Below are positions 1 through 64,000 of a DNA stretch of 64,000 bases, one piece after another (position 1 is the first letter of the stretch; each line of letters opens with the position of its first letter). This DNA is from Fervidobacterium nodosum Rt17-B1 (GTDB lineage Bacteria; Thermotogota; Thermotogae; Thermotogales; Fervidobacteriaceae). The translations under genes were made by a program, and so were the position numbers. The stretch covers positions 744,001 to 808,000 of the forward strand of contig NC_009718.1 in assembly GCF_000017545.1 (NCBI RefSeq). Direction: 5' to 3'. The notes beneath the pieces were generated by a model, which was not told where the DNA came from, did not search any database, and worked only from the letters and a program-made list of their open reading frames with translations.

Positions 1-1
1 T

Positions 2-1162
2 GGTGGTGTGGGATTTGATATAAACTGCGGAGTTAGGATGCTTGTCGTAAAAGGTTCAAGTAATATCGTAAAGAGTAATATCGATACAATAATAAAACGC
101 ATTTATGAGAGTGTACCCGTTGGAGTTGGTGAAACAAGTGAATTGAATTTTTCAAAAAACGATTTCAAAAGGATAGTCACAAATGGTGCAAAAGAAGTAA
201 TAAAGATGGGATTTGGATACGACGAAGATTTGGAAAGAATCGAAGACTACGGCCACATACAAAATTGTGATTTTTCCGATGTAAGTGAAGAAGCTATAAA
301 GAGAGGGAAAGACGAACTTGGGACGTTGGGTGCGGGAAATCATTTCATTGAAATCCAAGTCGTCGAAGAAGTATACGATGAGAAAATAGCAAAAGTATTT
401 GGGTTGGGTAAAGGTGATATAACGATATTAATCCACACAGGTAGCAGAGGCTTTGGTCATCAAATCGCTACAGATTACATTAAAATCATGAGAGATAACC
501 TTAAAGAACATAATAAAAATCTCCCTGATAAACAGTTGATAAATGCTCCATTTAATAGCAAATGGGGGCAGATGTATTATAGCGCAATGAACTGTGCGGC
601 AAATTACGCGTTCGCGAATAGGCAGATTATTACTCATCTCATTAGAAAAGTATTTAAATCTGTTGCGGGATTAGATGTAAAACTCGTTTACGATGTAGCG
701 CATAACATCGCTAAGATAGAAGAATATGAAATTGATGGAAAAAAGAGAAAAGTTATTGTACATAGGAAAGGCGCGACAAGGGCATTTGGACCGGGAAACC
801 CACACCTTCCAGAAATATTTAAAGAAACAGGGCAACCAGTTATAATCCCAGGGAGTATGGGCACAGCATCGTACATACTTGCTGGAACAAAAAAAGCTGA
901 AGAAATGACATTTGGTTCAACTGCTCACGGTGCTGGGAGAACTTTGGGAAGAAGAGAAGCGACACGAGAGCTCTCAGTTGAACGTGTGATAAGAGAGCTT
1001 GACAAAAAAGGCGTAAAACTTTTGGCTAAATCAAAAAAAGGCATAGTTGAGGAAGCACCAGAAGCATATAAAGATGTTGATAAAGTAATTAAAGTTGTTG
1101 ATGAACTCGGTATATCACTCAAAGTTGCAAAGTGCGTTCCTATCGGAGTGATAAAAGGATGA
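2..1162 (+). CDS. rtcB: RNA-splicing ligase RtcB (3' part; start lies upstream of the window)
   Basis: RtcB joins RNA 2',3'-cyclic phosphate or 3'-phosphate ends to 5'-OH ends using GTP and Mn2+, in RNA repair or tRNA splicing. The reading frame is already open at base 2 with GGVGFDINCGVRML, the conserved metal-site segment carrying the Asp and Cys ligands, so the N-terminus is outside the window. The GTG at 8 is an internal Val codon and not a start. Further family motifs follow: GAGNHFIE, HTGSRGFGHQ, VYDVAHNIAK, HRKGATRAF, IPGSMGTASY and near the C-terminus AHGAGR, which holds the histidine guanylylated in the family. The stop overlaps the next start (ATGA). No archease gene is visible beside it. 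Confidence in the family is very high. Confidence 0.97.
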   Translation, partial: GGVGFDINCGVRMLVVKGSSNIVKSNIDTIIKRIYESVPVGVGETSELNFSKNDFKRIVTNGAKEVIKMGFGYDEDLERIEDYGHIQNCDFSDVSEEAIKRGKDELGTLGAGNHFIEIQVVEEVYDEKIAKVFGLGKGDITILIHTGSRGFGHQIATDYIKIMRDNLKEHNKNLPDKQLINAPFNSKWGQMYYSAMNCAANYAFANRQIITHLIRKVFKSVAGLDVKLVYDVAHNIAKIEEYEIDGKKRKVIVHRKGATRAFGPGNPHLPEIFKETGQPVIIPGSMGTASYILAGTKKAEEMTFGSTAHGAGRTLGRREATRELSVERVIRELDKKGVKLLAKSKKGIVEEAPEAYKDVDKVIKVVDELGISLKVAKCVPIGVIKG

Positions 1163-2523
1163 GCGAGTTTATAAAAAGACTTAAATGGCACGCCTCAAAA
1201 GATGAATTGTACCTTACAGTCGAAGGCACACTCTCAACTTTTTACCTTGTTTTAACACAAACGGTAATATTCACAGCACTCGCATTGTACTTTGGATTAA
1301 ATGAAGTCGCTTTGGGATTAGTCTCTTCTTTTCCCATGGCATTTCAGATTTTTCAAATATTCGCACCCGCAGTTATTGAAAAATTGCCAAGCAAAAAGAA
1401 ACTATTAGCTTTTTTTAACTCTGGTAGGTTTTTATGGATAATATTAATCCCACTCCTATTTTCAGAACACAGAAAACCGGAATTATTTATACTCGTCTTC
1501 GCGCTCAGTCAGGTATTTGCGGCATTTGCTGGAAATGTCTGGATTAGTATTATATCAGATGTCATCCCTTCAGAAAGAAGGGGAAAGTACCTTGGATTGA
1601 GAAATTTTTTCGTATCTTTAGCGACACTTTTGGTTTTTTATCTGTATTCCCTGATAGCCGATAACATTAAAAAACCTTTCAATTTCGCGATAATAATATT
1701 AATAACAATGGTTACTACACTTTTCTCTCTTGTTTCATTAATGAAAGTTAGGGACGTCAGTTCGAAAAAAACAGGATCTCTTAACGATTTAAGAATAGTT
1801 TTAAAAGATAAAAATTTTATGAAACTTTCAAAAGCTTATTTTATGTGGAACTTTGTGATTTTATTATCCGCACCGTTTTTCCCATACCATCAAATACATA
1901 ATCTAAAATTACCAATGACGTATATAAGTTACGCATCTATCACCGCATCTTTACTATCGATGTTATTTTACACACTTTGGGGAAGATTATCTGACGAATT
2001 CGGTCATAAAAGTGTGTTGATAACCGGTTTATCAATCGTTTCCATAACACCTGCTATTTGGATTTTGATGAACGAAAAGCACTGGGTCTTAGCTCTTACT
2101 TTAGACGCTATTTTATCAGGTGTTGGATGGGCTGCTGTGAACCTTGCTTTTATAACTCTCCCTATGGAAACGGCATCAAGTAGCTCACCAATGTACTTTG
2201 CAGTATTCTCAGCCCTTGGTGGTTTAGGTGGTATGATAGGTTCCTTAATAGGGGGACCTATTGCAAAATTCTTTAATTCGCTTGATTTTTATGTAAAAGA
2301 TTATCACATCTTTGGTCTTCAAATATTCTTCATAATAGAAAGTGTATTAAGATACTCTGTAATCCCACTTTTCGCGGGAATATCGAGCAGAAAATATGTG
2401 TCTCCAGCAACTTTGTTTACAAATGTACTCTCAACTCTGTCTGGTAGACATGCTATAAGGATACAAGAAGGTAACAGACAAGAGGTTATCATCGGTAGGA
2501 AGAGACTCCGAAGATGGTGGTAA
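1159..2523 (+). CDS. Major facilitator superfamily transporter
   Basis: A polytopic inner-membrane protein of about 454 residues with roughly twelve hydrophobic segments in two halves, as expected for an MFS secondary transporter. The cytoplasmic loop ISDVIPSERRGKYLGLRN resembles the MFS loop 2-3 signature region, and a repeat-like GRLSDEFGHKSVL occurs in the second half. I start it at the ATG at 1159, which overlaps the rtcB stop and has GGAG at 1145-1148; an upstream GTG at 1132 lies inside rtcB and has no Shine-Dalgarno site. Substrate unknown. Translational coupling to rtcB says only that the two are co-transcribed. Confidence 0.85.
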   Translation: MSEFIKRLKWHASKDELYLTVEGTLSTFYLVLTQTVIFTALALYFGLNEVALGLVSSFPMAFQIFQIFAPAVIEKLPSKKKLLAFFNSGRFLWIILIPLLFSEHRKPELFILVFALSQVFAAFAGNVWISIISDVIPSERRGKYLGLRNFFVSLATLLVFYLYSLIADNIKKPFNFAIIILITMVTTLFSLVSLMKVRDVSSKKTGSLNDLRIVLKDKNFMKLSKAYFMWNFVILLSAPFFPYHQIHNLKLPMTYISYASITASLLSMLFYTLWGRLSDEFGHKSVLITGLSIVSITPAIWILMNEKHWVLALTLDAILSGVGWAAVNLAFITLPMETASSSSPMYFAVFSALGGLGGMIGSLIGGPIAKFFNSLDFYVKDYHIFGLQIFFIIESVLRYSVIPLFAGISSRKYVSPATLFTNVLSTLSGRHAIRIQEGNRQEVIIGRKRLRRWW

Positions 2524-2564
2524 CATAAAGGTTTTAAAAATATCCTAAAATTAGGTGGTCAAAA

Positions 2565-4829
2565 ATGTTTTTGAACTTCCTTCAACAATACAACTTAACA
2601 AAAGATCAAATACATGCAGCTAAAAAACTAGAAGATTTTATTTATGATTATCTAGATTTTCTAATCATTCAAGGTAGCGCTGGTACAGGTAAAACGTTTT
2701 TAATATCTCAGTATGTGAGATATCTCTTCGAAAAAGGAAAAAGCTTTGTAATTCTCGCACCAACTGGTAGAGCTGCTAAAATCCTTCACGAAAAATCCGG
2801 ATTTGAAACTAAGACTATTCACAGTGAAATTTACAGTTTTTCCCATGAGAAAGTAGATTTGGAAAGTGAAATCATCAAAGTATATTTTTGTTTAAAAAAA
2901 CCACAACGTGATAACACAATTTTCATAGTAGACGAAAGCTCGATGATTTCAGACAATAAACAATCAGACGAGGAACTTGTCTTTGGGAGCGGAAAATTGC
3001 TCTCCGACTTTATCGAATATGTAAAAAGCGGTGAAAACAACAAAATTATATTTTTCGGGGATGAATACCAACTTCCACCAACAAATTCCGCTTTTTCCCC
3101 GGCATTAGATGTTAAAACCCTTCAGGAAAATTTTCATTTAAAGGGCGAAAAGATTTTTCTTAACGAAGTTGTTAGGCAAAGAACCCAAAGTAAAATATTA
3201 AATAATGCAAATACAATTAAAAAACATATCGACGATGAAAATTACTTAACTCTAAAGTTTGAGTACGACGGTGACGAATTTGTCAAAACACATGATTTCA
3301 TAAAGGAATACAATTACTCAAATCCTGGCGAAGATATCATAATTGTTTCAACAAACAAAAAAGCTTTGGAGTACAATATGGAAATTAGGAAAAAGCTCGG
3401 ATTCCAAAGCCAAATTGAAGTAGGCGATATATTACTTAATACAAAGAATGTTTACTGCAAAGATAAAGTAGTATTTAACGGCGAATTTTTTAAAGTCGAA
3501 AAAGTAATAAATTATGAGGGAAAAGACGCATTTGTTGGAAGAAAAAAGTATGTTTTGGAATTCTACGATTTAGAACTAAAAAATATAAATTCTGGTGAGA
3601 TTATAGAATCCAAAGTATTTTTGAATTCCTTATTTTCAGAAACCGCAGATATAGATTCGGATTTAAAGAAAGCATTGTTTAGCTTTTGTATAGATGATAT
3701 GCACAAGAAAACAGGTTTATCACAAAAAAGTATTACTCAAAATCTAAGTAAATACCTTCAAGATAACCCCTACTTAAACGCATTACACGTAAAATATGGT
3801 TACGCTATAACTGCACACAAATCTCAAGGTGGAGAATGGGATAGAGCTTTTATAGACCCATATTATTACAATTCTACAAAAACTAAGGAATATTTCAGAT
3901 GGTTATACACATCGATAACCAGAGCCAAGAAAAAAGTCTATATAAAGGATTTACCAATAAAAATCTTTTCATTTAACAAATTGAAAATTCAAAATGATTT
4001 CACTTTAAGAGAAAAAATCAATATTTCATACAATTTGAACTTTAACAATGAAATGTTAAGAGAACTATACACAGCTTTTGAAAGCATAATATCTAAACAT
4101 TCATTTAACGTATTGGGCATAGAGCATCTCCAATACCAAGAGGTTTATTATATCAAAAGTGGTAATCATTATCTCAAAGTCCAACTATATTACGATAAAA
4201 ATTATGAACCAACAAGTCTGAAAATTTTGGAAACAACCAACAACGAACAAGCACTAAAAATGTTGAGTATCATCAATTCAGAAGTTCAAAATTCTAATAA
4301 TTTTAATATTGATAAAAACAATAAAATTAATTCTATTTCTATAAGCAGGTGTATGAAAAAGACTTTAGAAAACGAATGCGTAAAAATCTATATAGACGGA
4401 AGCTACGACGAGTCCACGAAAAAAATTGGCGCAGGTTTTGTTGTTGTAAAAGAAAGCAATGAAGAGAAAATAGAAACGTACTGGAGAGGTTTCTCAAACC
4501 CAGAACACGTAAAACACCGAAATGTGGCTGGTGAAATATATGCAGCATTGCTGGCATTTGAATATGCGAAGAATGAAAATCTGAAATGCATAGAAATTAA
4601 CTATGACTACGAAGGTATAGAAAAATGGGCTCTTGGTTTGTGGAAAACAAATACTAGCTTAACAAAATTATACAAAGAAAAGTACGATTACTATTCCACT
4701 TTTTTCAGAATAAAATTCAATAAAGTCAAAGCTCACACTGGGGAAAAATACAACGAAATAGCCGATAATTTAGCAAAGAAAGCTGTTAATGAAGAAAAAT
4801 ACCATGTAAAATATGAAATTGATTTATAA
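2565..4829 (+). CDS. RecD/Dda-like SF1B helicase fused to a C-terminal RNase HI domain
   Basis: A 754-residue two-part protein. Residues about 15-470 form a superfamily 1 helicase: Walker A GSAGTGKT (37-44), Walker B IVDESS (near 123), motif III FFGDEYQLPP, motif IV VVRQR, motif V TAHKSQGGEWD and motif VI YTSITRAKKKV. These fit the RecD2/Dda/TraA-type SF1B group (5'-3' translocases by family). Residues about 605-745 form an RNase HI domain with all four acidic residues visible: D611 (YIDGS), E657 (AGEIYAA), D681 (NYDYEG) and D734 (IADNLAKK), with HTG just before the last helix. Residues 470-600 are a linker with no motif I recognise. Inference: it unwinds and cuts RNA-DNA hybrids such as R-loops. 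The start has AGGTGGTC at the proper spacing. Confidence 0.88.
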   Translation: MFLNFLQQYNLTKDQIHAAKKLEDFIYDYLDFLIIQGSAGTGKTFLISQYVRYLFEKGKSFVILAPTGRAAKILHEKSGFETKTIHSEIYSFSHEKVDLESEIIKVYFCLKKPQRDNTIFIVDESSMISDNKQSDEELVFGSGKLLSDFIEYVKSGENNKIIFFGDEYQLPPTNSAFSPALDVKTLQENFHLKGEKIFLNEVVRQRTQSKILNNANTIKKHIDDENYLTLKFEYDGDEFVKTHDFIKEYNYSNPGEDIIIVSTNKKALEYNMEIRKKLGFQSQIEVGDILLNTKNVYCKDKVVFNGEFFKVEKVINYEGKDAFVGRKKYVLEFYDLELKNINSGEIIESKVFLNSLFSETADIDSDLKKALFSFCIDDMHKKTGLSQKSITQNLSKYLQDNPYLNALHVKYGYAITAHKSQGGEWDRAFIDPYYYNSTKTKEYFRWLYTSITRAKKKVYIKDLPIKIFSFNKLKIQNDFTLREKINISYNLNFNNEMLRELYTAFESIISKHSFNVLGIEHLQYQEVYYIKSGNHYLKVQLYYDKNYEPTSLKILETTNNEQALKMLSIINSEVQNSNNFNIDKNNKINSISISRCMKKTLENECVKIYIDGSYDESTKKIGAGFVVVKESNEEKIETYWRGFSNPEHVKHRNVAGEIYAALLAFEYAKNENLKCIEINYDYEGIEKWALGLWKTNTSLTKLYKEKYDYYSTFFRIKFNKVKAHTGEKYNEIADNLAKKAVNEEKYHVKYEIDL

Positions 4830-4835
4830 AATATA

Positions 4836-4869
4836 AAAAAGGCTCCGGTAATATCACCGAAGCCTTTTT
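4836..4869. terminator. Bidirectional intrinsic terminator between convergent genes
   Basis: A 14-bp stem with one mismatch, AAAAAGGCTCCGGT / ACCGAAGCCTTTTT, around the 6-nt loop AATATC. It has a T run on both strands and sits 6 bases after the helicase-RNase H stop and 24 bases before the decarboxylase stop, so it can serve both converging genes. Confidence 0.88.
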
Positions 4870-4892
4870 GATTTTAATATTAGATGCCTATT

Positions 4893-6074
4893 TTATTGCT
4901 CTTGAGTCTCTGTAATCAAAGTTTCAACAGTGTTTGAACCTTCGACGATTTCTTCTGAAAGAATTCCATTTTCGAAGATGATAGATGGTGAAGCTATACC
5001 ATTGAAATTTGTTCCGTACTCTGTTGTATACGCGCCTGTTGCGAAGAAGTAAACTATATCACCAAGTGTCGTACTCTTTGGAAGCATCGCATCGTAGTAC
5101 ATGACATCAACGCTATCACAAGTTGGTCCTGCAAGAACAAATTTTTCGAGTTCTTCGTCTTCTTTTCCGTCAACTGTAATTCTGTATCTTATGTTTTGAA
5201 TAGTCTCTGTCAAGCCATGGAACACTCCAGCATCTAAATAGAGCCAATTTTCGTCACCTTTTTTACTTCTGAGAATTACTCTGGAAATCATGACTCCCGC
5301 ATTACCAACCATTGATCTTCCAGGCTCAACGATAACTGTTATATCATTTCCAAGATATTCTTCAACAGCTTCGTTTATAACTTTTGCTATTTTTTTAATT
5401 GAAGGTATATCCCTGACGTAGCGAACTGGCATCCCGCCGCCTGTATTTATCATTTTCATTTCTACACCAAATTGCTTAGCTTCTTCAAAAACTATGGAAG
5501 CTTCTCTTATTGCTGTTCTCCAGTTCTCTGGATTGTAATTTTGCGAACCAACATGGAAACTCAAACCAATTGGATTAAGTCCTTTTTCTTTTGCATATCT
5601 TACAAGTTCGATAGCATGATTAACGCTTGTACCAAATTTTCTTGTGAGTGGCCAATCAGCATCGCCTTCCATTCCGTTAGTACTTATTCTCACGTATATG
5701 TCAGCATTAGGAGCAACAAGGGCAATCTTTTCGATTTCCATTTCCGCATCAACTGCAAACATCCTAATACCAACTTCGTAAGCGAACTTTATATCTTCAA
5801 TTTTCTTTATTGTGTTTCCAAAGCTCATTCTAGATGGTTCGACACCGATAGATAGAAGTTTCTCAATTTCACCGCGTGATGCAACATCAAAATGGCTCCC
5901 CATGTCTTTTAAAAATTTCACAATCTCAATATGAGAGTTAGACTTCACTGCGTAATAAACTTTACAATTATTTATGTTTTCTATAAGTTGTCTATAGTTG
6001 TTTGCTATCACGTTTAAATCCATTACTAAGACTGGTGTTCCGTATTTTTCAGCGATCTGTCTAAGTTTTTCCAT
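4893..6074 (-). CDS. Ornithine decarboxylase-family PLP enzyme (fold type III)
   Basis: A PLP-dependent decarboxylase of the Orn/DAP/Arg group 2 family, 393 residues. The PLP lysine is K44 in YYAVKSNS. Other motifs are the histidine in FHVGSQN, the glycine-rich phosphate loop NTGGGMP, EPGRSMVGNAG, and the C-terminal active site GPTCDSVD with ATGAYTTEYG. The GPTCDSxD and TGAYT wording is closer to ornithine or ornithine/lysine decarboxylases than to diaminopimelate decarboxylase, so a role in making putrescine or cadaverine for polyamines is likely; the exact substrate cannot be fixed from sequence. It stands alone on its strand. Start: ATG preceded by AAAGGAGGT at good spacing. Confidence 0.87.
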   Translation of the reverse strand: MEKLRQIAEKYGTPVLVMDLNVIANNYRQLIENINNCKVYYAVKSNSHIEIVKFLKDMGSHFDVASRGEIEKLLSIGVEPSRMSFGNTIKKIEDIKFAYEVGIRMFAVDAEMEIEKIALVAPNADIYVRISTNGMEGDADWPLTRKFGTSVNHAIELVRYAKEKGLNPIGLSFHVGSQNYNPENWRTAIREASIVFEEAKQFGVEMKMINTGGGMPVRYVRDIPSIKKIAKVINEAVEEYLGNDITVIVEPGRSMVGNAGVMISRVILRSKKGDENWLYLDAGVFHGLTETIQNIRYRITVDGKEDEELEKFVLAGPTCDSVDVMYYDAMLPKSTTLGDIVYFFATGAYTTEYGTNFNGIASPSIIFENGILSEEIVEGSNTVETLITETQEQ

Positions 6075-6146
6075 CCCTTTTTACCTCCTTTGTAAATTGT
6101 CGAACTTATGATAGAATAGAATTGCCAAAATATACATAAAATTCTG

Positions 6147-6175
6147 TTTAAAATATCAGGTACATATGTTACAAT
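6147..6175 (+). promoter_or_regulatory. Promoter for the GAF/GGDEF-truA operon
   Basis: TTTAAA (6147-6152), a 17-bp spacer, then TACAAT (6170-6175) preceded by TGT, an extended -10. The predicted start near 6182 leaves a short leader carrying the G-rich ribosome site at 6193-6200. The same TTTAAA-17-TACAAT layout occurs before the gene at 16978. Confidence 0.55.
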
Positions 6176-6205
6176 TACTATAACATCACATTGGGGGGAG
6201 TAGAT

Positions 6206-7852
6206 TTGAGTATTAAAGAACTTTTCTTTGTATATACATGTATTATTGTTGGTTTGATAATGATTATCACAACACAACCTGTTGTATTTAATACAGATAT
6301 ACCTTTACTTGGTATAGCTCTGGCTTTGTTGTTTTTCTCCCAATCTGTTGAAATACCTATAGGAGGATTAGTATTTAATATTAAGAGTTTTAGCATGCTT
6401 TACTTATTGCTTTTTATTCGGCCAGAAAGTATACTAATACTGAGTATTATTACTCTACTTGTTTACATAAAAGATTTACGTCGTTTCCTATTCAAGGTCT
6501 CTTTCGAAGTATTACAAATTGGATTTGGCACTCTATTGTTTAAAGCATCTCCAAATGATTATCTTAAAATAATATCATTCGCAATCGGCTATATGCTTAG
6601 TAATGTTTTGGTGACGATTTTTTACATTAAGTTTTTTGGAAAAACAAATGTAAAAGCTTATATAAGGGCATTTTTGCTTGTATTTGCGTTATCTTTATTC
6701 GGCTCAATGATTTTAACAACTATATACACATTCAACGAAGTCAAGTTATCCTCACTGATTTTTGTTTCAGTTCTTTATTCTGGATTTTTGATACAACTTT
6801 ATTACACTGTATTTTCTGAACTTTGGCACAAAGAACTTACATTGGAAAAGGAACAAATAGCAAGAGAGATAGAAAATCTTAAGAAATTACCGGAAATTCT
6901 CGAGAAAAGTTCAAAAGAAGATATAGACGATGTTTTACAAGATGTTTTAGCTACAACTTGTAAGCTAATAGGATTTGAGTACGCATTGCTTAGTATATTT
7001 GATTTCAGGAGCGGGAAAGTAACAAGAATATCAAAGTATGGTATAAAAGATGAGGATTTTGAAAAATTAAAACAAAACAGGCCTGATATAAAATCGACTT
7101 ACGTTTTAATGCAACAACGCTTTGATGTCGGTGGTGCTTACTTTATCCCAAACGGAAGTGTTGATTTATCCCAATCATCAATTTACAGACCATCTGAATA
7201 CTTTAAATTAGAGGTTGAAAATGCTTGGGATCCAAATGATTTATTCATTGTCCCATTGATTTACAAAAACAAAACAATAGGATATATAAGTTTTGATAAA
7301 CCAACAAATATGCTAAGGCCTTCAAAACGTGAAATTGAACTTGCCAAGTTTTTTGCATGGCAGATAACTAGATTACTATCAGAAAGTAAATATTCCGTTT
7401 TCTTCCTTTCCGATTACAAAAAAGAGCAAACATACGCATTTCTTATGGAAGAAATCTCGAAAAATATCGAATTTGGGAAGAGTTTTCTAATAGTTTACGT
7501 TGACATTGATAAATTTGAAAAGGTAAATATAACGCATGGTTTTAAAGCTGGGGACGAAATGTTACAAGAACTTAGAAATATTTCTGAGGAAGAAATTAAA
7601 AACCTTGGAATTTTTTCACAATTCAACGACGAACTTATAATGCTACTATGGTCAATGAGCAAATCGGACGGGGTGCTAGTCGCAGAGAGAATAATTGAAA
7701 AATTCAAGAGAAAGTATCCAGATGTCAGTTTAAGTGTTAGCGTTGTTAAATATCCAACTGATGCACAAACATTTGATGAATTACTTGAAAAAATTAAAGT
7801 AGCTTTGACAACAGCTAAAAAATCTGGAGGAGGACGTATCGTAACATTATGA
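6206..7852 (+). CDS. Membrane sensor with GAF and degenerate GGDEF domains
   Basis: About 548 residues. The first 200 hold six or more hydrophobic segments, then a short charged helix, a GAF-like domain (about 230-400, with SIFDFRSGKVTRISKYG and later FIVPLIYKNKTIGYI) and a C-terminal GGDEF-fold domain (about 410-548) ending KKSGGGRIV. The GGDEF signature is replaced by QFNDEL, so cyclase activity is unlikely; a regulatory role is inferred. The GG(D/E)EF loss is seen directly. I choose TTG at 6206 because GGGGGAG lies 5 bases upstream; the TTG at 6191 would put that site inside the gene. Its stop overlaps the truA start (ATGA). Confidence 0.75.
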   Translation: MSIKELFFVYTCIIVGLIMIITTQPVVFNTDIPLLGIALALLFFSQSVEIPIGGLVFNIKSFSMLYLLLFIRPESILILSIITLLVYIKDLRRFLFKVSFEVLQIGFGTLLFKASPNDYLKIISFAIGYMLSNVLVTIFYIKFFGKTNVKAYIRAFLLVFALSLFGSMILTTIYTFNEVKLSSLIFVSVLYSGFLIQLYYTVFSELWHKELTLEKEQIAREIENLKKLPEILEKSSKEDIDDVLQDVLATTCKLIGFEYALLSIFDFRSGKVTRISKYGIKDEDFEKLKQNRPDIKSTYVLMQQRFDVGGAYFIPNGSVDLSQSSIYRPSEYFKLEVENAWDPNDLFIVPLIYKNKTIGYISFDKPTNMLRPSKREIELAKFFAWQITRLLSESKYSVFFLSDYKKEQTYAFLMEEISKNIEFGKSFLIVYVDIDKFEKVNITHGFKAGDEMLQELRNISEEEIKNLGIFSQFNDELIMLLWSMSKSDGVLVAERIIEKFKRKYPDVSLSVSVVKYPTDAQTFDELLEKIKVALTTAKKSGGGRIVTL

Positions 7853-8589
7853 GACGTGTAGCTATTGAATTTTCCTACGATGGAACGGACTTTTTTGGTT
7901 ATCAGATTCAAAATAATGTAAGAACTGTCCAAGGTGAATTGGAAAAAGCATTAGAAAAGGTCTTTAAAATCCATATAGATACATACGCTGCGGGACGGAC
8001 GGATACAGGTGTACATGCAAATGGTCAAGTAGTATCGTTCGACTGCCCAAATGATAGGCTAATGGAAAATGATATAAAAAATGCAATAAATGCTAATTTA
8101 CCTGGTGATATTTACATAAAAAAAGTATGGTTCACACATCCAACTTTTAATCCACGTTACGAAGCGAAAAGAAGAATTTACCATTATTATATAGATACAT
8201 CCAAATCCAAGAATCTTTTTACAAGGCGGTACGTGTGGTGGTTTCCATATGAACTTGACATTGAAAAAATGAGAATAGCCGCTAAATATTTGATTGGAGA
8301 ACACGATTTCATTTCTTTCAGCAAAAAAGGCGAAGAGAATACCAAAACTATAAGAACGATAAACAATTTAAGAATAATTGAAATAAAAAATGGACTAATT
8401 CTAATCCGAGTTGAAGGAATATCATTTTTGAGAGGGATGGTAAGGAGCATCGTAGCAAACCTCGTACGTGTTGGAACTGGAATATGGGAACCTGAAAAAG
8501 TAAAGGAGGTGTTAGAATCAAAAGATCGTTCAAAATCAGCTGGTTTAGCACCTGCGCATGGATTATTCTTATACAAAGTTTTATTTTAG
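7849..8589 (+). CDS. truA: tRNA pseudouridine(38-40) synthase TruA
   Basis: Converts uridines 38-40 of the anticodon stem-loop to pseudouridine in cytoplasmic tRNA. 246 residues, normal for the family. The catalytic Asp lies in AAGRTDTGVHA; other markers are the N-terminal FSYDGTDFFGYQ, NPRYEAKRRIYHYYI and the C-terminal FLRGMVRSIV. ATG overlaps the preceding stop by ATGA, so translation is probably coupled. Confidence 0.97.
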   Translation: MRRVAIEFSYDGTDFFGYQIQNNVRTVQGELEKALEKVFKIHIDTYAAGRTDTGVHANGQVVSFDCPNDRLMENDIKNAINANLPGDIYIKKVWFTHPTFNPRYEAKRRIYHYYIDTSKSKNLFTRRYVWWFPYELDIEKMRIAAKYLIGEHDFISFSKKGEENTKTIRTINNLRIIEIKNGLILIRVEGISFLRGMVRSIVANLVRVGTGIWEPEKVKEVLESKDRSKSAGLAPAHGLFLYKVLF

Positions 8590-8594
8590 CTAAT

Positions 8595-9836
8595 ATGAAT
8601 TTTAATCCTTTTATACCAAATGAAATAATCGAAAAATTAAACGATGATATAAAAAACGATGTTATTAATTGGAACAAATTGGATGTTGTATATCTTAAAT
8701 TTATTAACGTACCATACGAAATTGAAAATTTTATATACAGACAAATCGCAAAATATGGATTAGTACCAATAAATATAGACTATACAGATTGTACATATCA
8801 CACAATAGATTCTTCAGATTCTTCAAACAATATGGTTTCATCAGATTCAACTTCGGTCATATTATCTCCTATGATTTCCAAATGTGAACCTATCATATTT
8901 TCAACAGATGACTCGTTTATTTTAATTGAATATGGTAATGATGAATACGCTTTACCAATGAATTTGGTTTACGAATTTCCTAACACCTTAGCTCAGTTGA
9001 TTGAAAGTATTATAAAAAATGATATTATTTATGAAAATTTGGCTGATGCCAAAAATGATAATATCTTAAAAACTATAGTTGTAGATCAAAAAACTGGTTC
9101 TTCTTTTCTTACTCAATTTATTGGAATTACTTATTTCATTCAAAATGATAAATTAGAATTACTACAAGGTAAAGTTATATATAGCGCTAAGACAAACAAT
9201 GTCGAGGCGGTTAATATCGATTTACTGGAAAAAGAGTTACAAAAAAATGATGTGGTTGCAATAACATCTGATAGTGTGGTGACAAAAGAATACATATATA
9301 ATCTAAAGACAAAGTCTCTAACAAAGTTCCAAGCACCTATAGTTTCAATATGGGATAATTATGTACTATACTCAGATGGAAGTATATCTGATTTATCTTT
9401 TACTTGGAATACAAAGATTAGTAATTCGCCGTTGGATTATATATTTACTGAAAACAGAATATGCATTCTTGACATCTCAGGCCAAGTGGTTATAATGAAT
9501 CAGAAAACACGCAGAATACTTTTTTCAAAAACATTTGAAGGAGCTTATTCTCTAAGTTTAGACAAAGATAATTCATTTATTGTTAAAACTACAAATGGAT
9601 GTTATAAAATATCTGGCGATAAAGACGTAAATCTTATAGAAAAAGGAGCCAATGAAACATATGAAGAAAGTTCTAAATTTAATATATTTTACCCCTCTTT
9701 ATTGGACATTTTTCACACTCCATTTGGCTTTTTCTACAAAGGGAATTTTATAGGTAATGAAATATCTGGATTTTATATAAAAGATAAAACAGCACATGTC
9801 ATTACGGAAGTGGGAACTTGGAAAATAAAGTTCTAA
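8595..9836 (+). CDS. Hypothetical protein, possible beta-propeller in its C-terminal half
   Basis: I do not recognise this 413-residue protein. There is no signal peptide or membrane segment. Residues 1-60 are charged and probably helical; about 68-84 is a Ser/Asp-rich low-complexity stretch (DSSDSSNN...SSDST); from about 215 on, short strands recur in the style of a beta-propeller (VVIMNQKTRRILFSKTF, ending WKIKF). The start ATG lies 5 bases after truA with no clear ribosome site, which suggests translational coupling. Its end overlaps tlyA by 19 bases. Base composition is like its neighbours. Confidence 0.7.
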   Translation: MNFNPFIPNEIIEKLNDDIKNDVINWNKLDVVYLKFINVPYEIENFIYRQIAKYGLVPINIDYTDCTYHTIDSSDSSNNMVSSDSTSVILSPMISKCEPIIFSTDDSFILIEYGNDEYALPMNLVYEFPNTLAQLIESIIKNDIIYENLADAKNDNILKTIVVDQKTGSSFLTQFIGITYFIQNDKLELLQGKVIYSAKTNNVEAVNIDLLEKELQKNDVVAITSDSVVTKEYIYNLKTKSLTKFQAPIVSIWDNYVLYSDGSISDLSFTWNTKISNSPLDYIFTENRICILDISGQVVIMNQKTRRILFSKTFEGAYSLSLDKDNSFIVKTTNGCYKISGDKDVNLIEKGANETYEESSKFNIFYPSLLDIFHTPFGFFYKGNFIGNEISGFYIKDKTAHVITEVGTWKIKF

Positions 9837-10609
9837 GACTTGATCAGTTATTAATTTTGAAAGGTTTTGTTGAAAGTAGAACGAAGGCTCAACAAATGAT
9901 TGAAAACGGGCTTGTACTATTAGATGGCAAAGTATGTACAAAACCATCAAAAAAATGTCATTCAGATTCAAAAATTATCATTCTTGATGATTTAAAGTAC
10001 GTTAGCAGAGCAGGATATAAACTTGAAGGTTTATTAAAAGAATATAAAATAGATGTTAGTGGAAAAATAGCATGTGATATAGGCAGTTCAACAGGTGGAT
10101 TTATAGATTGCCTTCTTCAAAATGGTGTAAAAAAGGTTTATGCTGTTGACGTAAATACAAAACAGTTACACTCAAAGATTTCTTTAGATGATCGTGTTGT
10201 GAAAATTGAAAAAAATGCACGGTATATTTCTAAAAAAGATATAAGTGACAAACTTGATATAATAACAATTGATGTCTCTTTCATATCCATCACAAAATTA
10301 CTGGAAGGTATTCTTCAATTGTCTGAAAATTACACAAAAATAATATCACTAATAAAACCTCAATTCGAAACAACAAATACGGATAAGGGTATAGTAAAAG
10401 ATAAAAAAACTCATATTGAAGTCATAAGAAAAATTGTCAAAGCTTTCCGTGATGAAGGCCTATACTGCGAATACTTAACATATTCGAAATTACCAGGTGC
10501 TGATGGCAATATAGAGTTTTTTGGTGTATTTTCAAAAGAACCTGTACACTCTATAAGCAAAAGTGATATAATAAGTATCGTAGATACAGCTTGGGAGGAA
10601 CTAAAATGA
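9818..10609 (+). CDS. tlyA: TlyA-family rRNA methyltransferase (S4 + FtsJ-like)
   Basis: TlyA enzymes 2'-O-methylate cytidines in rRNA (16S/23S in mycobacteria) and were first named haemolysin A. The 263 residues show an N-terminal S4 RNA-binding domain (RLDQLLILKGFVESRTKAQQ, residues 6-25) followed by a Rossmann methyltransferase: CDIGSSTGGFIDCLL (motif I), KKVYAVDVNTKQL (motif II) and ITIDVSFISI (motif IV), with LIKPQFE after. TTG start at 9818 with GGAAGTGGG upstream; the overlap with the previous gene suggests co-translation. The exact rRNA target is unknown here. Confidence 0.9.
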   Translation: MENKVLRLDQLLILKGFVESRTKAQQMIENGLVLLDGKVCTKPSKKCHSDSKIIILDDLKYVSRAGYKLEGLLKEYKIDVSGKIACDIGSSTGGFIDCLLQNGVKKVYAVDVNTKQLHSKISLDDRVVKIEKNARYISKKDISDKLDIITIDVSFISITKLLEGILQLSENYTKIISLIKPQFETTNTDKGIVKDKKTHIEVIRKIVKAFRDEGLYCEYLTYSKLPGADGNIEFFGVFSKEPVHSISKSDIISIVDTAWEELK

Positions 10610-11994
10610 AAAAGTTGTTAACTTTGCTATTTATAATCATTATAATATGTTATACATTTGCCGATTCGGATATTTTCAACTTTGTACACAAAGATTATGA
10701 CTTCATAATAAGATTGTCTAAAGGTGGCGCTTGGTATAAAGAATTAAAAAAGGTTTCGTTTTTTTCTTTTGTTTTTGATAGGAAAGGATTAGGATTCGAA
10801 GACTCATTTCTTAGAATACTTGAAGATATGAAATATAAAACTGGTGTACAGCCAACAGTTGTTCAAGACGCTCTTTCAAATGATATACTTTTTGCATCAA
10901 AAGGAGCGGAGGTAGATTTCACAACATTAATTTCTTTCGATATAAATTACTACCTGGAATTTATAAAAACTATAACCGGAAGTAGCTTCATAGTTTTTGA
11001 AAGCAAGTATCCCGTTCAACTTGTAAAAGCGTTATCATATTTGTTGTCCGTTAATTTTAAAAATCTCCAAAACAATATCTTTCAACTTGGCGAATCGCTT
11101 TTTTGCACATCTACTGGGAAATACTTAATATTAGCTGGAAGCAAACAGACTTTAGACATGGCGATAAAAACTTATACAACCCCAGAAATGCAACTTTCAA
11201 GAACAAATAAAGATTTTGATAGATTAAAAGCGGGGGTATTTTTTATAAGTGGCTTTGCAAAACCAAATACGCTGAAATTGAATTTACCTGGTGGAATAGG
11301 AATAGAAGATTCAACAGCAAGTCATTTACTCATTACATCAAGTATCTCAGCTGGCTCTTTTACATTTACAATAGAGCAAAAAAACACGAAACAATACACA
11401 AGCTCAAAGAATATAGACACAATGGGTCAATTACCCAAAGTTTGGAATTACTATCTGAGTATACCTTCGTCAAAGTCATCGATAATTATCGGATCTATTG
11501 AACAATGGTTTTCAGGCGTAACATCTGAACTTCAGCAACTTACAAATCTGGTAAAGAATCTTTCAAATTCTTCTACAAATACTTACGTCGCTGGTAAACT
11601 CGAAGTTGGTGAAATAGTCTTTATATTTGAAAATTACAGTGGGAAAGACTTTGAAACAAATCTCTCGAAACTTGGTGCAAAGTATGATAGTCAGAAGCAA
11701 GAATGGGTTATTAATCTTCAGAATTCAAAACTATACGCGTTCAAGTCATCTAATAAAGTTATAGTTGGTACAGTCGATAAAAACAGCTTTGAAAAGTATG
11801 AAAAAACTAGCAAAAAATTGAAAGATTTACCAATTTACTATGATTTTTCAAAGATAGAAGCATACGATTTTAAAGCACTTATGGATTTAGGTGATATAAT
11901 TAAATCCATTATTGGATTTAATATAACTTCCAAGTTACTTTTTTGGCAATATTCAATAGGTTACATAACTTACTATAAATTTGTTGTCTCCTGA
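10606..11994 (+). CDS. Hypothetical exported protein in the chemotaxis operon
   Basis: About 462 residues. An N-terminal signal peptide (MKKLLTLLFIIIIICYTFAD) is followed by an extracytoplasmic region with no motif I can name and no second clear membrane span. ATG at 10606 overlaps the tlyA stop and has GGGAGG 7 bases upstream; a TTG at 10591 would start before that site. The gene ends 14 bases before cheA. Inference only: an envelope or periplasmic protein co-expressed with chemotaxis genes. Possibly a lipid-binding or inhibitor-like fold, but nothing decides this. Confidence 0.7.
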   Translation: MKKLLTLLFIIIIICYTFADSDIFNFVHKDYDFIIRLSKGGAWYKELKKVSFFSFVFDRKGLGFEDSFLRILEDMKYKTGVQPTVVQDALSNDILFASKGAEVDFTTLISFDINYYLEFIKTITGSSFIVFESKYPVQLVKALSYLLSVNFKNLQNNIFQLGESLFCTSTGKYLILAGSKQTLDMAIKTYTTPEMQLSRTNKDFDRLKAGVFFISGFAKPNTLKLNLPGGIGIEDSTASHLLITSSISAGSFTFTIEQKNTKQYTSSKNIDTMGQLPKVWNYYLSIPSSKSSIIIGSIEQWFSGVTSELQQLTNLVKNLSNSSTNTYVAGKLEVGEIVFIFENYSGKDFETNLSKLGAKYDSQKQEWVINLQNSKLYAFKSSNKVIVGTVDKNSFEKYEKTSKKLKDLPIYYDFSKIEAYDFKALMDLGDIIKSIIGFNITSKLLFWQYSIGYITYYKFVVS

Positions 11995-12008
11995 AAGGAG
12001 GGAGTTAG

Positions 12009-14030
12009 ATGAGTGAGTTTAACGAATACTTGGGAGTATTTATTGACGAATCGAAAGAATATATTCAATTGTTAAATGAATCCTTGCTTGAGCTTGAGAA
12101 AAACACAGATGATGTTGAGCAAATCAACAAAGCGTTCAGAGCCTTGCACACATTGAAAGGTATGGCAGGAACCATGGGTTTTGAACACCTTGCAAAGTTG
12201 TGCCATAGAATGGAGAATTACCTTGATGCTGTTAGGTCCGGAAAAGTTACTATATCCAGTGACGAGCTTGATTACCTATTTGGTGGTCTTGATTTAATTG
12301 AAAAGATGCTCCAAAGTATTGTGAATAAAGGTAATGACGAAATCGAAGAAGATATTTCTCAAATTGTTGAAATATTTGAGAGAATAGCGGCTGGTGAAAA
12401 AGTTTCATCAAAAAAAGTTGCTGAAAAAACTACAGAAATAATCAAAGAAGAGATAAAAACTGAGAAAGAAATTGGAAAAGCTAAGATTGGTGAACTCTTC
12501 ACCCAAGAAGTAATAAAAGATGTTTTAATGGAGGCCGCAAAGAAAAACATCCCAGCTTATCACGTAATTGTAAATCTACAGGAAGGTACTCAATTAAAAT
12601 CTGCGAGAATGTACATGGTCTTCCATTCTCTGGAAGAAATTGGTATTGAGATTATTAATTCAATACCACCGGTCGAAGATATAGAAAATGAAAATTTTGA
12701 TCTTACTGTTGAATTGTTATGTGTTGGAAATGTTTCACAAGAAAAAATATACGAAAAAGTAATGAACGTTTCAGAAATAAAAAGCGTTGTCGTAAAACCT
12801 TTAAAAATTGAAAAAGAAGAAGAAGAAGGGGAAAAGAAAGTTGAGCAAAAAGAAAAAAACACAGAAGAACAAAAAAAGGTAAAGGTAACTCAAACTGTAA
12901 GAGTGGATATTGAAAAATTAGATAATCTAATGAACCTTATGGGTGAACTTGTTATCGCAAGAAGCAGAATTGCTGATATACTTAAAAAATATAATATTAA
13001 AGAGGTTGATGAATCTCTAGCACAGTTAAGTAGAATTACATTAGACCTTCAAAACGTTGTTATGAAAGTAAGAATGGTACCTATTGAATTCGTCTTTAAC
13101 AGATTCCCAAGGATGGTAAGAGACCTTTCAAAGAATTTAGGAAAGGAAATTAACTTTATAATGGAAGGTGAAGAAACAGAGTTAGATAGAACGTTCGTTG
13201 AGGTAATAGGTGATCCTCTTGTCCACCTTATTCGTAATGCTATAGACCACGGAATTGAGTCAAAAGAAGAAAGAATTGCTTTAGGTAAACCCCCTGTCGG
13301 AACAGTTAAACTTTCCGCAAGGCATGAAGGAAATAATGTAGTTATAGAAGTAGAAGATGATGGTAGAGGTATGAACAAAGAAAAAATAATCAAGAAAGCA
13401 ATTGAAAAAGGATTAATTACAGAAGAAAAAGCTTTGACATTACCTGATGAAAAAGTTTTTGAATTCATATTTTTACCTGGATTTTCAACAAAAGAACAAG
13501 TAAGCGAACTTTCTGGTCGTGGTGTCGGAATGGATGTCGTGAAAAATACAATTGATTCACTAAATGGTACAGTCTCAATAGAAAGTAAACCTGGAAAGGG
13601 AACGAAAGTAACAATTAGACTGCCTCTCACACTTGCGATAATACAAGCATTACTCGTTAAGGTTAATAATTACGTTTACGCAATTCCAATATCGATTATA
13701 GATAGCACATTAATCATATCTTCGGAAGACATAAAAGTTGTCCAAAACGAAGAAGTAATAGTAATAAGAGGCGAAGTAATTCCTATTATTAAACTTTGGG
13801 AAGTATTTGGAATGGAACATGAACAAAATCCACATGAAATGAACGTAGTTGTTGTAAAGTCTGGAGCAAAGAAATATGGGCTTGCCGTTGATACACTAAT
13901 CGGGCAGGAAGACATTGTTATCAAATCACTTGGAAAAGTATTTAGCGACGTAAAAATATTCAGTGGTGGCGCAACGTTGGGTGATGGTAGCATTGCCTTA
14001 ATTCTTGACATCACCAACATAGTTGAGTGA
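12009..14030 (+). CDS. cheA: Chemotaxis histidine kinase CheA
   Basis: The 673-residue kinase of the chemoreceptor array. Domains in order: P1/HPt with phospho-acceptor H47 ([10 protein letters not shown]); P2, the CheY-binding domain, around 150-260, with flanking acidic/lysine-rich linkers; P3 dimerisation helices (about 290-350); P4 ATPase with N box [11 protein letters not shown]1 DDGRGM and G2 [10 protein letters not shown]5, CheW-like, at the C-terminus ([14 protein letters not shown] onward). Ribosome site AAAGGAGGG is just upstream. It is followed by cheW and cheY, so the core phosphorelay is complete here. Receptors and CheB/R/C/D are not in the window. Confidence 0.97.
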
Positions 14031-14040
14031 GGTGAGAAAC

Positions 14041-14487
14041 ATGGAAGAAATTAGGGAATTTGAAGTCCTTGTCTTTAAAGCTTTAAATCAAGAAATGGCA
14101 ATAGACGTTGAAATGGTAGAAATTGTTATAGATAAAACAGATATTACGCCTGTACCAAAAGCAAGAAAAATCATTGAAGGCGTAATTAATCTAAGGGGTA
14201 AAATTATTCCTGTTATAAGTTTACCAACTTTGCTCGCAGGAAGTGACAGTAAAGAAAATCAGAAGAAAATAGTAATAGTGAAAATCGAAGACGTGGAGTT
14301 TGGACTTATAGTAAATGAAGTTGTTGGGGTTTTAAGAACAAATTCTTCTGAATTGGAAACAAACCTCGGCAAAATAAACACATATGGAAAAAAAGCAAAA
14401 GGATTAATAAAAAAAGGCACAAGATTAATTGTTTATTTAAACTTAGAAGAAATATTAAGAGAAATAACTGGTTCGGAGGTGGCGTAA
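14041..14487 (+). CDS. cheW: Chemotaxis coupling protein CheW
   Basis: Single CheW domain of 148 residues that links receptors to the CheA P5 domain at the cytoplasmic membrane. Recognisable segments: EFEVLVFKALNQEMAID, VEIVI, the loop ITPVPKARKIIEGVINLRGKI split by typical CheW wording, VISL and VNEVVGVL. I start it at ATG 14041 with GAGGTGAGA upstream; the TTG at 14023 lies inside cheA and has no ribosome site. It is separated from cheA by 10 bases and from cheY by 1. Confidence 0.93.
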   Translation: MEEIREFEVLVFKALNQEMAIDVEMVEIVIDKTDITPVPKARKIIEGVINLRGKIIPVISLPTLLAGSDSKENQKKIVIVKIEDVEFGLIVNEVVGVLRTNSSELETNLGKINTYGKKAKGLIKKGTRLIVYLNLEEILREITGSEVA

Positions 14488-14488
14488 G

Positions 14489-14848
14489 ATGGCAAAAGTC
14501 TTGGTTGTTGATGATGCAGCATTTATGAGAATGATGTTGAAAGACATCCTTACAAAAGCTGGTCACGAGGTTGTTGGTGAAGCTGCAAATGGCGTTGAAG
14601 CTGTTGAAAAGTACAAAGAACTTAAACCCGACGTAGTAACAATGGACATAACTATGCCGGAAATGAACGGAATAGACGCAATTAAGGAAATTAAAAAATT
14701 TGATCCAAACGCGACTGTTATCGTTTGCAGCGCAATGGGTCAACAAGCGATGGTTATTGAGGCAATTCAAGCTGGTGCAAAAGACTTTATTGTAAAACCT
14801 TTCCAGGCAGCGAGAGTTATCGAAGCTATACAGAAAGTTTTGAAATAA
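14489..14848 (+). CDS. cheY: Chemotaxis response regulator CheY
   Basis: A 119-residue single receiver domain. Acidic pocket D8/D9, phospho-acceptor D53 (VVTMDITMPEMNG), the conserved hydroxyl-residue region SAMG and lysine in FIVKPF are all present. When phosphorylated by CheA it binds the flagellar switch to alter rotation. Strong ribosome site GGAGGTGG 8 bases upstream, overlapping the end of cheW. Confidence 0.97.
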   Translation: MAKVLVVDDAAFMRMMLKDILTKAGHEVVGEAANGVEAVEKYKELKPDVVTMDITMPEMNGIDAIKEIKKFDPNATVIVCSAMGQQAMVIEAIQAGAKDFIVKPFQAARVIEAIQKVLK

Positions 14849-14863
14849 ATTTTACTTGCCGGG

Positions 14864-15187
14864 GTGACGAAAATAAAGGAATTAATTAATTTCTTCATAG
14901 GTCTTTCGTTATTTATAATCCTTATGTTTGTTACATATTGGTTTATTAAAAGAAAGCTCCCCAACGTTGTTGGGGGGCGTTTTGCTAAAGTAATAAGTAG
15001 AGTATACATCGATAGAAATACTTACCTTGCTCTCGTAAGAATTTTTAAAGAATATTACGTTATACTTGTTAGTCCCGGAAAAACAGAAGTTATAAAAAAA
15101 CTTGATACAATTGACGAAGGTGAGTTAGAAGAAGAACCACAAGATTTTAAAAGTATACTGCACAAATATGTGGGTGGTAAAAAGTGA
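14864..15187 (+). CDS. fliO: Flagellar biosynthesis protein FliO/FliZ family
   Basis: A 107-residue protein with one N-terminal membrane span (FFIGLSLFIILMFVTYWFI) and a cytoplasmic tail (RVYIDRNTYLALVRIF...YYVILVSPG) typical of FliO, which helps assemble the FliP ring of the flagellar type III export gate. Position directly before fliP supports this. The GTG at 14864 is the best start but has only a weak ribosome site. The end overlaps fliP by 4 bases. A strong hairpin lies inside the gene (14956-14978). Confidence 0.8.
   Translation: MTKIKELINFFIGLSLFIILMFVTYWFIKRKLPNVVGGRFAKVISRVYIDRNTYLALVRIFKEYYVILVSPGKTEVIKKLDTIDEGELEEEPQDFKSILHKYVGGKK
14956..14978 (+). repeat. GC-rich hairpin inside fliO
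   Basis: GCTCCCCAAC (14956-14965), loop GTT, GTTGGGGGGC (14969-14978): a 10-bp stem with one G-T wobble, followed by GTTTTG. It encodes part of KLPNVVGGR in fliO. It is far more GC-rich than its surroundings and resembles an intrinsic terminator with a weak T run; a role as attenuator between cheY and fliPQ is only inference. Confidence 0.6.
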
Positions 15188-15939
15188 AAAGGTTTTTCAC
15201 AATACTTTTTCTCATTTTTCTCATTTCATCAATATTTTCACAAGACGAAGTCCCAATTCCTGGAATAAGCATCCAAGTAACTCCCACACAACAACCTCGA
15301 GATTTAGTAGCAACTCTTGAAATTTTATTAATTCTAACTGTATTAACATTAGCTCCTAGCATATTAATACTTTTTACATCTTTCACCAGGATAATAATAG
15401 TTTTTTCATTTACAAGAAATGCTCTCGGTACAAGACAAGTACCACCTAACCAGGTATTAATAGGTTTGGCTTTGATTCTAACATTCTTCATAATGCAACC
15501 TACATGGAATGAAATAAATACCAATGCTTTAACACCTTATATGGACGGAAAAATAACTTACCAAGAATTCTTTTCAAGAACTATGGCTTCCGTAAGAAAA
15601 TTCATGATAAACGAACTTGTTAATCATCATAACGAAGATAATGTATTTACAATTGCCAACGCTTTGAAACAAAATGTAACAAAAATTGAGGAAGCTCCTG
15701 ATTCACTTTTAACTGCTGCGTTTGTACTTGGGGAAGTTGAAATAGGTTTTAAAATGGGGATATTAATTTACATACCATTTATCGTAATAGATATGGTCGT
15801 TGCAAGTATTCTTCTTTCATTGGGTATGATTATGATTCCTCCAGTTTTAGTATCTTTACCTTTTAAAGTTCTTGTATTTGTACTTGCTAACGGTTGGGAA
15901 TCGATAATTGTCAGTTTAGTAAAGAGTTTCGCGTATTAA
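15184..15939 (+). CDS. fliP: Flagellar export gate protein FliP
   Basis: Core membrane ring subunit of the flagellar type III secretion gate, 251 residues. N-terminal cleavable signal (MKRFFTILFLIFLISSIFSQ), then the family's TRIIIVFSFTRNALGTRQVPPNQVL segment (in pieces), FFIMQP, the extracytoplasmic region, then AAFVLGEVEIGFKMG and MIPPVLVSLPFKVLVFV. Start overlaps fliO (GTGA) and a GGTGG ribosome site precedes it. Followed by fliQ; fliR is not in the window because the run ends at 16246. Confidence 0.96.
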   Translation: MKRFFTILFLIFLISSIFSQDEVPIPGISIQVTPTQQPRDLVATLEILLILTVLTLAPSILILFTSFTRIIIVFSFTRNALGTRQVPPNQVLIGLALILTFFIMQPTWNEINTNALTPYMDGKITYQEFFSRTMASVRKFMINELVNHHNEDNVFTIANALKQNVTKIEEAPDSLLTAAFVLGEVEIGFKMGILIYIPFIVIDMVVASILLSLGMIMIPPVLVSLPFKVLVFVLANGWESIIVSLVKSFAY

Positions 15940-15979
15940 ATTATTTAAATTATAAAAATTGTCAGATTGGGTGACCTTG

Positions 15980-16246
15980 ATGACGTTAGAAGTCTTCCTG
16001 GATATTGCCAAACATGCCATACAATTATTGTTAACTCTAATAACCCCACCACTACTTGTAAGCTTAGTGGTGGGTATACTTATAAGCATTTTCCAAGCAG
16101 CTACACAAATTCATGAGCAAACGCTAACATTTGCTCCAAGAATTATCGTTGTTTTCTTAACGCTTATGCTACTCTTTGGTTGGATGATTGAAAGTATGCT
16201 TGAGTTTGTAAAAGATATAATAGAAAAATATATCCAAATGATTTAG
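15980..16246 (+). CDS. fliQ: Flagellar export gate protein FliQ
   Basis: 88 residues with two membrane helices, the standard FliQ size. Starts MTLEVFLDIAKHAIQ and carries GILISIFQAATQIHEQTLTF split by the family's loop. I choose ATG 15980 because GGGTGA is 5 bases upstream and the N-terminus then matches the family; the TTG at 15959 adds seven residues with no ribosome site. Last gene of the (+) run, converging on tmk 7 bases away. A 10-bp perfect hairpin lies at 16045-16074 in the gene. Confidence 0.93.
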   Translation: MTLEVFLDIAKHAIQLLLTLITPPLLVSLVVGILISIFQAATQIHEQTLTFAPRIIVVFLTLMLLFGWMIESMLEFVKDIIEKYIQMI

Positions 16247-16253
16247 CATTTTT

Positions 16254-16847
16254 TTAGAGGTAAGCATTAAATACTTTCACTATTTCTCTATGGATTTCCT
16301 CAATAGTCCTTGTTCCATCTATAATTACAAAGTTTTCATTCTCTTTTGCCATTTTGAGATAACAATTTCTTATACTTTCCCAGAATTCTTTCCCTTCTTT
16401 TTCTATCCTATCTTTGTGCTGGTTTTTCATCCTTTCCATGGCAACATTAACCGGAACATCTATGTAAAATACTATATCTGGATAAGTTTTATCTGTAGCA
16501 AAATCATTTAGAATCTTCACGGTCTCGGGCCCAAGTTCTCTCCCACAACCTTGATAAGCTACACTTGAATGTGCAAATCTATCAGCAATTACAATTTTTC
16601 CATTTTTCAAAGCAGGTTTTATAACGCTTTCAACTAACTGGGCACGTGATGCCAAAAATAACAACAATTCACTTCTTGCACACATCTCTTGAGTTATTAG
16701 TAGTTCGCGAATCTTTTCCCCCAAGTGTGTTCCACCTGGTTCTCTAACCTTTATGTACGGTATACCTTTTTCTTCTAAGTAATTAACCAACAAATTTACC
16801 TGCGTGCTCTTACCACAACCATCAATTCCCTCAAATGAAACAAACAT
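16254..16847 (-). CDS. tmk: Thymidylate kinase
   Basis: Phosphorylates dTMP to dTDP in the cytoplasm. About 197 residues: P-loop FEGIDGCGKST at the N-terminus, the DR-containing ADRFAHSSVAYQGCGR motif, LASRAQLVE and a C-terminal IIDGTRTIEEIH. ATG at 16847 is preferred over TTG at 16850 because AGGAGGG then has normal spacing. Convergent with fliQ and divergent from the gene at 16978, with interlocked promoters. Confidence 0.96.
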   Translation of the reverse strand: MFVSFEGIDGCGKSTQVNLLVNYLEEKGIPYIKVREPGGTHLGEKIRELLITQEMCARSELLLFLASRAQLVESVIKPALKNGKIVIADRFAHSSVAYQGCGRELGPETVKILNDFATDKTYPDIVFYIDVPVNVAMERMKNQHKDRIEKEGKEFWESIRNCYLKMAKENENFVIIDGTRTIEEIHREIVKVFNAYL

Positions 16848-16881
16848 CAAAATCCCTCCTGATGAATTGGCACAAACTGAT

Positions 16882-16910
16882 TTTAAAAATATTTTATCAT
16901 GTGGTACAAT
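16882..16910 (+). promoter_or_regulatory. Promoter for the flavoprotein trio, interlocked with the tmk promoter
   Basis: TTTAAA (16882-16887), 17-bp spacer, TACAAT (16905-16910) preceded by TGG (extended -10). Predicted start near 16917, about 60 bases before the first ATG. The -10 lies in the tmk promoter spacer, so both cannot be bound by polymerase at once. Confidence 0.5.
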
Positions 16911-16919
16911 ATATTTAAA
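16891..16919 (-). promoter_or_regulatory. Promoter for tmk, interlocked with the opposing promoter
   Basis: On the minus strand: TTTAAA (16919-16914), 17-bp spacer, TAAAAT (16896-16891) with TGA just before it (extended -10). Its -10 falls in the spacer of the opposing promoter. Predicted transcription start near 16884. Confidence 0.5.
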
Positions 16920-16977
16920 GGTTTAAAAATGAATAAAAGTTTGAAAACCTTATGGAATTTTATCAGGAGGGATTTTT

Positions 16978-18420
16978 ATGCGAGTAGCTGTAATAGGTGC
17001 CGGTTCTGTAGGAGCGTTAATAGCCCGCGAATTATCTCGTTACGATTTAGAAGTCATTATAATCGAAAAAAACGTAGATGTTGGAATGGGAGTTACAAAA
17101 GCAAATTCAGCAATTGTTCATGCCGGATACGATGATGAACCTGGAACAGTACGTTCAAAATTCTGTGTACCGGGTAATAAAATGTACACAGAATTATCAA
17201 AAGAATTGGAAATAGACTTAAAAAGAATCGGATCTTTGGTGTTAGCATTCAAGGACGAAGAAGTTAGAACCCTCGAAGAACTTTACAAACGTGGAGAGCA
17301 AAATGGTGTAGAAGGTATGGAAATATGGGATAGGGATAAGGTACTTTCTTATGAACCGAATGTTAATCCAGAAGTAATTGCTGCTCTGTGGGCCCCAACA
17401 GCCGGTATAACGGAACCTTGGATGGTGGCAATTGCCGCGGTTGAAAATGCTGTTGAAAATGGTGCAAAATTGTTTTTAGAAACAGAGGTACTTGATATCA
17501 TTACAAAAAATGGGAAAGTTGAAAAAATAATAACAAATAAAGGAGAATTTGAGGTTGATATAATTATAAACGCCGCAGGTTTATATGCTGATGAGATAGC
17601 AAAAATGGCAAATGCCGACTATGTGCCACTTCATCCAAGAAAAGGGGAATATATATTACTCGATAAACAAGAATTCAGTGGTTTTGTCAAAAGTGTGCTC
17701 TTCCCAACCCCTTCCATTCTTGGAAAAGGAACACTCGTAACCCCAACCGTTGACGGTGGAATTTTAGTTGGACCTACCGCTGTAGATCTTCCTCCAGAGA
17801 GAGAATTCAGAGAAGATACGTCAACAACATTTGAAGGTTTTGAATCGCTCATTTCAAAGGCTCTAAAAATGACTCCTCTCATTGATTTTAGAACTTCTAT
17901 AAAAACATTTGCTGGTCTTAGGCCAGAAAGCCCACAAAAAGATTTTCTCGTTGGAAGAACAAGAATAACCGGATTTTTCAACGCTATGGCAATGCGTTCG
18001 CCTGGTTTAACAGCCGCACCAGCGATAGCAAAATTCATGGTCGAAGAAATTCAAGAATCTGTTGGGGAAACGTTTGTTCCAAAATCTGATTTCAATCCAA
18101 TTAGAAAGAGAATTAAACATTACGCAGATATGCCACTTACATTATGGGATCAGGAAATTAAAAATGATCCACTCACCGGCAAAATGATATGTTTTTGCAA
18201 TAAGGTAACTGAGAAAGAAATTCTTGAAGCAATAAAAAGAGGTGCAAGTACAATCGATAGCATAAAATTTAGAACACGGGCAATGTTTGGAAGTTGCCAA
18301 GGTGGATTTTGTATGCATAGGATAATGAAAATTTTGGCAAGAGAGCTTGGCAAGGATATATCAGAAATAAGACTAAGAAGCGAAAAAAGTGTTGTACTGA
18401 ATGGGAAGGTGAGACAATGA
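16978..18420 (+). CDS. GlpA-like FAD-dependent dehydrogenase with C-terminal BFD [2Fe-2S] domain
   Basis: 480 residues: N-terminal Rossmann FAD site (VIGAGSVGALIARELS), the DAO-family fold with GLYADEIAKMA and TFAGLRPES, then a BFD-like iron-sulfur domain at about 400-460 with four cysteines (CFCNK ... CQGGFC). This layout is that of glycerol-3-phosphate dehydrogenase-type oxidoreductases found in an operon with a second flavoprotein and DUF1667 in Thermotoga. Glycerol-3-phosphate as substrate is likely by family but not proven; glpK and glpF are not nearby. Start ATG has AGGAGGG. Its stop overlaps the next start (ATGA). Confidence 0.85.
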   Translation: MRVAVIGAGSVGALIARELSRYDLEVIIIEKNVDVGMGVTKANSAIVHAGYDDEPGTVRSKFCVPGNKMYTELSKELEIDLKRIGSLVLAFKDEEVRTLEELYKRGEQNGVEGMEIWDRDKVLSYEPNVNPEVIAALWAPTAGITEPWMVAIAAVENAVENGAKLFLETEVLDIITKNGKVEKIITNKGEFEVDIIINAAGLYADEIAKMANADYVPLHPRKGEYILLDKQEFSGFVKSVLFPTPSILGKGTLVTPTVDGGILVGPTAVDLPPEREFREDTSTTFEGFESLISKALKMTPLIDFRTSIKTFAGLRPESPQKDFLVGRTRITGFFNAMAMRSPGLTAAPAIAKFMVEEIQESVGETFVPKSDFNPIRKRIKHYADMPLTLWDQEIKNDPLTGKMICFCNKVTEKEILEAIKRGASTIDSIKFRTRAMFGSCQGGFCMHRIMKILARELGKDISEIRLRSEKSVVLNGKVRQ

Positions 18421-19655
18421 TCGAAAAAGAGGTTGATGTATTAGTCATAGGTGCTGGAGCGGCTGGGCTTGGAGCAGCTATAGGAGCTGCGAGAGAGGGC
18501 GTGGATAAAGTAGTTATAGTGGAACGGGATGAACGAAGTGGTGGAATTCTAAATCAATGTATACACAATGGCTTTGGACTTCATTATTTTAGAGAGGAAC
18601 TTACCGGTCCAGAATACGCAGAGCGTATAAAAAACATAGTAAAACAGTATCCGAATATTGATGTAAAAGTAGAACAATACGTACATGGTATAGATTACAG
18701 AAGAAAAGAAGTATCCGTTGTTTCCACTGAAGGAGTAACCATTTACAAACCAAAATCACTTGTCGTAGCAACAGGTGCCCGCGAAAGACCGATGGGTGGA
18801 ATACTAGTGCCTGGTACCAGACCCGCCGGTGTTTTTACCGCAGGAGTAGCTCAGAGATTTGTAAACCTTGAAAATAGGCTCCCTGGTAAAAAGGCAATAA
18901 TTGTTGGTTCTGGTGACATTGGATTGATAATGGCAAGAAGATTAACTCTTGAAGGTGTTGAAGTGGTCGCCGTTGTTGAAAGAATGCCATTTCCTGGTGG
19001 ATTAGAAAGAAACATTAGACAGTGTTTAAAAGATTTCAATATCCCACTATATTTAAGTCACACTGTTGTTGGAATATACGGAAAGGAAAGGCTTGAACGT
19101 GTAATAATAGCTCAGCTTGATGAAAATTTCAAACCCATTCCAGGTACGGAGAAAAAATTTGATGTTGATACACTTATTCTATCAGTTGGATTAATTCCAC
19201 AAAGCACTTTATTTAAAGACTTTCTAAAGATAGATCCTTGGACAAAGGGTATAATGACTTCAAGTTCAGGAAGAACATCACTCAATTGGATATTTGCGGC
19301 TGGAAATTGTACAGTCATATACGACCTCGTTGATTGGGTTACGGAGGAAGGCTCAACGTCTGGAAAATTTGCGGCGATGTATGTTAAAAATAATTGGGAA
19401 CCTGCTAAATTTTCCGTTGAAAAAGGGCAGAATGTAGGTCTACTCTTCCCAACATGGTACGAAGAAGGTACAAACCTTAACATTTACATAAGAGTTAAAA
19501 AACCTCTAGAAATAGGAACGATAAGAGTTAAACAGAGAAACAATCTACTTTACAGCAAAAAACACGCAAATTTAATGCCAAGTGAGATGGTAAACATAAG
19601 AATTCCTGAGTCAAAAATAGGAGCCGGTGATATCGTTGTGGAGGTGGTAGAATGA
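18417..19655 (+). CDS. FAD/NAD(P)-dependent pyridine nucleotide oxidoreductase
   Basis: 412 residues with two dinucleotide-binding sites: VIGAGAAGLGAAIGAA at the N-terminus (FAD) and IVGSGDIGLIMARRL in the middle (NAD(P)), plus ATGARERPMGG and FAAGNCTVIYDL. There is no CxxxxC disulfide redox pair, so it is a flavoprotein transferring electrons from or to NAD(P)H and its partners. Overlaps both neighbours by ATGA, implying fixed stoichiometry with the GlpA-like and DUF1667 proteins. A conserved three-gene redox module; electron route inferred. Confidence 0.87.
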   Translation: MIEKEVDVLVIGAGAAGLGAAIGAAREGVDKVVIVERDERSGGILNQCIHNGFGLHYFREELTGPEYAERIKNIVKQYPNIDVKVEQYVHGIDYRRKEVSVVSTEGVTIYKPKSLVVATGARERPMGGILVPGTRPAGVFTAGVAQRFVNLENRLPGKKAIIVGSGDIGLIMARRLTLEGVEVVAVVERMPFPGGLERNIRQCLKDFNIPLYLSHTVVGIYGKERLERVIIAQLDENFKPIPGTEKKFDVDTLILSVGLIPQSTLFKDFLKIDPWTKGIMTSSSGRTSLNWIFAAGNCTVIYDLVDWVTEEGSTSGKFAAMYVKNNWEPAKFSVEKGQNVGLLFPTWYEEGTNLNIYIRVKKPLEIGTIRVKQRNNLLYSKKHANLMPSEMVNIRIPESKIGAGDIVVEVVE

Positions 19656-20026
19656 AAACCGAAGAAATGGTCTGCGTTATGTGTCCTTTAGGATGTAGAC
19701 TAACAGTAACTATTGAAGATAACGGTGAAATAATAGTTAGTGGAAATAAATGCCCGAGAGGTATAGAATATGGAAAACAAGAAGTAACAGAGCCTTTAAG
19801 GATATTAACTTCAAGCGTATTAGTAAATAATGGTGAACTTCCCCTTGTTTCTGTAAAAACAAACAAGCCAGTACCAAGGAGGTTGATAGGTGAAATTATG
19901 GAAATACTTAAAAAAACAGTTGTTGAAGCACCTGTCAAATCTGGTGATATTATCTTAGAAGATGTGCTTGGAACAGGAGCTGATATTGTTGCTACAAGAA
20001 ATGTTGAACGAATCAAAACAGCATAA
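19652..20026 (+). CDS. DUF1667 cysteine-rich redox protein
   Basis: 124 residues with two cysteine pairs near the N-terminus (CVMCPLGC and CPRG), likely binding an iron-sulfur cluster or zinc, then a basic beta-rich C-terminal part with VKTNKPVPRRLIGEIM. DUF1667 proteins are typically found beside GlpA-type dehydrogenase and the flavoprotein partner, as here. It is probably the electron-transfer or assembly subunit. Start overlaps the preceding stop; its end overlaps the next gene. Confidence 0.85.
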   Translation: MKTEEMVCVMCPLGCRLTVTIEDNGEIIVSGNKCPRGIEYGKQEVTEPLRILTSSVLVNNGELPLVSVKTNKPVPRRLIGEIMEILKKTVVEAPVKSGDIILEDVLGTGADIVATRNVERIKTA

Positions 20027-20450
20027 CATCCACGATGAAAATTGCTCTAATAATATTGAAATTGATTTGAGACTATTTCCAGAACCAAATGTGAATCCTG
20101 ACGAAATGTCGATCGATTCACTCGCATATTTGGGTGACGCAGTTTTTAACCTCTACGCGAAACTTTATATACTAGCCGATGTGAAAGTTACAGATTTGCA
20201 CCGTCGCTCAAATAAATATGTTTCAAGGCAGGGACAGAGCAAACTACTGAAGTCTATATCACACTTATTGGACGAGAAAGAAAAAAATGTTGTTCAAAGA
20301 GGAATCAACAGTAAAGGAGCTAGAAAACATGGTAATGACCGCCTTTATATGGAAAGTACAGGATTCGAAGCATTAATTGGATATCTTTACCTAACAAATA
20401 AAAAACGACTTTCAGAAATTTTAAAATTCGGATTTGAAAGCTTTGAGTAA
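20004..20450 (+). CDS. mrnC: Mini-ribonuclease III (MrnC)
   Basis: A stand-alone RNase III catalytic domain without a dsRNA-binding domain, as in Mini-III, which matures 23S rRNA in Bacillus. Signature pieces: SLAYLGDAVFNLY (catalytic Asp), LHRRSNKYVSRQGQSK, the KGARKHGN loop and STGFEALIGYLYL (catalytic Glu). About 148 residues from ATG 20004. An ATG at 19962 in the same frame is an alternative; neither has a clear ribosome site, and both lie inside the previous gene, so coupling is likely. Confidence 0.87.
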   Translation: MNESKQHNIHDENCSNNIEIDLRLFPEPNVNPDEMSIDSLAYLGDAVFNLYAKLYILADVKVTDLHRRSNKYVSRQGQSKLLKSISHLLDEKEKNVVQRGINSKGARKHGNDRLYMESTGFEALIGYLYLTNKKRLSEILKFGFESFE

Positions 20451-20480
20451 TTCTATTATACCATTCAAGGAGGGAGCAAA

Positions 20481-22202
20481 ATGGGAAGAAGTGTCATTAT
20501 AGATGGTTCAATTGTCTACACCGATTCGAGCGAAATATTGAGCAATCCTGGTTTCGAAAAGTTATTAAGGGAATATATCGATTTTCTGAAAGAGAAAAAT
20601 AGCCCCTTGTTAAGAACATTGGAAGCATTCAGAATAGGTGAAGAATACAATGTAAGGCATTTTATTGAGTATCTCCATTTACTCACTCTAAGAGATGTAA
20701 AAGAAATAACAACAATCATAAATTACGTTAATCCTGAAGATTTAGCAAAATTTATAGAATCTTTCTATTCTTTTTGGAGAAACAAGCACAGGTTTATGAT
20801 AAAAAGAGAAAGTTACACAATCGATAACGCACGAAAAACAAGTATAGTATTCACCGCAACTATGATTGCAGAAGAATTCAAAAACCTTGTGAGAAATCTT
20901 TACAGAACAATTATGAAAAATATTGAACCAGATAATTCAAACATAGTAAGGCAATTACCAAGTGGTGCTCAAGTAACGTTTTTGGTAGATTCTTTTGACT
21001 GTAACGACGAAAGATTTTGTAATTTTTCGAACATTCCAATGGTTTGGGGCGCGATTTTTGACCCACCTGTGATATTTTACACAAGATCAAATAAAAGAAA
21101 GGGTGTATTACCTGTTGTTGAGAGAAATGTTCTAAGTGATTTGAAACTTCCAAATAAGGAAAAAGATTGGTATTTAATCCCAATTTTAGTCGCTGATTTA
21201 CTTATGTTTGTTTATGTAAACAAAGAATTTCTATCACATGCAGCAGGTCTTGGTAATCTCTTCCAGTTTGCAAATATTATGGATCTAAAAAAGAAAGAAG
21301 TATCAGGTGCGCTTATATTTGGATTACCTGTCGAAAATATACCAGATTATCAAGAAAAATGGAAAAATGGTGTTATATTTAAAGATCAAGGATTATATAT
21401 AGGTGTTATTCCGGCATTAGACGAAAATGATTACTTTGGTTATATGAAGAAAACGTTACTAACAATGCATAATTTAATAAGAATAGACCAAGGGAAACTT
21501 CCAGTTCACGGTTCCATGGCAAGAATCGTTTTGAAAAACGGTAAAAGCGCCGTTGCGATGTTTGTGGGCGATAGCGGGGCTGGTAAGAGTGAAACATTGG
21601 ACGCATTAAATAGATTGGAAGAAGTAGCTTATGTGGACGTTATAATAGACGATATGGGGTCTCTAGATATAGTAAATGGAAAGGTTGTCGCTTACGGAAC
21701 TGAAACTGGTGCATTTGTTAGATTAGATGACTTACCACCGGGATACGCATATTACACGATGGATAGGAGTATCTTTATGAATCCAGACAAAATAAATGCG
21801 CGCGTTATTGTTCCATTTAATAACTATAAAGAGGTAATCACACCAACGCCTATAGATTTCTTCTTGTACGCAAACAATTACACAGAAGTCAAAAATGACG
21901 AAGACAGAATTGTATTTTTCGATAATTTAGACGATGCAATTCAAGTATTTTCTGCCGGAAAACGTATGTCAAAAGGAACGACTTCGGAAGAAGGCATGAC
22001 AGAGAGTTATTTTGCAAATCCATTTGGTGCTGTTCAAAGAAAAGAAGAACACCACAAAATAGCAGAAATTTTCTTGAAAAAAATGTTTGAAACAGGAGTA
22101 AGAGTTGGTGAAATCAGAACGATGCTCGGTGTAGAAGGATACGAAAAGGAAGGTACTTACTTAGCTGCTAAAGCCCTTTACAAGATAGTAGAAAGGATGT
22201 GA
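20481..22202 (+). CDS. HPr-kinase/PEPCK-like P-loop protein of unknown function
   Basis: 573 residues. The C-terminal half has Walker A GDSGAGKSE (363-371), the exact wording found in HPr kinase/phosphorylase, then VIIDDMGSLD and GTETGAFVRLDDLPPG, RVIVPF, reminiscent of the HprK/PEP-carboxykinase fold. The N-terminal 350 residues are unlike HprK and I do not recognise them. It is not a standard ATP-PEPCK, since the expected kinase-1a and substrate motifs are missing. Ends 6 bases before hflK-like, so a link with the membrane SPFH pair is plausible. Strong ribosome site AAGGAGGGAG. Confidence 0.7.
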   Translation: MGRSVIIDGSIVYTDSSEILSNPGFEKLLREYIDFLKEKNSPLLRTLEAFRIGEEYNVRHFIEYLHLLTLRDVKEITTIINYVNPEDLAKFIESFYSFWRNKHRFMIKRESYTIDNARKTSIVFTATMIAEEFKNLVRNLYRTIMKNIEPDNSNIVRQLPSGAQVTFLVDSFDCNDERFCNFSNIPMVWGAIFDPPVIFYTRSNKRKGVLPVVERNVLSDLKLPNKEKDWYLIPILVADLLMFVYVNKEFLSHAAGLGNLFQFANIMDLKKKEVSGALIFGLPVENIPDYQEKWKNGVIFKDQGLYIGVIPALDENDYFGYMKKTLLTMHNLIRIDQGKLPVHGSMARIVLKNGKSAVAMFVGDSGAGKSETLDALNRLEEVAYVDVIIDDMGSLDIVNGKVVAYGTETGAFVRLDDLPPGYAYYTMDRSIFMNPDKINARVIVPFNNYKEVITPTPIDFFLYANNYTEVKNDEDRIVFFDNLDDAIQVFSAGKRMSKGTTSEEGMTESYFANPFGAVQRKEEHHKIAEIFLKKMFETGVRVGEIRTMLGVEGYEKEGTYLAAKALYKIVERM

Positions 22203-22208
22203 TAAACA

Positions 22209-23129
22209 TTGAAAAGTAGAATAATACTCATAACCATATTTATAGTTATTATATTGATTTACTTAGGTACAGGGGTTTTTCAAGTTAATCCATCGGAAGT
22301 TGCTTTGATAAAAACTTTTGGAAAATTTACTGGTACCGTTGGACCCGGTATACATATCCACGCTCCTATTCCTTTCCAATCGCATGTTATAGTTGATGTT
22401 CAAACTATAAGGAAGGAAGAGATTGGATTTCGTACAGTTGGCGATAGAAAATACGAATCAAGAGATGTTGAAGCTTTGATGCTAACAGCGGATGGAAATA
22501 TAGTTAGTGTTGAGGCTGTTGTGTCATACAAAGTATCTGATCCCGTGAAATTCGCTTTCAGAATTAAAGATCCAAGCAATCTTGTTAAATTTACCACAGA
22601 ATCAGCTTTAAGAGACAGGATATCAAAAAGAAATGTAGATGATATTCTCACTCAAGAGCGTGAAAAGGTTGCTGATGAAGTATTAGAAATAGTTCAAAAC
22701 TTACTTGATAAGTACCAAGCAGGTGTGAAAATCGTGAACGTTCTGCTACAAGAAGTTGTGCCACCAGCCGAAGTTGTCTCAGCCTTCGACGATGTAAACA
22801 ACGCAAAGCAAGATAAAGAAAGATACATAAACGAAGCAAATAAATACGCTAATAACCTTATCCCAAAAGTTGAGGGAGAGGCTTTGAAAATAGTGCTGGA
22901 AGCGGAATCTTACGCTCAGCAACAAGTTCTTAAAGCTCAAGGTGAAACTCAAAGATACTTAGCACTTTTAGAAGAATATAGAAAAGCACCTATGATAACA
23001 GAAACACGTTTGAGACTCTCTACTCTCCAAGAAGTTCTTCCAAAAGCGAAGAAAATTATGGTTATGGATAACTCACAAAAAATAACTGTACTTTCTCTAG
23101 ACCAGCTATTAGGTGGTGATTCGAAATGA
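22209..23129 (+). CDS. hflK: HflK-like SPFH membrane protein
   Basis: 306 residues: one N-terminal membrane span (IILITIFIVIILIYLGTGVF), SPFH/band-7 domain (FQVNPSEVALIKTFGKF... GPGIHIHAPIPF), and a long Ala/Glu-rich helix (EGEALKIVLEAESYAQQQV). HflK/HflC form a large cage around the FtsH protease at the inner membrane in other bacteria. TTG start, short spacing from the preceding gene; overlaps hflC by ATGA. FtsH itself is not in the window. Confidence 0.85.
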   Translation: MKSRIILITIFIVIILIYLGTGVFQVNPSEVALIKTFGKFTGTVGPGIHIHAPIPFQSHVIVDVQTIRKEEIGFRTVGDRKYESRDVEALMLTADGNIVSVEAVVSYKVSDPVKFAFRIKDPSNLVKFTTESALRDRISKRNVDDILTQEREKVADEVLEIVQNLLDKYQAGVKIVNVLLQEVVPPAEVVSAFDDVNNAKQDKERYINEANKYANNLIPKVEGEALKIVLEAESYAQQQVLKAQGETQRYLALLEEYRKAPMITETRLRLSTLQEVLPKAKKIMVMDNSQKITVLSLDQLLGGDSK

Positions 23130-23971
23130 CTAAAGCAAAACTTATCACCGCTATTTTCGTTATTATCTTAGCGATAATATTTCTTGCACTTTCAATTGTT
23201 ATAGTCGACGAAACCAAATATGTAGTTATATTACGCTTTGGTGAAATTAGAAAAGTTATAACCGAGCCGGGATTAAACTTTAAAACCCCTTTCGTTGATA
23301 ACGTTGTGAAATTAGATAAGAGATACTCTATTTACGATATACCACCTGAGAGAATTATCACAAAAGATAAAAAGACTCTCATCGTTGATTCATATATTAT
23401 TTGGAAGATTTCTGACCCAAAACTTTTTATTGAAAGCATGAGAACTGAGAGCCTAGCTTTATCAAGGTTAGATGATGTCGTATATTCAGGTTTGAGAAAT
23501 ACACTTGCGAAGTTAGATATGGACACAATTGTAACACAAGAAAAGACATTCTTAAAGGATGTATTAGATTTTTCCATCAGCAACACAAAAGATTACGGAA
23601 TACAAGTGATAGATGTAAGAGTCAAGAAAACAGATTTACCAGCGGAAAATAGAAATGCAGTATTCGAAAGAATGAAATCAGAAAGACAAAGCATAGCAGC
23701 GTTGATAAGAGCAGAAGGCGAGAAAGAGGCACAAAAAATCAGGTCAGAAGCAGACAAAAAAGCAGCTATAATAAAAGCGGAAGCACTTAGTAAAGCGGAA
23801 TATATAAAAGGAACTGGAGATGCAAGTGCTACAAAGATATACGCTGAAGCGTATTCAAAAGATGAAAGATTCTACAAACTTTGGAAAACACTTGAGAGTT
23901 ACAAAGATATTGTACCTGGTAGTGTAATTATTTTAAGCAAAGATGCTGAAATATTGCAATATGTTAAGTAA
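23126..23971 (+). CDS. hflC: HflC-like SPFH membrane protein
   Basis: 281 residues: N-terminal membrane span (LITAIFVIILAIIFLALSIV), SPFH domain with YVVILRFGEIRKVITEPGL and LDKRYSIYDIPPERIITKDKK in pieces, and the HflC-type helix AEGEKEAQKIRSEADKKA. Partner of the preceding HflK-like protein, translationally coupled to it. The run ends at a strong hairpin terminator 20 bases downstream. Confidence 0.87.
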   Translation: MTKAKLITAIFVIILAIIFLALSIVIVDETKYVVILRFGEIRKVITEPGLNFKTPFVDNVVKLDKRYSIYDIPPERIITKDKKTLIVDSYIIWKISDPKLFIESMRTESLALSRLDDVVYSGLRNTLAKLDMDTIVTQEKTFLKDVLDFSISNTKDYGIQVIDVRVKKTDLPAENRNAVFERMKSERQSIAALIRAEGEKEAQKIRSEADKKAAIIKAEALSKAEYIKGTGDASATKIYAEAYSKDERFYKLWKTLESYKDIVPGSVIILSKDAEILQYVK

Positions 23972-23991
23972 AACTAAAAAAATAAAAAAGA

Positions 23992-24025
23992 AAATCGGGG
24001 ACAAGTCCATAAAAGTCCCCGATTT
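23992..24025. terminator. Bidirectional terminator between hflC and argF
   Basis: Perfect 11-bp stem AAATCGGGGAC (23992-24002) / GTCCCCGATTT (24015-24025) with a 12-nt loop. The minus strand continues into TTCTTTTTTATTTTTT, a good T tract for argF; the plus strand has TTTATTTG for hflC. Confidence 0.9.
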
Positions 24026-24048
24026 ATTTGTTATTGTTCTTTAAAAAA

Positions 24049-24990
24049 TTACAATAATGTCGCAATCATCACAGCTTTAATAGTGTGTTTTCTGTTTTCT
24101 GCTTCATCCCATACTCTTGATTGTTTACCTTCAATAACTTCAAATGTGACTTCTTCGCCTTTTACCGCTGGTAAACAATGCATGAATATTGTTTCTGGCT
24201 TTCCTGTCTTTTTCATAAGTTCTTCGTTAACTTGGTATGGTTGTAGCAATTTTCTTCTCTCCGCAGCCTTATCCTCTTCACCCATTGATGCCCAAACATC
24301 TGTGTAAATAACGTCTGCGCCTTTTACTGCTTCTTCTGGATTGTCTGTGAACTCTATCTTCGCACCACTTTCGGCTGCGAATTTCATACATTCGTCAACA
24401 AGCCATTTTTCTGGCCTGAGCGATTCAGGTGAGCATATCACGTAATGCATTCCCATCTTTGCTGCACCAACCATAAGTGAATTTGCCATGTTGTTTCTTC
24501 CATCGCCCATAAATACCATCTTTATACCTTTTAATCTACCAAATTCTTCTTCAATTGTTTGAAGGTCTGCTAAAACTTGTGTTGGATGGAATAAATCTGT
24601 TAAACCATTGTATACAGGGACACCAGAATATTTTGCAAGTAATTCAACGGTTTCTTGTTTGAATCCTCTGAATTCAATTGCATCAACCATTCTTCCGAGA
24701 ACTCTTGCCGTATCTTCGACTGATTCTTTCGCACCAAGTTGTATGTCTTGGATGGACAGGAATATTGGATGACCGCCTTCTTCAGCGAATGCTGTTTCAA
24801 AAGCAAGTCTTGTCCTTGTTGATCTTTTTTCGAAAATAAGAGCCAATGTTTTCCCAACAAATCTTTGGTGTCTTATTCCTGCTCTGCTTTCTGCCTTAAC
24901 TTGCTTTGCAATGTCGAGAAGATATTTTATTTCTTCTGGCGTGTTGTCCATAAGTGAAAGAAGCGATCTACCTTTCATGTTTACTCCCAT
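24049..24990 (-). CDS. argF: Ornithine carbamoyltransferase
   Basis: Makes citrulline from ornithine and carbamoyl phosphate (or the reverse in arginine catabolism). 313 residues from ATG 24990: carbamoyl-phosphate loop EKRSTRTRLAF, DLFHPTQ, MGDGRNNMANS and the catalytic HCLPA. AAGGGAGG lies 8 bases before ATG 24990. An upstream in-frame ATG at 25047 would add 19 residues but has no ribosome site. It stands alone: no other arginine gene is adjacent, so direction of use is not decided by context. Confidence 0.95.
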   Translation of the reverse strand: MGVNMKGRSLLSLMDNTPEEIKYLLDIAKQVKAESRAGIRHQRFVGKTLALIFEKRSTRTRLAFETAFAEEGGHPIFLSIQDIQLGAKESVEDTARVLGRMVDAIEFRGFKQETVELLAKYSGVPVYNGLTDLFHPTQVLADLQTIEEEFGRLKGIKMVFMGDGRNNMANSLMVGAAKMGMHYVICSPESLRPEKWLVDECMKFAAESGAKIEFTDNPEEAVKGADVIYTDVWASMGEEDKAAERRKLLQPYQVNEELMKKTGKPETIFMHCLPAVKGEEVTFEVIEGKQSRVWDEAENRKHTIKAVMIATLL

Positions 24991-25062
24991 CTTCTTTGCC
25001 TCCCTTACCTTATTTTTTGAAAATTTTTGAAAGTAGGAATTGCTCATAAAATACTCACAAAG

Positions 25063-25091
25063 AATATAACTTACAATTCAACATTTATCAA
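25063..25091 (-). promoter_or_regulatory. Promoter for argF
   Basis: On the minus strand TTGATA (25091-25086), 17-bp spacer, TATATT (25068-25063). Predicted start near 25056, giving a leader of about 65 bases to ATG 24990. A 9-bp direct repeat lies just upstream (25105-25133). Confidence 0.6.
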
Positions 25092-25104
25092 CTCAACAAT
25101 AGAT

Positions 25105-25133
25105 AAGCATACTAACGCGTAAAAAAGCATACT
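25105..25133. repeat. AAGCATACT direct repeat upstream of the argF promoter
   Basis: AAGCATACT occurs at 25105-25113 and again at 25125-25133, 20 bases start to start, about two helix turns, and 14 bases upstream of the argF -35. This could be a regulator site for argF; no regulator is identified. The rest of 24991-25190 is AT-rich with nothing else evident. Confidence 0.4.
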
Positions 25134-25190
25134 TGAAAATTGACAAAAAACTATTCACAAAAAACTTGCTATTGAAAATATGCTAGAAAA

Positions 25191-25649
25191 TTAAAAAATG
25201 TAACCTATCGAAAATTCTATTCCCTCAACTTTTGTATTATCTATAAGATAGAAACTGAAAAGCCCGGAGGTTATGGAGATATCTCCAAAGTAATATTTCG
25301 CTCCTATTCTTATTATACTGGTAATCTTTTCAAAACCAAAGCCATTTATAGGTGCTAACATACCACCCATTCCAAAAAGTGAAACTGTTCCTATCTCTAA
25401 TTTAATATCGTACTTCGCAATTCCACCTAAAGAAATGTAATAATTAGCAAAGTCTGTAATTAAGGCCAAAGAAAAACCACTAACTGCGTTAGGTGCATTT
25501 TTAATAAGTCCTAGAGTATTAAACTCGCCTGAGAACAAGTAATTTCCACTAAATGAATACATAAATCCAGCGCTTATTTCGCCAGCAAATACCGAAAATG
25601 ACAAAAGTAGACATAACAACGATAAAATTAAAAACAAATACCTACTCAT
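25191..25649 (-). CDS. Small exported protein, probably beta-rich
   Basis: About 152 residues. Signal peptide (MSRYLFLILSLLCLLLSFSVFA), then alternating hydrophobic strands rich in Gly, Tyr and Phe (GEISAGFMYSFSGNYLF ... GIEFSIGYIF). The final phenylalanine is what many outer-membrane beta-barrels end with. I do not recognise a family; a small outer-membrane (toga) barrel is inferred. ATG 25649 is chosen because GGGGAG is 8 bases upstream; GTG 25658 is too near it. Confidence 0.6.
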   Translation of the reverse strand: MSRYLFLILSLLCLLLSFSVFAGEISAGFMYSFSGNYLFSGEFNTLGLIKNAPNAVSGFSLALITDFANYYISLGGIAKYDIKLEIGTVSLFGMGGMLAPINGFGFEKITSIIRIGAKYYFGDISITSGLFSFYLIDNTKVEGIEFSIGYIF

Positions 25650-25689
25650 CAAAATCACTCCCCTTGTATTTATTGTAAATTATTGTAAA

Positions 25690-26430
25690 TTACTTCAAAT
25701 TTTTTAAAGTTTCTTGAATCTTTTCCTCATCAACATACAACCTTATAAAAACTTTATCGCCCACTGTTATTTTTATAGGTTTCGAAGTCATAGTCGGTAT
25801 ATCGTAAGTTTGTATGTTAAATCTTCCAAGAGAATAATAAAGCTTGGCCAACGAAGCCTCGGTAATCACAGATTCCGGACGAAGGGTAGAGACATGGCTA
25901 CTAAGTGTAAAATAATCGAAGAATTTGAGCCCTCTTTTTCCGTAATATTGAACGAAATCATCTAGCTCTTTGACTCCGACTTTTTTAAGATACTCATTTT
26001 TCAAGACTATTTCGTAAATATAGTCTGCTTTTATACCTACCAATTCATTAAATAAAACAACAAAATCGTGTGGATTTGAACTTGAAATGTCTAATTTTTT
26101 TGAAAATATAAACAAATGGTCAGGAACATTAATAACGTTTACAACTCTCTTTTCTCCATCAACAATAAAAATTTTTCCTCTTAGTTTTGAACCTTCCAAA
26201 CTTATATCATTGTTATTAGCTGATGTGCTTTTATCTAATGGATAATATAGATAATAGACAGATTTTTTCTTCATGTCGAATTCGCTTGAATTCTTGACCG
26301 ACACAATACGTATACCAAGATATAAAAATCCAACTAATAATAAAATCGACAATACAATTATAACAGGTTTAACGTAATTTCTTTCTGAACTTCTCCTACT
26401 TCTACCTATGTATGTTTTTTTTGTTCTCAC
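25690..26430 (-). CDS. LCP/LytR-like single-pass envelope protein (degenerate)
   Basis: 246 residues: short basic cytoplasmic head (MRTKKTYIGRSRRSSERN), one membrane span (VIIVLSILLLVGFLYLGIRIV), then an external domain. Segments such as VINVPDHLFI and LFNELVGIKADYIYEIV line up in spirit with the LytR-CpsA-Psr core, and the gene directly follows yqeK, the place of lytR in many Firmicutes and Thermotogae. The arginines that bind the polyprenyl phosphate in LCP enzymes are not apparent, so it may be inactive or divergent. Overlaps yqeK by ATGA-type 4 bases. Confidence 0.5.
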   Translation of the reverse strand: MRTKKTYIGRSRRSSERNYVKPVIIVLSILLLVGFLYLGIRIVSVKNSSEFDMKKKSVYYLYYPLDKSTSANNNDISLEGSKLRGKIFIVDGEKRVVNVINVPDHLFIFSKKLDISSSNPHDFVVLFNELVGIKADYIYEIVLKNEYLKKVGVKELDDFVQYYGKRGLKFFDYFTLSSHVSTLRPESVITEASLAKLYYSLGRFNIQTYDIPTMTSKPIKITVGDKVFIRLYVDEEKIQETLKNLK

Positions 26431-27005
26431 TTTTTACCCTCCTCTACAATCTTATTCCACGTCTCAACTGTGTAAGGCAAAACATATAAATTGAAATTTA
26501 CCGCGTATATAATTTTATTCCTTATAACTTCTCTGTAGGCAAGTTCCATATCATAGAATGCAAGTTCTCTAAACTTATTAACACCATCATAAATCCTTGT
26601 AAATTCAAGAGAATCTGCTAAGGCTAGCGCTTTTCCATATACTCCAAATTCCGGATGACCAGATGTATGATAACCAACTCCCAGCAAAACGTCATAATCG
26701 TTTACTCCAAACCGTCTTTTCAAATACTCAGAAGCCACAAAACCATGCAAAAGAATTGGTTTTTTTAAGACTATTTCGTTGAGTTCTATACCGTAAAGTG
26801 ATGCTATCTTCTTCAATTTCTCTCCTTCAACATCCCTAAATAAATCATGAGAAAGAGCCATAGTCTTCAATTTTTCATTATCTAATCCATACCTTCGTGC
26901 AAGTTTTTCGCAGAATTCAACAACTCCATAAATGTGGGGTTTCCTTTCTTCTAAAACGAGAAGTTCAACAGCTCTTTCAAGAAATTGGTTAATTTCTTTG
27001 TACAT
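26427..27005 (-). CDS. yqeK: YqeK-family HD-domain hydrolase
   Basis: 192 residues with an HD phosphohydrolase core: metal site SHDLFRD, HGFVASEYL, and GYHTSGHPEFGVYGKALALADSLE in pieces. YqeK homologues hydrolyse diadenosine tetraphosphate symmetrically. The ATG at 27005 is 14 bases from the nearest AGGAGG (27020-27025), an unusually long spacing; no standard start codon in frame lies closer. Confidence 0.85.
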   Translation of the reverse strand: MYKEINQFLERAVELLVLEERKPHIYGVVEFCEKLARRYGLDNEKLKTMALSHDLFRDVEGEKLKKIASLYGIELNEIVLKKPILLHGFVASEYLKRRFGVNDYDVLLGVGYHTSGHPEFGVYGKALALADSLEFTRIYDGVNKFRELAFYDMELAYREVIRNKIIYAVNFNLYVLPYTVETWNKIVEEGKK

Positions 27006-27045
27006 GTTTAATATTCAATCCTCCTATTTTGCCAACGTTTTCACG

Positions 27046-27327
27046 TTAAAAATGATGTAAATCATAGGTAAATTCTTCAATGGCGTGAATCATTTCGATA
27101 AAGTTTTCAATGTTATCCATCTTTGATTCACAATCTTTTTCAGATAAAGTAGCAAACGCGATTCCAATCAGCATGTAATCTTTTGAGTCTTGCCTTCCAC
27201 ATTCTATAGCTGAAACTTCAAATCTTTTTTGTAATTCGTTAATTAAAGATTTTACAACTCCACGTTTTTCTTTCAAAGAATTTATACCAAACAACCTTAT
27301 CAGAACATTAGCATAGCAAACAACCAA
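27046..27327 (-). CDS. DUF503 (YlxP-like) protein
   Basis: About 93 residues, containing the DUF503 signature INSLKEKRGVVKSLI followed by a ferredoxin-like fold (FEVSAIECGRQDS, IGIAFATLS). In Bacillus and others YlxP sits in the nusA-infB-rbfA operon and is thought to act in ribosome function; here it is elsewhere. Three TTG codons in a row make the start uncertain; I take the third (27327), since AGGGGA is then 7 bases away and the N-terminus matches the family. Confidence 0.8.
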   Translation of the reverse strand: MVVCYANVLIRLFGINSLKEKRGVVKSLINELQKRFEVSAIECGRQDSKDYMLIGIAFATLSEKDCESKMDNIENFIEMIHAIEEFTYDLHHF

Positions 27328-27363
27328 CAACAATTCCCCTTTCTTGTTTAAGAGTTTAACATT

Positions 27364-27930
27364 TTATAATTCCTCAATTGTTATGTTCTCATTTGTATAT
27401 ATACATATCTCACTTGCTATTTTCATCGCCTCTTCAACAATTTTTCGCGCATCAAAATCTGTGTTTCTCAGAAGTGCTCTTGCCGCAGCTAACGCATAAG
27501 GTCCACCAGAACCTATAGCTATTACGTCTTCGTCAGGTTGGATAACTTCACCTGTACCAGAAAGAAGCAATAAATTATCCTTATCTGCAACTATTAGCAT
27601 CGCTTCAAGCCTTCTTAAAGCCCTATCGAGTCTCCAATCCTTTGCAAGTTCAATTGCAGCTTTTAAAAGATTACCATTCCACTCTCTATACTTATTTTCA
27701 AATCTTTCGAGTAAAGTCATAGCATCGGCAACTGCACCCGCAAAACCTGCTAAGACCTTACCATCTCCGATTTTTCTTACTTTTCTTGCTGTTCCTTTCA
27801 TCACGGTCGCACCGTAAGTAACTTGCCCATCGGCGGCCATAACAACTTTTCCATCTTTTTTTATTGCAAGTACCGTCGTAGAACGCCACATATTTTTGTC
27901 ATTAAAATCATTTAATGCAGTATCACTCAT
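27364..27930 (-). CDS. hslV: ATP-dependent protease peptidase subunit HslV
   Basis: Proteasome-like threonine peptidase, 188 residues. The catalytic Thr is T18 in [19 protein letters not shown] and [10 protein letters not shown] follow. In most HslV the threonine is at position 2 or a few residues in, while here it is preceded by about 17 residues that must be cleaved off to expose it. The start is well set by AGGAGGCG before ATG 27930. Its ATPase HslU is not in the window. Confidence 0.92.
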
Positions 27931-27958
27931 ATTTACGCCTCCTTGCTCTTATTTACTT

Positions 27959-28954
27959 TCACTTTTTGCTAACTGCTTTCTTTATTCTATTCATTATCGA
28001 AAAGAATATACCATATTCGGGCAGTTTTTCAATAACTGCGTATTTGTAATTTGTCTTATCAATATCTCTAAATGAACGATACAGATTTTGCGCAATTGTA
28101 TATGGTTTTGATAATTCACCAATTATGTACACATTTTTTGCATTTGGAATAAGACGTTCTTTTGTTTCTTTTGTGCAGAGTATAAGCACATCTGTGTTTT
28201 GGTACTCTAAGAGTGCTGATTGGTCAACCAATTCGAGATGTTTCTCAGGCGCGTAGTGCCTATATTTCATTCCAGGTGCCAGAGGTTTTTCTCCTTCTTT
28301 TAGTTGATAAAATTCAACTACTCCGAACAATTGTGTTAGTTCTTCGAGTGTTATAGGCCCGGGCCTAAGAACTACAGGGAAATCTTTTGTCAAATCGACA
28401 ATCGTTGACTCTATTCCAAAAGCACATTCTCCTGCATCGATTATGCACTCAACCAAACCATTGAGGTCTTCTATTACCGCATTCGCATCCGTTGGACTTG
28501 GCTTTCCAGAACGATTAGCACTCGGTGCCGCTATCGGTCCTGAACAATTTATAAGCTTTTGTGCAACAGGATGGGCAGGGATTCTTACACCAACAGTTTC
28601 CAAACCAGCTGTTACTTCACTAGGTATATTCTCCTTTTTCTTTAAGACAAACGTTATAGGTCCGGGGGTTACTTTTTTTATGATATCAATATACTTCTCA
28701 CTAAGATATGCGATATTTTCTATCTCATCTACGCTCGAAACATGAACAATCAAAGGATTATCCGCTGGTCTACCTTTAACTTGAAAAATTTTCTTAACTG
28801 CTTCGGGATTTGTAGCAGTAGCGCCAAGACCGTAAACTGTTTCCGTCGGAAATGCAACAAGTCCGCCTGACTTTAATACCTCACAAGCATACGAAATATC
28901 TGGATTATACAAATCGTCTACCTTTATTATTTTTGTATCAAATTTACAAACCAC
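27959..28954 (-). CDS. tsaC: Threonylcarbamoyl-AMP synthase (Sua5 type)
   Basis: Makes threonylcarbamoyl-AMP for the t6A37 tRNA modification. 331 residues: the YrdC-like catalytic domain (GGLVAFPTETVYGLGA, KGRPADNPLIVHV, PSANRSGKPSPTDA, PGPIT) and a C-terminal Sua5 domain beginning GMKYRHYAPEKH. This makes it the long Sua5 form rather than the short TsaC. GTG start at 28954 with GGAG about 9 bases upstream. Confidence 0.94.
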   Translation of the reverse strand: MVCKFDTKIIKVDDLYNPDISYACEVLKSGGLVAFPTETVYGLGATATNPEAVKKIFQVKGRPADNPLIVHVSSVDEIENIAYLSEKYIDIIKKVTPGPITFVLKKKENIPSEVTAGLETVGVRIPAHPVAQKLINCSGPIAAPSANRSGKPSPTDANAVIEDLNGLVECIIDAGECAFGIESTIVDLTKDFPVVLRPGPITLEELTQLFGVVEFYQLKEGEKPLAPGMKYRHYAPEKHLELVDQSALLEYQNTDVLILCTKETKERLIPNAKNVYIIGELSKPYTIAQNLYRSFRDIDKTNYKYAVIEKLPEYGIFFSIMNRIKKAVSKK

Positions 28955-28959
28955 AAAAA

Positions 28960-29844
28960 TTATTCTCCTTTCCTGGAATTTTTATCATCAACACTCTCCA
29001 ATGTTTTAAACACTTTCTCATACTCTCTGACTATCCATTTATCCTTTGTTATCCATATCATCTCCACGTTTTTATGAAATCCACTTTCCGTATAATTTGT
29101 CGAACCTGTAATCAAAATATCATCAACTATTATAAATTTATGATGTAACATTCTATCGCTGATAACATTTATATTTTCAATCGGCAATTTACTCAAATCG
29201 CTTGAATAAAACCACTTATCGGTTATAATCCTTACATCAACACCCTGGCTAGATTTATACTTGAGAACTGTAAGAATATTAACATCCGTGAAAGCATAAA
29301 CGCAAACCCATACCTTTTTTCTTGCTTTCAATAATAATTTTACTACATGTTCTTCCACTTTGTCTATTGGTGAAACAAGAAAATCTTCTACTTTACTTAC
29401 TAAACCTTCATTCCAAAGATTGAGAAAAAATTCTTTGAATCTTTTCGAGTAATTGGACGGAAATATTATTATATCATTGTATCCCGTTTCAAGTCCACTA
29501 TCTGTGAAGTTAGCCGAACCGAATACAACGCCATTTTCGTTAACTATAAATTTAACGTGGTGCAAACCTTTTGAATAGTCTATTTTGGAAGGAAGATTTG
29601 GGATTGGCTTTTCGGTTATTATTCTTACATCAACACCAGTTTTTTTAAGCTTCGTCAACTCTGAAATAACATTAGGATGGTTTATATCAAAAGAAGAGAT
29701 GAAAACATATTCTTTTGAACTCCTAATAAAATCTATTATCTTGCTCGTGAGAGGACCGTATTCTGTAAAATAAGCTTGAATCCCAAACAAAATGTGTGAA
29801 AATATAATTAGAACAACTAGAGAGATTGAAATCTTCGCTCTCAT
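28960..29844 (-). CDS. Exported phospholipase D-like (two-HKD) protein
   Basis: About 294 residues. Signal peptide or anchor (ISISLVVLIIFSHILFGIQA) and two PLD repeats. The second is canonical: HHKFIIVDDILITGSTN. The first, HHVKFIVNENGVVFGSAN, has Glu in place of the usual Asp. Two HKD motifs in one chain form one active site in the family; candidates are a phospholipase or nuclease acting outside the cytoplasm. ATG 29844 is chosen because GGTGAT precedes it; ATG 29856 has no ribosome site. Ends 5 bases before the tsaC start. Confidence 0.78.
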   Translation of the reverse strand: MRAKISISLVVLIIFSHILFGIQAYFTEYGPLTSKIIDFIRSSKEYVFISSFDINHPNVISELTKLKKTGVDVRIITEKPIPNLPSKIDYSKGLHHVKFIVNENGVVFGSANFTDSGLETGYNDIIIFPSNYSKRFKEFFLNLWNEGLVSKVEDFLVSPIDKVEEHVVKLLLKARKKVWVCVYAFTDVNILTVLKYKSSQGVDVRIITDKWFYSSDLSKLPIENINVISDRMLHHKFIIVDDILITGSTNYTESGFHKNVEMIWITKDKWIVREYEKVFKTLESVDDKNSRKGE

Positions 29845-29866
29845 CCATATCACCATACGTTTATTC

Positions 29867-30991
29867 TTATTCTATCGAAAGTTTTTTTGACCTGATAATA
29901 GTTATTATAGAAGCCACTAATATATATATCAACGGAACAAGAAAGTGATTAGAATCAATTGAATTTAAAGATTTAACTGTTCTCATATTATCCACGATGT
30001 ATGTAATAGGCAAAAACTTCGCTATGGTTTGGATTATAGGACTTGTGAATTTCAATGGCACGTAAAACCCTCCGACGAACATCTGCACTTGAAAAAACAC
30101 CTGCTGGAAAGCGAACAAATTCGAAGGTTTTGTTACGAATGTCATTAGTGCAATCACAAATGTTATCATGACAGCTGATGAAAATAGTAGATTTAAAATT
30201 AAATTTGGCAAATAAGATATTACATCTACACCTTTAAGGTAAGAAAATACGGATAAAACTCCCACTCCGAGGAAAAGCACCAGTAAATTCACAACGGCTG
30301 TGAGAATGTAAATGTAAACAGGATTTATTGGAGCGGTGAAAAATTTTCTTAGTATGTTTCTTGTCTTAAAATATTGAATATCGCTCATAAAACCAAACAA
30401 AAACACAGAAAGTATAGCCATTCCAACAACACCAGGATATATGAAATTATTGTAATCGTAAGTATTTTGGGAAAGGTAATGCTTTTCGATAGTTGTGGAC
30501 TCTAATAACCCCATTGATGTAAATATGCCCTCTACAATGTCCTTTGCTATCTTAGAACCATCCCTTAACGAAATGTAGTGTATATCAATTGGTACAGGTT
30601 TAAACAATCTTGTTTTTCTAAGCAATAACGCCGATGAATATTTAGAGTCAAAATTATCCGGTAAAACAACAACAAGATCTAATTTTTCATTTTCAAGTTC
30701 TTTAAGGGCTTTATTTATCTGCTCTGGATTATCTGAATTGCTTGATTTATCCTCAAAAATCACATTCAATTGCTTAATATCTTTAAAAACATTCTCAAGA
30801 GTCTTACTGTGCCCAATGATTTTGACTTTCAGCTCGATGTTTTCTTCGACGTTTCCAAACAATGTTGAGAGTATCAAAAACAAGATTGTCGGAAAAATAG
30901 ACAACCAAAATACCGCTTCTTTTTGTCTTAAGAATAGAACCTTAAAGAGAGAGTCAAATAACACCGCGAATTTTTTTAATTTTCTTCTCAT
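29867..30991 (-). CDS. ABC-2 type transporter permease
   Basis: 374 residues: one N-terminal span (AVFWLSIFPTILFLILSTLFG), a large extracytoplasmic loop (about 50-170), and five C-terminal spans, the usual ABC-2/ABC2_membrane_3 layout. The loop contains EQINKALKELENEKLDLVVVLP in pieces. Forms an exporter with the adjacent ATPase and second permease. Cargo unknown; drugs, lipids or a small peptide are possible. Confidence 0.85.
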   Translation of the reverse strand: MRRKLKKFAVLFDSLFKVLFLRQKEAVFWLSIFPTILFLILSTLFGNVEENIELKVKIIGHSKTLENVFKDIKQLNVIFEDKSSNSDNPEQINKALKELENEKLDLVVVLPDNFDSKYSSALLLRKTRLFKPVPIDIHYISLRDGSKIAKDIVEGIFTSMGLLESTTIEKHYLSQNTYDYNNFIYPGVVGMAILSVFLFGFMSDIQYFKTRNILRKFFTAPINPVYIYILTAVVNLLVLFLGVGVLSVFSYLKGVDVISYLPNLILNLLFSSAVMITFVIALMTFVTKPSNLFAFQQVFFQVQMFVGGFYVPLKFTSPIIQTIAKFLPITYIVDNMRTVKSLNSIDSNHFLVPLIYILVASIITIIRSKKLSIE

Positions 30992-31035
30992 TTTAATGAT
31001 TCTCCCGCTATTTGCAAATTTTAGAGAATATTAAC

Positions 31036-31923
31036 TCAATCAATCTTTCTTCCCGTTAGTTTTAAAAACACATCCTCGAGAGTTGGATGCCTGACAACAA
31101 AGTCGTGGATACCTTTTTCAAGAAGGTTTTGTATAGCTTTTACAGAATCTGAAACGTGCATGTAAGCATACTCGCCAACGATAACCAATTCATCTTGTTG
31201 AAAATACTCCGAGTATTCTTTTGGAAATTCAATAACTGAATTGAGTCCAGAGGATATTATAAGTTCGTGTGGAGTACCAGTTGCAATAATCTTCCCATAA
31301 TCTATTATGTAAACTCTATCTGAAAGGATTTGGGCTTCGTCCATATAGTGTGTAGTTAGTATAATCGATTTTCCAAGCAATTTGAATTTCAAGATTATAT
31401 CCCAGAGGTGTCTTCTTGCGTGAGGGTCTAATCCAACGGTTGGTTCATCTAAGAAGACTATATCTGGATCGTTAACAAACGCTAAAGCAACCGCTAAACG
31501 TTGCTTTTGACCACCTGAAAGGTGCTTAACACGTGTTTTCTTTTTTTCATTAAGCTCGAAAGTATTTAAAATTTCATCTATGGGCAAACACTTAGTGTAA
31601 AGTGAACTAAACAATTTCAGAATTTCAACAACAGTTAATTCTTCAAAGTAAAAATTTTCCTGAAAACATACTCCTATCCTGTCTTTAATCTTATCGTTAA
31701 TTTCGTTGTATTTTCCAAAGTAAATTATTTCACCTTCATCTTTAACTCTCAACCCCTCAATTATCTCTATGGTTGTGGTTTTTCCAGCTCCGTTAGGCCC
31801 AAGTACAGATATTATCTCTCCTGGAAAAAGTTCAAAAGAAACGCCATCGACTGCTTTGACACCCGGGTAATATTTTTTCAAATTTGAAACTTTCAACACT
31901 GGTTCTGAACTGTTTTGAATCAC
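31036..31923 (-). CDS. ABC transporter ATP-binding protein
   Basis: 295 residues. Walker A GPNGAGKTT, Q-loop CFQENFYF, signature LSGGQKQRLA, Walker B VFLDEPTVGLD and switch H in LTTHYMDEA. A C-terminal extension (DDxV-type, about 230-295) ending EDVFLKLTGRKID is typical of ABC-2 exporter ATPases. It lies between the two permease genes, so it likely powers a heterodimeric exporter. GTG start with GGAG upstream. Confidence 0.95.
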   Translation of the reverse strand: MIQNSSEPVLKVSNLKKYYPGVKAVDGVSFELFPGEIISVLGPNGAGKTTTIEIIEGLRVKDEGEIIYFGKYNEINDKIKDRIGVCFQENFYFEELTVVEILKLFSSLYTKCLPIDEILNTFELNEKKKTRVKHLSGGQKQRLAVALAFVNDPDIVFLDEPTVGLDPHARRHLWDIILKFKLLGKSIILTTHYMDEAQILSDRVYIIDYGKIIATGTPHELIISSGLNSVIEFPKEYSEYFQQDELVIVGEYAYMHVSDSVKAIQNLLEKGIHDFVVRHPTLEDVFLKLTGRKID

Positions 31924-31943
31924 TTAGAATCACTCCTCGTTTT

Positions 31944-32942
31944 TCAGGCGGTAGGTTTCAAAAACTTTTTAATCGCATAACTTCCAAGAAGTAAGCCAAA
32001 AAATGAAAATCCAATTATCAACACAAAGAAAAGTACGTTATCCATGGAATTAACTCCATACAATTTCTGAAACATCATATGAACGTACCTTGGTGGTGTG
32101 AAGTACGATATTATTCTTAAAGATTTTGGAATAATAGTTATTGGAAAATATACCCCGGAGAAGAATATGAAGATAGTGTAAATCAAAGAAGAGATACTCT
32201 CTGCAGCCTTTTTAAAAAATAAGCTTAGCAAAACACCAATTGACAGGTTTATCATTACCGAAGCAAAAACAACCGCGATGTACAAAGGAATATCATGAAG
32301 TTTGACAAATAAATTGACTCCAAAAACTAATCTTGACAAAATCAAAATAATAAAAGAAGAAATTATACCTGTGATGAGCTGTGCTCCAACTGAACTGAAT
32401 AACAAATGCGCAGGTTTAACCTTTGTTACCATAAATCTTTTAAAAAGACCGTATCTTACGTATTTCGAAAAGATGCTAACACCGGCGTTTAAACCAACTG
32501 ATAGCAAAGAAACAGCTATAACGCCTATCATAATATATTCAAGATCACTTAGTTGCCTTTCCAACTCTAGGTTATGTGCTTTTATTTCAATAACAGAACT
32601 TTGATTTTGAGCGGAAGAATACTTTGTTCTAAAAAGCAAAACGTCCCTTTCTGATTGTGCCATGCTACTCAAATAATAAACATCTATTTTTCCTTTCTCT
32701 GCCAAAATGACTATGTCAAACTTTAAAGCCTTTATACTTTCAACATCCGATGGTTTATCGATTTTTACCCAATTACCGCTCTCTATATTAATATCCCTAT
32801 CTGAATAATAGGCAACTTTATAAGCACCACTCTGCTTACCAAAAACTGCGCCGAACATAAGCATAAATATGATTGGTAGTATTAAATTCATGACTAACAA
32901 AAATTTACTGCGAAAATTCATGACTAAAAATGAGTAAAACAC
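31944..32942 (-). CDS. ABC-2 type transporter permease
   Basis: 332 residues with the same plan as the permease at 29867: N-terminal span (FLLVMNLILPIIFMLMFGAVF), external loop, five C-terminal spans (IMIGVIAVSLLSVGLNAGV, IISSFIILILSRLVFGV and others). First gene of the exporter operon after the SLH gene, 36 bases downstream of it. GTG start at 32942 with GGAG upstream. Confidence 0.85.
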   Translation of the reverse strand: MFYSFLVMNFRSKFLLVMNLILPIIFMLMFGAVFGKQSGAYKVAYYSDRDINIESGNWVKIDKPSDVESIKALKFDIVILAEKGKIDVYYLSSMAQSERDVLLFRTKYSSAQNQSSVIEIKAHNLELERQLSDLEYIMIGVIAVSLLSVGLNAGVSIFSKYVRYGLFKRFMVTKVKPAHLLFSSVGAQLITGIISSFIILILSRLVFGVNLFVKLHDIPLYIAVVFASVMINLSIGVLLSLFFKKAAESISSLIYTIFIFFSGVYFPITIIPKSLRIISYFTPPRYVHMMFQKLYGVNSMDNVLFFVLIIGFSFFGLLLGSYAIKKFLKPTA

Positions 32943-32978
32943 AACCCCACTCCTATAATAATTTCCTAAATATTCTGT

Positions 32979-35900
32979 TTACTTTGCAATTATTCCAAAA
33001 ACACCAACAACCAAAGATAATATAAGTAAAAGTATAAGTAAGTTTTGATTATTCTGTAGGCTTTCTTTCTCTTTACTCAAATTCGATATATCCTTTTCAA
33101 GCTTTGTAACTTTGTTTTCAAGTTCTATGACTCTATTGTTGGTTTTAGATGATTCGTCGGTATAAAGGGCGACAAAATCGTTGAATTCTTTTTCGTGTGA
33201 ATCTCTCCAGCTTTGAAGCTTATTTAGAGAATCTGTGTTATTTTCCAATAATGCTTTATTTTCGTCTATCGATTTCTTAAGTTCGCCTGTCAAAGAATAA
33301 ATCTTCACTTCAACAAGTTGAATTTGCGTGCGAATTTTCTCTATTTCACTTATGTTTTTATCTGTTTTTTCTTCTAAAGAAATTACTTTCGATTCTAGCA
33401 CATTCAATTGTGAATCAACGTTACTCAAAAGCGTCTGTAATTTATTTTCCAGTTCATCTTTACTAACAGATTTCAAAGCTAATGTTTCAAGTTTTTGGGA
33501 TATATCTCTTTCATCTAATTTAATAGCATTTTCTAATTCTGCGAGTTTAGTTTCTATATTTAGTATTTTATCTTCAAATTCTTTTTGTTGATTTTTCAAA
33601 TTTTCATTTTCCTGGTAAATTAACTTTTCATATACAACTTGTGTTGACTCGATCGTAGCAATTTTGTTCTCTAATTCCAATAATTTTAATGTATTTGCTT
33701 CCATCTTTGTTTGGGTAGTCTCCTTAAATGTTTTAATTTCATCCATACTATTCTGTAATTTTTCAATCTTTTGTACAATTTCATCGATGTTTGAAACCAA
33801 CATTTTATTTTTTTCCTCTTGCTCTTTTATTTTATTTTCCAGAGAATCAAAAGATAGTTTTAAAGCATTTAGTTTGCTCTCAAAAATTGACAAATCGACA
33901 TTTGATGAGACATTCTTTTGGTCCTCTAACTCTTTTAATTTTCCGTTTATTTGAGAAATCATTTCATAAACTGTGGACTTGGTTTCATTAATTTCTTCTT
34001 TAAGTGCAATTGTTTCTTTCTTTAATGCGTTTAAGGATTCACCCATATCTTTTACAGTGGCATTTTCCTTATCAAGTTTATCACTTACGTCTTTTATTAA
34101 AGTTCCAAGTTCTTCTTGCTTTGAAACAACGCTGGAAACTTTACTTTGAAGTTCACTAATATCTTTTCTTAGATTTTCGATATCTTCTGATGATTTTTCC
34201 AACGATTTCTCCGATTTTTGAGTCCCATCAGCAGGTGTTGTGGATGGTATGTTCAACGATTTTAACTCATTTCTTGTTTCTATAACCATTGAAAGAACTT
34301 TTTGAACGCTTTGATTAAGTGTGTTTAATTGTGCTATCGAGGCTTTTTTCTGGAGTTCATCTTCCACTTTTTGAATTCTATCTTTCAAATTGTCCAATTC
34401 TACCTTACTCAAAGCTTCACTAACATTGACTTGAGATTTTGAAATTTTATCACTCAAATTGCTAACTTTTTCCTCGAGTGCTGAAAGCCTTTTTGAAATA
34501 TCATTGACAGTTTCAGAGAGAGATGAAACTGTCTTTTCTCGTTCGTTAATTTTGTTCAATATTCCTGATAAATCAATATTCTCCGCTGGAACTAACTTTA
34601 TATCAGCTAACAATTCTTTTATGGAATTTATTTCCTGTGATAATTGACTAATACTGTTAATAAGTTCTTCGTTATTTTGGCTCTGTACAATTTTCTCGAT
34701 ATTAGTAAGTCGCAAGGAGAGTTCTTCAAATCTACTCTCAAGCTCTCCAACTTTTTTAATTGATTCAACAATTGCTGTCATTTCAGCTGAGGAATACACC
34801 ATCGATTTTGTTTCTTCAATTGTTTTTTCGATTTCCGCTATTTTGTTTTTCAATTCTTCATAATCTTTATTCGAATCTATAGAATTTGTTGATTTTGTGT
34901 CTTTAATCTTGCTTATCTCGGATGTTATGTCATTTATTTGCATTATTAATTTCGCTATTTTTTCGTTAATTTCTTTATCGCTGTTTGTCAACGAGGATAT
35001 GCTATTTGTAATTGTCTGTATTTTCTGATAAACATCTTGGACAAATTTATCTAACTCTTCTTTTTTAACGTAATCTTTAAGGGTGTTCTTTAAATTCTGC
35101 ATGTCGCTTTTAAGATTGTCGATGATCGTTATTAATGTGTTTAAATTTTCTTCTAATTTTTCTTTATCAACATTTGTCGTTTCAATTGGTGTTTTTAGCT
35201 TGATTTCTTCGATAGAGGCTCTAATGTTTTTTATTTCATCTTTCAATGAGTTAACTTCGTTTTTTAGATAATTCATATACTCAAGTTGGTTATTTAAATA
35301 TTCGATTTTCTTGTAAAGCAATTCTATATCTTTTGAATAATCAATATATGTATTGGTGCCTTCATTCATACTTTGGGCAGAAGAAGTATCACTCACATTT
35401 TTTTCTCTAATTTTTTCTATCTCTGATTTTAAATTTTTAGTTTCTATCTCCAAACTTTTGATACTGCTGTTCAAAGATGATTCAACATTTTTTATTTTAT
35501 CTTCAATGTTAAGAACTGTGGAAGAAAATTTGTTGATGTTTTTGTCAATTTCATCAACTTTCTTTTGCAAATAATTATATTTTTCCGATATCGCTTCAAC
35601 AGTTTTTTTGATACCTTCGTATTTCGAACTATTATCATCTACAGATGTGCGGAGGTTGGAGTACAATTCTGAAAGGCTTTTAACTTCAGAGACGAGTTTT
35701 TTAACGTCGTTTGAAAGAAGAGTAATTGAGTTCTTTATTGAGGAAATCTCTTTTGAAACATCTGTAAATTGTGCGTTTGTTTGAACAGTGAAATTGGAAA
35801 ACTTTTTCTCAATATCTGAAATTCTTTTGTCTATATCACTTATCTTTGTATCAAATACACTGTAAAGTCTATACAGTAAAACGGCTACTTGGAACCTCGT

Positions 35901-36089
35901 TATCACTTCGTTCCCTCTGAACGTACCATCTGGAAAACCGGTGATTATCCCCATATTACTCAACTTTTCAACAGCTTCATATGCCCAATGAGATTCTTTG
36001 ACGTCTACGTAAGTTTCTGCGCTAACTGTTATTGAAAAACCTATCAGCAAATATACCAAAATTGTTAAAAAAATAACTCCCCTTCTCAT
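32979..36089 (-). CDS. Giant SLH-domain coiled-coil rod protein with C-terminal membrane anchor (Omp-alpha-like)
   Basis: 1036 residues. Signal peptide (about 1-24), one SLH domain (about 26-80: YVDVKESHWAYEAVEKLS ... GIITGFPDGTFRG ... ITRFQVAVLLY), then more than 900 residues of heptad-rich, charged, almost unbroken coiled coil, then a C-terminal hydrophobic helix (LLILLLILSLVVGVFGIIAK). This is the layout of Omp-alpha of Thermotoga, whose SLH part binds peptidoglycan and whose tail anchors in the outer membrane (toga), the rod being the spacer. It is much longer than the roughly 400 residues of the Thermotoga protein. Start ATG with GGGGGG-rich ribosome site. Confidence 0.85.
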   Translation of the reverse strand: MRRGVIFLTILVYLLIGFSITVSAETYVDVKESHWAYEAVEKLSNMGIITGFPDGTFRGNEVITRFQVAVLLYRLYSVFDTKISDIDKRISDIEKKFSNFTVQTNAQFTDVSKEISSIKNSITLLSNDVKKLVSEVKSLSELYSNLRTSVDDNSSKYEGIKKTVEAISEKYNYLQKKVDEIDKNINKFSSTVLNIEDKIKNVESSLNSSIKSLEIETKNLKSEIEKIREKNVSDTSSAQSMNEGTNTYIDYSKDIELLYKKIEYLNNQLEYMNYLKNEVNSLKDEIKNIRASIEEIKLKTPIETTNVDKEKLEENLNTLITIIDNLKSDMQNLKNTLKDYVKKEELDKFVQDVYQKIQTITNSISSLTNSDKEINEKIAKLIMQINDITSEISKIKDTKSTNSIDSNKDYEELKNKIAEIEKTIEETKSMVYSSAEMTAIVESIKKVGELESRFEELSLRLTNIEKIVQSQNNEELINSISQLSQEINSIKELLADIKLVPAENIDLSGILNKINEREKTVSSLSETVNDISKRLSALEEKVSNLSDKISKSQVNVSEALSKVELDNLKDRIQKVEDELQKKASIAQLNTLNQSVQKVLSMVIETRNELKSLNIPSTTPADGTQKSEKSLEKSSEDIENLRKDISELQSKVSSVVSKQEELGTLIKDVSDKLDKENATVKDMGESLNALKKETIALKEEINETKSTVYEMISQINGKLKELEDQKNVSSNVDLSIFESKLNALKLSFDSLENKIKEQEEKNKMLVSNIDEIVQKIEKLQNSMDEIKTFKETTQTKMEANTLKLLELENKIATIESTQVVYEKLIYQENENLKNQQKEFEDKILNIETKLAELENAIKLDERDISQKLETLALKSVSKDELENKLQTLLSNVDSQLNVLESKVISLEEKTDKNISEIEKIRTQIQLVEVKIYSLTGELKKSIDENKALLENNTDSLNKLQSWRDSHEKEFNDFVALYTDESSKTNNRVIELENKVTKLEKDISNLSKEKESLQNNQNLLILLLILSLVVGVFGIIAK

Positions 36090-36129
36090 TTTAATCCCCC
36101 CTCTTGGATTCTGTTTTTCCTTTAGTTTT

Positions 36130-36138
36130 ATTATACCA
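36130..36138 (-). promoter_or_regulatory. Extended -10 promoter for the SLH rod gene
   Basis: On the minus strand TGGTATAAT (36138-36130), a perfect extended -10; no good -35 at 17 bp. It lies directly after the stop of the radical SAM gene and about 40 bases before the rod-gene ATG, so the rod gene probably has its own transcript start near 36123. Confidence 0.55.
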
Positions 36139-36140
36139 AA

Positions 36141-37748
36141 TTAATTTAATTTTATTTCAACAAAAAATTTTTTAACAAAATTTTCAGCTTTTTTATCCAC
36201 TGTCGAAAAATCCCCTTGTTTAATTCTCAGCGCGTTCTTTTTTCCAATGCCTGGAATACTTTCTAATTCTTCGATTGTAAGCTTATTTAATTCAACAAGT
36301 CTAACACCTGTTAAAGACCTATGACCATACCCAACAACTACAATATCTGTTGGTTCTGAGAACTTCGCAGGGACTCCTATGAGTATAGGGTATGTGCCTA
36401 ATGGTCTTCCAAATGTTATTTTGCCCTCTGAAAATTCTGGAATAACGTATCTTATAATTGTTCCAAGCGGAAAAACCTTTTTCAGCATTGGTGTGTCAAC
36501 ATTGTTTCTTATCAAATATTTATAGTGTTCAAACAAACGTTTATCAGGTCTTACATTTTTTCGCTGAGAAAGATAATATAAAGGAGTTCCAGGGAATATC
36601 ATTATTTGCCTTAAATTAATTCTTCTCAAAAGTAAATCATTTTCTAAATACCATAAAAGCTTATTGTAATTTATTTCGTAAGTTTTCTTTGTTTCACCAA
36701 ATAGACCGAATATAATGTTTATTCCAGGTAGTAATTTTGGCACACCGCCTGAGTCTCTAAGACCACCAATTTCATTGACAACTTTAACTGCTAAATCTAT
36801 ATCTTCAACGGTTCCATCGATATTGTTCTTTTTTCTCACAATTTCGTCAAAAGATTCCACACCAAAAGACAGGATATCACCTGATGTATTGTATTTTACT
36901 ATACTTTCTAAAATTTTAACTGATTTCTCTAAGTTTTTAGCAATGTAAGTCGGATTAGCGTTATCAGTGTGCAGTACTCTTATATCATCGCATTTAGACC
37001 TTATACCATTGTAAAGCTCGTTAACAGCGTTTGGATTTATGGTTCCACTATTGAAATCACTACCGTAAGCTATTATGTTTGCACTTCTTCCCAACCTAAA
37101 TGCTCTTACACCATTTTTGTAAAGCGCTTCAACCTCGTCAACAATATCTTTTACTGGTCTTGAAAAAAACTTAGGGTGCAAAATAGGTTCTGTACAAAAT
37201 GTGCAAAATGTACGTCTTTCACAACCAAGTGAAACTTCTATCTCACATATAACATCAGGAAATCTTGGATGAAATTTAACTATCTCAGCACCTGCTATGG
37301 AAGTTTCTCTTATACTTTGCAAGTAATCTGCGCCAAATTCTTGGGAAATCCAAGATGAAAAATCTTCAACAACTTCCTCAACATCGAAATCAAACTTTTT
37401 AGCAAAACTTCCACCCTTGTTTGAAAAAGCTTTACCAATTGCACCTATGAGTATTCGATAAGGTTTAGTATTAATATCGAAAAGCTTTTTAACCTCATCG
37501 GGTGTTATCGGATTTCCCCCGACATACTTTCCCGGTACGGTAAGTCCACCTATGATAACCATAGTGTCATACACAGAAAAAGCGTGCCACATATTATTGG
37601 CACGCACTTGATCTACCGTATAATAATCAACCTCAAAACCTTTAATTAGAAACAATCCAGCAGTGTATCTAACATAAGTACTTACATAGGGCGGGACCCC
37701 TAAAACTGCTGGCTCATCAACGTATCCATCAATAATCACGCAACGCAT
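36141..37748 (-). CDS. Radical SAM protein with C-terminal helix-hairpin-helix motif
   Basis: 535 residues. N-terminal domain begins MRCVIIDGYVDEPAVLG, and the cluster motif at about 185 is CERRTFCTFC, i.e. CX5CX2C rather than the usual CX3CX2C, followed by TEPILHP and the TIM-barrel. The C-terminus carries an HhH motif (IEELESIPGIGKKNALRI) suited to nucleic acid binding. This combination exists as a family of unknown function in archaea and some Thermotogae. Overlaps the preceding secreted gene by 20 bases; ribosome site AAGGAGATAAAGA. Confidence 0.8.
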   Translation of the reverse strand: MRCVIIDGYVDEPAVLGVPPYVSTYVRYTAGLFLIKGFEVDYYTVDQVRANNMWHAFSVYDTMVIIGGLTVPGKYVGGNPITPDEVKKLFDINTKPYRILIGAIGKAFSNKGGSFAKKFDFDVEEVVEDFSSWISQEFGADYLQSIRETSIAGAEIVKFHPRFPDVICEIEVSLGCERRTFCTFCTEPILHPKFFSRPVKDIVDEVEALYKNGVRAFRLGRSANIIAYGSDFNSGTINPNAVNELYNGIRSKCDDIRVLHTDNANPTYIAKNLEKSVKILESIVKYNTSGDILSFGVESFDEIVRKKNNIDGTVEDIDLAVKVVNEIGGLRDSGGVPKLLPGINIIFGLFGETKKTYEINYNKLLWYLENDLLLRRINLRQIMIFPGTPLYYLSQRKNVRPDKRLFEHYKYLIRNNVDTPMLKKVFPLGTIIRYVIPEFSEGKITFGRPLGTYPILIGVPAKFSEPTDIVVVGYGHRSLTGVRLVELNKLTIEELESIPGIGKKNALRIKQGDFSTVDKKAENFVKKFFVEIKLN

Positions 37749-38448
37749 TCTTTATCTCCTTCAAACTGCTTTCCGAAGCTTTCAGGATTTTCAAATAGTA
37801 CGTCCCCACTTTGTAGTCTCCTTCTTTTTTGTTTATTTCCAATTCCAACGGTTTCCCACCTCTATCATATCCTATTATTCTCAAAAAATCTTTCCCTTCA
37901 ACAATATTCGACCAGAGGAAAAGTTTGAATATAGCAAAAAATCTTTCAGGTATTGGACTTTCTTCAATGAATTTGTACTTTGAAATTATCGATTTTATGT
38001 CAAAATGCTTAGGAAATTTATTTATGTACATCGTAGTTGTAACATCACCAACAATCCTTGTAACTCGAACTATCTCTTTATCTATAACAAATATCTCTAT
38101 AATAAAAAAGTCTTCGTTGAATCTATAAACTCCATCACGAGAAATATCCAGTTTTTTAGACTTAACATAATCGTACGCAATTTCAAGTAAATCTTTTATT
38201 GGGAAGGTTCTCTTCAATACATCCGAATCACCTATATACCATTTATCTTTTATCCTTACCCATACAAAGCTTTGAGGCGTGTTTACAATAACAACTTTTA
38301 TGTCGTCCGTTTCGTAAACTTCTTCAGAACGCATAAAAATACCAGACTTGCTTGTTTCATAAACCATACGAACATAGTAACCGTCAGCAAAGTAAAAAGT
38401 AGCAAAAATCAACAATACAAAACATAAAACAAATAATCTTCTTTTCAC
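37729..38448 (-). CDS. Exported protein in the ECF sigma cluster (possible RseB-like role)
   Basis: 239 residues with a signal peptide (MKRRLFVLCFVLLIFATFYFADG) and no further span. The rest is beta-rich and charged, and I cannot name the family. Position directly after an ECF sigma factor and its membrane anti-sigma is where RseB/MucB-type periplasmic sensors sit in other bacteria, so a sensing role is inferred from context only. Its end overlaps the radical SAM gene by 20 bases. Confidence 0.55.
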   Translation of the reverse strand: MKRRLFVLCFVLLIFATFYFADGYYVRMVYETSKSGIFMRSEEVYETDDIKVVIVNTPQSFVWVRIKDKWYIGDSDVLKRTFPIKDLLEIAYDYVKSKKLDISRDGVYRFNEDFFIIEIFVIDKEIVRVTRIVGDVTTTMYINKFPKHFDIKSIISKYKFIEESPIPERFFAIFKLFLWSNIVEGKDFLRIIGYDRGGKPLELEINKKEGDYKVGTYYLKILKASESSLKEIKNALRDY

Positions 38449-38491
38449 TTTTATCTCACCTACGTTTTTTTATTTTTCAATAACTTTATAA

Positions 38492-38935
38492 TCACCATCC
38501 ACCGTCATTTGCGATAGAAACATATTTTATCATTTTGAAAATTTCATCTGAACCATTTTGTGAAATATTGTTATTATTAAGATAATCTTCTAAGTTTTTT
38601 TTCAGTAAATTTAAATTAGAGTTGTTATTTATACCCAAGCTAAAACTTGAAATATCTGGATTTTCGATAGTTTTTTGAGCTGCTTCTCTAAACAGATCGA
38701 ATAGAGAAAATACACGCTTAGGATACTTCCATCCGAGCTCTTCTGTACCAAAAAAGAGAATTATTAAAGTGAGAAAAACACCTATACCGAATCTGTACAT
38801 AGTTCCAATAACTTTTTTTCTTTTTATTTTCTTCAAAATTTTTTCTTCCATCATCGGGCCTGGTTTGTAACTAAAATTTATTGAAAAATTTTTCAGGAGT
38901 TTTGAATAACATTTTTCTGCACCGTTTTCATTCAT
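38492..38935 (-). CDS. Putative anti-sigma factor (single-pass membrane protein)
   Basis: 147 residues: about 40 cytoplasmic residues, one span (MYRFGIGVFLTLIILFFG, about 45-62) and an external, Asn-rich region of 85. No zinc HxxxCxxC motif is visible. It is translated from an ATG inside the end of the sigma gene (8-base overlap, AGGAGGTT upstream). Sigma/anti-sigma pairs are usually linked like this, so I call it anti-sigma by context plus topology; sequence alone does not prove it. Confidence 0.65.
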   Translation of the reverse strand: MNENGAEKCYSKLLKNFSINFSYKPGPMMEEKILKKIKRKKVIGTMYRFGIGVFLTLIILFFGTEELGWKYPKRVFSLFDLFREAAQKTIENPDISSFSLGINNNSNLNLLKKNLEDYLNNNNISQNGSDEIFKMIKYVSIANDGGW

Positions 38936-39548
38936 CGAACGTAACCTCCTTGAAAGCCTTTCTAATTGTTTGTTTTATATAATGGAGACGGCTCTTAATA
39001 GTTCCTTCTGGTTTATCCAAAATTTTTCCTACTTCTTCGTAAGTTAATCCATCAATTTCTTTCATGAACAATATAGCCCTATCTTCCGGCGAGAGATTCT
39101 CCAAGATTTTTCTCAACTTTTCGTACATTATATCGTTTGTTACATTTTTTTGGACATCTTCATCTGTTGAAAATTGAAATGTATAATCTTCATCATCCAT
39201 AGGCTCAGTTAAATCTACAACAGGCCCTCTACCCTTCATCTTTCTGTACATATTGTTGCAAACGTTTATAGCTATTCTATAAATCCACGTTGAAAGTTTT
39301 GATTCACCACGAAACTTCTTTACATTTTTGTATATTCTTAAAAATACCTCTTGGACAACATCGTCGATATCATCGCTTCCAAGATAGCTCTTAACAAGTG
39401 CGCCTATCTTCGATGCGTAATTTCTGTACAGATATTTATACGCCTCTTCATCACCTTTTGCCAAAGCTTTAACTAATCTCTGTTCATCGTTCCATCTATT
39501 TTGACTATCATTTTTATCATTACGTTCACTATTAATCGAAAATTCCAA
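38928..39548 (-). CDS. ECF-type RNA polymerase sigma factor
   Basis: About 206 residues with sigma region 2 (YLYRNYASKIGALVKSYLG, DIDDVVQEVFLRIYKNVKKF in pieces, LSTWIYRIAINVCNN) and region 4 (LSPEDRAILFMKEIDGLTYEEVGK ... EGTIKSRLHY in pieces), the group 4 (ECF/RpoE) layout without regions 1 and 3. TTG at 39548 is chosen because GGGGGGC is 6 bases upstream; longer versions would run deep into the DUF72 gene. Followed by the putative anti-sigma and the exported protein. Its target promoters are unknown. Confidence 0.92.
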   Translation of the reverse strand: MEFSINSERNDKNDSQNRWNDEQRLVKALAKGDEEAYKYLYRNYASKIGALVKSYLGSDDIDDVVQEVFLRIYKNVKKFRGESKLSTWIYRIAINVCNNMYRKMKGRGPVVDLTEPMDDEDYTFQFSTDEDVQKNVTNDIMYEKLRKILENLSPEDRAILFMKEIDGLTYEEVGKILDKPEGTIKSRLHYIKQTIRKAFKEVTFDE

Positions 39549-40299
39549 TTTTTTCGCCCCCCACGATTTCCCTAAAGCGTAGCGCATTTTTCAAAGCTTG
39601 GCCATTATAACAATTGTTGAAGAAAACGTACGCTTCTTCAAACGATTCGGGAAAAACAAAATCAATTATACCTTTCAATTCTTCATCGGAATAATTATAG
39701 TCATACTTTCTCTTTTTATTCCTTCCATGTAACCTCAAATATACCACTTTATCCAAAGACCTAATTAGTGGAAAAATCCCTTTCGACATTGGCAAATCTG
39801 GAATAACAACATGTACATTTTTGATACCGTGTAAATTATCTAACCATTCCACCCAGCTCTCATGTCTAAATTCTAAAAATATCTCCTTGCCATAAAATTT
39901 TTCCAATAAAAGCTTAATGTAATCTTGATTATCAGGTACGTTCTTAAAAGAATATGGAAACTGTGCAAGATACCCAATAAGCCTGCTTTCATCTTCTATA
40001 ACTCTACACGACTTAAGAAAATCATTTACATTCTCAAAACTTCTATCATGTGTTATAAACCCATGGACTTTTACAGCGAATTTAAAACCAACTGGTGCTT
40101 TGCGAAGCAAACTCACCATTGTTCTCGATGAAGGCATCTGATAAAAAGTAAAATTCAACTCAACACAATTGAATCCATACTTTTGCCAATAGTATGTAAA
40201 CATTTCGCTCTTTTTAATATCTTGTGGGTAAACATTACCTATCCAATCGCCAAACGAAAATCCACTTGTGCCAATGAACCATTTACCAAACTCTCTCAC
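39532..40299 (-). CDS. DUF72 (YecE-like) protein
   Basis: 255 residues. Starts WFIGTSGFSFGDWIGNVYP, with NCVELNFTFYQMPS and FAVKVHGFITHD, all DUF72 hallmarks of a TIM-barrel family of unknown function. The last 17 bases overlap the sigma gene. GTG 40299 has GGAAGG 6 bases upstream and is preferred to TTG 40302. Confidence 0.85.
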   Translation of the reverse strand: MREFGKWFIGTSGFSFGDWIGNVYPQDIKKSEMFTYYWQKYGFNCVELNFTFYQMPSSRTMVSLLRKAPVGFKFAVKVHGFITHDRSFENVNDFLKSCRVIEDESRLIGYLAQFPYSFKNVPDNQDYIKLLLEKFYGKEIFLEFRHESWVEWLDNLHGIKNVHVVIPDLPMSKGIFPLIRSLDKVVYLRLHGRNKKRKYDYNYSDEELKGIIDFVFPESFEEAYVFFNNCYNGQALKNALRFREIVGGEKIGIFD

Positions 40300-40331
40300 C
40301 AAAATCCTTCCTTATTACTTAATTATCTTAA

Positions 40332-42302
40332 TTATCTTACCTTCCAAAATTCCGCCAAATCCCTAGGAATATCTTTAACAAAATCTCTGTCGATTTGTTT
40401 ATCACTATTGAATGAATTGTAAAAATATTCTCTTCTTGGTAGCGTTGAATGAGTTATGTAAAGAATATCTTTGGCACGGGTTATTGCAACATAAAATAAT
40501 CTCTCCTCTTCATCTAATGTATTATCTTTTAAAGCTAAGAAGTGTGGAAAATCTCCCGGATTAACACCTATGACAAAAACAACTTTCCATTCGAGACCTT
40601 TAGCTTGATGAATTGTAGTTAGCGTAACTTTTCCTTTATCATCAGAAAAGTCGTTAGATTCATTAGTTCTAACATCTTCTGAGATTAAAATATCGTTTAA
40701 AAAATCTTCCACGTTATCGTAGTAACTCGCCATTTCTATTAATCTTTCGATATCTTCTTCTCTATCCCTGAAATCTGTGTAATGGTATTCTAAAATATCC
40801 TGATAAAATTGCTCGTAAAAATTTTTTATCTGGAAGCTTGGAGCTTTATCTATCGAATTGAAAATTGCGCTTTTTAAATTCTCAACGTTTGAGCTCTTTA
40901 TCTTCATTTCCAAGAACAAATCCAATGGTGATTTTTCCTCGTTGCTTTCGCTTGTTATACGACTTATTATCTTTTCCGCGGTTACATTACCTACATTATC
41001 TACCAATTTTAAAACTCTCATCCAAGAAATTACATCATATGGATTTAAAAGAATTTTTAAGAAAGCCACAACATCTTTCACGTGTGCCGTTTCGGTAAAT
41101 CTTAATCCTGATAGTACTTTAAATGGTATGTTTCTCTTTGTAAGCTCAAGTTGTAATTCCAGTGAATGAGCGTGCGCACGGTACAAAACCGCAATATCAC
41201 TGTAATCAAAGCCTTCATCAACGATTTCATTAATTCTCTGCGCAACAAAATATGCTTCATCAAAATGGTCATAAGTATTTACAACTATAGGTTTTTGAAC
41301 ACTTGTTCGTATTGCTCTCAACTTTTTAGGTACCGAATTTCTTGGAATCATTGAATTTACAAGCTCAACAATTTTGTCTGTGCTCCTGTAATTGGTTTGT
41401 ATCTTAAAAACATTTGCACCATCCATTACCTCTTTTACATTCTCAAATCTAGCACCTCTAAATGAATAAATACTCTGCGCATCGTCAGCAACGACAAATA
41501 AATTTCCATGTACTTCTGAAAGATGCTGAACAATTTTTAACTGAAGAATATTGGTATCTTGGAACTCATCAACGAGTATCCATTTAAACCTCGAAGATAT
41601 ACGCCTTCTTAATTCTTCATTACCTTCTAGCATTTGCAGAGTTTTCAACAGCAAGTCATCGTAATCTAAAACATTTTGTCTCTCTTTCTCAAGAGCGTAT
41701 TCCTGGAAGACTTTCTCTATAACATCTACAACTTGTATCCACCTTTTTGCCCTCTTAATTACAACTTCATATGGTGTAAGAAATGTGTTAACCATGTATG
41801 AATAAATGGAATATAACTCGCTGTGGGTTGGAAAAGCTTTATTCATCTGTTTCGAAGTAACGTATCTACTCCTTGCAATTTTCATTAAATCCTTCGCATC
41901 TTCTTCATCTAATATCGTAAAATTCGATTTCAAACCAATTGAGCTTCCATATTTTCTTAAAAGTAAATTACACACATGATGGAATGTACCTGCCATCATA
42001 TCAGACAAATCTTTCTTTGTTACTATTTGCGCCCGTTCTATCATTTCACGAGCAGCAGCTCTTGTAAACGTAACAAGTAAAATTTCAGAAGGCATTACAC
42101 CATTAAGTAGAAGGTAAGCAATTTTGTAAGTAATGACTCTTGTCTTTCCACTACCAGGTCCAGCGATAACAACCGATTTCCCATTTGATTCCATAACCGC
42201 TCGGCGTTGTTCGCTATCAAGCTCTTTAAAAAAATCTTCTATATTAGAATCTTTTGAATCTTCTTTTTTCAATTCGTAAATTCTTATCTTATCATCACCC
42301 AT
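40332..42302 (-). CDS. UvrD/PcrA-type SF1A DNA helicase
   Basis: 656 residues. Q motif LDSEQRRAVMES, Walker A GPGSGKTRV, motif Ia LLVTFTRAAAREM, Walker B ILVDEFQDTN, motif III VADDAQSIYSFRGA, motif IV NYRSTDKIV, motif V TIHQAKGLEW and motif VI FYVAITRAKDILY. A full 3'-5' SF1A helicase, but shorter than PcrA/UvrD (about 720) and without a nuclease domain. DNA repair or replication restart by family. ATG 42302 with GAGGTG. In a run between the PHP and DUF72 genes. Confidence 0.95.
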   Translation of the reverse strand: MGDDKIRIYELKKEDSKDSNIEDFFKELDSEQRRAVMESNGKSVVIAGPGSGKTRVITYKIAYLLLNGVMPSEILLVTFTRAAAREMIERAQIVTKKDLSDMMAGTFHHVCNLLLRKYGSSIGLKSNFTILDEEDAKDLMKIARSRYVTSKQMNKAFPTHSELYSIYSYMVNTFLTPYEVVIKRAKRWIQVVDVIEKVFQEYALEKERQNVLDYDDLLLKTLQMLEGNEELRRRISSRFKWILVDEFQDTNILQLKIVQHLSEVHGNLFVVADDAQSIYSFRGARFENVKEVMDGANVFKIQTNYRSTDKIVELVNSMIPRNSVPKKLRAIRTSVQKPIVVNTYDHFDEAYFVAQRINEIVDEGFDYSDIAVLYRAHAHSLELQLELTKRNIPFKVLSGLRFTETAHVKDVVAFLKILLNPYDVISWMRVLKLVDNVGNVTAEKIISRITSESNEEKSPLDLFLEMKIKSSNVENLKSAIFNSIDKAPSFQIKNFYEQFYQDILEYHYTDFRDREEDIERLIEMASYYDNVEDFLNDILISEDVRTNESNDFSDDKGKVTLTTIHQAKGLEWKVVFVIGVNPGDFPHFLALKDNTLDEEERLFYVAITRAKDILYITHSTLPRREYFYNSFNSDKQIDRDFVKDIPRDLAEFWKVR

Positions 42303-42366
42303 ACATACACCTCACAAAAATTTTGACGCATTTGGAATTTCTTATAAATTTGAAATTTGCAAAACA

Positions 42367-43209
42367 TCATAGTTTGGCAAGAAACTTCTTAATCAGTTTA
42401 TACGGTACATTCATTCCAAGATTCACAGATTCCCTATTTGAGCCATGAAAATCGCTTCCAGCTGTAATTAACAAATCGTACTTATTCGCTATTCTTATCA
42501 AATCGATTGTCTGGTTCTGCGTGTGCCTTGAGTAAAATGCCTCCAAACCATCAAGACCATAATCAACGAGTTTTTTAATGAAATTTTCTAAGAATGTCAT
42601 ATCATCTTCTTCGGAGTTTTTACCACTCAATATATCGTATGGATGAGCCAAAACTGCTATTCCACCGGTCTTTTTGATAAGTTCAATTGCTTCTTGCGGT
42701 TTTAAACGCTTTTTCTCAACAAAAAATATCCCGCCATCTTTAAGATATTTATCAAAAGCTTCGTTCATGCTCCCAACATAACCTTTTTCTACCATTAATC
42801 TTGCGAAATGTGGCCTTCCAACAGCATCGCCTTTAGCTATTTTCCTTAATTCTTCCATTGTCGCATGAAAACCCAGCTTATTCATCTTTTCAAGTATAAG
42901 TTCATTTCTCCTATTTCTGTAATCTATAAGTTCATTTAAAACTCTTTCCATTGTTTCAGTGTCTTTAATATTGTAACCTAAAATATGTAGAGAATCTGTG
43001 GGATAGTCAACACTTATCTCAACACCTTTTATCACTGTAATATCCAAATCATCTGCATATTTATCATCTATTTCTCGAAAAGCACATATAGTATCATGAT
43101 CAGTTATTGCAAGCACTTCAATACCTATTAATTTTGCTTTTTTAACTAACTCATTCGGCTCCAATGTTCCATCTGAACACGTTGTATGAGTATGGAAATC
43201 AACCAACAT
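42367..43209 (-). CDS. PHP-domain phosphoesterase (YciV/TrpH type)
   Basis: 280 residues. Metal-binding motifs of the PHP superfamily: DFHTHTTCSDG at the N-terminus, AITDHDT, KGVEISV, GRPHFARLMVEKGYV, LAHPYD and GSDFHG. Related enzymes (RNase AM/YciV) remove 5' nucleotides from RNA or hydrolyse 3',5'-nucleoside bisphosphates. ATG 43209 is chosen: GGGAGGT is 7 bases upstream, and the N-terminus then begins MLVDFHTH as in the family; ATG 43230 has no site. Confidence 0.9.
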   Translation of the reverse strand: MLVDFHTHTTCSDGTLEPNELVKKAKLIGIEVLAITDHDTICAFREIDDKYADDLDITVIKGVEISVDYPTDSLHILGYNIKDTETMERVLNELIDYRNRRNELILEKMNKLGFHATMEELRKIAKGDAVGRPHFARLMVEKGYVGSMNEAFDKYLKDGGIFFVEKKRLKPQEAIELIKKTGGIAVLAHPYDILSGKNSEEDDMTFLENFIKKLVDYGLDGLEAFYSRHTQNQTIDLIRIANKYDLLITAGSDFHGSNRESVNLGMNVPYKLIKKFLAKL

Positions 43210-43251
43210 CAATTTTACCTCCCAAATCATTCAATTTTATTTATTCTACAG

Positions 43252-43280
43252 TTCAATTATAACACAATTTATGGTATACT
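43252..43280 (+). promoter_or_regulatory. Promoter for the HD-thrS run, overlapping the opposing promoter
   Basis: TTCAAT (43252-43257), 17 bp, TATACT (43275-43280) preceded by TGG. Start near 43287, about 33 bases before ATG 43320. Interlocked with the minus promoter at 43256-43264. Confidence 0.5.
43256..43264 (-). promoter_or_regulatory. Extended -10 promoter for the PHP gene
   Basis: TGTTATAAT on the minus strand (43264-43256), start near 43249, about 40 bases before ATG 43209. It overlaps the -35 of the opposing promoter. Confidence 0.5.
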
Positions 43281-43319
43281 TAAATAAAACTCAATGTAAA
43301 AAACTGAGGAGGGAAACTC

Positions 43320-43862
43320 ATGACAAGACAAGAAGCTTTGGAACTATTAAAACAACACGTTTCCAATAAAAACCTCGTTAACCATTGTATAGCATGTGAA
43401 GCTATAATGAAGCGTTTAGCAAAACATTTTGGAGAAGATGAAGAAGTTTGGGGATTAGCAGGTTTACTCCACGATTTAGATTACGATTACACAAAGGATA
43501 AACCAGAAGAGCACGGTTACAAAAGTGTTGAGATACTTGGTAACTCCGTAAGTGAAGAAATTAAAAACGCCATCCTTGCGCATTGTGAGAAGAAAACTCC
43601 AGAAACACTTATGGAAAAAGCATTGTACGCGGTAGACCCAACTAGTGGTTTTATCGTTGCGGCAGCATTGATAAAGCCAGAGAAAAAATTAGCTGTAGTC
43701 GATGTTGAATTTTTGAAAAATAGATTCAAAGAAAAGGGGTTCGCACGCGGTGCAAATAGAGAACAAATGAAATCATGTGAGAATATTGGGCTTTCACTTA
43801 AAGAGTTTTATTCACTTTCCTTAGAAGCTATGAAATCAATTGCTGAAGAGATAGGTTTATGA
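43320..43862 (+). CDS. HD-domain hydrolase
   Basis: 180 residues with HD metal motif LAGLLHDLDYDYTKD and an early histidine in NHCIACEAIM; later AILAHCEKKTPETLMEKALYAVDP in pieces. An HDIG-type phosphohydrolase of unresolved substrate, similar in size to small HD proteins found throughout Thermotogales. Clear GAGGAGGGAAACTC ribosome site. First gene of the thrS run. Confidence 0.85.
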   Translation: MTRQEALELLKQHVSNKNLVNHCIACEAIMKRLAKHFGEDEEVWGLAGLLHDLDYDYTKDKPEEHGYKSVEILGNSVSEEIKNAILAHCEKKTPETLMEKALYAVDPTSGFIVAAALIKPEKKLAVVDVEFLKNRFKEKGFARGANREQMKSCENIGLSLKEFYSLSLEAMKSIAEEIGL

Positions 43863-43875
43863 AAGGAGTTCATCA

Positions 43876-44274
43876 ATGCTTTTTGTCGTTTGGATTAGTT
43901 CCATAGCCTCTGTATTTGTTGATAATATATTCAGAGAGTATTTTACAATAACACCACTTTATTTTCTCTTAGAATCGCTATATCAAGAAGAGGATAAATG
44001 GAAAGCTCTTAGATTGATTATTTTTTCTTTACTTTATCAAAGTTTTGCTTATCATCAATTGAATTTTCTGTGGTTGTTTATAGTTTTTTTCGTAATTATG
44101 ATAGAATTGTATAGAGATTCGTTTTATTATCCTTGGAGCGCATCTTTGTTGCAAGCCGTTGTGTTTTTATTGCCTTATTACTACAACAGACCTTTAACAC
44201 TTATTTATGGTCTTGTCGTCAACTTGTTGTTATTCGTTTACATCTACAAAAGTTTATTCGCAAATAGCAAATAA
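43876..44274 (+). CDS. Small membrane protein of unknown function
   Basis: 132 residues with about four hydrophobic helices (FLWLFIVFFVIMIELY, LLQAVVFLLPYYY, LIYGLVVNLLLFVYIY and an N-terminal one). Size and layout recall MreD-like or small integral proteins, but I cannot name it. AAAGGAG ribosome site; it lies between an HD gene and thrS in one run. Confidence 0.6.
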   Translation: MLFVVWISSIASVFVDNIFREYFTITPLYFLLESLYQEEDKWKALRLIIFSLLYQSFAYHQLNFLWLFIVFFVIMIELYRDSFYYPWSASLLQAVVFLLPYYYNRPLTLIYGLVVNLLLFVYIYKSLFANSK

Positions 44275-44307
44275 TTAATAAATATATCTTGGAGGTGTAT
44301 TATAACT

Positions 44308-46224
44308 ATGCAAATTAGGTTACCAGATGGAAGCGTAAGAGAATACTCACAACCAGTAACACCAGGACAAATAGCCAAGGAAATTTCGGAAGGTTTGTGG
44401 AGAAATGCCGCAGGAGCATTAGTTAATGGTCAGCTTTGGGATTTGGAAAGACCTATCGATTTTGATTGTGAGTTAAGAATCATCAAGCTAGATGATCCAC
44501 AAGCAGCTGAAATTTACAGGCATACAATGTCACATATCATGGCACAAGCAGTTATGAGAATCTATGGGGCTGAAAATGTAAAACTTGGAATCGGCCCAAC
44601 AATAGAGAATGGTTTTTATTACGATTTTGATATCGCAAACGTAAAAATTACAGAAGAAGATTTGCCAAAAATCGAAGAAGAGATGAAAAAGATAATCAAA
44701 GAAGATTTACCAATAGAAAGATTAGAACTTCCAAAAAAAGAAGCTATTGAACTAATGGAAAGCAAAGGGCAAATGTACAAGATTGAGTTGATAAACGAAA
44801 TTCCAGACGAAAAAGTTAGTTTCTACAAACAAGGTGAATTTATTGACCTTTGTAGAGGTCCACACTTACCAAGTACAGGGAAAGTCAAACACTTAAAGTT
44901 GCTTTCTGTTTCTGGAGCGTACTGGAGAGGTAACGAAAAGAACCCAATGCTTCAGAGGATTTACGGAACAGCATTCGCCAAGAAAGACGAGCTCGATAAT
45001 TACCTAAAAATGCTTGAAGAAGCAAGGAAAAGAGACCACAGAAGACTTGGACCTCAACTCGAATTGTTCTTCATCAACACAGATGTTGCGGCCGGTATGC
45101 CTATATTCCTGCCATATGGTATGACAGTCCTTAAAGAACTAATGAGCTTATCGAGAGAATTGCATAAAAAATACGGTTACAAAGAGGTTGGCACCCCACT
45201 TATAATGCACGAAAAGCTCTGGAGACAGAGTGGACACTGGGACCACTACAAAAACAACATGTACTTCACAGAAAAAGAAGAAGTAACTTACGCTGTTAAA
45301 CCAATGAACTGTCCAGGACACATATTGATATACAAAAACAAACCTGTTTCTTACAAAGACCTTCCAATAAGACTGTTTGAATTCGGTAGAGTACACAGAT
45401 ACGAACGTGGAGGAGTATTGCATGGATTATTAAGAGTCAGAACATTCACGCAAGACGATGCCCATATTTTCTGTAGAGAAGACCAGATAGTCGATGAAGT
45501 AACCAACGTTGTAAGGTTTATAAACGAACTCTATGGCATATTTGGCTTTTCTTATAGAGCAACTCTTAGTACAATGCCCGAAGATCATATGGGTGACGAA
45601 GCGACGTGGGAAAAAGCAACAGAAGGATTAAGAAATGCTCTTGAAGAGATGAAAGTACCTTACGAAGTCGCGGAAGGAGAAGGCGCTTTCTACGGTCCAA
45701 AGATAGATTTCCACGTTAGAGACGTACTTGGAAGAGAATGGCAATGCGCAACCATTCAAATGGATTTCCAAATGCCTGAGCGCTTTGACTTAACATATAA
45801 GGATTCGGATGGAAACGAAAGAAGACCTGTCATGATACATAGGGCACTTTATGGTTCTATCGAAAGATTCTTTGGTATTCTTATTGAACATTACGCAGGA
45901 GCGTTCCCAACATGGCTTGCACCTGTTCAAGCCGTTGTTATACCAGTATCCGAAAAATTCTCAGAATATGCAAAGAACATTTACCAAACTCTTGATGAAA
46001 ACGACATCAGGGTTGAATTAGATGATAGAAATGAAACACTTAGCTACAGAATAAGAGAAAATCAAATGAGAAAAGTACCGTACATGATAATAGTCGGTGA
46101 AAAAGAAAAGGAAAGTGAAACGATAAGCGTAAGGACAAGAGAAGGAAAAGACACTCACGGAATTAAGATAAATGACTTCATAGAGACTGTACTTAATGAA
46201 ATAAGAAAAAGAGTAAACAAATAA
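44308..46224 (+). CDS. thrS: Threonyl-tRNA synthetase
   Basis: 638 residues, full family length. TGS domain (1-60), editing/SAD domain with H-x3-H in [11 protein letters not shown] and [10 protein letters not shown], then class II motif 1-3: the MNCPGH zinc/active-site motif, [15 protein letters not shown] in pieces, and a C-terminal anticodon domain ([16 protein letters not shown] in pieces). No T-box leader: only 34 bases separate it from the gene before. Ribosome site TTGGAGGTG. Confidence 0.98.
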
Positions 46225-46262
46225 GCTCATTAATCTTTTTAACCACCAAAAGAGGTGATACG

Positions 46263-47072
46263 GTGTTTAACAACGAATTCATAAAACTTTTCAAGGAAGC
46301 ATTTGGAAAAGAGCCAGAATGCAAAACTGAATCTGATGACGTATCAATTTGTTATGAAGAAGGAAATATAGTTATCAGAAAGGGCGGAGAAATCATCGCC
46401 CAGTTCAAAGATGAAGAAAGCGACTATGGTTTTATACTAAAATACTACGCAAAAAAAGCAGGATTAATTTCACCACCAGATAAACAAATAGAAGAATTGC
46501 TTAAGTCTCTCTTTGCAAACATTATCGTACTTACAGAAGTCGAGGATAAAAATGGCTTTTCGCACTCACAAAGGGTGGCAAAATTGGCTGAAGAGTTTGC
46601 CAAGTACATTGGCATGGACGAAGAGCAAGCTACTGAAATGATGCACCATGGAATTCTCCACGATGTGGGGAAAATTGCCATTGAACAACTTATGCTCTAT
46701 TCTCCAACAAGATTAAGAAATTTAGAAGCGCACTACGAAGACCATCCTCTTATGGGAACGATATACTTGTCAATAAACGAGAATCTTTGGAAGTATATAC
46801 CAACTGTAAGACATCACCACGAAAGATGGGATGGGAAAGGCTTTCCCGATGGTTTAAAAGGCGAGGAAATTCCGTTTTGCGCTCGCATAATATCGATTAT
46901 AAACTATTACGATGAAGTCACAAATTTCGTATCAGCTGATTGGGATTCCGAACTCAAGACACCAAAACAAGCACTTGAAGAAATAAGAAAACTTGAAGGA
47001 ACCTATTTCGATCCAGACCTAGCTGAGAAATTCATTGCTTTCATGGGAGATGTATACGGTATAAAAATCTAA
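46263..47072 (+). CDS. HD-GYP domain protein (probable cyclic-di-GMP phosphodiesterase)
   Basis: 269 residues. N-terminal 90 residues are unrecognised and acidic; residues about 95-260 are an HD-GYP domain: HSQRVAKLAEEFAKYIG, HHGILHDVGKIAI (metal HD) and HHERWDGKGFPDGLKGEEIP, with GFP in place of GYP. HD-GYP enzymes break down c-di-GMP. A degenerate GGDEF protein is found 40 kb away. GTG start with AGAGGTGATAC. The transposase gene lies 17 bases after its stop. Confidence 0.88.
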   Translation: MFNNEFIKLFKEAFGKEPECKTESDDVSICYEEGNIVIRKGGEIIAQFKDEESDYGFILKYYAKKAGLISPPDKQIEELLKSLFANIIVLTEVEDKNGFSHSQRVAKLAEEFAKYIGMDEEQATEMMHHGILHDVGKIAIEQLMLYSPTRLRNLEAHYEDHPLMGTIYLSINENLWKYIPTVRHHHERWDGKGFPDGLKGEEIPFCARIISIINYYDEVTNFVSADWDSELKTPKQALEEIRKLEGTYFDPDLAEKFIAFMGDVYGIKI

Positions 47073-48083
47073 TCTTCTTCCGATGCTGTTAACTAGTAGT
47101 GATGATGGAAGCTAAAGCTGTAATCATCTCATTTTCGTTCTCATATAACTTGCATAGGTTCCTTACTACACAAAAACCATTTACATAGTACCGTATGTTG
47201 CTAAATTTCTTGAAGCTCCTTTTTGCTCTAACAAACATCTTAAATAACGAAAATTTCGATTCACATTCGTTGTTTTTACCTAGTCTTACTTCTCTGTGCT
47301 CAACATTATCAAAATTTAGTTTCACTGCTATCTCGTACGCTTTTAGTCCATCGGTTATTAACTCTATTTGTGTGTTTTGTTTTCTTTGACTAAAGTATTT
47401 ATCTAACAATATCTTAACTTGTGACATATCACGATATCTTGATACATGCCAAGCTACTATTAAATTCGTACCATGCTCAACTAATAGCCACACATAGTAC
47501 TTTTTGTCTCGAAATACAATAACTGTTTCATCACCGTGAACTTTAAATACATTCTCAAACTCAAAAAGCGAAATAACAGAAGATAACTTGATAATCCATT
47601 TGTAAATAGCAACATGAGAGACATTGATATTCAAGCAAGCTTTAATAGCACGAAGAGAAAGGTTGTATTTGAAGTACAAGATGAAAGCTTTGAGAATGAT
47701 ATAGATAGGGAAACGGAAGAATTTGAAAGGATGAAAGTTGAAAGGCACAGGCTGAGGAAGAGAAAGTGGAACAGAAGTTTTGAAGTTGCACTTTCTGCAT
47801 CTGAAACGAACGAAATAACGGCGGATTTTGTAAATTTCCATGACATGGTTACAATGAACACAACGAGGGTAAGGGAAAGAGAAAAGTTTGTGTTTTTTGG
47901 TGAAAGAAAGTTTAAAGTAACGCTTGCAGTCTTTGCAAAAGAAGATTTGGTTTTTGAACTTATCATGACCGTTTTTGATGAAGTTAGAAGAGCCACAATG
48001 AGGGCATTTGAGTTGGACATTAGCCATATCGGGATACCTCCTTATTGAGAGTATATTGGGGGGTGTCCCCTATTTAAGAAGAT
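47072..48083 (-). mobile_element. Putative insertion sequence containing the transposase (limits tentative)
   Basis: The transposase gene is bracketed by ATCTTCTT (47072-47079) and its inverted copy AAGAAGAT (48076-48083), about 1.0 kb apart. Eight base pairs is short for an IS6-type element, and no duplicated target is visible, so the ends may be wrong. It lies between the HD-GYP and nfeD genes. Confidence 0.35.
47089..48027 (-). CDS. DDE transposase, IS6/IS240-like
   Basis: 312 residues. N-terminal zinc-ribbon pieces (CPHCGSSNFIKNG, FFCKDCKRYF; CVHCNHVM, CRKCNF) then an HTH segment and a DDE catalytic core: D in HGDETVIVF, D in ITDGLKAY and E in NNECESKFSLF. The coding region appears intact, ATG with AGGAGG. 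The IS limits are uncertain: no clear target duplication is seen, and the terminal repeat below is short. Nothing proves current activity. Confidence 0.85.
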   Translation of the reverse strand: MANVQLKCPHCGSSNFIKNGHDKFKNQIFFCKDCKRYFKLSFTKKHKLFSFPYPRCVHCNHVMEIYKIRRYFVRFRCRKCNFKTSVPLSLPQPVPFNFHPFKFFRFPIYIILKAFILYFKYNLSLRAIKACLNINVSHVAIYKWIIKLSSVISLFEFENVFKVHGDETVIVFRDKKYYVWLLVEHGTNLIVAWHVSRYRDMSQVKILLDKYFSQRKQNTQIELITDGLKAYEIAVKLNFDNVEHREVRLGKNNECESKFSLFKMFVRAKRSFKKFSNIRYYVNGFCVVRNLCKLYENENEMITALASIITTS

Positions 48084-48151
48084 AATATGGTTTTTGAAAT
48101 TTATCAATACCTTTGGTTAACAAAATCTTTCTTCCAAAGGGGGGAAACAAT

Positions 48152-48610
48152 GTGATAACACCTGTGGCTTTCTGGATTATATTCGGAGTTATACTGATGG
48201 TTATCGAAATATTCACTCCAACGTTTTTCATATTCTGGTTCGGTTTGGGAAGTCTTGCCGCGGCTGTTGTAGCATATTTTTACGAAAACACACTATTTGA
48301 GCTTTTAACATTTATCATTGTTTCAGGTATATTAGTTCTTTCAAGTAGAAAATTGGCAAAAAAAATCACCGGAGAGGAAGTTAGAAGCATTAATGTTGAT
48401 GAAATAGTCGGTAAAGAAGCGGTTGTAATCGAAAAAATTGACAATAGGCAAAGTAAAGGTGTGGTAAAAGTCAACGGAGACATGTGGCGTGCTGTATCCT
48501 TTGATGATAACGTAACGTTTGAACAAGGTGATTATGTAATCATAGATAGAGTCGAAGGAGCGCATGTGGTAGTTAAACCAAAAGAAATTGAAAAAACTGA
48601 CGAACACTAA
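48152..48610 (+). CDS. NfeD-family membrane protein
   Basis: About 152 residues: three hydrophobic spans ([53 protein letters not shown]), then a C-terminal OB-like domain ([26 protein letters not shown] in pieces). Short NfeD proteins pair with stomatin/SPFH proteins, and here an SPFH gene follows in 23 bases. GTG 48152 is chosen because GGGGGG is nearby; the TTG at 48113 is too far upstream. Confidence 0.85.
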
Positions 48611-48633
48611 AACTAAAAGGGAGGCTGGTCAAT

Positions 48634-49566
48634 ATGTATATTGTATTAATTGCTATTGCTTTCTTGTTACTAATAATCGCGGCAACAGGTATAAGGATAG
48701 TTAGACCATACGAAAGAGGCCTTATAGAAAGACTTGGTAAATTCAGAAAGGAAGTTCGTGCAGGTCTTAATTTTATCATTCCTTTCTTCGATAGAATGAT
48801 AAAAGTAGACATGAGAGAACACGTTATCGATGTTCCACCTCAAGAAGTCATCACAAAAGATAACGTTGTTGTCGTTGTTGATGCGGTTATCTATTACGAA
48901 GTTACAGACGCATTTAAATCTGTCTATAACGTAAACAACTTCGAATTTGCGACAATTAAGCTTGCTCAAACGAATTTAAGAAACGTCATAGGTGAACTTG
49001 AACTTGACCAAACACTTACATCAAGGGAAAGTATTAACACAAAATTGAGAACTGTACTTGATGAAGCCACAGATAAATGGGGTATAAGAATAACAAGGGT
49101 AGAAATAAAAAAGATTGACCCACCAAAGGACATTATGGAAGCTATGAGTAAACAGATGAAGGCAGAAAGAACCAAACGTGCTGCAATTCTTGAGGCTGAG
49201 GGTATAAGACAATCCGAAATTCTAAAAGCAGAGGGTGAAAAACAAGCCGCTATTTTGAAGGCCGAAGGTGAAGCTGAAGCTATTAAGAGAGTTGCTGAAG
49301 CTAACAAATACAGACTTATCGCTGAAGCAGAAGGTCAGGCATTGGCTATTGCAAATGTATTCAAAGCCATCCATGAGGGTAATCCAACAAATGACCTTAT
49401 CGCAATTAAATACCTTGAAGCACTTAGAGATATAGCAAATGGCCAGGCAACCAAGATATTCCTCCCGCTTGAAACATCCTCTGTTCTTGCTTCAGTTGGT
49501 GCTATGGCGGAATTGTTTAAAGACAAATCAGAAAAAACAAATCAGATGGGAGAGCAGAAAAAATAA
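48634..49566 (+). CDS. Stomatin/prohibitin-like SPFH protein (QmcA-type)
   Basis: 310 residues: N-terminal span ([19 protein letters not shown]), SPFH domain ([38 protein letters not shown] in pieces), then Ala/Glu-rich helix with [19 protein letters not shown] in pieces, ending in a short charged tail. Scaffolds membrane microdomains in its family. Paired with NfeD upstream; third SPFH gene in the window besides hflK/hflC. Overlaps the next gene at the stop. Confidence 0.92.
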
Positions 49567-50057
49567 TGCTCCAGGGTTTTGAACATGTAATTTATGGCTC
49601 TGCGATCAGTACATTGATCGGGAGCCTTTTTGCTGTGCTTATTTCATTTGAGATAGTATCTAAAAGAGCAAAGTTGAGATATCAATCTTTGTACTTTTTT
49701 AACGAAATTATGACCGTTGGTGGTTTAATATTAATGTGGTATTACTTAGACAATATATACTTGATCTTCACAATTTTGACAGCACTGTCGATAACATACC
49801 AGTTGTACAAATTACTCGTTGCAATTTATTCTGTTGATAAGCGTTTCAGATTGCTTATACTATCACTTGGTACAAGTCATTCTGAATACGCTCGATTTGT
49901 ATTAGAGAAAAACTTAGGAAAGATGCTCGGAAATCTACTCAAATTTTACACTGTTTCCCTAATAAGTTTCTTAGCTTCACTAACACCATACGCATCGAAT
50001 ATAGGTTTCCTTGCACTTATAGTAGGTTTAATATTAACGTTACTACAATCAGATTAA
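49566..50057 (+). CDS. Small integral membrane protein, unknown
   Basis: 163 residues with about four hydrophobic stretches (STLIGSLFAVLISFEIV, EIMTVGGLILMWYYL, LIFTILTALSITYQLY, and IGFLALIVGLILTLL at the end). I do not recognise it. Its ATG shares a base with the SPFH stop (TAATG), so it is probably translated with that gene and may be part of the same membrane complex. Confidence 0.6.
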   Translation: MLQGFEHVIYGSAISTLIGSLFAVLISFEIVSKRAKLRYQSLYFFNEIMTVGGLILMWYYLDNIYLIFTILTALSITYQLYKLLVAIYSVDKRFRLLILSLGTSHSEYARFVLEKNLGKMLGNLLKFYTVSLISFLASLTPYASNIGFLALIVGLILTLLQSD

Positions 50058-50091
50058 ATCAAGTAATTAATGAATGGAAAGGAGAACAAAT

Positions 50092-51294
50092 ATGTCTATC
50101 AACGATAAAATTTTAAGAAACTACGCGCAAGCGATATTAAAAGTCGGATTAAACCTCCAAAACGGTCAGAAACTGATTGTAAATGCATCAGTTGACCACA
50201 AAGATTTTGTAAGACTCTTTGTTGAGGAAGCATACAACGTTGGTGCAAGTGAAGTAATTGTTATCTGGAATGATACTTATGTTTCTAAACAAACGTTGTT
50301 GAAATCTCCAGAAGAAGTTCTAACGAATGTTTATAATTGGGAAATTGAAATGCGCATGAGCTTTTTGGAGAAAGGTGCGGCAACTGTTTCGTTGGTTGGA
50401 TCTTACGCAGATTTGCTAGCAGACGTACCATCGAAAAGATTGGGAATGGCAACTAAAGCTCGTCAACAAGCATTTAAGGATATCATGGAACGAACAATGA
50501 TGAATAAGAACAGATGGTGCGTCGCCGGTGTACCTAATCCGGAGTGGGCGCAGAAAGTTTATGGAGAAAATGATACGGAAAAACTCTGGAATGACATACT
50601 TTACATGGCAAGAATTGATGAAAATGGATACTCAAAATTACTCGAACATCTTGAAAATTTGAAGAGACGAAAAGACTACTTGAATAAAGCTCATTTTGAA
50701 GCGTTAAGATACGAAGGGCCAAATACAAACTTGACAGTTAAACTTGCGCCCAAACACATCTGGCTCAGTGGAGTAGAGCACGATATAGACAATGTACCGT
50801 TCTTACCAAACATACCAACAGAAGAAGTATTCACCGCGCCGTATAAATACGGTGTTGATGGGATAATATCAAGTAGCATGCCTCTTGTCTATCAGGGAAA
50901 CATCATCGATGAATTTTGGCTCGAGTTCAAAGATGGAAAAGTTGTCAATTTTGATGCAAAGAAAGGAAAAGATATTTTGAAAGAACTTATAGAAACCGAT
51001 GAAGGAGCAGCATATCTTGGAGAAGTTGCTTTAGTAGACATAAGCTCACCAATTTATAAGCTTGGAAGGATATTCTACAACACACTCTACGATGAAAATG
51101 CGGCTTCTCACTTCGCATTTGGAAGAGCGTATCCAACCTGTGTTGAAGACTTCGATGGAGATGCTGAAAAGTCTGGTATAAATATGAGCTTAACACATGT
51201 AGATTTCATGGTTGGAAACGATAAGATGAACGTTTATGGAATAAAAGAAGGAAAAAAGGAAATTATAATAGAAAATGGCTTATGGAAAATATAG
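50092..51294 (+). CDS. Aminopeptidase, M29 family
   Basis: 400 residues. Related to AmpS/AmpT/PepS. Markers: a central catalytic region LAPKHIWLSGVEHDIDNVPF in pieces, GEVALVDISSP, and the C-terminal metal-binding HFAFGRAYP and LTHVDFMVG (His and Asp ligands). Cuts N-terminal residues from peptides in the cytoplasm. ATG 50092 is used because AAAGGAGAAC precedes it; ATG 50074 has no site. Confidence 0.9.
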   Translation: MSINDKILRNYAQAILKVGLNLQNGQKLIVNASVDHKDFVRLFVEEAYNVGASEVIVIWNDTYVSKQTLLKSPEEVLTNVYNWEIEMRMSFLEKGAATVSLVGSYADLLADVPSKRLGMATKARQQAFKDIMERTMMNKNRWCVAGVPNPEWAQKVYGENDTEKLWNDILYMARIDENGYSKLLEHLENLKRRKDYLNKAHFEALRYEGPNTNLTVKLAPKHIWLSGVEHDIDNVPFLPNIPTEEVFTAPYKYGVDGIISSSMPLVYQGNIIDEFWLEFKDGKVVNFDAKKGKDILKELIETDEGAAYLGEVALVDISSPIYKLGRIFYNTLYDENAASHFAFGRAYPTCVEDFDGDAEKSGINMSLTHVDFMVGNDKMNVYGIKEGKKEIIIENGLWKI

Positions 51295-51342
51295 ATTTAT
51301 CTGCTTTATTTAAATGGCTTATACTTTGAAAGGAGGGTACAT

Positions 51343-52548
51343 ATGGATAAACAAGCATTTGTTCACGAGTTAATTACGCCAAACAACAGTAAAATTGTTC
51401 TTCTTGTCATGGATGGTATCGGTGACCTTCCAAACGAAGAAGGTTTAACACCGCTTATGAAAGCAAACACACCAAACTTGGACAAAGTAGCCACATTGAG
51501 TGACCTTGGCCAAACTATCCCCGTTCTTTATGGTATAACACCCGGGAGTGGACCTGGACACCTTGGTCTTTTTGGTTACGACCCAATTAAATATCAAATA
51601 GGTAGAGGTATTCTTGAGGCATTAGGAGAAGACATCGAAGTTGGAGAACTTGATGTTGTTGCAAGGGGAAATTTCGCAACAATCAACGGAGATATCGTTG
51701 TTGACAGAAGAGCTGGAAGACCATCAACTGAAGAAAGTGCAAAAGTTGTGGAGATACTCAACGCAAATATTAAAGAAATAGAAGATGTTAAAGTCACATT
51801 CTATCCAGGAAAAGAGCACAGATTTGTTCTGAAACTTACAGGCGAAGGTCTATCAGATAAAATTGAAGACGCAGACCCACAAAAAGAAGGAAAACCAATC
51901 AAATACACTTCCGCGCTATCACCAGAAGCAGAAAAGACAGCAAGAATTATAAACAAACTCCTCGATAGAATCAAAGAAGTTCTTAAAGACCAACAAAAAA
52001 TGAACTTCGCACTTGTAAGGGGATTCTCAAAATATCCACAACTTCCTCAATTTCCAGAAGTTTACAAACTTAGAGCTGGAGCAATTGCCGTATATCCAAT
52101 GTACAAAGGACTTGCAAAATTAGTGGGAATGACAATTATCCCAACAGGTCAAACGATAGAAGACGAAATAGAAACACTTAAGAAGGAATGGAATAATTAC
52201 GACTTCTTCTTTGTACACATTAAAAAGACCGACTCATACGGAGAAGATGGTAAATTCGACGAAAAAGTACACGTAATAGAAAACGTTGATAAAATAATTC
52301 CAGAGATACTCAGTCTTAATCCGGATGTACTTGTTGTCACAGGTGACCACTCTACACCATGTGCGATGAAAGGTCACTCATTCCACCCAGTACCGATAAT
52401 GTTCTGCGCAAAATATACAAGAAGAGGGCTTTCAAAAGCGTTTAACGAATTCGAATGTGCAAGAGGAACAATAGGTACAATACACGCAACAGACGTTATG
52501 AATCTTATACTCGCATACTCTGGAAGATTGGAAAAATTCGGAGCATAA
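51343..52548 (+). CDS. apgM: 2,3-bisphosphoglycerate-independent phosphoglycerate mutase, archaeal type
   Basis: Interconverts 3- and 2-phosphoglycerate. 401 residues of the alkaline-phosphatase-superfamily ApgM type: VMDGIGDLP at the N-terminus, TPGSGPGHLGLFGYDP with the nucleophile serine, KKTDSYGEDG, and VTGDHSTP with metal ligands near the end. This archaeal form, distinct from the 510-residue bacterial GpmI, is used by several Thermotogales. Ribosome site AAAGGAGGG. Confidence 0.95.
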   Translation: MDKQAFVHELITPNNSKIVLLVMDGIGDLPNEEGLTPLMKANTPNLDKVATLSDLGQTIPVLYGITPGSGPGHLGLFGYDPIKYQIGRGILEALGEDIEVGELDVVARGNFATINGDIVVDRRAGRPSTEESAKVVEILNANIKEIEDVKVTFYPGKEHRFVLKLTGEGLSDKIEDADPQKEGKPIKYTSALSPEAEKTARIINKLLDRIKEVLKDQQKMNFALVRGFSKYPQLPQFPEVYKLRAGAIAVYPMYKGLAKLVGMTIIPTGQTIEDEIETLKKEWNNYDFFFVHIKKTDSYGEDGKFDEKVHVIENVDKIIPEILSLNPDVLVVTGDHSTPCAMKGHSFHPVPIMFCAKYTRRGLSKAFNEFECARGTIGTIHATDVMNLILAYSGRLEKFGA

Positions 52549-52558
52549 AATAAATACC

Positions 52559-53821
52559 ATGCAGGTTACACAATATTTATCTTTTTTCTACTTTGGAGGT
52601 GCAATTTTAGGTGCTTTGGTGGGAACAATTTACAAGTTCCCACCTTTATTTATAATTTTTTCAATTATACCAACTGCTTTATTTAAAAAGCCACGTTTGT
52701 CTTTATTCATACTCTTTTTCCTAATCACCAACTTGCTAGTTGTTAAAGATGTGCAAATTAAGAAGGCACAATTTGTTGGCACAATAAAAAGTGTGCAAGA
52801 AGGTTCATCAGTAGTTGAACCAAAATTTTATGATGGTGAAAAATGGAGAAACCTAGGTTTTGATGTTAGATTGTACAAAGAAGAAAAGATAGGAACAATA
52901 GTATACTTTATAGGTGACCTGAGAAAAACAACATCGTATCCAAGCTATTATGCAAAGACGACTTTTTATGCGACCGCAACAAATTATACGTCACTTAGTT
53001 CGAAGATATACGAATCGTTCGAAAACTTTAGAAATTTTTCCTCGAAAGTCGATCCGTTTTTCCAAAATTTGTTTGGAAGCAATTCGCGCGATGAAAACTT
53101 TATAAAAAGCGGATTGTTCCATATATTTTGTGTCTCTGGAATGCATGTGAGTATACTTTATTTATTCAGTACATACGTTGTATCTCTTTTCACATATAGA
53201 AAAAAGTTGAAATTAATATTGTCATTACTCTTTCCAACTATTTTTGTTATAGGTTCTGGTATGAACTTACCATCGATACGAGCGCTTATAATGTTGTACA
53301 TGGCTTCCATTTTTAAGTTGTTAGATATTAAGATAAATCCTATAAACACAGTTTCTTTAGTTGGACTTGCGATGGTAATAGTCAACCCAGAGATAGTATT
53401 TTCGCTTTCCTTTTATATGACCTTCTTTGCAACGATTGGGGTGTTATTCTCAACAAATTATTTACTGTCAAACGTTGGTGGTTTTCTTGGAAGCGCGCCA
53501 TATGTTGCACTCATTGGACAGGTAAATCCATTCTCTATCTTTGCAACACTTATAGTTTCATTCCCAGTACAAATAGTAATGTTTGGACTGACTATATCAT
53601 ATATATTATACGTGTTGAAATTAAACTTACTGAGTGCTTTAGTTTTGTACATATTGCTTCCATTTGCGCAATTTGTAGAGTTAGTAGCATGGTTCTTTTC
53701 TAAATTTCCAACTTTACCTCAGCACATTGTCATTTCTATCGCATTCGGTCTGACTTTTGTGATATATTTGGCAATCGTTCAACAAATAGATAATAATAAA
53801 AAAATAAGCACTGGGAATTAA
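52559..53821 (+). CDS. comEC: ComEC/Rec2-family DNA-uptake channel protein, short form
   Basis: 420 residues. The conserved core GLFHIFCVSGMHVSILYLF (about 184-202) marks the competence domain; around it are many spans. Compared with ComEC of Bacillus (about 770 residues), the C-terminal metallo-beta-lactamase domain is missing, and the N-terminal OB-like region is present but short. Might still be a DNA channel for transformation. ATG 52559 lies 10 bases after apgM. The stop lies in the loop of the downstream hairpin. Confidence 0.85.
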   Translation: MQVTQYLSFFYFGGAILGALVGTIYKFPPLFIIFSIIPTALFKKPRLSLFILFFLITNLLVVKDVQIKKAQFVGTIKSVQEGSSVVEPKFYDGEKWRNLGFDVRLYKEEKIGTIVYFIGDLRKTTSYPSYYAKTTFYATATNYTSLSSKIYESFENFRNFSSKVDPFFQNLFGSNSRDENFIKSGLFHIFCVSGMHVSILYLFSTYVVSLFTYRKKLKLILSLLFPTIFVIGSGMNLPSIRALIMLYMASIFKLLDIKINPINTVSLVGLAMVIVNPEIVFSLSFYMTFFATIGVLFSTNYLLSNVGGFLGSAPYVALIGQVNPFSIFATLIVSFPVQIVMFGLTISYILYVLKLNLLSALVLYILLPFAQFVELVAWFFSKFPTLPQHIVISIAFGLTFVIYLAIVQQIDNNKKISTGN

Positions 53822-53830
53822 CCCAGTGCT
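53807..53830. terminator. Terminator between comEC and fur
   Basis: Perfect 9-bp stem AGCACTGGG / CCCAGTGCT with a 6-nt loop at 53816-53821. The minus strand runs into TTATTTTTTTATTATT, a good T tract for the fur run; the plus strand has only a weak one for comEC. Confidence 0.85.
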
Positions 53831-53857
53831 CAAGTATTTAATATTTAATTAAATGAT

Positions 53858-54325
53858 TTATTTTGATTTCCTATGTTTTTTCAATTGTTTCTCAGAGCAT
53901 TTTGGACATATTCCCCTGAATTTTATATCAAATTCTTCCACAATGTAACCATTTCCATTTAGTAAATCAATATATTCCTTCATAACAAATTCTGGTGAAA
54001 GTTCATTTTTCAATTCGTATATTTTTCCACAAGAATTACAAATAAAGTGTGAATGTTTATTTTGCTTATCAACGAGTTCATACCTATAAACTCCCTCGTC
54101 AAATTGAAGACGTCTAAGAAAACCTAATTCAACAAGTAAATCGACAGTCCTATAAACAGTGGCTTTACTAACGTTTATCCTTTTATTCAAAAGATATCTA
54201 TAAACTTCCTCAGCTCCAAGGTGTTCGCTATTAGTCTCAATAAAAACCTTTAAAATTTGCTCACGCTGTGGCGTCATTCGCCATCTTCTATCTCTCAATT
54301 CTTTTTTTAAAGCATCGACATGCAT
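53858..54325 (-). CDS. fur: Fur-family transcriptional regulator
   Basis: 155 residues. Winged-helix N-terminus (RMTPQREQILKVFIE, ATVYRTVDLLVELGFL), metal-binding HSHFIC and two CxxC pairs (CNSC and CPKC) for structural zinc. The family includes Fur, PerR and Zur; which metal or peroxide it senses is not decidable here. Last gene of the rimP-nusA run, ribosome site AGGGGAGATAAC. Confidence 0.9.
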   Translation of the reverse strand: MHVDALKKELRDRRWRMTPQREQILKVFIETNSEHLGAEEVYRYLLNKRINVSKATVYRTVDLLVELGFLRRLQFDEGVYRYELVDKQNKHSHFICNSCGKIYELKNELSPEFVMKEYIDLLNGNGYIVEEFDIKFRGICPKCSEKQLKKHRKSK

Positions 54326-54355
54326 GTTATCTCCCCTTAATTAATATTTTTTTGA

Positions 54356-55390
54356 TCACGCGTTCATAACTGGTTTTATATCTATCTTCCACCCAGTTAA
54401 TTTTGCGGCAAGCCTTGCGTTTTGACCAGCCTTACCGATTGCAAGAGACAATTGATTTGGCGAAACAAGAACACGTGAAGCTTTAGATTCGTAATCTAAT
54501 ATCTCAACATCTATTACACTTGCTGGAAGCAATGCGTTCGCAATTAATTCTTTTGGATCATTCGACCATTTAATTATGTCAATTTTTTCAATTTTTAATT
54601 CTTTTAGTATCGGAGCAATCCTTGAGCCTTCTGGACCTATGCATGAACCAACTGGATCAACTTTTGGATCATGTGAGATAACCGCTATCTTTGTTCTTAC
54701 ACCTGGTTCTCTAACAATCTTAACAATTTCGATAATTCCGCTCTCAATTTCAGGTACTTCCAATTTCAAAAGTCCTACAACAAATTCGTTATCAATCCTT
54801 GTAACAATTATCTTTGGACCCTTTTTATCTTTTTTAACTTCTCTTACATATACCTTTATCAAATCAGACTGTTCAAACTCTTCTCCCGGAATCCACTCTT
54901 TCTTTGGTAAATGAGTTTCGAGCTTACCAATTCTTATATCGAGCCATTCTGGTGTTACCTTTAAAACTTCCGCTGTAACAACTCTCCCAACAAGCTCCGC
55001 GTATTTTTCATATTGTTTTTCCTTTTCAATTTCCCTAATCTTCTGGATTAACACTTGCTTGGCAACTTGAATAGCAAATCTACCAAGCCTCTTTATATTC
55101 ATCTTTCTTTTAACTATATCTCCTATAGTTGCATCGGGTTTTATTTTCAGAGCATCTTCAAGAGAAATCTGAATATTTTCATTTTCAACTTTTTCAACAA
55201 CTTCTAAAATTTGATAGGCTTCTATCTCACCAGATAATTTGTTAATAACTATCTCAACGTTTCTTTCACCTGTTTTATTTTTGTACGCACTCATAAGAGC
55301 TTTTTCTAAAATCTCTATTGACTCATCAACACTTATACCTTTTTCTCTTTCAAGTTCTCTGAGCGCTTCAAGTAACATCGGACTATTCAT
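54356..55390 (-). CDS. nusA: Transcription elongation factor NusA
   Basis: 344 residues: N-terminal RNAP-binding domain, S1 (about 130-200, LVGRVVTAEVLKV), then two KH domains with IGPEGSRIAPI and AIGKAGQNARLAAKLTGW. This is the normal bacterial core without the acidic C-terminal repeats of enterics. ATG 55390 is used: GGGAGGT is 6 bases upstream, whereas ATG 55396 would sit right on it. In a rimP-nusA run as in most bacteria, but followed by fur instead of infB. Confidence 0.96.
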   Translation of the reverse strand: MNSPMLLEALRELEREKGISVDESIEILEKALMSAYKNKTGERNVEIVINKLSGEIEAYQILEVVEKVENENIQISLEDALKIKPDATIGDIVKRKMNIKRLGRFAIQVAKQVLIQKIREIEKEKQYEKYAELVGRVVTAEVLKVTPEWLDIRIGKLETHLPKKEWIPGEEFEQSDLIKVYVREVKKDKKGPKIIVTRIDNEFVVGLLKLEVPEIESGIIEIVKIVREPGVRTKIAVISHDPKVDPVGSCIGPEGSRIAPILKELKIEKIDIIKWSNDPKELIANALLPASVIDVEILDYESKASRVLVSPNQLSLAIGKAGQNARLAAKLTGWKIDIKPVMNA

Positions 55391-55430
55391 TTTCATACCT
55401 CCCTTTGTAATCTTATTTTAATTTTATTTC

Positions 55431-55889
55431 TCACAATTCAATCTCTAAATTGGCTGATTTAACGTCATCATACTTAATAGTTATGTTTTCATTATCAACT
55501 CTTAGAATAATTTCTTTTGTTTCCATATTAACATCAACTATATACCCTCTATAAGTTTTCTTTGTTTTCACCTTTACAAGCTTTCCAACAAACCTTCTGA
55601 AATCTTCTATTTTCTTTAATGGCCTATCAAGACCTGGTGAAGAAACTTCAAGATAATATCTTCCTGGAATGAAATCATGCGAGTCAAGCACTTTTTCAAT
55701 TTCATAAGACACAAGTTCACAATCTCTTGTACTAACATAATCGTCAAGTTTATCAATTATTATACTCAGTACCCACTTTCCAGCTTGTATCCTATATTTC
55801 ACATCGAAAAGCTCCAGTCCCATCGATGTAACAATTGGTTCAGCAATCGCTCTAACACGTTCTATTATCTCCTTTTGACTGAGACTCAT
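55431..55889 (-). CDS. rimP: Ribosome maturation factor RimP
   Basis: About 152 residues. N-terminal alpha/beta domain (VRAIAEPIVTSMGLELFDVKY in pieces) and C-terminal SH3-like domain (GLDRPLKKIEDFRRFVGK, KTYRGYIV), matching RimP of 30S assembly. The conserved motif SSPGLDRPL is present. ATG 55889 with GAGGTG 6 bases upstream is chosen. Precedes nusA by 40 bases. Confidence 0.94.
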   Translation of the reverse strand: MSLSQKEIIERVRAIAEPIVTSMGLELFDVKYRIQAGKWVLSIIIDKLDDYVSTRDCELVSYEIEKVLDSHDFIPGRYYLEVSSPGLDRPLKKIEDFRRFVGKLVKVKTKKTYRGYIVDVNMETKEIILRVDNENITIKYDDVKSANLEIEL

Positions 55890-55947
55890 AAAAAACACCT
55901 CACTTTAGATTACTTTTGCTCTTTTAATAATTAATAATTAATCGAAA

Positions 55948-55970
55948 AACCGGGACTAAATGTCCCGGTT
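55948..55970 (-). terminator. Terminator after tRNA-Ser
   Basis: 9-bp perfect stem AACCGGGAC / GTCCCGGTT with a 5-nt loop. On the minus strand it is followed by TTTTTCGATT. It lies 19 bases beyond the tRNA 3' end and stops the tRNA transcript before rimP. Confidence 0.8.
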
Positions 55971-55988
55971 GTGAATAATTTTTTCATC

Positions 55989-56079
55989 TGGCGGAGAGGG
56001 TGGGATTTGAACCCACGGGTGGTTTGTGGCCACCGCACGCTCTCCAGGCGTGTGCCTTAGACCCCTCGGCCACCTCTCC
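55989..56079 (-). tRNA. tRNA-Ser(GGA)
   Basis: 91 nt with CCA encoded. Acceptor stem GGAGAGG pairs with CCTCTCC; D arm GCCGAG; anticodon stem CACGC / GCGTG with loop CTGGAGA, so the anticodon is GGA (reads UCC and UCU); long variable arm CGGTGGCCACAAACCACCCG typical of serine tRNA; T loop GTTCAAATC. It has its own promoter and an unusual structured leader. Confidence 0.96.
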
Positions 56080-56146
56080 AATTAATCTTCTGAATAAATT
56101 TTACCAAATTCAGACGGCCCTTGAGCACACAACGCTGAGGAGCCGA
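56080..56146 (-). other. Structured leader between promoter and tRNA-Ser
   Basis: On the minus strand about 65 bases are transcribed before the mature tRNA. They hold a GC-rich imperfect hairpin (56144-56116: GGCTCCTCAGCG TTGTG TGCTCAAGGGCC, twelve positions with two mismatches) and a second hairpin TCTGAAT/ATTCAGA (56114-56108 and 56095-56089). No SRP RNA signature is seen. It could be a tRNA-processing leader or a small RNA. The 5' end is predicted only. Confidence 0.45.
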
Positions 56147-56151
56147 GATCA

Positions 56152-56179
56152 ATTATATCATAACCTTTAAAAAATTCAA
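56152..56179 (-). promoter_or_regulatory. Promoter for the tRNA-Ser transcript
   Basis: On the minus strand TTGAAT (56179-56174), 16-bp spacer, TATAAT (56157-56152), the nearest to consensus in the window. It lies just downstream of the stop of the secreted-protein gene at 56192. Predicted start near 56145. Confidence 0.7.
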
Positions 56180-56191
56180 GATTCTTTGTGG

Positions 56192-56623
56192 TTATTTAAT
56201 ACCTTTTTTTTTGAAAAATTCATCAATTATCCTCTCAATGTCTTTTTCTTTCTTTTTGTTCTCCATCAATGTTATTCTCATAAGTTCCTTCAAGATATCT
56301 TTCCTATTTTTATCAGTGATTTTATCATCTGAAATGACTATCACTCCATTAACTGTTACTGCTCCAAGATTTGTATTAATATTCGTAAGGTTCACAAGAA
56401 CTTGGAATTCTGATCTCGATTGTGCAAAGTTTAAATCGATCTTCTTTGGCATTTTCAAGTTGTACTCTTTTAAAAATAATTCAAAATACATCCCAGTAAG
56501 AGAATCTAGGTCGTATATTTCCTTTAAACTTACAACTGATTTCTTCTTTGCGCCAAAGACAAGAGAAGACATCGATAAAGCAAAAACCATAATAAGCATA
56601 ACAGTTAAAAATTTTCTCATCAT
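56192..56623 (-). CDS. Small exported protein of unknown function
   Basis: 143 residues with signal peptide (MRKFLTVMLIMVFALSMSSLVFG), then Lys-rich, and a region IDLNFAQSRSEFQVLVNLTNIN that looks beta-rich, ending in a charged helix (KKEKDIERIIDEFFKKKG). No family recognised. First ATG used; GGAGGG lies 7 bases upstream. Between tpiA and tRNA-Ser on the same strand. Confidence 0.6.
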   Translation of the reverse strand: MMRKFLTVMLIMVFALSMSSLVFGAKKKSVVSLKEIYDLDSLTGMYFELFLKEYNLKMPKKIDLNFAQSRSEFQVLVNLTNINTNLGAVTVNGVIVISDDKITDKNRKDILKELMRITLMENKKKEKDIERIIDEFFKKKGIK

Positions 56624-56696
56624 AGTTTTTCCCTCCTCTTCAAGTTGTCAAAATCAATAAATATTTAATAAATATTTATCAAACAAAGTGGGGCAG

Positions 56697-56729
56697 AAGT
56701 TTTCTAATCTGCCCCGCACTCAAATCTAA
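56697..56729 (-). terminator. Terminator after tpiA
   Basis: Stem of GGGGCAGA / TCTGCCCC with an outer GTG/CAC pair and one bulge, loop of about 10 nt. It is 2 bases past the tpiA stop; the minus strand continues TTTGTTTGATAAAT, a moderate T tract. Confidence 0.7.
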
Positions 56730-56731
56730 AA

Positions 56732-57502
56732 TTAGATAATTACTCTTGACATAATCTTTGCAAGCTCTATAAAGCTTTCTTTTAAACTTGCGCCTCCAAC
56801 CAATGCACCGTCTATATCTTTTTTCACAAACAAGCCAAACCAATTTTCTGGCGTTACGCTTCCACCGTAGAGTATTGTAATTTGTTGTGCTGTTTGTTCA
56901 TCGTACATCTGAGCGAGAAGTTTTCTAACAAACTCGTGAGCTTCCTGCGCTTGCTGTGGAGTTGCCACAACACCTGTTCCAATTGCCCATACTGGTTCGT
57001 AAGCTATAATTACTTTCGAAACATCTTCCTTGCTTATTCCATATAAACCTTCTCTAACTTGCTTTTCAAGAACACAGAATGTAAGACCTTTCTGTCTCTC
57101 CTCAAGAGTCTCGCCTATACAGAATATCGGTGTTAACCCTTCTGAAATCGCTTTCTTTATCTTCTTATTAATCAATTCGTCACTTTCGCCAAATATCTTT
57201 CTTCTTTCACTATGTCCAATTATAACTGCCGAAACATTCAATTCTTTTAACATCTTTGGAGAAATCTCCCCTGTAAATGCTCCACTATCTTCGTAGTACA
57301 TATTTTGCGCAGCAAGTTTAATATTGCTTGAAGAAATAATTTCCCTTACTCTATCAAGAGCGGTAAACGTTGGAGCTATGTAAATATCAAATGAATTAAA
57401 CCCTACGAGTGCACTAACAAGTACATTAGCAAATTGTTGTGCCTCGTAGGGCGTTTTATTCATCTTCCAATTTCCAGCTAAAATAAACTTTCTAATTACT
57501 GT
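56732..57502 (-). CDS. tpiA: Triosephosphate isomerase, expressed as C-terminal part of a PGK-TIM fusion
   Basis: Interconverts DHAP and G3P. The catalytic motifs IGHSERR (His), [11 protein letters not shown] (Glu) and YGGSVTPEN are present. The N-terminal catalytic stretch [13 protein letters not shown] (Asn and Lys) lies upstream of the first ATG (57463), which would cut it off. The frame is open back to a stop (57505-57503 region) with only an ATT at 57496-57494, and no standard start codon. So it must be entered by a -1 slip from pgk at A9 (57510-57502), giving ...[17 protein letters not shown]. Start given here is the first codon after the slip. Confidence 0.93.
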
Positions 57503-58698
57503 TTTTTTTTATCTGCGATAGAAGCAATTCCTGGTAATTCTTTACCTTCTAAAAATTCAAGTGACGCACCACCACCTGTGGAAACGTGGCTAAATTTCTT
57601 CTCAAGTCCGAATTGACTAACTGCTGCTGCGCTATCTCCACCGCCAACAACTGTTGTTACACCCTTATCTGTGAGTGAAGCGATGAATTCTGCAACAGCT
57701 TTTGTACCATTTGCGAAATCTTCAATTTCGAATACGCCAAGTGGTCCATTCCAAACAATTGTTTTCGCGTCAGCAAGTTTTGATTTAATAAGCTCTATAC
57801 TTGCAGGTCCGATATCGTATCCAGCCCAGCCTTCTGGTATACCTTCCTCGCATGTAAATACTTTCTTCTCAACTCCAGCTTCCATCTTTTGAGCACAAAC
57901 GGCATCGGTTGGTATAACAAGTTCTACGCCCTTTTCTTTTGCTTGTTCAAGGAGTTGCTTTGCAAGGTCGATTTTGTCTTCTTCTACCAATGAGTTACCT
58001 GTCTGCTTTCCAAGAGCTCTCCAGAATGTAAACATCATAGCGCCACCGATTATTATCTTATCGGCCTTATTGAGAAGGTTTGTAATAACTCCTATCTTAT
58101 CTGAAACCTTTGCTCCACCTAAAACAACAACGTATGGTTTATCGGGGTTGTGTGTTGCTTTTGAAAGGAATTTAATTTCCTTTTCCATTAAGAATCCTGC
58201 AACGCTTGGAATGTATTGTGCAATTCCAACGTTACTTGAATGTGCCCTGTGAGCTGTACCAAACGCGTCATTTACATGAATATCGGCAAGTGATGCCCAT
58301 TTCTTTGCAAGCTCGAGGTCGTTCTTTTCTTCGCCAGGATCAAATCTTGTATTTTCAAGCATTAAAACTTCGCCTTCCTTAAGTTCAGCAACAGCCTTTT
58401 CTACTTCTTCGCCGTAAAGTGCAGGAACGAATTTTACTTCTTTACCGAGTAATTGAGCCAATCTTTCAGCTGCAGGTTTAACTGTATACTTTGGATCTGG
58501 ACCGCCCTTTGGTCTACCAAGATGGGTGAGGAGTATGACCTTTGCACCTTGTTCAAGAACATACTTAATTGTTGGAAGAGCCTCAACAATTCTTGTATCA
58601 TCAGTAACTACACCATCTTTGATAGGAACGTTAAAATCTACCCTCATAATGACCCTTTTACCTTTAAGATCGACGTCTCTTATTGTAAGCTTTTCCAT
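57496..58698 (-). CDS. pgk: Phosphoglycerate kinase (also N-terminal part of PGK-TIM)
   Basis: 400 residues. Two-domain [33 protein letters not shown] region, [13 protein letters not shown] site [12 protein letters not shown] and GGGDSAAAV, near the end [14 protein letters not shown]. Reaction: 1,3-BPG + ADP to 3-PG + ATP. Ends DKKKQ-stop in its own frame or continues into TIM after slippage. ATG 58698 is used (GGGAGGTG upstream); ATG 58707 is not. Preceded by gap, with a hairpin between. Confidence 0.97.
57502..57510 (-). promoter_or_regulatory. A9 slippery site for -1 frameshift from pgk into tpiA
   Basis: Nine A on the coding strand, in pgk frame GAT AAA AAA AAA CAG TAA. The heptamer A-AAA-AAA (57508-57502) fits the X-XXY-YYZ rule. 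A one-base back slip after the last AAA reads ACA GTA ATT AGA AAG TTT, the tpi frame. Without slippage PGK ends two codons later. RNA polymerase slippage adding one A gives the same protein. No strong downstream hairpin is obvious. Confidence 0.8.
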
Positions 58699-58753
58699 AA
58701 TTTTCACCTCCCGTGTTCACTCCAAATCAATCCGAAACTACTTAATCTAAAAA

Positions 58754-58774
58754 CAGGGGGATAAACTCCCCCTG
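58754..58774 (-). terminator. Hairpin between gap and pgk, possible terminator or processing site
   Basis: 8-bp perfect stem CAGGGGGA / TCCCCCTG with a 5-nt loop TAAAC, 15 bases after the gap stop; on the minus strand followed by TTTTTAG. pgk starts 55 bases later, so this may be a partial terminator or an mRNA end that lets gap exceed pgk. Function inferred. Confidence 0.65.
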
Positions 58775-58789
58775 CTTCAATTATATTAA

Positions 58790-59800
<1,011 letters not shown>

Positions 59801-60013
59801 TTAAATCAAGTATTGTAGAGACTTTCAAATTTGTTTTTCTTTCCTACTCGTGAAAAATTGTACAATACAATTATTACATTTGCTACAAAAATCAGGTTAA
59901 GATTTTGAAATATTTTTTGCATACTCAAGCATATAACAGATAGAAAGAATTTTTATGGTTTATTTAGTCATAACTAATTATATTTTACCACAAAGAAGAT
60001 TAACAAGCAATAC

Positions 60014-60042
60014 TTGCAAGTAAATTTATTTGATTGTATAAT
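60014..60042 (+). promoter_or_regulatory. Promoter for the cation exchanger gene
   Basis: TTGCAA (60014-60019), 17 bp, TATAAT (60037-60042). Start near 60049, which rules out translation from the in-frame ATG at 60034 and fits ATG 60109. The remaining 59789-60013 is AT-rich, with an ATTGTACAAT palindrome at 59857-59866 and no gene seen. Confidence 0.65.
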
Positions 60043-60108
60043 ATATTTTACAACAAACCAATAAGCAAAAAAGATAAAAAATATTTCTTTGAAGAGGTGG
60101 TATTACAT

Positions 60109-61053
60109 ATGATACTGAGCATCTTACTTCTCATAATCGGTTTTGTCTTTGTCTCTATTGGCTCAGACAAATTGGTTGAAGGTGCGTCAACTTTAGCGAA
60201 AAAACTAAAGGTTTCTGATTTATTAATAGGTCTTACAATTGTAGCATTTGGTACTTCTGCACCAGAACTTGCTGTTAATATCGTTTCGTCCATTAAAGGA
60301 ACATCAAATATAAGCTTAGGAAATGTTATTGGAAGTAATATTTTTAACATACTTGTTGTCGTTGGATTATCAGCTGTGATAAGACCTGTAATAGTCCAAC
60401 ATTCTACATTGAGAAAAGAAATTCCATTAAGTTTAATAGCAGCACTTTCCATTCTTGCACTTGGAAACAAAACACCATCTGTTATAACAAGAGGAGATGG
60501 AATAGTTTTGTTACTATTCTTTGCGATATTCATGTCTTATATCTTGGAAATGGCACAAAAAGACCGTGAAATGTTTGAGGAACTTGAGAAGACCAAAGAA
60601 AAACAATTAGGTACAATTATCTCTATTCTATACATAATTGGTGGGCTTGCAGGTTTGGTTTTTGGCGGTAGATGGATAGTAAACGGCGCAGTTGACATAG
60701 CAAAAGCTTTTGGTGTCTCAGATAAACTCATAGGATTAACCATAGTAGCTGCGGGAACTTCCATTCCTGAACTTGCAACATCTTTAGCTGCAATAATAAA
60801 AGGCAATAACGAAATAGCACTTGGTAATGCAGTAGGTTCTAATATATTCAATGTATTCTTCATACTGGGTATATCAGCTGTTATAAAACCCATAGTTTAC
60901 ACAACTGTTTTGAACTTTGACGTAACTTTGCTTGTCATAATTACTGTAATATTGTTACTATTTTCAAAAAATTTGAAAATAGAGAAATTCGAAGGGTTGC
61001 TTATGGTATCAACTTACGTTGGCTACACAATTTACTTAATCTATCGTGGATAA
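60109..61053 (+). CDS. Sodium/calcium exchanger-type cation antiporter (CaCA family)
   Basis: 314 residues with about ten spans in two inverted repeats. Both alpha repeats are clear: GLTIVAFGTSAPELAVN with GNVIGSNIFNI, and GLTIVAAGTSIPELATS with GNAVGSNIFNV. These bind the cation in the family (YrbG/NCX). Na+/Ca2+ or H+/Ca2+ exchange at the inner membrane is likely; ion not fixed. ATG 60109 with GAGGTGG upstream; the longer version lies over the promoter. Confidence 0.93.
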   Translation: MILSILLLIIGFVFVSIGSDKLVEGASTLAKKLKVSDLLIGLTIVAFGTSAPELAVNIVSSIKGTSNISLGNVIGSNIFNILVVVGLSAVIRPVIVQHSTLRKEIPLSLIAALSILALGNKTPSVITRGDGIVLLLFFAIFMSYILEMAQKDREMFEELEKTKEKQLGTIISILYIIGGLAGLVFGGRWIVNGAVDIAKAFGVSDKLIGLTIVAAGTSIPELATSLAAIIKGNNEIALGNAVGSNIFNVFFILGISAVIKPIVYTTVLNFDVTLLVIITVILLLFSKNLKIEKFEGLLMVSTYVGYTIYLIYRG

Positions 61054-61076
61054 ATATCCATCGAGGTGAAACTTAT

Positions 61077-61676
61077 TTGTTATTCGAACACCTTCAATAT
61101 TACGGTGTTTCAAGAAAAATTATCGAAGCGATGAATAAAGTTGACAGGAAATTATTTGTTCCAAGCGAACTCCAAGAAAGTGCTTATCTTGATATTCCAC
61201 TCCCTATAGGATATGGTCAAACAATCTCAGCTCCACATATGGTTGGAATGATGTGTGAGTATCTTGAACTAAAAGATGGGGACAGAGTTCTCGAAATAGG
61301 TACAGGAAGTGGTTACAACGCAGCGGTTATGAGTTTACTCGTTGGTGAAAGTGGTTGGATATACACTATCGAACGAATACCAGAACTTGTGCAAGAAGCT
61401 CAAAAAAGAATTAATTTACTCGGGATAAATAACATAACCATCATCGTTGGTGATGGTAAGGAAGGTCTTGAAGAATATGCCCCTTTTGACAAAATCACAG
61501 TAACTTGTTATGCTAAGCACATTCCGAAAAAATTAATTGAGCAATTGAAAGACAATGGGATAATGGTTATTCCAGTTGGTAATGAGTATGTCCAGATACT
61601 AAAACTAATTAGAAAATCAGGAGAAAAAATTATTGAAGAAGATCTAACTCACGTGCGATTTGTACCAATGCAGTAG
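61077..61676 (+). CDS. pcm: Protein-L-isoaspartate O-methyltransferase
   Basis: Repairs damaged aspartyl residues in proteins using SAM. 199 residues: PIGYGQTISAPHMVG, motif I VLEIGTGSGYNAAVM, and VGDGKEGLEEYAPFDKI in pieces. A TTG start at 61077 with GAGGTG upstream. 23 bases after the exchanger, so likely co-transcribed. Convergent with the MATE gene. Confidence 0.95.
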   Translation: MLFEHLQYYGVSRKIIEAMNKVDRKLFVPSELQESAYLDIPLPIGYGQTISAPHMVGMMCEYLELKDGDRVLEIGTGSGYNAAVMSLLVGESGWIYTIERIPELVQEAQKRINLLGINNITIIVGDGKEGLEEYAPFDKITVTCYAKHIPKKLIEQLKDNGIMVIPVGNEYVQILKLIRKSGEKIIEEDLTHVRFVPMQ

Positions 61677-61690
61677 TTTACTAATTAAAC

Positions 61691-63055
61691 TTATTCTTGA
61701 AACTCCTCGTACAATTTCTGGATCGACAACTTGCCCCATGTATATGTAACCAACGACGCACTTGCATTTCCGATAACTATTCCCCACCAAACCCCAACCA
61801 AACCTATTTTTATAACATCGACAAATAGCCATGTCCAAAATAATTGGAATATGATAGTTCTAAGAATAGTCGCCACAAGACTTTTAAAACCTTGACCAAT
61901 TCCCTGGAACATTCCAGATGTGAGCATTCCAAGAGGAGTACCGGGCAAGAATAAACACAAAATTTTTAATGCTTGAGAAATATTTTCAAGTAACTCACTA
62001 GAGGCTTTTGAGTACGCAAAAAGAAATGCTAACTGCTTTGAGAAGATGAATATTCCTAACATTATGGTTAAACTAAAAATCTCCGCAAATTTTATAGCAT
62101 AATTTAGCGCGTCTTCTATCCTTTTTACATTTCTAGCACCATAAGCAGCACCTGTAACGGGTGTTACAGCAGAAGAAATACCTATAATAGTCAACGTACC
62201 AAGGTTTATTATCCTCCATGCCCCTGTAAAAGTCGCAACTCCAACATCCCCTCCAGCCTTCACAGCAAATCTATTCAAAACGTAAATTGCAATTGACATC
62301 GCTATTTGAGCCAACGCCGTTGGAAAACCAACTATGGAAATATCTCGCAGATATTTACCATTGTATCTAAACTTCTTCAAAGAGACCTTTAAAAAAGTTT
62401 TATCAGAAAAGAATAAATAATAGATAAATATAACCGTTGCTGATATAATAGATATTCCAGTTGCCCATGCAGCACCTTTAATTCCCAATTTAAATGTGTA
62501 TATAAAAATAGGATCCAAAAAGATGTTCAATATAGAACTAAAGGTTACAGCATACATAGGTCTTTTAGAATCACCTTCACCACGTAATATTCCTACAGCG
62601 GTGTTGTTAAACATTAGAAATGGTGTAAACAAAAAAATTATAAACCCATAATCATATGCTTTCTGAAGCGCTTCACCACTCGCGCCAATACCTTTAAGAA
62701 CAGGTATCAACGTTGTGATACCTATTAAAACTGTAAAAAGTGAAACAATCAGCGAAAGTAAGATCGAATGTTCCGCTACGGAATTTGCACCTTCGTAATC
62801 CTTCTCACCTATCTTTCTGGAAATAGCCGAACTTGTTCCAACAGTTATTCCCGTCGCGATCGAAACAACAATCATAAAGATTGGGAAGAAAAATCCCATA
62901 GCTGCAAGTGTAACAGCTCCAAGTCCGGCAACCCATATAGCGTCAACAAGGTTATATATTGTCTGGACAAACATGGAAATCATATTTGGAATAGATAACT
63001 TTACAATGGCTTTCCTGTAATCTCCGAGCAGCAATTCTATATTTCGATTGTTCAT
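61691..63055 (-). CDS. MATE-family efflux transporter
   Basis: 454 residues, about twelve spans in two halves. N-terminal IPNMISMFVQTIYNLVDAIWVAGLG matches the MATE entry helix, with GTSSAISRKIGEKDYEGA after it and RGEGDSKRPMYAV later. Likely exports drugs or cationic compounds using Na+ or H+. GGAGGATAAGCG precedes the ATG and lies over the end of trmFO, so the two are coupled. Confidence 0.9.
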   Translation of the reverse strand: MNNRNIELLLGDYRKAIVKLSIPNMISMFVQTIYNLVDAIWVAGLGAVTLAAMGFFFPIFMIVVSIATGITVGTSSAISRKIGEKDYEGANSVAEHSILLSLIVSLFTVLIGITTLIPVLKGIGASGEALQKAYDYGFIIFLFTPFLMFNNTAVGILRGEGDSKRPMYAVTFSSILNIFLDPIFIYTFKLGIKGAAWATGISIISATVIFIYYLFFSDKTFLKVSLKKFRYNGKYLRDISIVGFPTALAQIAMSIAIYVLNRFAVKAGGDVGVATFTGAWRIINLGTLTIIGISSAVTPVTGAAYGARNVKRIEDALNYAIKFAEIFSLTIMLGIFIFSKQLAFLFAYSKASSELLENISQALKILCLFLPGTPLGMLTSGMFQGIGQGFKSLVATILRTIIFQLFWTWLFVDVIKIGLVGVWWGIVIGNASASLVTYTWGKLSIQKLYEEFQE

Positions 63056-63058
63056 CGC

Positions 63059-64000
63059 TTATCCTCCAATCGTCAAACTAGTAATTTGATAGAATTTTTT
63101 CATCTCATCAAGCGCTTTCAAAGCTATTTTTTCCCTGTCTTTTCCCCCGCCGAGTAATCCAAAATTTGCGTACATTGGTTTAAGCTCTGGAGCGGTTGTT
63201 ATGTATCTTACTAATGCGCCACACATAGTCTTTTCTGGAAATTTTATCATATCCTTACCCAAAATTAATCTTGAAATATTTAAGCCGACGTATAATCCAG
63301 TCATAGCAGATTCAACATAACCTTCAACACCTGTAATCTGTCCAGCAAAGAATACATTTGGCATTTTCTTTAATCTCAAATACTCATCCAAAACCTTTGG
63401 GGAGTCTATATAACTATTTCTATGCATCACACCATATCTTAGAATTTCCGCGTTTTCTAACCCAGGAATTAATTGAATTATTCTTCTTTGCTCTCCCCAC
63501 TTTAATCTTGTCTGGAACCCAACGATATTGTACATAGTCCCTTCAACGTTTTCTTTTCTCAATTGAATGACAGCATATGGTTCTTTCCCCGTTTTTGGAT
63601 CTACAATACCAACAGGTCTCAGAGGACCGTAACGCATGGCATCCTTACCACTTCGAGCTATTTCTTCAATCGGTTGGCACCTCTCAAATAAAAGTTTTCT
63701 GTCAAAATCTTCTATCTCTATAACTTGAGCGTTTACAAGTTCATTCCAAAACCTTTCATATTCTTCTTTTGTCATAGGGCAGTTAATATAGTCACCTGTG
63801 CCTACACCGTATCTATCAGCAACAAAACAAACGTCCATATTAATACTTTCTGCACTAACAATTGGTGCAACAGCATCAAAGAAATTAAAAAATCCACCAG
63901 TTTGTTCCCTTATCCATTCAGCAAGCTTTCCATCTGTAGTTGGACCTGTAGCGATTATCCATATATCATCGGTATAAGGTTTTTCCACCTCTTCCCACAC
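63059..64000 (-). CDS. trmFO: Folate/FAD-dependent tRNA-U54 methyltransferase TrmFO (3' part; start lies beyond the window)
   Basis: Forms m5U54 in tRNA using methylenetetrahydrofolate and FADH2. The visible 313 residues match the middle and end: DIWIIATGPTTDGKLAEWI, FNFFDAVAPIVSAESI, ARSGKDAMRYGPLRPVG, FQTRLKWGEQRR and VFFAGQITGVEGYVESA. The N-terminal FAD Rossmann site is outside the window. Ends with a ribosome site for the MATE gene. Confidence 0.96.
   Translation of the reverse strand: MWEEVEKPYTDDIWIIATGPTTDGKLAEWIREQTGGFFNFFDAVAPIVSAESINMDVCFVADRYGVGTGDYINCPMTKEEYERFWNELVNAQVIEIEDFDRKLLFERCQPIEEIARSGKDAMRYGPLRPVGIVDPKTGKEPYAVIQLRKENVEGTMYNIVGFQTRLKWGEQRRIIQLIPGLENAEILRYGVMHRNSYIDSPKVLDEYLRLKKMPNVFFAGQITGVEGYVESAMTGLYVGLNISRLILGKDMIKFPEKTMCGALVRYITTAPELKPMYANFGLLGGGKDREKIALKALDEMKKFYQITSLTIGG

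Follow-up and report, generated by a model that had tools for sequence, protein, structure and literature searches.

Does a gene that joins a helicase to a ribonuclease H encode a single enzyme acting on RNA:DNA hybrids, and where did its parts come from? RNases H and the helicases that remove hybrids are usually separate proteins. Such a gene lies in the window analyzed here, a 64,000-nucleotide stretch of the Fervidobacterium nodosum Rt17-B1 genome (NC_009718.1, positions 744,001 to 808,000). An earlier reading by a model, made from the letters alone, had proposed an SF1B helicase of RecD2/Dda type fused to RNase HI, a pairing that it could not name as characterized; no characterized helicase-TBP-RNase HI protein was found in the open-access papers searched. 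We looked for a stop or frameshift between the two halves and found none: a single uninterrupted reading frame of 754 amino acids runs from an ATG start with no internal stops. A probable ribosome-binding site lies on its upstream side, six bases from the ATG, and a terminator separates it from its downstream neighbor, a convergent decarboxylase-like gene. The features are collected in the table.

Table. Features of the fusion gene and its immediate surroundings (window positions).
Feature	Position	Strand	Basis
AGGTGG, probable ribosome-binding site	2553..2558	+	sequence reading; inference
Helicase-TBP-RNase HI fusion gene, 754 aa	2565..4829	+	ORF read, Pfam, relatives
SF1B helicase module, residues 1-465, PDC-M16A/TOTE type	2565..3959	+	Pfam, PADLOC, alignment
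Walker A GSAGTGKT, residues 37-44, K43	2673..2696	+	sequence, alignment
Motif II DESS, residues 123-126	2931..2942	+	sequence, alignment
Motif III GDEYQLPP, residues 165-172	3057..3080	+	sequence, alignment
Motif V TAHKSQGGEW, residues 416-425	3810..3839	+	sequence, alignment
Motif VI LYTSITRAKK, residues 447-456	3903..3932	+	sequence, alignment
TBP-like lobe, residues 496-564, PF22721 TBP-TOTE	4050..4256	+	Pfam E=5e-17; relatives; predicted structure
Fast-evolving linker, residues 567-600	4263..4364	+	dN/dS; low confidence in AlphaFold model
RNase HI domain, residues 603-754, DYxGIxxWA subtype; D611, E657, D681, H724, D734	4371..4829	+	Pfam, alignment, fold search
Stem-loop/T-run terminator	4836..4869		between fusion gene and convergent decarboxylase-like gene

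Pfam placed AAA_30/AAA_19 at residues 25–219, UvrD_C_2 at 411–460 and RNase_H (PF00075) at 606–741 (E=2e-10), all above cut-off. Reading frame, Pfam and alignment together confirmed the complete SF1B signature residues and a D-E-D-D RNase HI site in one chain, and the residues named by the sequence-only reading (K43, D611, E657, D681 and D734) were correct. The profile search that it had suggested for both halves and for residues 470–600 recovered the helicase and the RNase H. The 470–600 segment, taken there for a linker, is not a plain one and holds a TBP-like domain.

SF1 motifs I–VI are present in the helicase, and the nine intact fusions described below are identical in the alignment at G37, G40, G42, K43, T44, D123, E124, D166, Q169, R204, H418, Q421, G422, T449, T452 and R453. 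By these motifs the SF1B assignment held. Membership of RecD2 was rejected, the helicase reaching only 110.7 bits against the equivalog cut-off of 500 bits for TIGR01448. A PHROG Dda-like model gave E=1.6e-61, and the top-scoring match by far was the PADLOC model PDC-M16A (E=3e-130). Since most Thermotogota genomes lack RecD2, we make no claim that the fusion replaces it.

TOTE denotes the TPR, OB, TBP, Effector conflict systems (PMC12458937). PDC-M16A-type proteins encoded on plasmids of E. coli and Klebsiella, and in some viral contigs, have the layout helicase-TBP-TBP. A second gene follows, which on the E. coli plasmid carries DUF7017 and S1CSD-TOTE-2. In the fusion, likewise, a TBP-TOTE lobe comes after the PDC-M16A helicase. 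It carries one lobe and then RNase HI, where the plasmid proteins have two lobes in tandem. No TPR/DUF7017 and S1-CSD partner adjoins the gene in the window, and neither DUF7017 nor S1CSD-TOTE-2 was detected in F. nodosum or any other fusion genome. Weak S1CSD-TOTE-2 matches in other Thermotogota, the T. maritima control included, are probably generic S1 domains. A complete TOTE system was rejected because this partner is absent. The similarity suggests PDC-M16A as either the ancestor or the sister of the helicase-TBP part; PDC-M16 is itself only a candidate defense family. A TOTE-like pair was also observed in a further Thermotogota genome (G052, L107:985-4675), comprising a C-terminal helicase domain with two TBP lobes and then TPR/DUF7017. 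No Pfam helicase model matches its N-terminal P-loop part, where the alignment shows several signature residues to be missing; this helicase is possibly a degenerate motor.

The TBP-like lobe was examined by profile and by predicted structure. All seven TBP-RNaseH relatives match PF22721 at E≤0.01, three of them under the curated cut-off. An AlphaFold model of residues 466–754, built on a 12-sequence alignment, had a mean pLDDT of 84 (~94 for the lobe) and predicted a helix, four strands and a helix for the lobe, followed by the RNase H fold; the whole protein modeled from its single sequence gave pLDDT 38. A PDB fold search with the former model provides no independent support for the lobe, as its top 50 contained no TBP structure and the full-length matches among these came from RNase H1 and a small number of reverse transcriptases. 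The putative TBP assignment is based on the Pfam profile and the predicted topology. By Pfam and predicted secondary structure, the lobe precedes the nuclease domain as it does in the grip of RNase H3. Taken by itself, the TBP-like N-domain of that enzyme bound RNA/DNA hybrid only (PMC4132731). By analogy, the lobe of the fusion may bind hybrids.

The nuclease itself is of the RNase HI type. The D-E-D-D tetrad and the flexible-loop histidine lie within an RNase H fold, all five residues are identical across the nine intact fusions, and the modeled domain matches RNase H1 structures of E. coli, human and archaea. The type-2-like catalytic domain of RNases HII and HIII, which would mark an RNase H3, is not found here: the domain matches PF00075, and the sole PF01351 match in the F. 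nodosum genome lies elsewhere, at 1437338.

A search of 103 Thermotogota genomes for this layout yielded nine intact fusions of 722–767 amino acids and one broken copy. The carriers are F. nodosum, two members of the same family (G011 and G019) and all seven genomes of genus g20 in family f9. In the broken g20 copy (G089) the gene is split, probably through assembly error, since purH and RNase HII are split in that assembly too. A scan of genome contigs used one query sequence, finds close relatives only and has little bearing on phyla other than Thermotogota. Every domain of the fusion is under purifying selection, with pairwise dN/dS mostly 0.06–0.23: about 0.11–0.19 for the helicase, about 0.06–0.17 for the RNase H domain and about 0.2 for the TBP lobe, apart from one noisier value of 0.58. 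The linker between lobe and nuclease evolves fast. That the fusion is a sequencing error joining two genes, or a decaying gene, has next to no probability; the split copy could be cited for it, with the caveat about that assembly given above, and it is ruled out by the nine intact fusions and the low dN/dS.

The RNase H complement of the carriers was then compared. In six of the seven g20 genomes no RNase HI other than the fusion could be detected, and RNase HII was found in all seven. Searches with the fusion profile and with PF00075 agree on this, which matters because PF00075 alone overlooks some stand-alone RNases HI, as in G001. Sister genera of g20 within the family carry an RNase HI with a classical hybrid-binding domain (HBD). 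Two more RNase-H-type genes are present in F. nodosum (C1:616442-616840 and 1777803-1778201), so the fusion need not be essential there. The former belongs to another subtype. Most congeners have a stand-alone RNase HI of DYxGI type; neither of the two genes encodes this protein, which was not found in F. nodosum. Stand-alone TBP-RNase HI proteins occupy conserved loci in two related genera. They occur in Thermosipho-like genera, and four Thermosipho-like genomes have no other RNase HI.

Three genomes encode a hybrid-binding domain, RNase HI and RnlA (RNase LS) toxin domains in a single chain (G033 L231:283-1875, G012 L232:889-2349 and G087 L233:1020-2501). As E. coli RNase HI interacts with and regulates RnlA (PMC5308261), and TBP-like lobes have been reported in RnlA (PMC7221094), these chains look like direct genomic evidence for an RNase HI/RnlA partnership.

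In F. nodosum the fusion is flanked by an MFS gene and the decarboxylase-like gene. None of the eight Fervidobacterium congeners has it at this site, where only F. nodosum carries the 2.3-kb gene. The two flanking genes adjoin on one contig in seven of them, with a gap of about 100–190 bases; in the fragmented assembly of the eighth (G005) both lie at a contig end and the decarboxylase gene is cut by the contig boundary. The F. nodosum helicase is 62–67% identical to four g20 copies and 53–54% identical to two of its own family, which points to transfer from a g20-like donor; the fusion is probably a recent single-gene arrival. Inspection of the junctions by eye revealed no direct repeats or mobile element. 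Within g20, five genomes share the same nitroreductase downstream of the fusion, with purD upstream in three of these, and this kept neighborhood argues for vertical inheritance. A phage origin of the whole fusion was rejected, no match among phage and plasmid records covering 80% of the protein, and none of the 90 helicase ORFs in the plasmid and viral loci examined carries a fusion-type RNase H.

The order of assembly was addressed with a TBP-RNaseH tree; being midpoint-rooted, this is compatible with either TBP-RNase HI or the fusion coming first. The TBP-RNase HI of a Thermosipho sp. MAG (G016, L021:8001-8834) nests inside the fusion clade, even though it is placed at the locus common to its Thermosipho relatives, and grouping it with its locus-mates was rejected (p-AU 0.017). 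Here the helicase was probably lost, or a fusion-type segment gained by recombination.

We propose, with a probability of roughly 60%, that the fusion is a housekeeping enzyme for taking RNA:DNA hybrids apart. Its SF1B motor, drawn from a TOTE-type conflict helicase, would load on single-stranded DNA beside a hybrid and translocate, presumably 5'→3' as judged from its relatives. The TBP lobe would anchor the hybrid, the role of the hybrid-binding domain in other RNases HI, and the RNase HI domain would cut the RNA. Translocation would then strip the RNA fragments and move the nuclease along. R-loops and lagging-strand primers would be the likely substrates. We infer the ATPase activity and polarity of the motor, the binding of hybrids by the lobe, the cutting of RNA, the coupling of motor to nuclease, and these substrates. 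Hybrid removal, which the sequence-only reading had also put forward, appears the likeliest task of the single chain, and its idea of a special fitness for high temperature gained no support.

A housekeeping role is favored by the status of the fusion as sole RNase HI in most of g20 and by its kept neighborhood there, together with the lack of any PADLOC match among nine immediate or near neighbors at five fusion loci. The absence of a DUF7017 partner, the intact helicase and RNase H sites under low dN/dS, the resemblance of lobe plus RNase H to RNase H3 and the four Thermosipho-like genomes with TBP-RNase HI as their sole RNase HI point the same way. Against it weigh the kinship of the helicase-TBP part with a candidate defense family, the patchy distribution, the movement as a single gene and the position of the G019 copy, which has a type III-A csm/cas6 cluster some 1.5 kb away. 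These same observations suit a defense system of one protein against phages or plasmids. It would be a streamlined relative of TOTE whose helicase-TBP part senses foreign nucleic acid and whose RNase HI acts as effector on RNA primers, R-loops or replication intermediates. So do the strength of the PDC-M16A match, the occurrence on plasmids and in viral contigs of related helicase-TBP-TBP genes that have TPR/S1-CSD partners, and a helicase-TBP protein without RNase H in G013. Its gene and the one directly beside it, which matches CRISPR-Lon/SAVED4 models, occupy L106:7493-9328 and 9348-10865; upstream lie a CRISPR-T-like gene and a GajB/RTasHel-like helicase. We nonetheless consider defense unlikely, given the sole RNase HI in six g20 genomes, the conserved housekeeping neighborhood, the missing TOTE partner and the candidate standing of PDC-M16. 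Less probable still is that the TBP-RNase HI half alone matters to the cell, with the helicase carried along as a loosely coupled passenger. Stand-alone TBP-RNase HI proteins are widespread among Thermosipho-like genera, and the G016 protein implies that the helicase can be lost; the helicase motif residues, however, are all invariant and its dN/dS is low.

The housekeeping reading suggests a history that we offer tentatively, as something short of an even bet. A conflict-system helicase-TBP protein may have been recruited to housekeeping when its second TBP lobe was swapped for RNase HI, or when it joined a pre-existing TBP-RNase HI. The product would be a self-contained finder, unwinder and digester of RNA:DNA hybrids. 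In one genus it would have taken the place of the ancestral RNase HI, and it would travel from family to family as a single gene. The fusion would in this way link a candidate defense family to housekeeping hybrid metabolism. A single chain with helicase, TBP-like grip and RNase HI would be a ready model for the coupling of unwinding to RNA cleavage, and its status as sole RNase HI makes its function testable by removal of one gene.

Several known systems resemble parts of this protein. RecD2 and Dda have the SF1B motifs in common with it, whereas the fusion falls far under the RecD2 cut-off and adds TBP and RNase HI. The helicase subunit of PDC-M16A/TOTE shares its signature residues and the TBP-TOTE lobe directly after the helicase; the fusion differs in having RNase HI in the position of the second TBP, no N-terminal extension and no TPR/S1-CSD partner gene. 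TALON YprA helicases are joined to a C-terminal RNase H-fold domain and keep TOTE-like company (PMC12458937), yet pair a YprA-family helicase with an inactivated RNase H fold, in contrast to the SF1B motor and intact active site seen here. The HBD-RNase HI proteins of the sister genera (Cauli_VI + RNase_H) combine a small N-terminal binding domain with a related RNase HI bearing the same DYxG motif; in the fusion a TBP-like lobe replaces the HBD and a helicase is attached. RNase H3 (RNase HIII) also has a nuclease of RNase H fold with a TBP-like lobe on its N-terminal side (PMC4132731). The fusion, with a type 1 (RNase HI) rather than type 2/3 catalytic domain and an attached helicase, is a further pairing of TBP-like lobe and RNase H.
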